DNA from: a bacterium
GTDB taxonomy: Bacteria; Chloroflexota; Dormibacteria; Aeolococcales; Bog-877
Length of the DNA: 33,269 nucleotides
Assembly: GCA_021802045.1 (NCBI GenBank)
Contig: JAKABB010000022.1
Coordinates: forward strand, 1 to 33,269
Direction: 5' to 3'
The notes below the pieces were generated by a model. The model searched no databases, had not been told where the DNA came from, and saw nothing but the letters and a program-made list of their open reading frames with translations. This document shows, one piece after another, positions 1 to 33,269 of this stretch. How positions within the stretch are numbered: the first letter of the stretch is position 1; each line of letters starts with the position of its first letter. A program made the translations under genes and the position numbers.

Positions 1-1
1 G

Positions 2-46
2 ACGGGCGCCGATCCCCCCGTCGTGCTGGTGCCGCCCACCGCCTGA
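2..46 (+). CDS. C-terminal end of an unidentified protein (5' truncated)
   Basis: Reading frame 2 is open from the window edge and ends in TGA at 44-46, giving the C-terminal residues TGADPPVVLVPPTA. The only support for a real gene is that a hairpin resembling a terminator begins three bases after the stop. The fragment is too short to assign a family. Confidence 0.35.
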   Translation, partial: TGADPPVVLVPPTA

Positions 47-49
47 GCT

Positions 50-75
50 CTCCGCCCCGCCCGACGGGGGGAGTT
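50..75 (+). terminator. Terminator-like hairpin after the truncated gene
   Basis: The arm at 50-59 (CTCCGCCCCG) pairs with 65-73 (CGGGGGGAG), giving nine base pairs with one bulged G at 54 and a five-base loop. Only two T residues follow, so it is not a classical intrinsic terminator. Its position just after the stop at 46 suggests a 3' boundary. Confidence 0.4.
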
Positions 76-247
76 CCGCGCGGCTGCCGATCCCCCAGCG
101 GCCCCGCACGCCGCCCGGCGATGGCCTGCGACGCCGTTTCCACGAGCGGCAGCGCCCCGTCGGCACGGTCGCCCGGCCGTCCGCAGCCCGCCAGAGCCCC
201 AAAATCGCTCCCCCGGAGCAACCTTGCAACTCCCCTTGCAACAACCC

Positions 248-629
<382 letters not shown>

Positions 630-1214
630 TGGGACCGGACCGCACCTCCAGTGTACCCCAGACGCCCCGGGGACAGGCCTGCGGCGCCGCACAGGTCGCA
701 CCTGGACCCGGCACCGCCCCATCCCGCCGGACGGCGCCGCCGAACCCCACGTGCCAAGTGCTGTCGGACGGGCCCTCGACCTCCCGCAGCCGTCCCGCGG
801 GCCGGTGCCGGAGGGTCGCGGGCGAGGCCAGCTCCCAGCGCCGGCCGGTGACCGCCAGTGGCCGGAGACCAGGGGGTCTGCACCCGTCCATTGGGCGCCG
901 GGAGGCGAGGCAGGCCAGCCGGCCGCGGGCCCTGAGCCTCAGCGTGCGGCGCGGAGCCGGGCGGGGCGGGGCGAGACAAGCCTGCCCGAGCATGACCGGC
1001 GGCGGGCGAGTCCTCGGCCGTTGACGACATGTTGATGCCGAGCCCCAGCCCGTCTACACGACGTTGACGCCACCCGCGCCAGACTCGCCGGCGTGGTCAC
1101 CGCTGGACACCCCGCCGAGACCCGCCACCCCGCCAGCCGGGAACAGTGGAGCGCGGTCCAGCCGGGTGGAGGGTCCGTGAGCCGGCCCCAGACGGCGGCG
1201 ACGCGGGGCCATCA
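630..1214. other. Intergenic region between tmRNA and kdpA
   Basis: These 585 bases separate the divergent tmRNA and kdp genes. Several open frames cross the region on both strands, but all have low-complexity Arg/Pro/Gly/Ala composition typical of shadow frames in GC-rich DNA, and none resembles a protein family. I see only the candidate tmRNA -10 near 650-655 and the candidate kdp promoter at 1032-1060, which would leave a leader of about 150 nt before kdpA. No riboswitch consensus is recognisable. Confidence 0.5.
1032..1060 (+). promoter_or_regulatory. Candidate kdp operon promoter
   Basis: TTGATG at 1032-1037 and TACACG at 1055-1060 are separated by 17 bp, matching sigma-70-type spacing. 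The same -35 hexamer occurs before the hydrolase gene at 23008-23013, and similar -10 hexamers precede tmRNA and ftsA. Another TTGACG lies just upstream at 1021-1026. KdpE would be expected to act near here, but I could not identify its site. Confidence 0.45.
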
Positions 1215-2924
1215 GTGACCTGGCAAGGGGCGCTCCAACCCATCATCCTCGTTGCCGTTGTCGCAGTCCTGGCCTGGTCGGTGGGCTCGTACCTGTACCG
1301 GGTCTTCGAGAACCAGCGGACTTATCTCGACCCCGTGCTGATCCCAGTGGAGCGTGCGGTGTACCGCCTCTGCGGGGTAGACCCCCAGGCTGAGATGCGC
1401 TGGACGACATACGTCTTCGCCCTGCTGGCGGTCAACGTGGTCGGCTTCCTGGTCCTCTTCGGGCTCTTGACCCTGCAGCCGCTGCTGCCGCTGAACCCCG
1501 CCCACCTGCCCGCCATTCCCTTCTGGACGGCGTGGAACACCGCGGTCAGCTTCATGACCAACACCAACTGGCAGGTCTACGGCGGGGAGACCACCATGAG
1601 CTACCTCTCCCAGTCCTGGCTCGTGGTCCAGCAGTTCCTCTCACCGGTGAGCGGGATCTGCCTCTTCCTGGCCGTGGCACGCGGCTTCTCCCGGCAGAAC
1701 AGCCGGACCCTCGGCAACTTCTGGCACGACTTCGTGCGCTCCCTGCTGTGGGTGGCGGTGCCGTTCGCCATCGTCGCCACCATCGTGCTGGTGGCCCTCG
1801 GCAGCCCCCAGAACCTCAAGGCCTACACCCACGTCACCACCCTCCAGGGTGGGCACCAGATCATCGCCCAGGGGCCGATCGCGGCCATGACGGCGATCAT
1901 GCAGCTCGGCGACAACGGCGGCGGCTTCATGAACATGAATGCGGCCCATCCCTTCGAGGCCCCTAACGTAGCCTCGCTGCTCTTCCAGCTGGTGCTGGGC
2001 TTCGCCATCCCGGCGGGGCTGATCTACGTCTTCGGGAAGATGATCAAGGACCGGCGCCAGAGCTGGGCCATCTTCGCCGCCATGGCCGTGATGTTCATCG
2101 GCGGTTCGCTGGTCCTCTATCACTTCGAGGCGGCGGGCAGCGCCATGCTGCCGATGCACCAGGTGCACCTCGCGTCCGCCGGCAACATGGTCGGCAAGGA
2201 GACCCGCTTCGGCGTCGGCACCACCAGCCTCTTCGAGAACTCGACCACCGCGGTCTCCTGGGGCTCGGTGGCGGCCTCCAACGACAGCCTGACCCCCATC
2301 GGTGGCATGGTGGCCCTCTTCAACATGCTGACCGGCGAGGTGATCTTCGGCTCGTGGGGCGTCGGCATGATCGGCATGCTGGCCTACGTGGTGCTGGCGA
2401 TCTTCCTGGCCGGGCTGATGGTCGGACGCACACCCGAGTACCTCGGCAAGAAGATCGGGGCCTACGAGGTCAAGATGGCGGTGCTGGCCATGGTGGTGCC
2501 CAGCTTCGTGATCCTGATCCTGGCCGCCCTCTCGGTAGTGATCCGTCCCGGGCTCGCGGGCATCTTCAATCCCGGACCCCACGGCCTGACCGAGGTCCTG
2601 TATGCCTTCGCCTCCGGGGTCGGCAACAACGGCTCCGCCTTCGGCGGGCTCGCCGCGGCCTCTCCCTGGTACGCCGCCACCGTCGGGGTGGCCATGCTCC
2701 TGGGCCGCTTCCCGATGTACATCCCCCTGGTGGCGATGGCCAGCGTCCTGGCCGGCAAGCAGCGCATCCCGGTCAGCGCCGGCACCTTCCCCACCCACGG
2801 CCCGCTCTTCGTGGTGCTGCTGGTGGGCACGGTCCTGATCGTCGGCGCCCTGGTCTTCTTCCCGGTGCTGGCCCTGGGGCCCCTGGCGGAGCAGTTCGCG
2901 ATGCGGTCCGGTCAGCTGTTCTGA
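1215..2924 (+). CDS. kdpA: Potassium-transporting ATPase subunit KdpA
   Basis: KdpA is the potassium-selective channel-like subunit of the KdpFABC pump in the cytoplasmic membrane. I chose the GTG at 1215 because the resulting 569-residue protein begins directly before the first membrane helix, close to the usual length of about 560. An in-frame ATG at 1146 would add 23 atypical residues. Multiple hydrophobic helices run throughout. The four pore motifs are visible: TNTNWQ (115-120), GDNGGG (232-237), the [17 protein letters not shown] region (349-364) and VGNNGSAF (469-476), followed in family order by [11 protein letters not shown] (404-414). The second and fourth motifs differ from the usual GTNGGG and NNNGSAF. 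It is first in the kdpABC-F operon, with kdpB starting 32 bp downstream. Confidence 0.96.
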
Positions 2925-2956
2925 GGATGGACCCCGATGATCCAGGAGCGCGCGCG

Positions 2957-5074
2957 ATGACCGTGGCCTCGTCGCACCCGGAGCCGGTGCCGATCCCCGC
3001 CGGGCCCGGCGACCGTCCGTCCCAGACGCCGCGGCCGCCGCGCCGCGACGAGCGGCTGTGGACGCGGGAGCTGATGAGCGCGGCCGCGGTCAACGGGCTG
3101 CGCAAGCTGGACCCGCGCTCCATGGTCCGCAACCCGGTGATGTTCGTCGTGGAGGTCGGCAGCGTCTTCACCACCGCCGACGCGCTGCGCTACCTGGTCA
3201 CCGGTCACCTGGCCCTCTTCTCCTTCGTCGGGCAGATCTCCGTCTGGCTCTGGCTCACCGTCCTCTTCGCCAACTTCGCCGAGGCCATGGCCGAGGGCCG
3301 CGGGCAGGCGCACGCCGCGGCCTTGCGACGCACCCGAGTGGAGACGGTGGCCCGCCGGGAGACGGCGACCGGTCTGGAGGAGGTGCCCGCGACCGTCCTG
3401 GCCAAGGGGGACGTGGTCCGCGTCGACGCCAACGGCATCATCCCCAGCGACGGCGAGGTCATCGAGGGGGTGGCGTCGGTGGATGAATCCGCCATCACCG
3501 GGGAGTCGGCGCCGGTGATCCGGGAGTCGGGAGGCGACCGATCCGCGGTCACGGGGGGCACGCGGGTCACCTCCGACTGGCTGCGGATCCGCATCGCCGC
3601 CGGCCGGGGGGAAACCTTCCTGGACCGCATGATCGAGCTGATCGAAACCTCGCAGCGCCGCAAGACCCCCAACGAGATCGCGCTGGCCCTCCTCCTGGCC
3701 GGGATGACCCTGATTTTCCTGGTGGTGGTCGTCACCCTGGCACCGTTCTCCGCCTACTCCCACGCCCCGGTCTCGGTGACCGTGCTGATCGCCCTGCTGG
3801 TGGCGCTGGCCCCCACCACCATCGGCGGCCTGCTCTCGGCCATCGGCATCTCCGGCATGAACCGCCTGCTGGAGCGGAACGTGCTGGCCCTCACCGGGCG
3901 CGCGGTGGAGGCCGCCGGCGATGTCAGCGTGATCATGCTGGACAAGACCGGCACCCTCACCCTCGGCAACCGCCAGGCCACCGAGTTCATCTGCGCCCCG
4001 GGTGTCGACCCGACCCAGCTGGCTACCGCGGCCCAGCTGGCCTCCCTGGCCGACGAGACCCCCGAGGGGCGATCGATCGTGGTCCTGGCCAAGACCGCCC
4101 ACGGGCTGCGGGAGCAGCCGCTGGGTGAGCGCGAGGCGGCCTTCGTCCCCTTCAGCGCCCAGACGCGCATGAGCGGTGTCGACCTCGGGGCGCAGCAGAT
4201 CCGCAAGGGAGCCGTCGACGCCGTCGCGGCCTGGACCGGCCAGAGCATCCCCGACGAGGTGGCGGCCACCGTCGACCGCATCTCCCGCAGCGGCGGGACG
4301 CCCCTGCTGGTGGCGCAGGACCGGAGGGTCCTGGGCACGGTGCACCTCAAGGACGTGGTCAAGGAGGGCATCAAGGACCGCTTGCAGGCCCTGCGCAGCG
4401 CCGGCGTGAAGACGGTGATGATCACCGGCGACAACCCGGTCACAGCGGCGGCGATCGCCAGCGAGGTGGGGGTCGACGAGTTCCTGGCCGAGGCCACCCC
4501 CGAGCGCAAGATGGAGTACGTCAAGGCGATGAAGGCGGAAGGCTACCTGGTGGGCATGGTCGGCGACGGCACCAACGACGCCCCCGCCCTGGCCAACGCC
4601 GACGTGGCGGTGGCGATGAACACCGGGACCATGGCCGCCCGCGAGGCCGGCAACATGATCGACCTCGACTCCAACCCCACCAAGCTGATCGAGATCGTCG
4701 AGGTCGGCAAGCAGATCCTGATCACGCGCGGCGCGCTCACCACCTTCTCCGTGGCCAACGACGTGGCCAAGTACTTCGCCATCATCCCGGCGATGTTCGT
4801 GGTGGCCTTCCCCGGCCTGAGCGCCCTCAACGTCATGCACCTGACCTCACCGGGGACCGCCATCCTCTCGGCCATCATCTTCAACGCGCTGATCATCCCC
4901 GCCCTGATCCCGCTGGCCCTGCGCGGCGTCCACTACCGGCCCGCGGGGGCGGCCGTCATCCTGCGCCGCAACCTGCTGATCTATGGGATGGGCGGCATCA
5001 TCCTGCCCTTCGCGGGGATCAAGGTGATCGACATGGCGGTGTCGGCGCTCCATCTCGTCTCGGTGATCCACTAG
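2957..5074 (+). CDS. kdpB: Potassium-transporting P-type ATPase subunit KdpB
   Basis: KdpB is the ATP-hydrolysing P-type ATPase subunit that energises potassium uptake through KdpA. The 705-residue protein has the actuator motif ITGES (180-184), the phosphorylation motif DKTGTLT with the acceptor Asp at 329, and the hinge motif GDGTNDAP (536-543), plus N-terminal and C-terminal membrane helices. All catalytic residues I checked are present. I chose ATG 2957 because AGGAG lies eight bases upstream; an in-frame ATG at 2927 would add ten residues but lacks a ribosome-binding site. The N-terminal 30 residues are Pro/Arg-rich and probably disordered. Ser184 in the TGES loop matches the serine that is inhibited by phosphorylation in the E. 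coli enzyme, so that control could apply here; this is inference. Confidence 0.97.
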
Positions 5075-5124
5075 GAGGCCTGGGCCATGCCATCGCGGAC
5101 CACAGCGCTCGGGGGAGATCGGCG

Positions 5125-5715
5125 ATGAGGCCGGCGGTGCTGCTCAGCGCCCTGCGCCTGGTCCTACTCGCCACCTTGGTCCTGGGGCCGGTCTACCTGT
5201 TCGCCATGACCGGCGTGGCCCAGCTGCTGCTGCCCGCTCAGGCCAACGGAAGCCTGGTCCGCGTCCACGGCCAGGTGGTGGGATCACGGCTCATCGGCCA
5301 GGCGTTCACCGCGCCCCGCTTCTTCCAGGGGCGCCCCAGCGCGACCACGCCCGCCTACAACGCCGCCGGCTCGGCCGCCAGCAACCTGGGGCCGACCAAC
5401 CCGGCCCTGCTCCAGCACGTCCGGGCGCATCTCCACCAGTTCCTGCAGGAAAACCCCGGGGTGCGTCCGGGCCAGGTCCCGCCGGCCATGGTGGAGAGCT
5501 CGGCCAGCGGGATCGACCCCGACATCCCGGTGGCCGGCGCGCTCCTGCAGGTCCCGCGGGTGGCCAGGGCCAACGGACTGCCGGTGGCCCTGGTCCGCCA
5601 CCTGGTCCTGAGTCATGTCCGGGGCCGCTTCCTTGGGATCTTCGGGGCCAGTTACGTCAATGTCCTGGAGCTGAACGTGGCCCTGCAACGGTTGGCCCGG
5701 CCAGCGTCGGGCTGA
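5125..5715 (+). CDS. kdpC: Potassium-transporting ATPase subunit KdpC
   Basis: KdpC is the single-span subunit that stabilises KdpFABC and assists ATP binding by KdpB. The 196-residue protein has one N-terminal membrane helix (about residues 7-35), then the family signature GSRLIGQAF with RPSAT and SNLGPTNP. A SASGIDPDIPVAGALLQVPRVA stretch corresponds to the usual TaSGSGLDPhIS block and is somewhat divergent. ATG 5125 is preceded by a GGGGGAG ribosome-binding site about seven bases upstream. It follows kdpB by 50 bp and is followed after 10 bp by two tiny membrane-protein genes. Confidence 0.95.
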   Translation: MRPAVLLSALRLVLLATLVLGPVYLFAMTGVAQLLLPAQANGSLVRVHGQVVGSRLIGQAFTAPRFFQGRPSATTPAYNAAGSAASNLGPTNPALLQHVRAHLHQFLQENPGVRPGQVPPAMVESSASGIDPDIPVAGALLQVPRVARANGLPVALVRHLVLSHVRGRFLGIFGASYVNVLELNVALQRLARPASG

Positions 5716-5725
5716 GGGACGGATC

Positions 5726-5809
5726 GTGGAATACCTGCTCGGCATCGTCGGCGTCATCGCAGCCTTCTGGCTGTTCGAGGCCTACGCCCGCGCCTGCGCT
5801 CGGCTGTGA
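5726..5809 (+). CDS. Small single-span membrane protein between kdpC and kdpF
   Basis: A 27-residue frame starting with GTG reads MEYLLGIVGVIAAF, then WLFEAYARACARL, and ends in TGA. It is one hydrophobic helix with an Arg-rich C-terminal end, so it could insert with its C-terminus in the cytoplasm. GAGGGACGG lies just before the start. It begins 10 bp after the kdpC stop and ends 31 bp before kdpF, so it is probably co-transcribed. It resembles KdpF in size and topology but lacks the typical PER ending. It may be a second KdpF-like peptide or a chance frame. Confidence 0.5.
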   Translation: MEYLLGIVGVIAAFWLFEAYARACARL

Positions 5810-5840
5810 GCCCGGGGAGCGCGCGGCAGGAGGGTGAACG

Positions 5841-5930
5841 GTGAGCATCATCGAGACCATCGGCCTTGTCGTGAGCGTGGGGCTGCTGGGCTACCTCGTG
5901 TACGCCGTCCTCTATCCCGAACGCGTCTGA
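5841..5930 (+). CDS. kdpF: KdpF-like small subunit of the Kdp pump
   Basis: KdpF is a tiny lipid-like subunit that stabilises the KdpABC complex. This 29-residue peptide starts with GTG, preceded by GGAGGG, and has a single hydrophobic helix followed by YAVLYPERV. The pattern of an aliphatic helix, a tyrosine-containing turn and a Pro-Glu-Arg end matches KdpF. It lies last in the operon rather than before kdpA as in E. coli. It ends 24 bp from the convergent kdpD sensor gene. Confidence 0.8.
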   Translation: MSIIETIGLVVSVGLLGYLVYAVLYPERV

Positions 5931-5954
5931 GCCGCGCCGGGCCATGAGGTGCGG

Positions 5955-7118
5955 CTAGCCCGCAGGCCCACCGCCCCCGTACGGATCCATCCGGGGGGCG
6001 ATGATGTGGACGTCGATGCCGGCGAGGGCGGCCTCGCGCAGGACGCGCTCCACCAGCGTCCGCCGGCCCGGCAGGGCGGCCCAGCGCGCGGGCAGGGTCG
6101 CGCCCACCACGATCTGGGTGATCTGGTGGGTGCGGGCGAAGCCCACCAGGTCCGCGGCCGGATCCGTCCCCTGGACCTCGACCCATCGCCCACCCAGGTC
6201 TTGTGTCAGCTGCCGGGCCCGGGCCAGGGCCGCGTCGGCGCGACGGTCGACGATGCCGTCGTCCCCGCCCAAGCACAGGACCAGCAACTCACCCTTGACC
6301 CGGGCCGCGATCCGCGCCGCCCGCCGCAGGAGCGCGTCGCCCTGGCGAGGGTCGGCCAGCCCCACCAGGATCCGCTCGGCCGTCTCCCAGATCTCCGGCA
6401 GGCCGTGCTGGTCGAAGTGGGTCTGCACCGTCTCGTCGATCTTGTCGGCGACGAAGCGCAGCGCCAGCTCCCGCAGCGCCACCAGGTTCTCCTGGCGGAA
6501 AAAGTGGGTCAGGGCGGTTCCGACCTTCTCCAGGGGATAGATGTTGCCGTGGGCCATGCGCCGGCGCAGCTGCTCCGGTGAGGAGTCAACCAGCTCGATC
6601 TGGTTGGCCCGGCGCACCACCCAGTCCGGCACCCGCTCCCGGACCGGCACCCGGGTGATGCGCTCAACCGTGTCGGCCAGGCTCTCCAGGTGCTGGATGT
6701 TGACCGTGGTGATGACGCTGATGCCGGCGTCGAGGAGCTCGATCACGTCCTCCCAGCGCTTGGAGTGGGCCCCGCTCCCCGGCACGTTGGTGTGGGCCAG
6801 CTCGTCGACCAGAGCCAGGGTCGGCCGTCGCGCCAGGACCGCGGCCAGGTCCATCTCCGGGTAGACCCGTCCCTTGTACGACGCCATCCGCCGGGGGACC
6901 ACCTCCAGGCCCTGCAGGTGGGTCGCGGTGAAAGGACGGCCGTGGGTCTCGACGAAGCCCGCCACCACGTCCGCGCCCCGAGCCCGCCTGCGCTGCCCCT
7001 CCTCCAGCATGGCCACCGTCTTCCCCACCCCGGGGGCCGCGCCCAGGTAGACGCGGAAGCGGCCGGTGGGCTCGACGTCGGCCCCGGGAGCCTCGGCGGG
7101 GCCCGGGCCCGGGGTCAC
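5955..7118 (-). CDS. kdpD: Stand-alone KdpD N-terminal sensor domain with USP domain
   Basis: This 387-residue protein is only the cytoplasmic input half of the potassium sensor KdpD. It has the KdpD domain with Walker A GAAPGVGKT (26-34) and DELAHTN (105-111), followed by a universal-stress-protein domain at about 250-375. It ends after a short Gly/Pro tail with no membrane helices and no kinase. The missing DUF4118, HisKA and HATPase modules are in a separate gene at 7925-9436. The start is GTG 7118 and no strong ribosome-binding site is visible. A gap of 120 bp with a perfect hairpin separates it from kdpE, so it may have its own transcript; a TACCCT -10-like hexamer lies in that gap (7197-7192). 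Stand-alone KdpD N-terminal domains are known in cyanobacteria. The likely role is binding the partner kinase in trans, by inference. Confidence 0.9.
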   Translation of the reverse strand: MTPGPGPAEAPGADVEPTGRFRVYLGAAPGVGKTVAMLEEGQRRRARGADVVAGFVETHGRPFTATHLQGLEVVPRRMASYKGRVYPEMDLAAVLARRPTLALVDELAHTNVPGSGAHSKRWEDVIELLDAGISVITTVNIQHLESLADTVERITRVPVRERVPDWVVRRANQIELVDSSPEQLRRRMAHGNIYPLEKVGTALTHFFRQENLVALRELALRFVADKIDETVQTHFDQHGLPEIWETAERILVGLADPRQGDALLRRAARIAARVKGELLVLCLGGDDGIVDRRADAALARARQLTQDLGGRWVEVQGTDPAADLVGFARTHQITQIVVGATLPARWAALPGRRTLVERVLREAALAGIDVHIIAPRMDPYGGGGPAG

Positions 7119-7198
7119 GGCCGGGCGCCACCGGCGGCGACGCCCGCGGCCGCCCAGCGGCCCAGACCTCTGACGGTTTCCACACGGGCTAGGGTAGC

Positions 7199-7238
7199 GG
7201 CGGGGCCCGGGAGGGGCCGGCCGGCCCCGGGCCCCGCC
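7199..7238 (-). terminator. Perfect 13-bp hairpin directly after kdpE
   Basis: GGCGGGGCCCGGG at 7199-7211 is the exact reverse complement of 7226-7238, with a 14-base loop that is itself partly palindromic. The hairpin touches the last base of the kdpE stop codon (7239). It has no T-run on the minus strand. It could be a terminator, an attenuator or an mRNA stabiliser between kdpE and the KdpD sensor gene. Confidence 0.55.
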
Positions 7239-7925
7239 TCAGGCCTCGGGGACCAGCTGGTAGCCGATCCCGGCCCGGGTCCGCAGCCGGGCGGCGGCGG
7301 CCGGGCCCAGCTTGCGGCGCAGCCGGTTGGCGTAGACCCGCAGGTAGTGGGTCTCGTCCCCGTACTGGGGACCCCAGACGTGCTGCAGCAGCATGCGGTG
7401 GGTCAGGACCCGCCCCACGTTCTGGGCCAGGTAGGCCAGCATCTCAAACTCGCGCGGGGTCAAGTCCACGGCCGCGCCCTCCACCGTCACCGTTCGCTGG
7501 GTCAGGTCCACCCGCAGCGGCCCCACCTCCAGCACCGGCTCGTGCGCGGGCCCCAGGCGCAGCGCTTGGCTGTGGCGTGCCGCCACCCGCAGCCGGGCCT
7601 CCAGCTCCGGCATCCCGAACGGCTTGGTGACGAAGTCGTCGGCCCCCGCGTCGAGCGCCGCCACCTTGCGGTCCTCGGCGCCATGGGCGGAGAGGACGAC
7701 GATCGGCACCGGGCTCCACTCGCGGATCCGCCGGCAGACCTCGATCCCGTCCATGTCCGGCAGGCCCAAGTCCAGGATCACCACGTCCGGCTCCGCCAGC
7801 GCCACCTCGGCCAGCCCCTGCTCGCCGGTGGCGGCCGTGCGCACCTCGTGGCCACGGGCGCGCAGGCCGATGCCCAGCGCACGCCCGATCGCCGGCTCGT
7901 CGTCGATGAGCACCAGGCGTGCCAC
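7239..7925 (-). CDS. kdpE: Response regulator KdpE
   Basis: This 228-residue OmpR/PhoB-type regulator controls kdp expression in response to its kinase. The receiver domain has LIDDEP with the acidic pocket at the N-terminus, the phospho-acceptor Asp52 in VILDLGLPDMDG, and Lys101 in VTKPFG. The C-terminal winged-helix DNA-binding domain contains LTPREFEMLAYL and the recognition region HYLRVYANRLRRKLG. The GTG start overlaps the kinase stop codon by one base (TAGTG), so the two are translationally coupled. Its target is presumably the kdp promoter upstream of 1215. Confidence 0.93.
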   Translation of the reverse strand: MARLVLIDDEPAIGRALGIGLRARGHEVRTAATGEQGLAEVALAEPDVVILDLGLPDMDGIEVCRRIREWSPVPIVVLSAHGAEDRKVAALDAGADDFVTKPFGMPELEARLRVAARHSQALRLGPAHEPVLEVGPLRVDLTQRTVTVEGAAVDLTPREFEMLAYLAQNVGRVLTHRMLLQHVWGPQYGDETHYLRVYANRLRRKLGPAAAARLRTRAGIGYQLVPEA

Positions 7926-9436
7926 TACGGCACCGCCGGCAGGGGCGCGGTCACCGGCAGGTGCAGCACCATCGTGGCCCCGCCACCGGGAGTCTCCTCC
8001 ACCGCGATCCGCCCTCCGTGCGCGTCGATGAAGGCCCGGCAGATGGCCAAGCCGAGGCCGGTGCCGTGCCCGACGGTGACCGCCGGCGCCTGGGCCCTCC
8101 AGAACGGCTGGAAGACCTGAGACCACTGGGCGGCGGGAATCCCAGGACCGTGGTCGATGACCCGCAGCTCGACCCACGGTGGCCGGGCCCGGGCCGCGAT
8201 CTCGATCGGCCGGTCCGGGGGCGCATGGCGCAGGGCGTTGTCGATGAGGTTGACCAGGATCTGGCCGACCAGGACCGGGTCCACGTCCAGGAGCGGCAGG
8301 TCGGGGTCGAGGGCCGCGGTCAGCCGACCCGGAGCCAGGTCGGGCCAGGGGTGCCACAGCACCTCGTCCACGATCTCGCCCAGGTCGGTCGGTTGCCGGG
8401 CCGGCCGGAGGGCCCCGGACTCGATCCGGGCCATGTCCAGCAGGTTGGTGACCAGACGGGTCAGGCGGTCGGTCTCGCTGGCGATGGTCCCAAGGAGCTC
8501 GGCCCGGTCGTCGTCCGCGATCACGAGCCCGGCCTGGCCCAGGTCGGAGGCGGCGGCCTTGATGGTGGCCAGAGGGGTCCGCAGGTCGTGGGAGACGGTG
8601 CGCAGCAGCGCCGAGCGCCCCCGGTCGATCTGCTCCAGCACCTCGGCCCGCGTGGCCTGGTCCCGCAGCCGCGCCCGCTCGACCGCCAGCGACGCCTGAT
8701 TGGCCAGGGTGGTGAGCAGGCGGTCGTCGTGGCGCTGACCCGGGCCCTCCACCACCACCAGCAGCCCCACCGGCCCGTGCAGGGTCGACAGCGGCACCGC
8801 CCGCCAGTCCTGCCCGGAAGCGACCGGCACCGGGTCGCGCGGCGTCCCCGGGCGGTCGATGAGCTGCGCCACCACCCCGGCCGGCAGCGGGGCCCCGGCC
8901 GCGGCGGCCAGCTCCATCCCGGCGGGGCCCGGCAGGAAGGCCGCCACGCTGTGGAGACGGAGCTCGCGGTGGAGATCGTCCACCGCCAGCTGCAGCAGCT
9001 CGGGCGGGGTCCGGTCCAAGAGCAGGAGCTCCGAGAACTCGAAGAGGCGCCGAGTGGTCTCCTCCCGGTGCGCCGCCTGGTCCCGGGCCCGGTCCAGCCC
9101 CGCGACCGTGCGCGCCACCAGCAGCACCACCACGGCGTACACCCCAAGGACCACCCAGTCCTGGGCGGCCCCCACGGCCAGGGTGCCGAAGGGGCGGATG
9201 AAGAGGAAGTCGTAGGCCAGGAAGCCCGCTGCCACCGCCACCAGCCCGGCCACGAACCCGCCGGCGACCGCCGCCGCCACCACCGGCACGACCAGGACCA
9301 GGCCAGCGGTGGCCGGGCTGAGGTGACCGCGCAGCGGCAGCAGGGCCGCCGAAGCTCCGGCCGTGCCGCCCAGCGCGACCAGGACCCCGACGCCGAGACG
9401 GGCCCGGGCGTGCCGCGGGCGTCGAAGACGCCACAC
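7925..9436 (-). CDS. kdpD: KdpD-type sensor histidine kinase lacking the KdpD/USP input domains
   Basis: The 503-residue kinase has a short N-terminal membrane module (three to four helices, about residues 14-112) of the DUF4118 type with the DFLFIRPFGTL motif, a GAF-like region (about 130-255), HisKA with phospho-acceptor His283 in SHDLRTPLA, and HATPase_c with NLIDNALRHAP, DHGPGIP and GTGLGLAI. It corresponds to the C-terminal half of canonical KdpD (about 890 residues), while the N-terminal half is encoded separately at 5955-7118. The GTG start at 9436 has no clear ribosome-binding site. It is followed by kdpE with a one-base overlap. It lies 58 bp after smpB and may be read through from that operon. 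Confidence 0.92.
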   Translation of the reverse strand: MWRLRRPRHARARLGVGVLVALGGTAGASAALLPLRGHLSPATAGLVLVVPVVAAAVAGGFVAGLVAVAAGFLAYDFLFIRPFGTLAVGAAQDWVVLGVYAVVVLLVARTVAGLDRARDQAAHREETTRRLFEFSELLLLDRTPPELLQLAVDDLHRELRLHSVAAFLPGPAGMELAAAAGAPLPAGVVAQLIDRPGTPRDPVPVASGQDWRAVPLSTLHGPVGLLVVVEGPGQRHDDRLLTTLANQASLAVERARLRDQATRAEVLEQIDRGRSALLRTVSHDLRTPLATIKAAASDLGQAGLVIADDDRAELLGTIASETDRLTRLVTNLLDMARIESGALRPARQPTDLGEIVDEVLWHPWPDLAPGRLTAALDPDLPLLDVDPVLVGQILVNLIDNALRHAPPDRPIEIAARARPPWVELRVIDHGPGIPAAQWSQVFQPFWRAQAPAVTVGHGTGLGLAICRAFIDAHGGRIAVEETPGGGATMVLHLPVTAPLPAVP

Positions 9437-9494
9437 AGCCGTCAGTCTACCGGTCGGGCGCGCCGGGCCCGACCGCCACCGCGCCCGGCGCCCG

Positions 9495-9980
9495 CTACCG
9501 CCCGACGCTCCCCCCGACGACGTGGCGGCGCAGCGCCCGCTGCATGTCGCGACGGGCCTCGGCCGCGGCGATCGCCTGGCGCTTGTCCACCTGGCGCTTG
9601 CCCTTGGCCACCCCGATCTCGCACTTGACGCGATTGCGCCGCAGGTGCAGGTCCAGGGGGACCAGGGTCACGCCGGGCTGGCGCACCGCCCCGGCGAGGT
9701 GGTCGATCTCCCGGCGATGGAGGAGGAGGCGTCGGGGCCGGGCCGGGTCGTGGTTGTGGCGGTTGCCGTGGCTGTAGGGCTGGATGTGGACCCCCAGCAG
9801 CCAGGCCTCGCCCCGCTCGATGCGCACGTAGGCGTCGGTGAGCTGGCTGTGGCCCTCGCGCAGAGAGCGGACCTCGGTGCCGACCAGCTCCAGTCCGGCC
9901 TCCAGGGCCTCCAGGATGAAGTACTCGAACCGCGCCCGGCGGTTGCGGGCGAGGACGGGGTCCTTGGCGGCGGTGGTCAT
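9495..9980 (-). CDS. smpB: SsrA-binding protein SmpB
   Basis: SmpB binds tmRNA and mimics the missing anticodon arm during trans-translation. The 161-residue protein has the beta-barrel signature GTEVRSLREGHSQLTDAYV, GVHIQPY, and a basic C-terminal tail (KGKRQVDKRQ onward) that enters the mRNA channel. It is a usual length. ATG 9980 overlaps the fmt stop codon as ATGA, which fixes the start and indicates translational coupling. The tmRNA itself is about 9 kb away at 248-629. Confidence 0.96.
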   Translation of the reverse strand: MTTAAKDPVLARNRRARFEYFILEALEAGLELVGTEVRSLREGHSQLTDAYVRIERGEAWLLGVHIQPYSHGNRHNHDPARPRRLLLHRREIDHLAGAVRQPGVTLVPLDLHLRRNRVKCEIGVAKGKRQVDKRQAIAAAEARRDMQRALRRHVVGGSVGR

Positions 9981-10924
9981 GGGGCGGCGTCCTGTTCGGA
10001 TGGGCTGAGGGCCGGACCCCGACGCCCCCGCAGGTAGGCGGCGGCGTCCATCACCGGGCGGCTCGGGGGCTGGACCCTTCGGCAGCGATACCACCCCTCC
10101 CCGGTCTGGACGATGGCGGCGCTCCCTTCGATGGTACGCACGTGCCCGGGCGGCGTGTCCAACGCGGGCCCGTGGGGCAGAGGGTCGCCGGCCACCACCT
10201 TCACCCGCTGGCCCCCTAGGGGCAGCGTCGTCCCCGGCCACGGCTGCAGGGCCCGGACGTGCCGGTCGATCACCGCGGCCGGCAGGGACCAGTCCAGCTC
10301 TCCGGTCCGCCGGTCCAGGCGCGGGGTGTAGGTCGCCCGCCCCGCGTCCTGGGGCTCTGGACTGGCCGTCCCCGCCGCCACCCGCGCCAGCACCTCCACC
10401 AGCAGGTCGGCCCCGGCCTGCGCCAGGACGGCGGTCAGGGTGGGGCGGGTGGCGTCGGGTGGGATCGGCAGGACGGTGGCGGCGTGGACCGGCCCGGTGT
10501 CCAGGCCCTCCGCCATCTGCATGATGGAGACGCCGGTCTCAGGGTCGTCGGCGAGGATGGCGGCGGCGACCGGCGCCGCCCCCCGGTGCCGCGGCAGGAG
10601 CGAGGGGTGGACGTTGATCCCCCCGTGGGGCAGGGCCCGCAGCAGCACCACCGGGATCAGCCGCCCGTAGCTGGCCACGACCAGGGCCTCCGCACCGGAC
10701 CCGACCAGCGCCGCCATCACGGTGGGGTCGCGCAGGGTCTCCGGCTGCCAGAGCGGGAGATGGAGCGATCGCGCCCGGTCCCCCACCGGACGTGGCGCCG
10801 GCCGGCCCCGGGCTCCGGGCCGGTCGGGGGCGGTGAGCACCCCCAGGACCTGGTGCCCGGCCGCGACCACGGCGTCCAGGGTGGGCACCGCGAAGGCGCT
10901 CGAGCCGGCCACCAGCAGGCGCAT
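9977..10924 (-). CDS. fmt: Methionyl-tRNA formyltransferase
   Basis: Fmt transfers a formyl group from 10-formyltetrahydrofolate to initiator Met-tRNA. The 315-residue protein begins MRLLVAGSSAFAVPTLDAV. It carries the catalytic Asn104 and His106 in NVHPSLLPRHRG and the catalytic Asp142 in MAEGLDTGP, with a C-terminal domain in the usual place. I chose ATG 10924 because it begins exactly at the Rossmann strand; an in-frame start at 10975 would extend it into the transporter gene. It follows the transporter by 19 bp and overlaps smpB by four bases. Peptide deformylase, often beside fmt, is absent. Confidence 0.96.
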   Translation of the reverse strand: MRLLVAGSSAFAVPTLDAVVAAGHQVLGVLTAPDRPGARGRPAPRPVGDRARSLHLPLWQPETLRDPTVMAALVGSGAEALVVASYGRLIPVVLLRALPHGGINVHPSLLPRHRGAAPVAAAILADDPETGVSIMQMAEGLDTGPVHAATVLPIPPDATRPTLTAVLAQAGADLLVEVLARVAAGTASPEPQDAGRATYTPRLDRRTGELDWSLPAAVIDRHVRALQPWPGTTLPLGGQRVKVVAGDPLPHGPALDTPPGHVRTIEGSAAIVQTGEGWYRCRRVQPPSRPVMDAAAYLRGRRGPALSPSEQDAAP

Positions 10925-10943
10925 CGCCCGGCCCCGGTGGCGG

Positions 10944-13418
10944 TCAGCCCGCGGGGCCGAGATGGCAGGTGACATCGGCGACGGCGATGTCGGAGCGGCT
11001 CAGCAGCGCCTGCTTGATCCAGAAGGCCCGGTGGTTGTGGAGCACCTGACGCCACCAGTGGCGCACCACCAGCTCCGGCATGACCACCGTGCACAGCGGC
11101 CCGGGGTTGCTGACACGCCAGGCGGAGATGTAGGCCAGGAGCGGGTCCACCACCACCCGGAATGGCGAGGCGATGACCATCGCCGGGGCGACCCGCGAAC
11201 CGGGCCGGACGGAGCGCTGGGCCACCCAGGGGTCCCAGCTGCGGCGGAACGCGGCCACGGCCAGCTCCAGGGCCCGTGCGTCCTCCTCGCCCTCCGAGGA
11301 GGCGACGTGCACCGGGATGACCTCGGTGGCGATGCGGCTGGCGTAGAGGAGCGCCCGCTCGGCCAGCAGCCCGGGCCCGGCCACCGGCACCAGGGCCACG
11401 TGGACCTGGCCGGCGGGCCGCCCGGCCGCCAGCTCCTCCGGCCGGAGGCCCTCCGCCGCGCCCCCGGCGGGCAGGCTGGCCGCCACCAGCCCGGGGCGCC
11501 GGAGGAGCGCCAGCTTCATGCGCAGGAGCCAGGGGCGGCGGATGAGGTCGGCCCAACCCCGCTGGGCCACCCGCTCCGGCAGCACCACGGTGACCGTGGG
11601 GCCACCGTCGGCGCGCAGGCGGTCGACGATGGCCAGCAGCCCCGAGACCGAGCGCAGCTGGTCCCCCCGGCCGCCCATCGGCACCGGGACCACCTCGCCG
11701 CCGATGGCCCGGGCGTACGCCAGGGCTCGGCGCACGGACGGGTCCTGCTCCTGGCCGCGGCGGTACGGCACCACCACCGGCCCCGGGCCCGACGGCTGGT
11801 CCGGGCCGCGACCGCTGACCTGGTGCCGCACCCACCGGTAGTGGCGCCCGATGGCGGCGAAGAGCGCCACCAGGAGGGGGACGATGATCAGCACCACCCA
11901 GGCGCCGCGCGGGGTCTTGGTGACGATGATGACCAGGTCCACCACCAGGGTGGCGGCGGCGCCGGTGCCGTTGATGGCGACGTTGCGGCGCCAGTGGGCC
12001 CCGCGCTCCACCCACCAGTGACGCACCATCGCCCCCTGGGCCAGGGTGAAGGCGGTGAAGACCCCAAGGGCGTAGAGGTTGATGAGGTCGTTGGTGTTGC
12101 CGTTGAAGGCGATCAGGAGGACCGCGGCGGCGGCCGCCAGCAGGCCGATGGCGGTGCTGTAGACCAGCCGCCCGCCGAGGTGGGCGAAGCGGTGCGGGAG
12201 GTGGTCGTCGCGGGCCAGCACCGCGCCCAGGCGGGGCAGGCCGTTGAAGCTGGTGTTGGCGGCCAGGATCAGGACCAGGGTGGTGGAGAACTGGATCACG
12301 TAGAAGAACCAGCGGCCCGGGCCGGTGAAGACCTGGGTCGCGATCTGGGCCACCACGGTCGGGTTGCTGTTGGGCTGGGGCACGACGCTGTAGACCAGGT
12401 CCAGCAGGTCCACCCCCAGGAGCAGCGTGATCAGCACGATCCCCAGGACCACCAGGGTCCGGGCGGCGTTGCGGGCCGCCGGGGGGCGGAAGCTGGGCAC
12501 GCCGTTGGAGACCGCCTCGATGCCGGTCATCGACGAGCACCCGGTGGCGAAGGCGGTGAGGATCAGGAAGGGCGCGACGGCGGCGGCGGGGTGCGGGATC
12601 GGGGGGAAGTGGGCGAAGGGCCGGCGGGTGGCGCCGAAGAGGAGCCCGCGGACCAGGCCGACCCCGATGAGGGTCAGGAAGCTGCCGACGAACAGGTAGG
12701 TCGGGGCGGCGAAGATGGCCCCGGCCTCCCGGACCCCGCGCAGGTTGCCGACGGCGAGGAGGGCGATGAAGACCAGCCCCAGCACGAGCTTCAGCGCGGC
12801 CAGGGACCCGAAGGCCGATATCAGGGCGTCGACCCCGGAGGAGACACTCACCGCCACCGTCAGGATGTAGTCCACCACCAGGGCGGCGGCGGCGATGAGG
12901 CCGGGGATGACGCCCAGGTTGGCGCGGGCCACCGCGTAGGACCCGCCTCCTTGGGGGTGCCCGAAGATCACCTGCCGGTAGGAGGTGACCACCAGCGCCA
13001 CCAGGACGGCGATGGCGATCCCGATGGGGAGGTTGATGGCCAGGGCCCCGGCCCCGGCCACCGCCAGCACCACCAGCCCGGCCTCGGGGCCGTAGGCCAT
13101 CGACGAGAGGGCGTCGGACGAGAGGATGGGCAAGGCCCGCCGGATCGAGAGCCGCTCGCTGTCGACGGAGCGGATGCTGAGCGGGCGGCCGAACAGGAAG
13201 CGGTTGACGCGGCCGGCCAGGCCCCGCGGCCCGCCGGGGAGGCCCGCCCGCTCGGTGGCCTCCACCAGCCCCTTGCCCATGAGGCGGAAGGCGCCGTCGT
13301 CGGCCCGCTCGATGCGCACGTAGCGGTCCCCGGGGCGTGAGCCGGACTCCGCCACCGGGCGCTCCAGGGCGCCTCCCAGCAGGTCGGGCGGGTCAGGGGG
13401 CAGGCCGGTGGCGGGCAC
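10944..13418 (-). CDS. KimA-like APC/KUP-family potassium transporter with doubled cytosolic domain
   Basis: The 824-residue protein matches B. subtilis KimA (YdaO) in order of motifs: LSSDALSSMAYGPE (99-112), HPQGGGSYAVARANLG (154-169), VDYILTVAVSVSSG (182-195), GCSSMTGIEAVSN (293-305), PPAARNAARTL and ANTSFNGLP (387-395). The membrane core spans about 100-525 with roughly 12 helices. KimA is a proton-coupled high-affinity potassium importer of about 607 residues. This protein is longer because it has about 90 extra N-terminal residues and two KimA-type cytosolic domains in tandem (about 545-651 and 671-820). Both have an RxW...L-R/H hallmark followed by an aliphatic motif. The start is GTG, with GAGG about 13 bases upstream. 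It sits between priA and fmt. No c-di-AMP riboswitch fits in the 82-bp upstream gap. An amino-acid substrate cannot be excluded. Confidence 0.85.
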   Translation of the reverse strand: MPATGLPPDPPDLLGGALERPVAESGSRPGDRYVRIERADDGAFRLMGKGLVEATERAGLPGGPRGLAGRVNRFLFGRPLSIRSVDSERLSIRRALPILSSDALSSMAYGPEAGLVVLAVAGAGALAINLPIGIAIAVLVALVVTSYRQVIFGHPQGGGSYAVARANLGVIPGLIAAAALVVDYILTVAVSVSSGVDALISAFGSLAALKLVLGLVFIALLAVGNLRGVREAGAIFAAPTYLFVGSFLTLIGVGLVRGLLFGATRRPFAHFPPIPHPAAAVAPFLILTAFATGCSSMTGIEAVSNGVPSFRPPAARNAARTLVVLGIVLITLLLGVDLLDLVYSVVPQPNSNPTVVAQIATQVFTGPGRWFFYVIQFSTTLVLILAANTSFNGLPRLGAVLARDDHLPHRFAHLGGRLVYSTAIGLLAAAAAVLLIAFNGNTNDLINLYALGVFTAFTLAQGAMVRHWWVERGAHWRRNVAINGTGAAATLVVDLVIIVTKTPRGAWVVLIIVPLLVALFAAIGRHYRWVRHQVSGRGPDQPSGPGPVVVPYRRGQEQDPSVRRALAYARAIGGEVVPVPMGGRGDQLRSVSGLLAIVDRLRADGGPTVTVVLPERVAQRGWADLIRRPWLLRMKLALLRRPGLVAASLPAGGAAEGLRPEELAAGRPAGQVHVALVPVAGPGLLAERALLYASRIATEVIPVHVASSEGEEDARALELAVAAFRRSWDPWVAQRSVRPGSRVAPAMVIASPFRVVVDPLLAYISAWRVSNPGPLCTVVMPELVVRHWWRQVLHNHRAFWIKQALLSRSDIAVADVTCHLGPAG

Positions 13419-13500
13419 GGCGGGCGGGCACCTCGGAAATCTCGGGGGCAGGAGCGTCGGCCATTATCCGGTGCCCGTCGCCCGGCCCGGCCGGGCCCCG

Positions 13501-15540
13501 TCACCAGCCGGGGTCGAGGTCGACGCTCCAGCCCCGCCCGCCGGGCAGGTGCGGGCGTGCCGGCCGGAGGTCGGCGCCGCGCAGGGTCAGCTCCCAGCGG
13601 TGCAGGCCCCGGAGTCGGTGCAGGAAGGCCGGGCTGGGGCCCAGGACCTCGATCCCCTCCCCCACCAGCAGCGGTCGCAGGCGCTCGGCGGTGGCGGCGG
13701 CGGCGGCCCGCCCGGCGTCGGGGTCGGCGTCGCTGTGGGTGAGGACGCACAGTCGCACGTAGGGGGGGAAGCGCAGGGCCCGGCGGGTCCGGAGCTCGGC
13801 GCGGGCGAAGCCCACGTAGTCGTGGTCGGTGGCGTAGCGCACCGCCGGGTGCTCTGGGCTGTAGGTCTGGAGGATGACCCGGGCCGGCTCGTCGCCCCGG
13901 CCGGCCCGGCCGGCGACCTGGGTCAGCAGGGAGAAGGTGCCGGCCGCCGCCCGGTAGTCGGGGAAGTGGAGGGCGGTGTCGGCGTTGACGATCCCCACCA
14001 CCTGGACCCCGGGCAGGTCCCAGCCCTTGGCCACCATCTGGGTCCCGATCATGAGGTCGGCCTCGCGGGCCCGGAAGCGCTCGTAGAGGGCGAAGTGGGC
14101 GTCGCGGTGGGCCACGGTGTCCCGGTCCATGCGCAGCAGCCGGGCCCGCGGCCAGCGCTCCCGGACCTCGGCCTCCAGCCGCTCCGTCCCCATGCCCAGG
14201 GCCTTGATCGCCCGCCCGCCGCAGGCTGGACAGCGGTCGGGCAGGGCCAGGCGGTGGCCGCAGTAGTGGCACACGCACTCCCGGGCGCCGGCGTGGTAGA
14301 CCAGCGACACGCTGCACTGGGGGCAGCCGACGGCCTCCCCGCACTGCCGGCAGAGGACGACCGTGAAGGTGCCCCGCCGGTTGAGGAAGAGGATGCCCTG
14401 GCCGCCACGGTCCAGGGTCTCGCCGACCGCCGCCTCCAGGGTGCGCGAGAAGGGGGAGCGGTTGCCCTGGGCCAGTTCCTCTCGGAGGTCCACCACCTCG
14501 ATCGGGGGCATCGGGCGGCCGCGGTAGCGCCGGGCCAGGGTGAGCAGCCGCAGGCCGCCGCGGTGGGCCTCGTAGAAGGTCTCCAGGCGGGGCGTGGCGC
14601 TGCCCAGCACCACCGGGATCCGCAGGGCGCCGGCGATGCGGCGGGCGACGTCGACGGCGTGGTAGCGGGGCACCCGGTCCTGCTTGTAGGCGGTGGAGTC
14701 CTCCTCGTCGACCACCACCAGCCCCAGGGCCGGCAGGGGGGCGAAGACCGCGCTGCGCGAGCCGATCACCACCTGGACCCCGCCACCACGGATGCGCCGC
14801 CACTCGCCGGCCCGCTCGGCCTCGGTGAGGGCCGAGTGCAGGACCGCGATCGCGCCCGGCAGGCGGGCGGCGAAGCGGCGCACCGTCTGCGGGGTGAGGG
14901 AGATCTCGGGGACCAGGACCAGGGCCTGCTGGCCCCGGGCCCGGACCAGGTCGATGGCGGCCAGGTAGACCTCGGTCTTGCCGGAGCCGGTCACCCCGTG
15001 CAGCAGGAAGGCGCCGCCGCTGCCGGCGTGGATCGCCGCGGCGATGGCCGCCACCGCCTCAGCCTGGGCCGGCTCCAGCGGCGGGGCCGGCAGCGCCCCG
15101 CCGGGAGGGGCCGCCCCGGCCCCGCCCCCACCGGCGGGGGGCATGCCCAGGGTGGGGCGGCGGGCACCGGTGGGGTCGCGCCGTCGGGCCACGGGCCGGG
15201 TGGCGCGCACGCCGGGGGGGAGCATGGCCCGCACCACGTCCAGCAGGGAGCAGGCCAGGGCCTCGGCCAGCGCGGGGGCGGCCGCCAGCAGGTGGGGCAC
15301 CAGGACCGGCTCCTCGTCGTAGACGGCCTCGATCGGCCGCAGGGGACCGGGCTGGGGCCGATCCGGGAAGGCGATCACGTACCCCAGCAGGCGGCGGCGG
15401 CCCAGGGGGACCACCACCCGGTGCCCCGGCCGCAGCGTCGCCCGCAGCGGCAGGGGCACCTCGTAGTCGAATCCGGTGTGCTGGGGACCGGTCGGGGTCT
15501 CGGGCAGGACGGTGGCGACCCGCGGCCCGGGGGCGGTCAT
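13501..15540 (-). CDS. priA: Primosomal protein N' (replication restart helicase PriA)
   Basis: PriA reloads the replisome at stalled forks. The 679-residue protein has the N-terminal 3'-DNA-binding domain, Walker A in HGVTGSGKTEV (about 183-193), a Walker B box reading DEED (278-281), helicase motif ILFLNRRG, and eight zinc-binding cysteines in four CxxC pairs. Residues around AGRAGRGDEPARVILQT carry motif VI. The usual box is DEEH; the change is noted separately. A Gly/Ala/Pro-rich linker precedes the helicase core. ATG 15540 overlaps the coaBC stop codon as ATGA. Many actinobacterial PriA proteins have lost the ATPase motifs, but this one has kept them. Confidence 0.95.
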   Translation of the reverse strand: MTAPGPRVATVLPETPTGPQHTGFDYEVPLPLRATLRPGHRVVVPLGRRRLLGYVIAFPDRPQPGPLRPIEAVYDEEPVLVPHLLAAAPALAEALACSLLDVVRAMLPPGVRATRPVARRRDPTGARRPTLGMPPAGGGGAGAAPPGGALPAPPLEPAQAEAVAAIAAAIHAGSGGAFLLHGVTGSGKTEVYLAAIDLVRARGQQALVLVPEISLTPQTVRRFAARLPGAIAVLHSALTEAERAGEWRRIRGGGVQVVIGSRSAVFAPLPALGLVVVDEEDSTAYKQDRVPRYHAVDVARRIAGALRIPVVLGSATPRLETFYEAHRGGLRLLTLARRYRGRPMPPIEVVDLREELAQGNRSPFSRTLEAAVGETLDRGGQGILFLNRRGTFTVVLCRQCGEAVGCPQCSVSLVYHAGARECVCHYCGHRLALPDRCPACGGRAIKALGMGTERLEAEVRERWPRARLLRMDRDTVAHRDAHFALYERFRAREADLMIGTQMVAKGWDLPGVQVVGIVNADTALHFPDYRAAAGTFSLLTQVAGRAGRGDEPARVILQTYSPEHPAVRYATDHDYVGFARAELRTRRALRFPPYVRLCVLTHSDADPDAGRAAAAATAERLRPLLVGEGIEVLGPSPAFLHRLRGLHRWELTLRGADLRPARPHLPGGRGWSVDLDPGW

Positions 15541-16835
15541 TCGCGGGCGCGGGACCCCGCCGCCGGGCCGGCCGGGCCGGCGGCCACGACCGCGTCGACG
15601 ATGGCCCGGGCGACCGCCGCCTTGGGCCGCCGGTCGAGGGGCCGCTCCGTGCCGTCCGGCGACAGGAGCGTGACCGCGGCCTGGTCGCCGCCCATCGCCG
15701 AGCCCTCGCCACTGACCTGGTTGGCCACCAGGAGGTCGACGCCCTTGCGGGCCAGCTTGCGGCGCGCGTGCTCCAGGACCGCCTCGGTCTCGGCCGCGAA
15801 GCCGACCACCAGGCAGCCCGGTGGCCGCTCCGCCACCACCGCCGCCAGGACGTCCACCGTGGGGACCAGGGTGAGGACGGGCGCCGGCTCCGCCTCCCGC
15901 TTGCGCTTGTGGGGGCTGGGGGCGGCGACCCGGTAGTCGGCGACCGCCGCCGCCATCAGGACGCAGCGCGCCCCCCCCAGCACGCTGCGCACCGCGGCCA
16001 GCATCTCGGCGGCCGTCTCCACCTGGAGCACCCGCAGCCCGGCCCGGGGCGGGGGGGGCGGCGCCGCCGTCACCAGGACCACCTGGGCCTGGCGGCGCAG
16101 GCACTCCGCCGCCAGGGCCCAGCCCATCTTGCCGCTGCTCCGGTTGCCCAGGTAGCGGACCGGGTCGATCGGCTCCCGGGTCCCGCCGGCGGTCACCACC
16201 ACCACCCAGCCGGCCAGGTCCCCGTCGGGCGCCGGGGCCGGCCCCCCAGGGCCCAGCGCCCGCCGGACCGCGGCCAGGATCTCCTCCAGCGGCGCCAGGC
16301 GGCCGCTGTCCTCCCGCCCCGAGGCCAACCGTCCCCGGACCGGGCCCACCACCTGCGCGCCCCGGGCGCGCAGGCTCGCGACATTGTCCACGGTCGCGGG
16401 GTGGCGCCACATCGCCCCCTCCATGGCGGGGGCCACGATCAGGGGGGCCGGGCAGGCCAGGGCGGTGCCGCTGACGATCTCGTCGGCCAGGCCGGTGGCG
16501 AGCCGGGCCAGCATGCTGGCGGTGGCCGGCACCACCAGCTGGACCTCGGCCCACGCACCCAGGGTCAGGTGGGACATGCCGTGGGCGGCGAGCTCGGGCG
16601 GCTCGCCGCCGGGGTCGAGGAGGCGGGTCGCCACCGGGGCTCCCGAGAGCGCCTGCAGGGTGACCGGGCGCAGGAAGGCCTGAGCCCCCGGGCTCATGGT
16701 CACCCGGACCAGGGCCCCCGCCCGGCGCAGCCGGGTGATGAGCTCCGGCACCTTGACGGCCGCGATGCCCCCCGAGACGTGGAGCAGCACCCGCCGCCCG
16801 GCCAGAGGGTCGGCGTCGGTGGTGGGGAGCTCCAT
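15537..16835 (-). CDS. coaBC: Bifunctional phosphopantothenoylcysteine decarboxylase/synthase CoaBC
   Basis: CoaBC performs two coenzyme A steps: joining cysteine to 4'-phosphopantothenate (CoaB) and decarboxylating the product (CoaC). The 432-residue protein has an N-terminal flavoprotein CoaC half, with LLHVSGGIAAVK (17-28), His89 in GMSHLTLGAWAE and PAMEGAMW (136-143), then a CoaB half with VTAGGTREPIDPVRYLGN, NRSSGKMG and AAAVADYR. The CoaC motif is usually PAMN; glutamate replaces asparagine here. The clamp cysteine expected near RLASGREDSGR is serine. ATG 16835 is the first start after the upstream gene. Its stop overlaps priA by four bases. The rpoZ gene often found just upstream is absent. 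Confidence 0.94.
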   Translation of the reverse strand: MELPTTDADPLAGRRVLLHVSGGIAAVKVPELITRLRRAGALVRVTMSPGAQAFLRPVTLQALSGAPVATRLLDPGGEPPELAAHGMSHLTLGAWAEVQLVVPATASMLARLATGLADEIVSGTALACPAPLIVAPAMEGAMWRHPATVDNVASLRARGAQVVGPVRGRLASGREDSGRLAPLEEILAAVRRALGPGGPAPAPDGDLAGWVVVVTAGGTREPIDPVRYLGNRSSGKMGWALAAECLRRQAQVVLVTAAPPPPPRAGLRVLQVETAAEMLAAVRSVLGGARCVLMAAAVADYRVAAPSPHKRKREAEPAPVLTLVPTVDVLAAVVAERPPGCLVVGFAAETEAVLEHARRKLARKGVDLLVANQVSGEGSAMGGDQAAVTLLSPDGTERPLDRRPKAAVARAIVDAVVAAGPAGPAAGSRARE

Positions 16836-16881
16836 GATCGAGATTGTGGCAGGCCACCGCGGGGTCCACGACCCCGGGTCG

Positions 16882-18120
16882 CTAGGCCAGGCCGCGCCGC
16901 CAGGCGGCCGGCACCTCCGGTCCGGCGGCGATCGTCCGGGCCCCGAGGAACCGCGCCAGCTCCTGGATGGCCCCGACCACCGGCCCGGCCAGAGCCGCGG
17001 CCGCCGCTGGGTCGCCCTCCAGGTGGACGGCCCGGAGCCGCAGCCGCTGCTGCCGGCGGTCGAGGACGGGGTCGAGCCGGCCCACCAGGCGGTCCCCATG
17101 CAGGATCGGCATCACGTAGTATCCGTGCCGGCGCTGGGCGGCCGGGACGTAGATCTCCATCCGGAAGTCGAAGTCGAAGAGCAGGCGGGTGCGGGGGCGA
17201 TCCCGGATCAGGTTGTCGAACGGCGAGAGCAGGGTCGTCCGCGGGGGGGCCGGCTGGTCGGCGAGCCGCTCCAGGCGGGGGAGGTCGTCGGCATGCACGT
17301 ACCACGGCCCCGGGAGGGCGCCGGTGGGGCCGGCGACCTCCACCGGGACGATGCGGCCGCGCGCCTGGAGCTGGCGCAGCACCGCGGGGAGGCCGGGGTA
17401 GTGGCCGCTGGTGAAGTGGCCGCGAATGTGTCCGGGGCGGGCCACGCCGAGGGCGCGCAGCGAACGCTCCGCGGCGCAGCGGACCGCGTTCGGGGTCGAG
17501 AGGCGCCCCCGGGGCGTGGTGGGCGGGAGCCAGCGCTCGGCCAGGTCCCAGAGCCGGTGGCCGCCCTGCCGCCCCGCGACCAGGACCCGCCCCTGGCGCC
17601 AGAGGAAGAAGAGCAGGCGGTCGACGGTGCGCCCGTCGGTCCAGCCCGGCGACGACCAGGCCACGGCGGCGGGGCCCCCCAGCTCGCGAGCGGGCAGGGG
17701 GCCGCGGCGCCGGAGAGCCAGCAGGGTCCGGCGGCGCAGGCCGGCGTTGTCCGCCAGCCACTGCCGCACCCGGCGCCCCTCCAGGGTCTCGGGGGCGGGA
17801 TAGGTGCGCATCCGCAGGCGGTGGAGGGGATAGTCCTCGGTGCAGACGATCGAGGCGGCGTGGGCCCAGTACTCGAAGAGGGCGCGCCGCTCCCAGAGCA
17901 GGCTGTCCAGCAGCTCCGGGCGGTAGCTGCCGAGACGGCTCCAGAGCACCAGCAGGGGGCTGCGGGCCACCGCCTGGATGGGGTCCAGCTGGAGGCAGCC
18001 GAGGCGGTGGACCAGGGCCAGCACGGCGTCGGCGTCGGGCGGGGACGCCGACCCGTCGTGGCCCGCCAGCTGCTGGCCGGCGATCGCCAGCCGCCGCGCC
18101 GTCGCCAGCGAGATCACCAT
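16882..18120 (-). CDS. YcaQ-like winged-helix DNA glycosylase family protein (HTH_42)
   Basis: The 412-residue protein belongs to the HTH_42/DUF1006 family of E. coli YcaQ (AlkX) and Streptomyces AlkZ, DNA glycosylases that unhook crosslinks and remove bulky alkyl adducts. Visible hallmarks are LGCLQLDPIQAVARSP with Q44-L45-D46, the catalytic QxD triad of the YcaQ-like branch (AlkZ has QxQ), ERRALFEYWAHAASIV, and SPFDNLIRDRPRTRLLFDFDFRMEIYVP near the C-terminus. I chose ATG 18120 over GTG 18129 because it begins at the first helix. It lies 46 bp upstream of coaBC on the same strand and diverges from the sigma factor at 18237. The exact substrate is unknown. Confidence 0.87.
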   Translation of the reverse strand: MVISLATARRLAIAGQQLAGHDGSASPPDADAVLALVHRLGCLQLDPIQAVARSPLLVLWSRLGSYRPELLDSLLWERRALFEYWAHAASIVCTEDYPLHRLRMRTYPAPETLEGRRVRQWLADNAGLRRRTLLALRRRGPLPARELGGPAAVAWSSPGWTDGRTVDRLLFFLWRQGRVLVAGRQGGHRLWDLAERWLPPTTPRGRLSTPNAVRCAAERSLRALGVARPGHIRGHFTSGHYPGLPAVLRQLQARGRIVPVEVAGPTGALPGPWYVHADDLPRLERLADQPAPPRTTLLSPFDNLIRDRPRTRLLFDFDFRMEIYVPAAQRRHGYYVMPILHGDRLVGRLDPVLDRRQQRLRLRAVHLEGDPAAAAALAGPVVGAIQELARFLGARTIAAGPEVPAAWRRGLA

Positions 18121-18236
18121 GGGGCGCACGGCCGCAGTCTGCGGCCCCGCGGCCGCCGGCCGCCACCCCCGGGGCGGCCAGAATGGGCCAGGGGCGTGTC
18201 AACCAGCCGGCGTGCCCGGCCGTCTGATAGGGCGAC

Positions 18237-18761
18237 GTGGACACCATGGCCAGCATCGACCGCCGTGACACCGACGCCGACCGCCGGGCCGACTTCGAGC
18301 AGTGGGTCCGGGCCGAGGACGCGCACCTCTATCGCGCCGCCCTGGCCATCCTCACCCGGCCGGACCTGGCCGCGGACGCCGTCCAGGACACCTTCGAGCG
18401 GGCCTGGCGGTCATGGGGGACGTTGCGGGCCGGCGAGAGTCGCCGGGCCTGGCTGACCCGAATCTGCATCCACCGCTCGATCGACCTCCGGCGGGCGGCA
18501 CGGCTGCGCCAGGCCACCGACCGCTGGCTGCGCCCGGCGGCCGACGACGGGCTGCCCCCCGCGTGGACCCTGGACTTCACCCGGGCCTACCGGCGGCTCT
18601 CGCACCGCCAACGGGCGGTGATCGCCCTGCACTACCTCCTCGGCTACACCCTCGACGAGAGCGCCGCGCTCCTCGGGGTGCGGCCGGGGTCGGCCCGGAG
18701 CCACCTGGCCCGGGCCCTGACCACCCTGCGCGAGGAGCTCTGTGATGCCGACGGATCCTGA
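18237..18761 (+). CDS. ECF-type RNA polymerase sigma factor
   Basis: A 174-residue SigE/SigM-like sigma-70 family protein that would redirect RNA polymerase to a small regulon. Region 2 is visible as YRAALAILTRPDLAADAVQDTFERAWRSW, and region 4 as LSHRQRAVIALHYLLGYTLDESAALLGVRPGSARSHLARALTTLREEL. No region 1.1 or 3. I chose GTG 18237, preceded closely by TAGGG; an in-frame ATG at 18246 is the alternative. The downstream DUF4232 gene begins before its stop codon, so the pair is translationally coupled, as expected for a sigma factor and its regulator. It diverges from the YcaQ-like gene across 116 bp. Confidence 0.9.
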   Translation: MDTMASIDRRDTDADRRADFEQWVRAEDAHLYRAALAILTRPDLAADAVQDTFERAWRSWGTLRAGESRRAWLTRICIHRSIDLRRAARLRQATDRWLRPAADDGLPPAWTLDFTRAYRRLSHRQRAVIALHYLLGYTLDESAALLGVRPGSARSHLARALTTLREELCDADGS

Positions 18762-19875
18762 GGCCCGCCTCCGGGAGGCACTGACCAGCCTGAACCAGAC
18801 GGAGGCGCCGGGGCACCTGCGGGCGGCCCTCCTGGCCCAGGGTGGCGGGCGGCGCCCCCGTCGCCTCGGGCCGCTCCCGGCCCTGGTCAGCGGCCTGGCC
18901 ACGCTGCTCGTGGTCGGGGGGACGCTGTACCTGGTGTCGGCCGCGACGCATCCGCAGCGGCTCCACCGGGCGCCCCGTCCGGCGGCCTCCACCCCCGTGA
19001 ACGGGACCACGGGCCGCTGCCACAGCGCCCAGCTGCGCCTCAGCGCCGCCGGCTCCAACGGCGGGGGCGGCAACGTGGTCCAAAACTACTGGCTGCGCAA
19101 CGCCGGGACCGTCCCCTGCACCCTCTACGGCTACCCCGGGGCCCGGCTCCTGGCCGCCGACGGGGCGCCCATGCCCACCACCGTCGTCCGCGGGCCCAAC
19201 CCGATCATGCCCCGTCAGGCGCCGGCCACGGTCACCCTGCGGCCCGGGCAGAGCGCCCAGTTCGTGCTCGGCTTCTCGCAGATCTCCCCCACCGGGACCA
19301 CCAGCTGCCCCATCGCCAGCCGCCTCGAGCTCACCCCCCCCAACGCCTACCACCCGCTCAGCGTCGCCGCCCGGATCCAGGCCTGCCAGGGCCGGCTCTT
19401 CGTGGGCCCGGTCACCACCGCGCCCACCGCGCCCGCGCCGCCGGGGGCCCCCGCCGGCGTGACCCGCTGCCGCAGCGCCCAGCTGCGGCTCAGCGCCGCC
19501 GGCTCCAACGGGGGGGGCGGCAACGTGGTCCTCTACTACCGGCTGCGCAACGCCGCCACCACCGCCTGCACCCTCTACGGCTACCCCGGGGCCCGGCTCC
19601 TGGCCGCCGACGGGGCGCCCCTGCCCACCACCGTCGTCCGCGGGCCCAACCCGATCATGCCCCGTCAGGCGCCGGCCACGGTCACCCTGCGGCCCGGGCA
19701 GAGCGCCCAGTTCGAGCTCGGCTTCTCGCAGCTCTCCCCCAGCGGGACCACCAGCTGCCCCATCGCCAGCCGCCTCGAGCTCACCCCTCCCAACGCCTAC
19801 CACCCGCTGCGCATCGCCGCCCGGATCCAGGCCTGCCAGGGCCGGCTCTTCGTCAGCCCGGTGGCACCCGGGTAG
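18745..19875 (+). CDS. Single-span membrane protein with two tandem DUF4232 domains, putative anti-sigma factor
   Basis: The 376-residue protein has a short cytoplasmic N-terminus, one membrane helix (about 45-66) and two exported DUF4232 domains (91-222 and 241-372) joined by a Pro/Ala linker. Each domain has the paired cysteines expected of DUF4232 (RCxSAQ, CTLYGYPGARL, SCPIAS, QACQG). The domains differ at about 14 of 130 residues. ATG 18745 is seven bases after GAGGAG and lies within the sigma gene. Coupling and topology suggest it holds the sigma factor at the membrane and senses an outside signal. The N-terminal region has no zinc motif (HxxxCxxC) of ZAS-type anti-sigma factors, so the role is inference. 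It overlaps soxR tail to tail by 23 bp. Confidence 0.75.
   Translation: MPTDPEARLREALTSLNQTEAPGHLRAALLAQGGGRRPRRLGPLPALVSGLATLLVVGGTLYLVSAATHPQRLHRAPRPAASTPVNGTTGRCHSAQLRLSAAGSNGGGGNVVQNYWLRNAGTVPCTLYGYPGARLLAADGAPMPTTVVRGPNPIMPRQAPATVTLRPGQSAQFVLGFSQISPTGTTSCPIASRLELTPPNAYHPLSVAARIQACQGRLFVGPVTTAPTAPAPPGAPAGVTRCRSAQLRLSAAGSNGGGGNVVLYYRLRNAATTACTLYGYPGARLLAADGAPLPTTVVRGPNPIMPRQAPATVTLRPGQSAQFELGFSQLSPSGTTSCPIASRLELTPPNAYHPLRIAARIQACQGRLFVSPVAPG
19015..19412 (+). repeat. DUF4232 tandem repeat, copy 1
   Basis: This 398-bp segment aligns without gaps to 19465-19862 at a constant offset of 450 bp. The stretch from the CTLYGYPG codons to the PGQSAQF codons is almost base-for-base identical. The remaining differences are scattered substitutions. 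Confidence 0.92.
19465..19862 (+). repeat. DUF4232 tandem repeat, copy 2
   Basis: Second copy of the 398-bp repeat, reading frame preserved. Its 3' end also encodes the final residues of soxR on the other strand, so the copy constrains two genes. Confidence 0.92.
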
Positions 19876-20320
19876 CGGGCGACCCCTCCAGCAGGTAGCG
19901 GGCACCGGGCCCGCGGGCCGCGGCGGCGTCGCCCGGGTTCCAGACCCGGCAGCGGCGCAGCGAGAGGCAGCCGCAGCCGATGCAGCCGTCGAGGTCGTCC
20001 CGCAGCCGCTCCAAGAGGATGATCCGCTCCTCCAGCCGCTGGCGCCAGCGGCGGGAGAGGCGTGTCCAGTCGGCCCGGGTCGGGGTGCGCCCGTCCGGCA
20101 GGCCGGCCAGCGCCTCCTCGACCTCCCGCAGGGTGAGGCCCACCCGCTGGGCGGTGCGGATGAAGGCGATCCGGCGCAGGGTGGCGGCCGGGTAGCGGCG
20201 CTGGCCGGCTGGCGAGCGCTGCGCCTGGACCAGGCCCCGCGACTCGTAGAAGCGCAGGGCCGAGGGGGCGACCCCGCTGCGCGCCGCCAGCTCGCCGATC
20301 GACAGCCAGCGCTCGGTCAC
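19853..20320 (-). CDS. soxR: Redox-sensing transcriptional regulator SoxR
   Basis: SoxR is a MerR-family activator that uses a [2Fe-2S] cluster to respond to redox-cycling compounds or superoxide. The 155-residue protein has the N-terminal winged helix (SIGELAARSGVAPSALRFYESRGL, then QRRYP), a dimerisation helix, and the cluster motif CIGCGCLSLRRC with Cys113, 116, 118 and 124, then NPGD as in E. coli SoxR. I chose GTG 20320; GTG 20341 would add seven residues and has AGGG five bases upstream. A perfect SoxR-box palindrome lies at 20351-20372, just upstream. Its 3' end overlaps the convergent DUF4232 gene. Confidence 0.93.
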   Translation of the reverse strand: MTERWLSIGELAARSGVAPSALRFYESRGLVQAQRSPAGQRRYPAATLRRIAFIRTAQRVGLTLREVEEALAGLPDGRTPTRADWTRLSRRWRQRLEERIILLERLRDDLDGCIGCGCLSLRRCRVWNPGDAAAARGPGARYLLEGSPATRVPPG

Positions 20321-20350
20321 GGGGCCACGGTACCACCCCACAGGGGCCCT

Positions 20351-20372
20351 GACATCAAGTTAACTTGATGTC
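20351..20372. promoter_or_regulatory. SoxR box (perfect 22-bp palindrome)
   Basis: A perfect inverted repeat whose central 12 bases are CAAGTTAACTTG, the core of the known SoxR operator CCTCAAGTTAACTTGAGG. Two outer bases per arm differ from the E. coli form. On the plus strand CTGACA (20349-20354) and GAGCCT (20374-20379) flank it with the 19-bp spacing typical of SoxR-activated promoters. The site lies 10-31 bp upstream of the soxR start options, so it may serve autoregulation too. Confidence 0.9.
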
Positions 20373-20619
20373 GGAGCCTGACCCCATCCCCCCCCCTCTC
20401 GCTACCGCGATCCGCCACGGCTGACGGCGCAGCTGACCGGGGACGCGAAGCACGATCCCGCCGCCACCCCCACCCCGACCCTGCTCTGGCCACAGGACCC
20501 GCGGGTGGGGCGCGGGTCTGAGACGGCCCCAGCCGCTCAGCGACGCTTCCTGCGGCCGCTCGCCGGCACCGCAGGGATGGCCGAGCTGGACCGTCATGGG
20601 TGCAGCCTGCATGCATTCC

Positions 20620-20628
20620 TGGTACCCT
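20620..20628 (+). promoter_or_regulatory. Extended -10 element for antitoxin 1
   Basis: TGGTACCCT ends eight bases before the ATG at 20637. The TGn-TAnnnT pattern and the short distance imply transcription starting at or close to the A of the ATG, so the mRNA could be leaderless. The same nine bases precede the second antitoxin gene on the other strand. No convincing -35 was found. Confidence 0.5.
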
Positions 20629-20636
20629 GGGAGGCG

Positions 20637-20879
20637 ATGGCCAAGGTGATCCAGATCCGCGATGTGCCTGACGAGGTCCACGAGGCGCTGGCCAGCGCTG
20701 CCCAAGCACGGGGTCTGTCGCTGACCAAGTACATGCTGCGCGAACTGGAGCACCTGGCCACCCGGGCCCAGGTGGTGCACAGCAACGCCGGGGTGATCCG
20801 CGAGACCCAAGCCAAGGTCCACGCGCGCCTCGACCGGAGCACGATCCTGGCCGCCATCCACGAGGGCCGTGGCGATTGA
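20637..20879 (+). CDS. VapB/FitA-type antitoxin 1
   Basis: This 80-residue protein has an N-terminal DNA-binding segment of the ribbon-helix-helix type (MAKVIQIRDVPDEVHEAL, then ARGLSLTKYMLREL), followed by a C-terminal part likely to wrap the toxin. FitA-like antitoxins repress their own operon and neutralise a PIN-domain RNase. The ATG at 20637 is supported by family length and by the -10 element directly upstream; an in-frame ATG at 20577 is less likely. The toxin begins inside its stop codon. Confidence 0.83.
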   Translation: MAKVIQIRDVPDEVHEALASAAQARGLSLTKYMLRELEHLATRAQVVHSNAGVIRETQAKVHARLDRSTILAAIHEGRGD

Positions 20880-21253
20880 GGGTCGTGGATGCCGGCGTCA
20901 TCGTGGAACTGGTCGCCAGCGGCCTGGATCCCCACCGTCTCGGAGACGAGGAGCTGGTCGCCCCTCATCTCATCGACAGCGAGGTCACCAACGCCCTCCG
21001 GTTGCTCGTTCTCCGGGGTGCTCTGACCGAAGAGCAAGGCACCCTGGCCTCGGATGGCTTCACGCGTCTGATCCTCGGGCGATACCCGGCGGACTGGTTG
21101 CGACCGAGGATGTGGACGCTCCGCCACAACCTGAGTTCCTACGACTCGACCTACGTGGCGCTGGCAGAGATGCTCGGAGCGACGGCGCTCCTCACCACGG
21201 ACGTACGCCTGGCGCAGGCGCCTGGCATCAAGTGTCGCGTCGAAGTGATCTGA
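20876..21253 (+). CDS. VapC-type PIN-domain toxin 1
   Basis: A 125-residue PIN-domain ribonuclease. The four acidic metal-binding positions are visible: Asp5 in VVDAGVIV, Glu36 in DSEVTNAL, Asp90 in SSYDSTYVALAE and Asp109 in TTDVRLA. The start is TTG at 20876, overlapping the antitoxin stop as TTGA, and it begins directly at the first beta strand. Its cellular target (probably a specific RNA) cannot be read from sequence. Confidence 0.88.
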   Translation: MRVVDAGVIVELVASGLDPHRLGDEELVAPHLIDSEVTNALRLLVLRGALTEEQGTLASDGFTRLILGRYPADWLRPRMWTLRHNLSSYDSTYVALAEMLGATALLTTDVRLAQAPGIKCRVEVI

Positions 21254-22215
21254 CGTGGCCGCCGCCTCGGACGTGGATGAACTCAGCCAGGCCGTGCGCA
21301 AACGCCACCGAGTCGCCGGGGGCTTGACCCGTGGCCACGTTCCCGGGCAGTCAGGTCTGCACCGACCACGGCAGCCGGTGGCCACCCCGGGTTCGCCCAG
21401 CGCTACGGGCTCGGGCGTGGCACGCCGCCTTCGACCCAGTGCCGGGGCCTCGACCCCAAACCCCTGCCGCGTCACCACGGCGTCCCTCGTAACCAGCGGG
21501 AACCGGGCTACGAACTGGTCCCGATGCGAAGGAGCGCGTTGGCCGCCCCCGGCGAAGCAATGGTGCTGATAGGGGCGGTCGCGCCACTCGGGAAGCTGCT
21601 GATCCACCAGGGCGCGCACCGTGTCAGCGGACGCGGTCAGCTGGTGGGCGTGCATGCCCACACCGGCATTACCACGCGACTCGATCTTCGCGCGCACTCT
21701 CCTGCCCGAGGCGGCTGCGCCTGCTGACGCGGCCAGGCGTCGGACGCCGGCCATGTCCGTGCGGTCCTTCTCGCCGCATGTCCCGATGAGGAACGTGAGC
21801 GCTTCCTGCGTCGCTCCCCGCGAAGGGGACTGTCAGCCTGTTTCGGGCGGGTGGCCAGGACTGGTCGTGGTCACCCACACCCGTTTGGCATCGGGATCGA
21901 TCGCGTCGCCGGTCACCTCCCACGGCCACTGCCCAGCGCCTGCCTCCCGACCCGGCGAGAGCCGAGGCCCCGCGGAGGCGCTGTTGGCGGCAGCCCAGAG
22001 TGCAGCGACGCGGCTTCGCGTCCGGGACTCCCGACTGGTCTGTGGAGGAGCCGCCCCGGCCGTCACCGGGCCGGAGCGAGCCTCACTCGCACGGCCGGGC
22101 CCGTCCTGGGCACGCTGGGGCGCGCGCGGGTGGGGCCCGTGCCGCGCCCAGGCCGCACACCAACCTCCACCCATCACCACGTCCACGCGCCGGCACCGCG
22201 CGCCGCCCCGCCGCC
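21254..22215. other. Gene-poor decayed stretch
   Basis: About 960 bp with no intact recognisable gene. It contains the phosphotransferase remnant at 21494-21655. A minus-strand frame at 21833-22342 ends in GQWPWEVTGDAIDPD and KRVWVTTTSP, which look protein-like over about 30 residues, but the rest is low complexity and I cannot assign it. The base composition looks slightly less GC-skewed than neighbours, consistent with decay. Confidence 0.55.
21494..21655 (-). pseudogene. Remnant of an aminoglycoside-phosphotransferase-family gene
   Basis: From ATG 21655 the frame reads MHAHQLTASADTVRALVDQQ then LPEWRDRP, the typical N-terminus of APH-family small-molecule kinases. The next element, expected as NALxRIGDxLVARFPL, is found split between frames: NALLRIG in one, and DQFVARFPL in the original. 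Thus at least two compensating indels lie near 21512-21580. After FPL no homology is visible and the kinase core is missing. It is a truncated, frameshifted fossil, with no expected activity. Confidence 0.7.
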
Positions 22216-22956
22216 TCAGTCGCGCGCGGCGAGGACCAGCTTGTCGGCCAGCAGCTCGGGGTTGGTGAAGATCACCTCGTGGCTCCCGGGCATGGTCACC
22301 AGCCGGTACACGCCCAGGCGGGCGGAGAGGCGCGGGTGCCATCCCCAGGCCTCGCCGGGCGGGAGGGCGGTGTCCTCTGTGAGGTGCAGGTAGCTGCAGC
22401 CGAAGCGTCCGCCCTGGACCATCTCGTAGAACGGCTTCATGTCGACGGTGTCGGTGAAGGTGCGGTGCGGCTGCGGGGAGAGGCTCTCGTAGGCCTGCCG
22501 AGCCAGGTCGAGGCCCGCATCGTTGATGAACGCCTCACGCCAGATCGGCCAGGGCAGGAGGTGCGTGTGGTCGTCTGACCCGGCGGCCAGCTGGTCGAAG
22601 AGGGCGGCGACGGGCGGGGGGATCGTCGTTTGCAGCGACGCCCCGTCCTCCAGGACGAACGCGTTGACGAAGACCAGGCGCCTGATCCGCTCGGGCACGG
22701 CCATGGCCACCTTGGAGATGTAGATGCCCCCGAGGCTGTGGCCGACCAGCACGACGTCGCGGAGGTCCCGGTCGACCAGGGCGTCGACCAGCGAGCCGGT
22801 GGCCGTCTCGAGATCGACATCCTTGTCGGCACCCTTGCCGTGCCCGGCCGCGGTCGGGGCGAAGACCCGGTGGCCCTGCTCTTGGAGGCGGCGCCCGACC
22901 ACGTCCCAGGCCGACCCGTCGTGCCAGGCGCCGTGGATCAGAACCATCGTTGCCAT
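22216..22956 (-). CDS. Alpha/beta hydrolase (MES/EstC-like esterase family)
   Basis: A 246-residue alpha/beta-fold hydrolase. It starts MATMVLIHGAWHDGSAWDVV, with the oxyanion-hole HGAWHDG typical of the plant methylesterase/salicylic-acid-binding protein 2 and bacterial EstC branch. The nucleophile elbow is GHSLGG with Ser74, and the catalytic His lies in MPGSHEVIF near the C-terminus. No signal peptide is present, so it is cytoplasmic. ATG 22956 has GGAGG eight bases upstream. A well-spaced promoter lies at 22985-23013, so it is a single-gene unit. The substrate is unknown. It lies in the accessory segment beside a toxin-antitoxin pair. Confidence 0.87.
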   Translation of the reverse strand: MATMVLIHGAWHDGSAWDVVGRRLQEQGHRVFAPTAAGHGKGADKDVDLETATGSLVDALVDRDLRDVVLVGHSLGGIYISKVAMAVPERIRRLVFVNAFVLEDGASLQTTIPPPVAALFDQLAAGSDDHTHLLPWPIWREAFINDAGLDLARQAYESLSPQPHRTFTDTVDMKPFYEMVQGGRFGCSYLHLTEDTALPPGEAWGWHPRLSARLGVYRLVTMPGSHEVIFTNPELLADKLVLAARD

Positions 22957-22984
22957 CGGCAAGCCCTCCCTCATGCTCGGGCGG

Positions 22985-23013
22985 AGGCTATCGACGGGGC
23001 AGCGCGCCATCAA
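22985..23013 (-). promoter_or_regulatory. Promoter of the alpha/beta hydrolase gene
   Basis: On the minus strand TTGATG (23013-23008) and TAGCCT (22990-22985) are separated by 17 bp. The -35 is identical to that proposed for kdp. The predicted start near 22978 gives a 20-25-nt leader containing the GGAGG ribosome-binding site. Confidence 0.6.
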
Positions 23014-23066
23014 CGGCGGGCGGGCGCATTCGTCCGCCCGGACGGCGCCGCCCTCACCGCCGGCGG

Positions 23067-23489
23067 TCAGGCGTCGGCCGGCAGCAGGATGAAGCTCCCG
23101 CCCCCGACGGACCCGACGGTCCGGAAGTCGCGCTCGTCGAAGGTCAGCAGACGGCGGGTGCGGTGGCGGTGCGCGAGCACCACCACGGCGAGGTCGGCCA
23201 GCCCCAGGTTCAGGGCGGGATAGCGATCATGGAGGGCGCGGGCCAACCCGTGCTCCTCCACCGTCAGGGACTCCACGACCAGGCGCTCCCGCGCCAGGTC
23301 CTCGAGGAAGCGCCGCCCGGCATCCGGGCCGCCCCGCTGGCGCACGAGGTAGTCGACCTCGGCGGTGACGGGGGCTGGGATGATCAGGCGGCCCGCCTCG
23401 ACCGCCAGCACCCGGCGGACCGCCGCATGCCGCGGATCCCGGGCGTCCCCGAGCGCGACCAGGGGCGCGGTGTCGACGATGAGGGTCAG
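23067..23489 (-). CDS. VapC-type PIN-domain toxin 2, probable CTG start
   Basis: A 140-residue PIN-domain protein with acidic positions Asp6 (LIVDTAPL), Glu44 (TAEVDYL), Asp99 (GLADLAVVVLA) and Asp118 (TFDERDF), all expected for metal-dependent RNase activity. No ATG, GTG or TTG lies near the first beta strand. The only sensible start is CTG at 23489-23487, overlapping the antitoxin stop as CTGA. The next upstream start (GTG 23555) would add 22 low-complexity residues that are a shadow of the antitoxin. It follows antitoxin 2 and lies 110 bp before the hydrolase gene. Confidence 0.83.
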   Translation of the reverse strand: MTLIVDTAPLVALGDARDPRHAAVRRVLAVEAGRLIIPAPVTAEVDYLVRQRGGPDAGRRFLEDLARERLVVESLTVEEHGLARALHDRYPALNLGLADLAVVVLAHRHRTRRLLTFDERDFRTVGSVGGGSFILLPADA

Positions 23490-23713
23490 CCGCCGAACCC
23501 CCGCAGCAGCTCCGCCTCCGGAACGTCCGCCACCGAGCTGCCATCGCCCTCCCACGCACCGGCCAGGGCGAACGCTCGGTCGGCCTCGAGGCGCGATTCG
23601 TAGGCGGCGATCGCCGCCCGCACGATCTCGGCCTGGCTCCGACCCTCGCGATCAGCCAGCCGACGCAACCGCTCGACGTCCGCCTCCGCCAAGTAGAGGC
23701 TGGTCTTCCTCAT
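23486..23713 (-). CDS. Ribbon-helix-helix (CopG/VapB) antitoxin 2
   Basis: A 75-residue protein with a classic ribbon-helix-helix start (RKTSLYLAEADVERLRRLA, then GRSQAEIVRAAIAAY) and an acidic C-terminal tail (EGDGSSVADVPEAELLRGFGG region) for toxin binding. It likely represses its own promoter and blocks the PIN toxin encoded immediately downstream. ATG 23713 begins at the DNA-binding strand and lies six bases after a TACCCT -10 element, suggesting a leaderless mRNA. Confidence 0.86.
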   Translation of the reverse strand: MRKTSLYLAEADVERLRRLADREGRSQAEIVRAAIAAYESRLEADRAFALAGAWEGDGSSVADVPEAELLRGFGG

Positions 23714-23719
23714 GGCAGT

Positions 23720-23728
23720 AGGGTACCA
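23720..23728 (-). promoter_or_regulatory. Extended -10 element for antitoxin 2
   Basis: Read on the minus strand, TGGTACCCT ends six bases before the ATG at 23713, the same nine bases as upstream of antitoxin 1. The distance fits a leaderless transcript. No clear -35 was seen. Confidence 0.5.
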
Positions 23729-23850
23729 CGTAGGGTGCATCAGCCGGGGCACCGGGGCGGCGGCCCCGTGCCCGCGCGCACCGCTGCGGGCGTGGCGTCG
23801 CCCCTGGTGGCGGCGGCGGCACCGTCGGGCGAGCGCGCCGGGGCGGCCCC

Positions 23851-24435
23851 CTACCTCGGGACGGGCGGCGGCACCACCCCGGCGGCGGCGAGCAGCCGCA
23901 GGACCTCGTCCACCGTGCGGTCGACCTCGTCGTTGACCACCCGGTGCTGGTAGCGCTCGGCCTCGGCCAGCTCGTGGTCGGCGTCCTGGGCCCGCCGGGC
24001 CCGGGCGGCGGCGTCCTCCGTCTCCCGTCCCTGCAGCCGTGCCGCCAGCTCCGCCCGCGACGGCGGGAGCAGGAAGATGAAGAGGGCGTCCTCCCCCCGG
24101 TCGCGCAGCTGGGCCGCGCCCTGGACGTCGATCTTGAGCAGGACGTCCTCGCCCCGCTCCCGCACCGCCGCCACCCGCTCGACCAGGGTCCCGTACCAGT
24201 TGCCGTGGACCTGGGCCATCTCCAGGAACGCCCCCTGGGCCTGCAGGGCGGCGAAGGCCGGCGGGTCGAGGAAGGTGTAGTCGCGGCCGTCGACCTCGCC
24301 GGGCCGGGGCGGGCGCGTGGTCACCGAGACCGACTTGCACAGCCACGGCGCCCGCTCCCGCAGCCGCCGGATGACGGTGTCCTTGCCGACCCCGCTGGGC
24401 CCGGAGATGACGACCAGCCGGCCGTGGGGGCTCAC
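23851..24435 (-). CDS. gmk: Guanylate kinase
   Basis: Gmk phosphorylates GMP to GDP. The 194-residue protein has the P-loop GPSGVGKDT (12-20), SVTTRPPRPGEVDGRDYTFL for GMP binding, FLEMAQVHGNWYGT, and KIDVQGAAQLR. The P-loop has Asp before the final Thr where Gly or Ser is usual. GTG 24435 overlaps the stop of the pseudouridine synthase gene as GTGA. It normally neighbours rpoZ and coaBC, but here the next genes downstream are the toxin-antitoxin pair. Confidence 0.94.
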   Translation of the reverse strand: MSPHGRLVVISGPSGVGKDTVIRRLRERAPWLCKSVSVTTRPPRPGEVDGRDYTFLDPPAFAALQAQGAFLEMAQVHGNWYGTLVERVAAVRERGEDVLLKIDVQGAAQLRDRGEDALFIFLLPPSRAELAARLQGRETEDAAARARRAQDADHELAEAERYQHRVVNDEVDRTVDEVLRLLAAAGVVPPPVPR

Positions 24436-25394
24436 CGGGCCTCCGCGGGGTCCGGCGGCCAGGGACTGGCCGTCCCGGCCGGCGCCCCCCGGCGCAGCCG
24501 CAGGGCCACCAGGTCCGGCGGCAGCGGGCTCCAGAAGTCGCAGCGGGCGCCGCTGACAGGGTGGCGGAAGGCCAGGTGGGCCGCGTGCAGGGCCGGGCGG
24601 TCGGGCAGGTCGGGATCGCGGCGGCCGTAGAGCGGGTCGGCGGCCACCGGGCGCCCGATGTAGGCCAGGTGGACCCGGATCTGGTGGGTGCGCCCGGAGC
24701 GGAGGCGCACCCGCAGGGCGGTGTGGCGCGGCAGCCGCTCCAGCACCGAGAACTCGGTCACCGCGTCACGGCCCTGGCCCGTCACCGCCATCCGCCGCGG
24801 GTGGGCCGGGTCCCGGCCGATGGCGGCCTCGACCCGGCCCTCCTGCTCCAGGACCCCGCCCTCGGCCAGGGCCCAGTACTCCCGGCCCAGGGTGCGGTCA
24901 GCCAGCTGGGCCTGGAGCTGGCGGTGGGCCGAGTCGGTGCGGGCCACCACCAGCAGCCCGCTGGTGCCCCGGTCCAGGCGGTGGACGATGCCGGCGCGCT
25001 CGGGCCCACCCAGCTGCGACCACGGGCCGCCGTGCTGGCGCAGCCAGTCGACCATGGTGCCGCTGGGGTGGCCGGCGCCGGGGTGGACGACCAGCCCCGC
25101 CGGCTTGTCGATGACCGCCAGGGCCGCGTCCTCGTGGACGATCCTAAGGGGGGTGGTGCCGGCCGGCGGCAGCGGGACCGGGACCTCCACCGGCAGCGGG
25201 CAGCCGACGCGGTCCCCGGCCCGCACCGGGTCCGCCGGGCGCCCGGCGGGGCGGCCGTTGACCGTCACCGAGCCGTCCCGGACCAGGGCGGCGGCGCCGG
25301 CCCGGGACGTGGGCAGCCCCTGCGCCACCACCCGGTCCAGCCGCCAGCCGTCGTGGTCGCCGGCGACCACCAGCAGCCTGGCCCCCTCAGGCAC
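24432..25394 (-). CDS. RluA/RluD-family pseudouridine synthase
   Basis: This 320-residue enzyme isomerises uridines in ribosomal RNA. It has an N-terminal S4 RNA-binding domain (about 1-70) and the catalytic domain with VIDKPAGLVVHPGAG and HRLDRGTSGLL, in which Asp141 is the nucleophile, then RTHQIRVHLAYIGRPVAADPLYG. Gene position next to lspA matches rluD of many Gram-positive bacteria, but target sites cannot be assigned by sequence alone. I chose GTG 25394, overlapping lspA by eight bases; GTG 25406 is the alternative. Confidence 0.93.
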   Translation of the reverse strand: MPEGARLLVVAGDHDGWRLDRVVAQGLPTSRAGAAALVRDGSVTVNGRPAGRPADPVRAGDRVGCPLPVEVPVPLPPAGTTPLRIVHEDAALAVIDKPAGLVVHPGAGHPSGTMVDWLRQHGGPWSQLGGPERAGIVHRLDRGTSGLLVVARTDSAHRQLQAQLADRTLGREYWALAEGGVLEQEGRVEAAIGRDPAHPRRMAVTGQGRDAVTEFSVLERLPRHTALRVRLRSGRTHQIRVHLAYIGRPVAADPLYGRRDPDLPDRPALHAAHLAFRHPVSGARCDFWSPLPPDLVALRLRRGAPAGTASPWPPDPAEAR

Positions 25395-25893
25395 GGCGGG
25401 GCCCACCGCCGAGCAGGGTGGCCGCCACGAAGATCGCGACGCCGATGCTGATGCCCATGTCGGCGACGTTGAAGAACGGCCAGTGCGGCAGCCGGATGAA
25501 GTCGACCACGTAGCCCTGGGTGGCCCGGTCGATGGCGTTGGCCACCGCCCCCCCGAGGAGCATCCCCAGCGCCACCTGCAGCAGCCACCGCTCCCCGGCC
25601 AGGGTGCGCCAGCGCCAGCTGATGAAGGCCACCACCGCCACCGCCACCGCCACGAAGAACCACTGGCCCCCGCCGCCGGCCAGGACCCCGAAGGCGGCGC
25701 CGTTGTTCTCGACGTAGTGGATGTGCACCGGCGAGCCCGCGAAGACCTCCTGCCCCAGGCGCAGGCTGTGGGTGACCCAGAACTTGGTCAGGCGGTCGAG
25801 GACGAAGACGGTGACCGCCGCCAGCAGCAGCCAGCGCGGCCACCCCCGCACCCGTCCCCGGGACGCCGGGCGGGCGGGCGGCTGCGGCTCCAC
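25387..25893 (-). CDS. lspA: Lipoprotein signal peptidase (signal peptidase II)
   Basis: LspA removes signal peptides from diacylated prolipoproteins in the cytoplasmic membrane. The 168-residue protein has four hydrophobic helices and the conserved NNGAAFG (63-69), GGAVANAIDR with catalytic Asp122, and FNVADMGISIG with catalytic Asp145. The start is GTG 25893. It overlaps the downstream pseudouridine synthase gene and lies 28 bp after the DksA/TraR gene, so the three are probably co-transcribed. Confidence 0.95.
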   Translation of the reverse strand: MEPQPPARPASRGRVRGWPRWLLLAAVTVFVLDRLTKFWVTHSLRLGQEVFAGSPVHIHYVENNGAAFGVLAGGGGQWFFVAVAVAVVAFISWRWRTLAGERWLLQVALGMLLGGAVANAIDRATQGYVVDFIRLPHWPFFNVADMGISIGVAIFVAATLLGGGPRRA

Positions 25894-25921
25894 GCGCCGC
25901 TCGCCGGAGGCGGCGGCCTCC

Positions 25922-26293
25922 TCAGCCGCGGTGGGCCTCCTTGCAGGGGACGCAGCGGGTGGCGTGGGGCAGGGCCCGCAGCCGCTCGATGGCGATCTCG
26001 GTCGAGCAGGCCCGGCAGCGGCCGTACTCGCCCCGCTGCAGGCGCCCCAGCGCCTCGTCGACCTGGTCGGCCATCTCCCGCAGGTTCTTGCGGATCGCCA
26101 TCGAGCGCTCCTGCTCCGCCATCTCCCCGGCGTGCTCGGTCGGGTGCTCGTGGAAGCTGGGGTCGTGCCGGCCCCCGTTGCTGGCGGTCGGGCCCAGGTC
26201 CATCAGTTCGTGGCGCAGGCGCTCCCGCTCCTGCTCGAGCTGGAGGCGGATCTCCGCCAGCTCCGCCTCGCGGGTGGTCGCACGGTCAGTCAT
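25922..26293 (-). CDS. TraR/DksA-type zinc-finger protein
   Basis: A 123-residue protein with an N-terminal coiled coil (about 5-35 and 60-87) and a C-terminal four-cysteine zinc finger (Cys93, 96, 114 and 117: CRAC, then CVPC). DksA-family proteins enter the RNA polymerase secondary channel and modify responses to ppGpp. The coiled-coil tip lacks an obvious DksA DxxDxA acidic motif, so it may act differently. ATG 26293 has GGGAG about seven bases upstream. This position beside lspA and ileS is common in Gram-positive genomes. Confidence 0.88.
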   Translation of the reverse strand: MTDRATTREAELAEIRLQLEQERERLRHELMDLGPTASNGGRHDPSFHEHPTEHAGEMAEQERSMAIRKNLREMADQVDEALGRLQRGEYGRCRACSTEIAIERLRALPHATRCVPCKEAHRG

Positions 26294-26376
26294 GGCTTGC
26301 TCCCGAACTGCGGGTGGGCCGGGTCACGCGGTGCCCCGGCGCTGACGCGGGCACCTGGGCGCCGGCTGGGGTCCGA

Positions 26377-29292
26377 TTATGGGCCGTCCTCGGCCGGGAG
26401 GGAAGACGCGGGCCCCCGGCGGACCAGGCCCAGCCAGTAGGCGGTGCCGTCGATCGTCCCCTCGGCGCTGTGCTCCACCGCCGGGCGGGCCCCCTGGGTG
26501 ACGCGCTGCACGCGATCGGCGAAGAGCAGGGTGGTGAGCCGCTCCGCCTGCCCCAGCACCGCCGCCCCCAGGGGGTCGGCGGCCTCGACGTAGAAGTCGA
26601 TCGGCTGCCCCGGTCGCAGGCCGGCGGCCCGGCGCAGCTCCTGGCCCCGGCGGCCGAGGGTCCGAACCCAGCCCTCATCCCGGAGCTCGGGGGTGAGGGC
26701 CAGGTCGAGGCTGACCGTCTCGCGCCCGTCCGCCGGGACCGGGGCGTACCGCACCTCCCGCACGTTGAGCTCCTCGGCTAGGACCGCCGCCAGCTCCGCC
26801 GAGAACGGCGCCCCGGCCACGGTCACCGCCGCCAGCGGCTGGCGCAGGGGGAGCCGGGCCCGCTCCCGCTGGGCGTGGGCCTCCTCCACCAGCCGCCGCA
26901 GCCGCGCCATCGCCTCCAGCAGCTCCGGATCGAGGTCGTCCGACCGGACCTCGGGGTAGTCGGTCAGGTGCACCGAGGACGGCTGCCCGGCCAGGGGGAC
27001 GCTGAGCTGGCGCCAGAGGGCGTCGCTGACGAAGGGCACGAACGGCGCCAGCAGGCGGGCCATGGTGCGCAGGGCCTGGTGGAGGGTGGCGCAGGCCGCC
27101 GTCGCCTCCTCGCCGCGGAAGCGCGCCCGCGAGCGGCGCACGTACCAGGTGCTGGCGTCGTCGACCAGCTGGGCCAGCTGCCGGCAGGCCACGGTGGCGT
27201 CGTAGAGGTCCATCCGCCGCCGCACCTCGGCGGTGGTCTGGGCCACCCGGGCCAGCAGCCAGCGGTCCAGCACCGACCGCTCCGCCGGGGCCGGGACGGC
27301 TTCGGCCGCGCCGGGGTCCCAGCCACAGAGGTTGGCGTAGGTCACCAGGAAGCTCTGCACGTTCCAGAGGATGAGCAGGAAGCGCTTGACCACCTCGGCG
27401 ATGCGCTCGGGGCTGACCCGGTACTCCTGGCCGACCGTGACCGTGGTGTAGAACCACCACCGCAGGGCGTCGGCCCCGTGGGCGTCCAGCAGGGCCAGGG
27501 GCTCGATGATGTTGCCGCGGGACTTGGACATCTTCTGCCCCGCGCCGTCGACGACATGGCTGGGCGAGACCACGTGCCGGTAGGCCGGCTGGTCGAAGAG
27601 CAGCACCGACTCCGCCAGGAGGGTGAAGAACCACCCCCGGGTCTGGTCGATGGCCTCGCAGATGAAGTCGGCCGGGTGGGCCCCCGCGAAGCGATCGGCG
27701 TTCTCGAACGGGTAGTGCCACTGGGCGTAGGGCATGGCCCCGCTGTCGTACCAGGCGTCGATCACCTGGGGCACCCGGCGCATGGCGCCGCCGCAGGCGC
27801 AGGCCAGCTGGACCTCGTCGATGAAGGGCTTGTGGGGGTCGGCGTCCGCGGGCAGCCCCAGCTCGGCGAAGCTGCCCACGCAGCGCTGGGCGTCGCAGTC
27901 GGGGCAGATCCAGATCGGCAGCGGCGTGCCCCAGTAGCGGTCACGGGAGAGGTTCCAGTCTTGCAGCGACTCCAGCCAGTTGCCCATGCGCCCGTCGCGC
28001 AGGTGCGCCGGCACCCACTGCACGCTCTGGTTGTGGACCAGGAGGCGCTCTTTGACGGCGGTGGTGCGGATGAACCACGAGGTCAGGGCGTAGTACAGGA
28101 GCGGGGTCTCACAGCGCCAGCAGAAGGGGTAGGTGTGGCGGATCGGGTCCGCCCGGTAGAGCAGGCCACGCCCCTCCAGGTCCTCGACGATGCGGGGGTC
28201 GGCGTCCTTGACGAAGAGGCCGGCGAAGGCGCCCGCCATCGGCAGGAAGCACCCGTCGAGCCCGACGGTGTGGCGCACCGGGAGCCCCTCCTGCTGGCAG
28301 AGCAGGAGGTCGTCCTCGCCGTAGGCCCCGGCGGTGTGCACCACCCCGGTGCCCTCGGTGGTGCTGACGAAGGTGGCCGCCACCACCCGGAAGGCGTCGC
28401 CCTCGGGGGCCGCCTGCGGGTAGAGGGGCTGGTAGCGCCGGCCCACCAGCTCGGACGCCGGGACCGGGCCCTCGACCTCGTAGGGCCCCTGCAGCAGCGA
28501 CAGCCGCTCCCGGGCCAGGATCAGCCGCTCCGCCCCCTGGCGAACCCGCACGTACTCGATCTCGGGCCCGACCGCCAGGCCCACGTTGCCGGGCAGGGTC
28601 CAGGGGGTGGTGGTCCAGGCCAGGATGCTGGTCTGCGGCTCGTCGACCAGGCGGAAGCGGACCGTGACCGCGGTGTCGGGGGTGTCCTCGCGGTACCCCT
28701 GGTTGAGCTCGTGGGTGCTGAGCGAGGTCTGGCAGCGCGGGCAGTAGGGCGAGACCCGGTAGCCCTGGTAGAGCCAGCCGCGGTCCCAGATCTGCTTCAG
28801 GCTCCACCACACCGACTCGATGTACGGGGGGTCGTAGGTCCGGTAGGGACTCTGCATGTCCAGCCAGAAGCCGATGCGCCGGGTCAGCTGCTCCCACTCC
28901 CCGATGAACTCGGCCACGCTCTGCCGGCAGAGCCGGTTGAACGCCGCCACCCCGTGGCGCTCGATCTCGGCCTTGCTGTGCAGGCCCAGCCGGCGCTCCA
29001 CCTCCAGCTCCACCGGCAGCCCGTGGGTGTCCCACCCGGCCCGGCGCTCGACCCGCCGTCCGAGCATCTGCTGGTAGCGCAGGAAGCCGTCCTTGAAGGC
29101 CCGGGCCAGGACGTGGTGCACGCCGGGCCGGCCGTTGGCGGTCGGCGGCCCCTCGTAGAAGGTGAAGGCCGGCGCCTGGGCCCGCTGGCGCAGGGCGGCC
29201 TCAAAGGGGTCCTCGGCGTCCCACAGCCGCTGGATCCGCTGCTCCAGCTCGGGGAAGCTGACCTGGGCCGGGACGGGGTCGAAGGCGGGCAT
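26377..29292 (-). CDS. ileS: Isoleucyl-tRNA synthetase, type 2 with GVHH motif
   Basis: IleRS charges tRNA-Ile. The 971-residue protein follows the Thermus/eukaryote-like type 2 pattern: FYEGPPTANG, GWDTHGLPVELEVE, PYCPRC with SxHE, WTTTPWTLPGN of the editing domain, WYDSGAMP, and the KMSKS loop (587-591). The HIGH motif, expected as HVGH, reads G57-V58-H59-H60. The C-terminal region is shorter than the 1043-residue Thermus enzyme, with the segment after AEELNV largely missing. ATG 29292 has GGAG eight bases upstream. It lies downstream of ftsZ across a 191-bp gap containing a possible TAGGCT -10 (29445-29440). No T-box motif was found. Confidence 0.95.
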   Translation of the reverse strand: MPAFDPVPAQVSFPELEQRIQRLWDAEDPFEAALRQRAQAPAFTFYEGPPTANGRPGVHHVLARAFKDGFLRYQQMLGRRVERRAGWDTHGLPVELEVERRLGLHSKAEIERHGVAAFNRLCRQSVAEFIGEWEQLTRRIGFWLDMQSPYRTYDPPYIESVWWSLKQIWDRGWLYQGYRVSPYCPRCQTSLSTHELNQGYREDTPDTAVTVRFRLVDEPQTSILAWTTTPWTLPGNVGLAVGPEIEYVRVRQGAERLILARERLSLLQGPYEVEGPVPASELVGRRYQPLYPQAAPEGDAFRVVAATFVSTTEGTGVVHTAGAYGEDDLLLCQQEGLPVRHTVGLDGCFLPMAGAFAGLFVKDADPRIVEDLEGRGLLYRADPIRHTYPFCWRCETPLLYYALTSWFIRTTAVKERLLVHNQSVQWVPAHLRDGRMGNWLESLQDWNLSRDRYWGTPLPIWICPDCDAQRCVGSFAELGLPADADPHKPFIDEVQLACACGGAMRRVPQVIDAWYDSGAMPYAQWHYPFENADRFAGAHPADFICEAIDQTRGWFFTLLAESVLLFDQPAYRHVVSPSHVVDGAGQKMSKSRGNIIEPLALLDAHGADALRWWFYTTVTVGQEYRVSPERIAEVVKRFLLILWNVQSFLVTYANLCGWDPGAAEAVPAPAERSVLDRWLLARVAQTTAEVRRRMDLYDATVACRQLAQLVDDASTWYVRRSRARFRGEEATAACATLHQALRTMARLLAPFVPFVSDALWRQLSVPLAGQPSSVHLTDYPEVRSDDLDPELLEAMARLRRLVEEAHAQRERARLPLRQPLAAVTVAGAPFSAELAAVLAEELNVREVRYAPVPADGRETVSLDLALTPELRDEGWVRTLGRRGQELRRAAGLRPGQPIDFYVEAADPLGAAVLGQAERLTTLLFADRVQRVTQGARPAVEHSAEGTIDGTAYWLGLVRRGPASSLPAEDGP

Positions 29293-29483
29293 GATGGGCT
29301 CCGAGGAGAGGCGCGTTGAGTGGGGGACCAGGCTGCGGGGGCGGGTGGCGCCTCGCCAGCGCTCCGGCGCCGCCCGCGCCGCTAGGGCCTGGCGCCTGTC
29401 AGCGCCCCCCCTGGCGGCGGGACCGGCCCGCCCGCCCCGAGCCTAGCACGGGCACCCGTCGGCCCACAGGCGGCGGCTGGAGG

Positions 29484-30599
29484 TCAGCGCCGCTCCCGCA
29501 GGAAGGCGGGGATGTCCAGGTCGTCGAAGGCCGACGGCGTGCGCCGCGGCTCCTCCAACCGGGCCGGGGAGGCGGGACGCTCGATCAGGTCCTGCGGGCG
29601 CATCTGGCGGTAGCGCTCGGCGCTGCTGAGGTGGCCCCCGGTGACCGTGAACCCGGTGGCGATGACGGTGATCTTGACCTCGCCACCCATGTGATCGTCG
29701 ATGACCGTGCCCCAGATGATGTTGCAGCTGGGGTCGGCGTTCTCCCGCACCATCTGGCAGGCCTCGTTGACCTCGTAGAGCGTGAGGTCGGCCCCGCCGG
29801 TGATGTTGAGCAGGATCCCCTGGGCCCCGGAGATGGTGGTCTCCAGGAGCTGGCTGGCGATGGCGTCGCGGGCGGCGTCGGTGGCGCGCTGGTCCCCGCT
29901 GCCGTGGCCGATGCCCATCAGGGCCGCCCCCTGGCCGCTCATGATCGCCTTGACGTCGGCGAAGTCGAGGTTGATCAGCCCGGGGTAGACGATGAGGTCG
30001 CTGATGCCCTGCACCCCCTGGCGCAGGACGTCGTCGGCCTTGCGGAAGGCGTCGACGATCGGCGTCTTGCGGTCGGTGACGGCGATCAGGCGCTCGTTGG
30101 GGATGGTGATCAGGGTGTCGACCTTGCCGGCCATCTCCTCCAGGCCACGGTCGGCCGCCTCCATGCGCCTTGTGCCCTCGAAGACGAAGGGCTTGGTGAC
30201 GATGCCGATGGTGAGGGCACCGGTGCTGCGGGCGATCTCGGCGATGACCGGCGCGGCCCCGGTCCCGGTGCCGCCGCCCATGCCGGCGGTGACGAAGACC
30301 ATGTCGGTGTCGTGCAGCAGGCGGGTCAGGTCCTCGCGGTTCTCCTCGGCCGCCGACTCCCCCACCTCGGGGTTGCCGCCCGCGCCCAGCCCGCGCGTCA
30401 CCTTGCGCCCGATGTGGAGCTTGACGGTGGCGTCGGAGGCATCCAGGGCCTGCTTGTCGGTGTTGACCGCGATGAACTCGACCCCGCGCAGCTTGGCCTT
30501 GATCATCCGGTTCACCGCGTTGCTGCCGCCACCCCCAACGCCGATGACCTTGATGCGGGCGTTGCCGCCGATGGTGCGGTCGAGGTCCTCTAGCGGCAT
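29484..30599 (-). CDS. ftsZ: Cell division protein FtsZ
   Basis: FtsZ is the tubulin-like GTPase forming the division ring. The 371-residue protein has GTP-binding [13 protein letters not shown] (20-32), the tubulin signature GGGTGTG (108-114), and the C-terminal conserved peptide DIPAFLR that binds FtsA. The linker between core and peptide is short, about 40 residues. ATG 30599 has AAGGAGA six bases upstream; an in-frame ATG at 30623 lacks one. It follows ftsA by 69 bp. SepF, YlmE and DivIVA genes that usually follow are missing. Confidence 0.97.
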
Positions 30600-30668
30600 C
30601 AGCGTCTCCTTGGCATGGGGCACCGGTCGTCCAGGCCCGCGCTGCGGGCGGTGGACACGGTCGGGTGA

Positions 30669-31886
30669 TTAGAAGAGGTCATGGAGCCAGCGGTTGAGGC
30701 GGCCGGCGGTGCCGGCGGCACGGGTGTTGGAGCGCTCGCGGCGAGCCTCGGAGCGCGCGCCCCAGCGCAGCAGGCCGGCGGCGGTGGCGTCGCCGGGGAG
30801 CGCCAGCTGGTCGGCCAGCCCGTGCAGCCCCTCGGGGACCGCGACCCGCACCGGCACCTCCAGGATGCGGTGGACGGCCTGGGGGAAGCCCTCCAGGCAG
30901 ACGGTGCCCCCGGTCAGGATCAGCCGCTCCAGGGGCCCGGCGACGGCCGCGGCCCGGGTCAGCTCGTGGCCGATGAGACGGGCCAGCTCGTGGGCCCGGG
31001 GCTCGATGATGTCCACCAGCTGCCGCCGCGTCACCTCGCGGGGGCCGGCGCCGGCGGCGCCGTGGACGGTCACCACCTCGTCGGCGCGCAGCGCCGCCGG
31101 GTCGCAGTGGCCGTAGCGCACCTTCAACTGCTCCGCCTCGGCCAGCTCGCAGTGCAGGCCGGCGGCCAGGTCCACGCTCACGTGCTGGCCACCGACCGGC
31201 AGCACCGCCGTGTGGCAGATGGCGGACCCGGCGAAGACGGCGATGTCGGTGGTGCCGCCCCCGATGTCGGCCACGGCCACCGCCCGGTCCAGCTCCACGT
31301 CGCGGATGACCCCCTCGGCCGCGGCCAGCGCCCCCACCACCACGTCCTCGATCTGGAGGCCGGCGGCATGGGCGGCGGCGACCAGGCTGGAGATCGGGCC
31401 GCTGCCCGCGGTCACCAGGTGGGCGGCCACCTCCAGCCGCGATCCCGGGACCCCCACCGGGTCACGGAGCGGGCTGCCCCCATCGACCAGGTAGCCCCGC
31501 GGGATCAGATGCACCAGCTCCTCGCCGGCGGGGAGCGGCACCGCCCGGGCGGCGTCCAGGACGCGGTTGACGTCGGCGGTGGTGACCCGCCCGTCGCGGC
31601 CGCCGACGGAGACCACCGCCTCTTGGACGAAGGCGGCGACGTGGGCTCCCGAGATCCCCAGGACCACGGTGTCGACCAGGACCCCGGAGGTCCGCTCCGC
31701 CCCCTCCACCGCGGCCATGATGGCGGGCACCAGCGCCTCCTGGTCGACCACCACCCCCTTGCGCAGGCCGAAGCTGGGGGCGGTCCCCACCCCCAGGACC
31801 CGCAGCCGACCACCCTCGGACTCGCCGACGGCGCAGCGGATCGTGGTCGAGCCGACGTCGAGGGCGACCACCCGGCGCCCGCTCAC
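30669..31886 (-). CDS. ftsA: Cell division protein FtsA
   Basis: FtsA is an actin-like ATPase that anchors FtsZ to the membrane. The 405-residue protein has phosphate-binding VALDVGSTTIRC (7-18), VADIGGGTTDIAVF, GGTVCLEGF, and ends with the amphipathic membrane-targeting helix LNRWLHDLF. The start is GTG 31886; no strong ribosome-binding site is visible. A promoter-like sequence lies 190-220 bp upstream (32078-32106), after a terminator behind ftsQ, so ftsA-ftsZ may be transcribed separately from ftsQ. Confidence 0.95.
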   Translation of the reverse strand: MSGRRVVALDVGSTTIRCAVGESEGGRLRVLGVGTAPSFGLRKGVVVDQEALVPAIMAAVEGAERTSGVLVDTVVLGISGAHVAAFVQEAVVSVGGRDGRVTTADVNRVLDAARAVPLPAGEELVHLIPRGYLVDGGSPLRDPVGVPGSRLEVAAHLVTAGSGPISSLVAAAHAAGLQIEDVVVGALAAAEGVIRDVELDRAVAVADIGGGTTDIAVFAGSAICHTAVLPVGGQHVSVDLAAGLHCELAEAEQLKVRYGHCDPAALRADEVVTVHGAAGAGPREVTRRQLVDIIEPRAHELARLIGHELTRAAAVAGPLERLILTGGTVCLEGFPQAVHRILEVPVRVAVPEGLHGLADQLALPGDATAAGLLRWGARSEARRERSNTRAAGTAGRLNRWLHDLF

Positions 31887-32077
31887 GGGCGGTACCCGGC
31901 GCGGGCCGCCCGCCAGCCAGCGGTCCTCTGGGCGTCAGTCGGTGCGGTGGGTCCCGCAACGGGCATTGGGCATCCTGGCAGGGCGGTGGGCTGAGACCGT
32001 GATGGGGACGGGGACGGGCACGGCCACCGACTGTGGTCCGGGCTCGGGTCGGCGGGAGTGGGATGCACGCCGCCCGG

Positions 32078-32106
32078 AGTGTACCGGCTCCAGCGGTGGG
32101 ACACAA
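32078..32106 (-). promoter_or_regulatory. Promoter for ftsA-ftsZ
   Basis: On the minus strand, TTGTGT (32106-32101) and TACACT (32083-32078) are spaced by 17 bp. TACACT is the same hexamer found upstream of tmRNA. The predicted start near 32071 gives an ftsA leader of about 185 nt that contains no gene I can recognise. The promoter lies just beyond the putative ftsQ terminator. Confidence 0.6.
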
Positions 32107-32119
32107 GGGCTGAGGGTCG

Positions 32120-32141
32120 AAAAAACCACAGGATGTTGTGG
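32120..32141 (-). terminator. Intrinsic terminator after ftsQ
   Basis: On the minus strand CCACA (32141-32137) pairs with TGTGG (32130-32126) around a six-base loop, followed by six T residues (32125-32120). The stem is short, but a T6 run is exceptional in this GC-rich sequence. It lies 57 bp after the ftsQ stop. Confidence 0.6.
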
Positions 32142-32197
32142 CACGGGCTGGGCACGCCCACCGTCCCTTGGGGCGCGGTGTTCCGGGCCCGCGGGCC

Positions 32198-33269
32198 TCA
32201 CGTGGGGCCGCCGGCCGTCGCCGGCGTCCTGCTGGGGCTCGCCTGGGGGTTCGGGTGGGGCGTGGGCGCCACGGCGGCGGTGGGACTGGAGGATGCGCTG
32301 GGGCTGGCGGCGGACGAGGGTCGCGGCGATGGCGCCGCGGTGGGGCTGGTGGTGGCCGCGCTGGCCGCGCCGGCCACCAGATGGGGGACCGCGACCGACG
32401 GCAGCGCCGGGGGGTGGCCGTAGACGACCGCGGCCTGGGTGGCGTCGATCAGGTTGATGGCGGCCAGGTGGGGCGAGGCCAGGTTGACCCCGTCCCGCCG
32501 CACCGCGCTCAGGGTCTCGAGCGCGGTGCCCAGGCGCGCCACCTGAGCCGGGGTGAGCACCGACCCCATCTGCGCGACCCATCCCGGACCGGTGTAGACG
32601 TCCAGCGTCCCGGCCGCGGTGATGACGAACTCCCGCACCCGGACCCCGTAGGCCCTGGGGAAGGCGGTCGCCAGCAGCGGCAGGGCCCGCGCCAGGGGGG
32701 CCAGGATGACGGGCCGACCGTGACGGGCGCCCGCGCCGGGCCGCAGGTCCAGCAGCCGGGGCAGTCGGGCGGCCATCGCCGGCTCCGCCGAGGCGGCGGC
32801 CAGAGGCACCCCGGAGGCGGCCAGGAGCACCGTGCGACCGGCGTGGACGTAGGCCAGGGCCGGGGTCCACAGCCGGACCTGGATCAGCAGCGACGAGGGC
32901 CAGCGCACCGTGACGGAGGCGCTGCGCACCGCACTCAGCGCCTCCAGGCGCTGGGTCACGGCGCCGGTGCTGACCCGCAGCATGCTCTCGCCCCGGTGGA
33001 CGCCGGACGCGGCCAGGACGGCGCTGACGGGCAGGGAGGCGGCTCCCTCGACGGTGATGCGCTGGACCCGCAGGAGCGGGGAGCCGAGGAGCACGCCGGT
33101 GGCAAACGCCGCCGTCAGGATGGCGGCGGTCCCCACCCGGAACCGGCTCGACTGGGCCTGCCACCAGCGCCAGGCCAGCGTCAGCTCCGGGGTGGAGGCC
33201 CGCCAGCGGCGGGGCGCCCGGGGGGGCCGCGCGCGCCGGGCCGCGGCCCGGCGCGCGATCTCCGGGGCC
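32198..33269 (-). CDS. ftsQ: Cell division protein FtsQ/DivIB (5' end beyond window)
   Basis: FtsQ is a single-span scaffold of the divisome. A membrane helix (VGTAAILTAAFATGVLLGSPLL) is followed by a POTRA-type start (VQRITVEGAASLPVSAVLAASG) and the beta domain (SVRSASVTVRWPSSLLIQVR analog, then WTPALAYV). The last 60 residues are Ser/Pro/Ala/Thr-rich and exported, of unusual composition. The frame stays open upstream to the window edge with basic, Trp-rich cytoplasmic residues, so I treat it as partial; GTG 33136 is a possible start but would place the helix at the very N-terminus. It precedes ftsA across a 311-bp gap. Confidence 0.87.
   Translation of the reverse strand, partial: APEIARRAAARRARPPRAPRRWRASTPELTLAWRWWQAQSSRFRVGTAAILTAAFATGVLLGSPLLRVQRITVEGAASLPVSAVLAASGVHRGESMLRVSTGAVTQRLEALSAVRSASVTVRWPSSLLIQVRLWTPALAYVHAGRTVLLAASGVPLAAASAEPAMAARLPRLLDLRPGAGARHGRPVILAPLARALPLLATAFPRAYGVRVREFVITAAGTLDVYTGPGWVAQMGSVLTPAQVARLGTALETLSAVRRDGVNLASPHLAAINLIDATQAAVVYGHPPALPSVAVPHLVAGAASAATTSPTAAPSPRPSSAASPSASSSPTAAVAPTPHPNPQASPSRTPATAGGPT

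What the first reader, a model, noticed from the sequence alone, without database searches (positions are those of the whole stretch)
5955..9436. KdpD split into two genes flanking kdpE
The kinase half (7925-9436) and the KdpD/USP sensor half (5955-7118) are separate, with kdpE between them. Canonical KdpD is one protein of about 890 residues. The two halves together rebuild the full domain set, so this looks like a fission with gene rearrangement. The sensor may act in trans, giving an extra regulatory step.
Basis: partly seen in the sequence, partly recalled or inferred. Interest (0 to 1): 0.7.

Follow-up and report, generated by a model that had tools for sequence, protein, structure and literature searches.

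The report
Potassium sensor KdpD in two genes
A bacterial potassium-pump regulator that is usually one protein is made here as two separate proteins, an arrangement already reported in other bacteria and common among this one's nearest relatives.

Summary
On the minus strand, in transcription order, lie kdpD-C (9436-7925: membrane domain, GAF-like region, histidine kinase), kdpE (7925-7239) and kdpD-N (7118-5955: KdpD ATP-binding domain plus Usp). They converge on kdpABC. The assembly (86% complete) holds no other KdpD domain and no other DUF4118 protein. It is not an assembly artefact: the same split recurs in related genomes, and the catalytic residues are intact in both halves except one adenine-contact residue (Trp to Val).

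It is not new in kind. A 2024 paper reports that some species carry the KdpD serine-kinase and histidine-kinase activities on separate chains, most commonly as KdpD/Usp plus TM/GAF/DHpCA. Deinococcus radiodurans has a related arrangement. Here, 49 of the 80 nearest loci fetched show a separate kinase gene or piece, and 11 are fused. Trees of both halves put all split forms in one clade, so one old fission, followed by transfer and reshuffling, is the simplest account. Only the exact order (kdpD-C, kdpE, kdpD-N) is unusual.

Most likely mechanism: kdpD-N is a free serine kinase that shuts off the pump by phosphorylating KdpB, while kdpD-C and kdpE control transcription. "Sensor half" is a legacy name.

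The parts
7925..9436 (-). kdpD-C: DUF4118 membrane domain, GAF-like region, HisKA, HATPase; phospho-acceptor His283 at 8588-8590
7239..7925 (-). kdpE, OmpR-type response regulator; start GTG overlaps the kdpD-C stop by one base; likely phospho-acceptor Asp at 7770-7772
   Evidence: the Asp is assigned by motif, from general knowledge
5955..7118 (-). kdpD-N: KdpD atypical serine kinase domain plus Usp domain; Walker A at 7017-7043, Walker B Asp-Glu at 6801-6806
7119..7238 (-). 120-base gap between kdpE and kdpD-N with a G+C-rich hairpin just after kdpE; not clearly beyond chance (z -1.64, 12 of 200 shuffles fold as well)
1146..2924 (+). kdpA
2999..5074 (+). kdpB (frame given; true start may lie a little downstream); carries AITGESAPV, identical to E. 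coli around Ser162; Ser codon 3506-3508
5125..5715 (+). kdpC
5841..5930 (+). kdpF (29 aa), downstream of kdpC instead of upstream of kdpA
   Evidence: PF09604, 36.1 bits, cut-off 21.2

Best explanation
This is a KdpD split into a soluble serine kinase (kdpD-N) and a membrane histidine kinase (kdpD-C). KdpD-C senses low potassium through its membrane and GAF-like domains and phosphorylates KdpE, which switches on kdpABC. KdpD-N works in trans: at sufficient potassium its Walker A/B site phosphorylates the Ser of the TGES motif in KdpB and stops the pump. Its Usp domain gives it its own input, possibly c-di-AMP. Shown here: the gene split, intact catalytic residues in both halves apart from Trp39 to Val, the target serine, a diadenylate cyclase gene, and halves that vary together across loci. 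Inferred: all activities, the input signal, and any physical contact between the halves. The split arose once in the lineage shared with many Actinomycetota and was later reshuffled here.
For: Kinase motifs: Walker A G-x5-GKT and Walker B Asp-Glu match E. coli G36-K37-T38 and D109-E110; R190 is conserved (R187). These residues are invariant in 18 of 18 aligned split homologues. His673 corresponds to His283, invariant in 18 of 18 kinase halves, together with the N and G boxes. KdpB has AITGESAPV as in E. coli. PMC11018627 (passages, section 8) shows that the N domain phosphorylates KdpB Ser162, that a stand-alone KdpD/Usp protein of D. geothermalis does so and is stimulated by c-di-AMP, and that split ASK and HK chains occur. 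The own genome has one DAC-domain gene. Trees: split N halves form one clade of 72 rows (SH-aLRT 99), split C halves one clade of 49 rows (99), each next to fused actinobacterial KdpD. N and C distances correlate (r 0.74, 46 loci, 0 of 2000 permutations as high) more than either does with KdpA (0.41 and 0.40, 30 loci; N-C on the same 30 is 0.79).
Against: The adenine-contact Trp39 of E. coli is Val35 here, and mutating W39 together with R190 almost abolished activity in E. coli. The S. aureus c-di-AMP motif SXS-X20-FTAXY (PMC4686210) is absent, as in all 130 KdpD-N-bearing ORFs scanned with a slightly relaxed pattern, so the c-di-AMP input is weakly supported. The N-C correlation may only reflect shared descent. 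The trees are quick builds rooted at the midpoint with SH-aLRT support only, and the window row has a long branch. The NCBIfam KdpD_non_kinase model scores 353 bits, under its cut-off of 550. No expression data.
Confidence: 0.78

Rival explanations
1. KdpD-N mainly works on its partner: it binds KdpD-C in trans and sets the kinase/phosphatase balance, as the N domain is thought to do inside E. coli KdpD; serine-kinase activity on KdpB is secondary or lost.
For: Halves co-vary (r 0.74) and each half's split forms group together in its tree. [quoted passage not shown] coli KdpD and that deleting residues 12-128 deregulates the phosphatase. Val replaces the adenine-contact Trp.
Against: The serine-kinase residues are invariant in 18 of 18 split homologues and the KdpB target is intact; a stand-alone KdpD/Usp with no kinase half on the same chain is an active serine kinase in D. 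geothermalis. The two roles do not exclude each other.
Confidence: 0.3
2. Assembly error or frameshift in a normal full-length kdpD.
For: The window is one contig of a 206-contig draft assembly.
Against: kdpE and a 120-base gap lie between the halves in reversed domain order; related genomes show the same split with clean gene ends (G003: ATGA overlap; G002: TTGA overlap) and so do 49 of 80 named loci.
Confidence: 0.01
3. The kdpD-N gene is a decaying leftover without function.
For: Usp match under the Pfam cut-off; Val at the Trp39 position.
Against: 387-residue open frame, 51-60% identical to 17 homologues with invariant catalytic residues; the model has an N domain like 2r8r and a Usp domain like 7ji4.
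Confidence: 0.05

Closest known systems
Split KdpD: KdpD/Usp serine kinase plus TM/GAF/DHpCA histidine kinase (PMC11018627, section 8 read)
   Same: Same two-chain domain division, with KdpE present and a KdpB serine target.
   Different: The section read gives no gene order; here kdpE lies between the halves and no kdpABC gene does.
Deinococcus radiodurans kdpD-N plus separate sensor kinase and response regulator (PMC5716572, passages; record)
   Same: Stand-alone KdpD-N (44% identical to the window's) with a separate kinase and response regulator on the opposite strand from its kdp pump genes.
   Different: Its kinase is annotated as HAMP-domain and aligns with the window's only over residues 204-494 (29% identity), not over the DUF4118 membrane part.
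Split KdpD of Acidimicrobiia-type MAGs and Acidithrix ferrooxidans (within L144-L221)
   Same: Nearest homologues, 51-63% identity to the query; same kdpD-N / kdpD-C / kdpE set.
   Different: In 33 of 44 loci with a kinase gene in view kdpD-N is on the opposite strand; the nearest layout is L148: kdpD-C, kdpE, kdpA, kdpB, kdpC, small ORF, kdpF, kdpD-N.
E. coli KdpD
   Same: All domains present between the two halves; 44% and 32% identity.
   Different: One 894-residue chain, followed by kdpE.

Membership tests
Split KdpD (ASK chain plus HK chain) | KdpD and Usp domains on a chain without DHp/CA | tested here: met
   PF02702 303 bits; Usp weak by sequence (18.7, cut-off 24) but Usp fold in the model (7ji4 TM 0.84 by target length, mean pLDDT only 67.9)
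Split KdpD (ASK chain plus HK chain) | TM, GAF and DHp/CA on a second chain | tested here: met
   DUF4118, HisKA and HATPase by Pfam; GAF has no Pfam match but the region aligns with the E. coli GAF region and the model shows an alpha/beta domain there
Split KdpD (ASK chain plus HK chain) | no full-length KdpD in the genome | tested here: met
   one PF02702 and one PF13493 match in the assembly; assembly 86% complete
Atypical serine kinase acting on KdpB | Walker A, Walker B Asp-Glu and Trp/Arg adenine pair | tested here: inconclusive
   all kept except Trp39 to Val35
Atypical serine kinase acting on KdpB | phosphorylates KdpB Ser162 equivalent | not testable with these tools
   target serine and AITGES context present; needs an assay
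c-di-AMP-binding KdpD Usp (S. aureus type) | SXS-X20-FTAXY motif | tested here: not met
   absent
NCBIfam NF038185 KdpD_non_kinase | score above the curated cut-off (550 bits) | tested here: not met
   353.4 bits
Canonical full-length KdpD | all domains on one chain | tested here: not met

The most novel reading that the evidence does not exclude
In this group of bacteria the KdpB serine kinase has become an independent module, controlled apart from the histidine kinase. In most of the relatives fetched it was duplicated into an active-plus-degenerate tandem, while the window's lineage carries a single-module set shared with Actinomycetota. If so, rapid pump shut-off and transcriptional control answer to different signals, and the degenerate second module is a regulatory pseudokinase.
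Probability: 0.25. Interest if true: 0.5.

Novelty: new member of a known kind. Interest (0 to 1): 0.24.

Why it matters
It shows, in Candidatus Dormiibacterota (phylum by the title of a same-family record), an organism in which the two activities of KdpD are physically separate, which makes it possible to test each activity alone. The split is also informative because the halves have stayed together through transfer and reshuffling, which suggests that both are needed. Beyond that it is ordinary.

Tried and rejected
Assembly artefact: rejected, because the split recurs with clean gene ends in other genomes. Contaminant contig: rejected by PriA. A hidden full-length KdpD: not found. c-di-AMP motif: not found. 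Operon tests: the consensus scan found no sigma-70-type promoter and one terminator-like site inside kdpD-N, against 0.4 expected; the hairpin after kdpE is not clearly beyond chance. KdpA search in plasmids gave nothing at or above 60% identity. Literature: searches for KdpD with stand-alone/truncated, split/domain architecture, cyanobacteria/Deinococcus, Acidimicrobi-, tandem/duplicat-/Usp domain, c-di-AMP/FTAXY, Dormibacter, the phrases for double or tandem KdpD, and half/separate-gene wording. Papers read: only passages of PMC11018627, PMC5716572 and PMC4686210, plus section 8 of the first; all others were seen as search listings only. The phrase search for tandem or double KdpD returned one paper, which I did not open. 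Subscription papers and supplements were not searched, so absence from print is not shown.

Rows left out: the 80-locus count is a best-hits set chosen by similarity to a split query, so it over-represents split forms. The automatic count was 44 split, 27 without a kinase in view, 9 fused; I moved L209 and L217 to fused and L152, L183, L186, L205 and L211 to split after reading. L205 is the same contig as L093 and was left out of the trees under the first name. In the N tree the label acid_split means not fused and includes rows whose kinase gene lies outside the stretch; the C tree holds 45 of these loci. L175 also carries a full-length KdpD upstream of its KdpD-N. Tandem counts use stretches from 40 of the 60 relatives. 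The two structure models used 18 homologues each.

Full report
What is there. The minus strand reads kdpD-C (9436-7925), kdpE (7925-7239) and kdpD-N (7118-5955), converging on kdpA, kdpB, kdpC and kdpF on the plus strand. The small protein holds the KdpD domain and a Usp-like domain; the large one holds DUF4118, HisKA and HATPase. Aligned to E. coli KdpD they cover residues 23-364 and 430-885, so together they rebuild the full set. The kdpD-C stop and kdpE start overlap (TAGTG), which suggests translational coupling. A 120-base gap separates kdpE from kdpD-N.

Is it real? The genome search finds only one KdpD domain and one DUF4118 domain, both here. The genome is 86% complete, so an unseen copy is possible but unlikely. 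PriA on the same contig is 54-69% identical to PriA of the 8 class-mates searched, while the matches in 5 Actinomycetota genomes are partial and 27-36% identical, so the contig is correctly binned. In same-family genomes G003 and G002 the halves are adjacent and in order, with overlapping stop and start codons, which excludes sequencing error as the general cause.

How common is it? A scan of named genomes with an alignment of three split KdpD-N proteins returned 80 best loci, mostly Acidimicrobiaceae, Acidimicrobiales and other actinobacterial MAGs plus Acidithrix ferrooxidans, Streptomyces and Nocardioides. Reading the gene maps, 49 of 80 have a kinase gene or piece separate from kdpD-N, 11 are fused and 20 show no kinase in the stretch. 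In the 44 with a full kinase gene in view, kdpD-N is on the opposite strand in 33 and on the same strand in 11. kdpE lies between the halves in 7 of the 44 (5 flagged by the script, 2 more by their coordinates), each time with kdpA, kdpB and kdpC there too. None of the 44 has the window's contiguous kdpD-C, kdpE, kdpD-N order. This set was picked by similarity to a split query and is not a census.

History. Trees of the N part (125 rows) and the C part (92 rows) each place all split forms of this type, the window included, in one clade (72 rows and 49 rows, SH-aLRT 99 in both), next to fused actinobacterial KdpD; the tandem proteins of the class-mates and their kinases lie apart. The simplest account is one old fission followed by transfer between Actinomycetota and Dormiibacterota; the direction is unresolved, and the window is the first branch of the N clade. 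The pump genes moved as well: KdpA of the window is 82% identical to L148 and 73% to G009 and G012, but at most 52% to the other long class-mate matches (one short partial match, G039, is 77%).

Function. PMC11018627 (passages, section 8) shows that the N domain of KdpD is an atypical serine kinase that phosphorylates KdpB Ser162 and inhibits the pump, that a stand-alone KdpD/Usp protein of D. geothermalis does the same and responds to c-di-AMP but not to K+, and that some species carry the two activities on separate chains in this very combination. The window protein keeps Walker A, Walker B and Arg190, but has Val for Trp39. KdpB keeps the target serine. The genome has a diadenylate cyclase domain, and the Usp model resembles the c-di-AMP-bound Usp of KdpD (7ji4), yet the S. 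aureus binding motif is missing. I therefore hold the serine-kinase role as likely, and c-di-AMP as open. The halves co-vary (r 0.74 over 46 loci), which fits a joint function but may be shared descent.

Verdict. The more interesting lead lies in the relatives. In 28 of the 40 relatives whose stretches I fetched, KdpD occurs as a tandem of two KdpD/Usp modules without a kinase (32 proteins). Module 1 keeps GKT in 32 of 32 and Asp-Glu in 31 of 32. Module 2 keeps GKT in 9 of 32 and has Asp-Asp in 30 of 32.

Noticed in passing
L096-L133 and others, e.g. L105:5175-7481 (-), L116:11070-13280 (+): Tandem KdpD/Usp-KdpD/Usp proteins without histidine kinase in 28 of 40 class-mates fetched; the second module has mostly lost the Walker A Lys and the Walker B Glu, suggesting an active-plus-pseudokinase pair.
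   Followed up: partly
window 5726-5809 (+); L148:7630-7719; L104 and L105 between kdpC and kdpF: A tiny hydrophobic ORF ending FWLFxxYxxACxxL lies between kdpC and a displaced kdpF in four loci with the same KdpA type; the window copy has no Pfam match.
   Followed up: partly
window 5841-5930 (+): kdpF sits downstream of kdpC rather than upstream of kdpA.
   Followed up: yes
window 10947-13418 (-): Homologue of the potassium transporter KimA (400 bits to 6s3k), with a longer C-terminal part, about 1.5 kb from the kdp genes.
   Followed up: partly
L102, L104, L105 (G009, G012): These relatives carry a full-length KdpD, kdpE and a tandem KdpD together.
   Followed up: partly
L175:4485-9089: A full-length KdpD, kdpE and then a separate single KdpD/Usp protein in one actinobacterial MAG.
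   Followed up: no
window 7192-7240 (-): Long G+C-rich hairpin directly after kdpE without a T run.
   Followed up: partly

Follow-up and report, generated by a model that had tools for sequence, protein, structure and literature searches.

FecR-type regulators combine short cytoplasmic N-termini with one transmembrane (TM) helix, and CnrY works with a separate sensor, CnrX. Class I anti-sigma domains have an average length of 101 residues and about 44% of them lack the zinc motif, and anti-sigma domains shorter than 50 residues have been set aside as possibly belonging to class II (PMC7406223). CnrY grips its sigma factor with two helices, the first lying on sigma4 and the second on sigma2 (PMC7406223). 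As a rule, a membrane-anchored partner encoded next to an ECF gene acts as an inhibitor (PMC8103513). In Thermoanaerobacter tengcongensis, Tt-TolB, encoded directly downstream of Tt-rpoE1, binds Tt-RpoE1 through residues 1–39, crosses the membrane at residues 39–61, has a large outer domain and inhibits transcription (PMC3397946). It is already known that membrane anti-sigma factors can combine a short inner domain with one of various sensors.

The DNA analysed here (the window) is one whole contig of 33,269 bases with 75% G+C, one of the 206 contigs of a 3.0 Mb draft genome. Judged by the sigma factor, the named sequences closest to it are L078, L079 and L086, all from Candidatus Dormiibacterota contigs, and the window is taken to come from an uncultured Dormibacterota bacterium. 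As the original prediction had it, the window encodes an ECF sigma factor coupled to a membrane protein with tandem DUF4232 domains: the two genes overlap, Pfam recognizes the domains of both products and the partner has one TM helix (Table 1). We consider it probable that the pair forms a transmembrane signalling module in which the partner is a membrane anti-sigma factor, with a two-helix N-terminus for binding the sigma factor and with DUF4232 sensing on the outer side.

Table 1. Features of the sigma operon and its flanks, in positions of the window
Feature	Position	Strand	Basis or remark
AlkZ-like DNA glycosylase gene	16882-18129	minus	flanks sigma operon
Candidate ECF promoter, GTCAACC-N17-GTCTGA	18198-18227	+	motif common to relatives
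ECF sigma factor gene	18237-18761 (start GTG 18237 or ATG 18246)	+	Pfam, NCBIfam, PDB profile
Putative membrane-anchored anti-sigma factor, 376 aa	18745-19875	+	overlaps sigma gene by 17 bp
Cytoplasmic two-helix domain and basic stretch, predicted sigma-binding part	18745-18879	+	AlphaFold, HMM, alignment
Transmembrane helix, residues about 46-66	18880-18942	+	hydropathy 2.03; AlphaFold helix 47-66
DUF4232 copy 1, predicted extracytoplasmic beta-sandwich, 4 Cys	19018-19415	+	faster-changing copy
DUF4232 copy 2, predicted extracytoplasmic beta-sandwich, 4 Cys	19468-19865	+	closer to contig 117 lipoprotein
SoxR redox regulator gene	19853-20341	minus	TIGR01950, 196 bits; other flank of sigma operon

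The soxR gene is convergent with the partner gene and overlaps its 3' end by 23 bp. Beyond it, at 20610-21253 on the forward strand, a small ribbon-helix-helix protein (FitA-like) and an adjacent PIN-domain protein, both scoring just under the cut-off, make up a toxin-antitoxin pair of the VapBC/FitAB type. Comparison with the neighbourhoods of the related loci L038, L039, L040, L041 and L057 gave matches limited to the sigma/partner region, and a search of a plasmid collection found no relative of the partner.

The sigma protein, 174 aa long, contains Sigma70_r2 (7.7e-10) and Sigma70_r4_2 (5.9e-11), both above the Pfam cut-off. It therefore falls within the ECF (group IV) factors, defined here as proteins of about 170–200 aa with sigma2 and sigma4 domains only, and a profile search of the PDB likewise matched it to ECF sigma factors. 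Among the NCBIfam models listed, the superfamily TIGR02937 alone passes; the score for the SigE family TIGR02983 is 89.1 bits against a cut-off of 141.55. The candidate promoter lies 10–39 bases upstream of the sigma start, and the transcript would be leaderless or nearly so. Its core, GTMAACC, is present upstream of 19 of 30 related sigma genes versus 0.57 expected in shuffles (maximum 3 in 500), and the spacer to an STCTRW-like element is exactly 17 in all seven full matches. In several of the other regions, the exact core is replaced by a near variant, for example GTAAGCA-N17-ATCTAT. Given that nine of the 30 regions (L042–L050) are from close relatives, these are not 30 independent cases, yet the motif is still found in several families. 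Its presence across relatives suggests that the sigma operon is autoregulated from this promoter. In the window's own genome, the pattern GTMAACC-N16-18-NTCT gave 11 sites and a reversed control pattern gave 8; this search returned no second convincing site, the window site being the single one just upstream of a fitting start, and we therefore claim no regulon.

The partner gene may begin at GTG 18742, which would extend the overlap with the sigma gene to 20 bp, or at ATG 18745; GGAG stands before both, and the ATG is preferred. AlphaFold (mean pLDDT 71) places helices at residues 5–18 and 23–33, followed by the TM helix and two beta-sandwiches. The stretch GGGRRPRRLG lies just before the one hydrophobic helix of the protein, as in the positive-inside pattern, and the predicted topology supports the placement of DUF4232 outside the membrane that had been proposed; the four Cys of each domain are consistent with an extracytoplasmic location. 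Direct reading of residues 1–44 reveals no Cys and one His, and there is thus no HxxxCxxC motif of the ZAS type. The partner indeed lacks the zinc motif, as had been pointed out, although this is not unusual considering the share of class I domains without it. No anti-sigma family in Pfam matched any of the partners scanned, and none in NCBIfam matched the window partner. With the partner as query, a PDB sequence search gave no match, and a PDB profile search returned no anti-sigma chain at E up to 10, the domain being very short. Fold searches with the full model and with the DUF4232 domain retrieved generic Ig/FnIII-like sandwiches only (query TM-score about 0.4 or less), with RbmA, GH3 beta-glucosidases and a Bacillus proteinase inhibitor among the weak matches. 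As these are generic and weak, we draw no functional inference from them.

A class-wide search of 110 genomes yielded a single lineage of about 60 sigma factors, all above 90 bits, with the next below 78, and the downstream genes were read for 58 of these (Ca. Dormiibacterota). A gene encoding a short N-terminus and a TM helix is next to the sigma gene in 57 of the 58, the remaining locus being cut by a contig end; as a TM helix close to the start was a requirement of the search, this feature is partly built in, but no locus with enough sequence failed. The related partner genes overlap or nearly abut the sigma gene, nearly always overlapping it, and their products carry an outer region behind roughly 36–63 cytoplasmic residues and a single TM helix. 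The original prediction had named, as evidence against it, conservation of a different anti-sigma gene next to the sigma factor in relatives. None was seen among these loci: the gene found there is of the same kind, with other outer domains.

In the alignment, the N-termini follow the rough pattern L-x-x-R-L-R-x-x-L-x(6)-P-x-P-x-x-L-x-x-R, then an Arg-rich stretch and the TM helix. An HMM of the N-terminus and TM helix, built from 28 relatives with the window left out, recovered the window protein with an E-value of 1.3e-7 among 276 window ORFs, the next being 0.095; without the TM helix, the domain E-value was 0.0012. This match indicates that the inner segment is homologous, with a strength that is modest once the TM helix is removed. 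Within the class, other ECF lineages too have partners of similar plan, and the plan is therefore wider than this lineage. For the N-termini of Clostridia partners, a profile comparison without the TM helix was not significant (probability 1.4%), and we claim no common descent with them. At L191 (G044:C144, 469-6921), two sigma factors of the lineage are encoded on opposite strands, about 1.5 kb from each other. At L043 (G056:C28, 1952-2236), the partner gene is cut to 95 residues just past the TM helix and a YCF48-like stretch is open in another frame, through a frameshift or an assembly error.

The outer regions of the related partners fall into at least 16 clusters that are mutually unmatched at E 1e-6. 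Pfam assigns DUF4232, YCF48/BNR, DUF4349 and HlyD among them, and nothing convincing to the others. On the sigma tree, the outer labels change 17 times (least possible 14; shuffled mean 37.7), which indicates that outer regions are passed on for some time before being replaced, the inner domain being the part that stays with the sigma factor. A search for other ECF-DUF4232 pairs, as originally proposed, found L038, L039, L041, L051, L017 and L023, in addition to a DUF4232-like case in L189. The window, L038 and L039 form a clade on the sigma tree (96/88), all with two DUF4232 domains; L041 and L051 have one each and are placed elsewhere on the tree, and the sigma factors of L017 and L023 belong to other lineages. 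A single origin of the DUF4232 partners is not rejected (AU test, p 0.066), and two captures are thus a parsimony count only. The suggestion of an uncharacterized anti-sigma class using DUF4232 is partly supported: for the anti-sigma role, support comes from the gene overlap, the conservation across loci, the conserved short N-terminus and the autoregulatory-type promoter. The class, however, is not defined by DUF4232, given that the conserved part is the cytoplasmic domain of ~45 residues with the TM helix, and DUF4232 is just one of the outer regions joined to it.

The sigma frame of L017 (G042:C103, 579-2016) is broken into two frames. L189 (Streptomyces sp. NBC_00568, reverse complement 110-2034) shows that comparable pairs exist beyond the phylum: its ECF gene is followed by that of a membrane protein whose outer domain weakly resembles DUF4232. 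In L053, L061, L062, L065 and their relatives, the outer region contains repeated 'YGTGSxTLPxV'-like units that match no Pfam family.

The window partner matches DUF4232 (PF14016) in two stretches, with 164.4 bits (gathering 27) and an E-value of 1.8e-48, and AlphaFold models the single domain as an Ig/FnIII-like sandwich (mean pLDDT 94). The two repeats, 450 bp apart, align without gaps over 398 bp, as first noted, with a DNA identity of 94.0% that drops to about 25–50% just outside. The encoded copies share 118 of 132 residues, far beyond chance; 20 codons differ, 14 of them amino-acid-changing, and the reading frame is open through both. The long, nearly identical core described earlier is also present, with one difference in codons 34–82, although with 20 differing codons a gap of that length is only borderline unusual (permutation p 0.07); six amino-acid changes are found in codons 22–33, which cover one strand and the following loop. 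The divergence between copies (dS 0.072, dN 0.056) supports the recent duplication that had been suggested, and ongoing gene conversion, its stated alternative, would look alike here; with a third-position G+C of 98%, dS probably understates the age.

Free DUF4232 lipoproteins are encoded on contigs 117, 56, 43 and 202 of the same genome, that of contig 117 being the nearest to the window copies (58% identity). Where this paralogue serves as a guide to direction, it is copy 1 that has changed, the older state being retained in copy 2 at nearly all sites. The domain tree pairs the window copies as sisters (100/100) and groups them with the contig 117 lipoprotein (94/95) and not with the domains of L038 and L039. 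Two histories would account for this: the capture of a lipoprotein-type domain that later doubled, or the overwriting of one old copy by another. We give somewhat less than even weight to the second history, in which two old DUF4232 copies would have become nearly identical by conversion or re-duplication, and not through a first duplication of a captured domain. The closest sigma relatives, L038 and L039, each carry two copies deeply diverged from each other, which makes a two-domain ancestor plausible, whereas the grouping with the contig 117 lipoprotein is as expected for capture followed by doubling; the long branches on the domain tree weaken both readings. The relatives searched included no second genome of the same genus. 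Fragmented assemblies such as this one are error-prone at repeats longer than a read, and the copy number in a draft, metagenome-type genome might have been collapsed or expanded, but an artefact should give identical copies, and the codon differences within an open frame make this explanation very improbable.

Regarding function, the window partner has the same plan and size as Tt-TolB and is therefore taken as a minimal membrane anti-sigma factor; from this architecture and the Tt-RpoE1/Tt-TolB precedent, we infer that it binds and inhibits the sigma factor. In the cytoplasm, its N-terminus would bind the ECF sigma factor and keep it off RNA polymerase, and the two DUF4232 beta-sandwiches, predicted to lie outside the membrane, would act as a sensor or site of control. 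A signal at the outer part would lead to release of the anti-sigma factor or to its cleavage, possibly through regulated intramembrane proteolysis, and the freed sigma factor would transcribe its own operon first, from the candidate promoter. The genome encodes a member of the site-2-protease family (PF02163), although M50 proteases are present in 14 of 14 control genomes, so that this is weak evidence. The partner might instead be mainly an output, a DUF4232 envelope protein under the control of the sigma factor and not its inhibitor, as free DUF4232 lipoproteins are found in the same genome, the nearest outer domain is one of them and the partner matches no anti-sigma family. We regard this as unlikely, considering that those lipoproteins have lipobox-type signal peptides in place of a short cytoplasmic domain, and that an output protein would not need a cytoplasmic domain kept beside the sigma factor with 16 different outer regions. 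Nor is the sign of control fixed by these data: a positive co-sensor that brings the sigma factor to the membrane and on which its activity depends, as can be the case for FecR-like proteins, would share the short N-terminus and single TM helix. FecR-type systems, however, go with TonB-dependent receptors, none of which was seen beside the operon, and an inhibitor is the usual membrane-anchored partner beside an ECF gene (PMC8103513), which makes a co-sensor quite unlikely. A membrane anti-sigma factor is the reading we prefer.

More tentatively, and with more doubt than confidence, we propose that Dormibacterota use an undescribed family of two-helix anti-sigma domains of ~45 residues, absent from Pfam, that stays with one sigma lineage and has been joined to at least 16 outer regions. 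The window may represent an exchange in progress, with a DUF4232 domain related to that of the lipoprotein paralogue, recently doubled and with one copy diverging quickly. The literature searched, with partial coverage, contained no mention of DUF4232, no paper joining Dormibacter with sigma factors, and no description of this lineage, its inner domain family or a DUF4232 input. The proposal would give DUF4232 a role, and through exchange of the outer half of a very small anti-sigma factor, one ECF lineage of an uncultured phylum would change its input. Because the inner domain is short and the promoter spacing exact, both binding and regulon are open to direct tests in a heterologous host.

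Compared with known systems, the DUF4232 lipoproteins (PF14016) share the outer domain, the contig 117 copy being the nearest, but they are free proteins with lipobox-type signal peptides, without a TM-linked cytoplasmic domain and without a sigma gene. The Streptomyces locus L189 also has an ECF gene followed by that of a TM protein whose outer part resembles DUF4232, although its cytoplasmic part is longer, its DUF4232 score of 25 bits is below the cut-off and its sigma factor belongs to another group. Class I anti-sigma factors (RseA, RskA, RsiW and ChrR) are likewise encoded next to the ECF gene, inhibit the ECF factor through an inner domain, a role inferred for the window partner, and are often membrane-anchored; their domain (ASDI, ~100 residues and four helices) contrasts with the about 45 residues and two predicted helices of the window partner. 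Class II members (CnrY and NepR) are closer in size, with fewer than 50 residues, two helices and no zinc, as in the predicted structure of the window partner, but there is no detectable PDB profile match, and the presumed sensor of the window partner is on the same chain, whereas that of CnrY is separate. Tt-RpoE1/Tt-TolB differs in its outer domain, which is TolB-like and not DUF4232, and in a 2-bp gap between the genes in place of the overlap in the window. The likeness is one of plan and size: in both, an ECF gene is directly followed by the gene of a single-TM protein with a very short N-terminus and a large outer domain.
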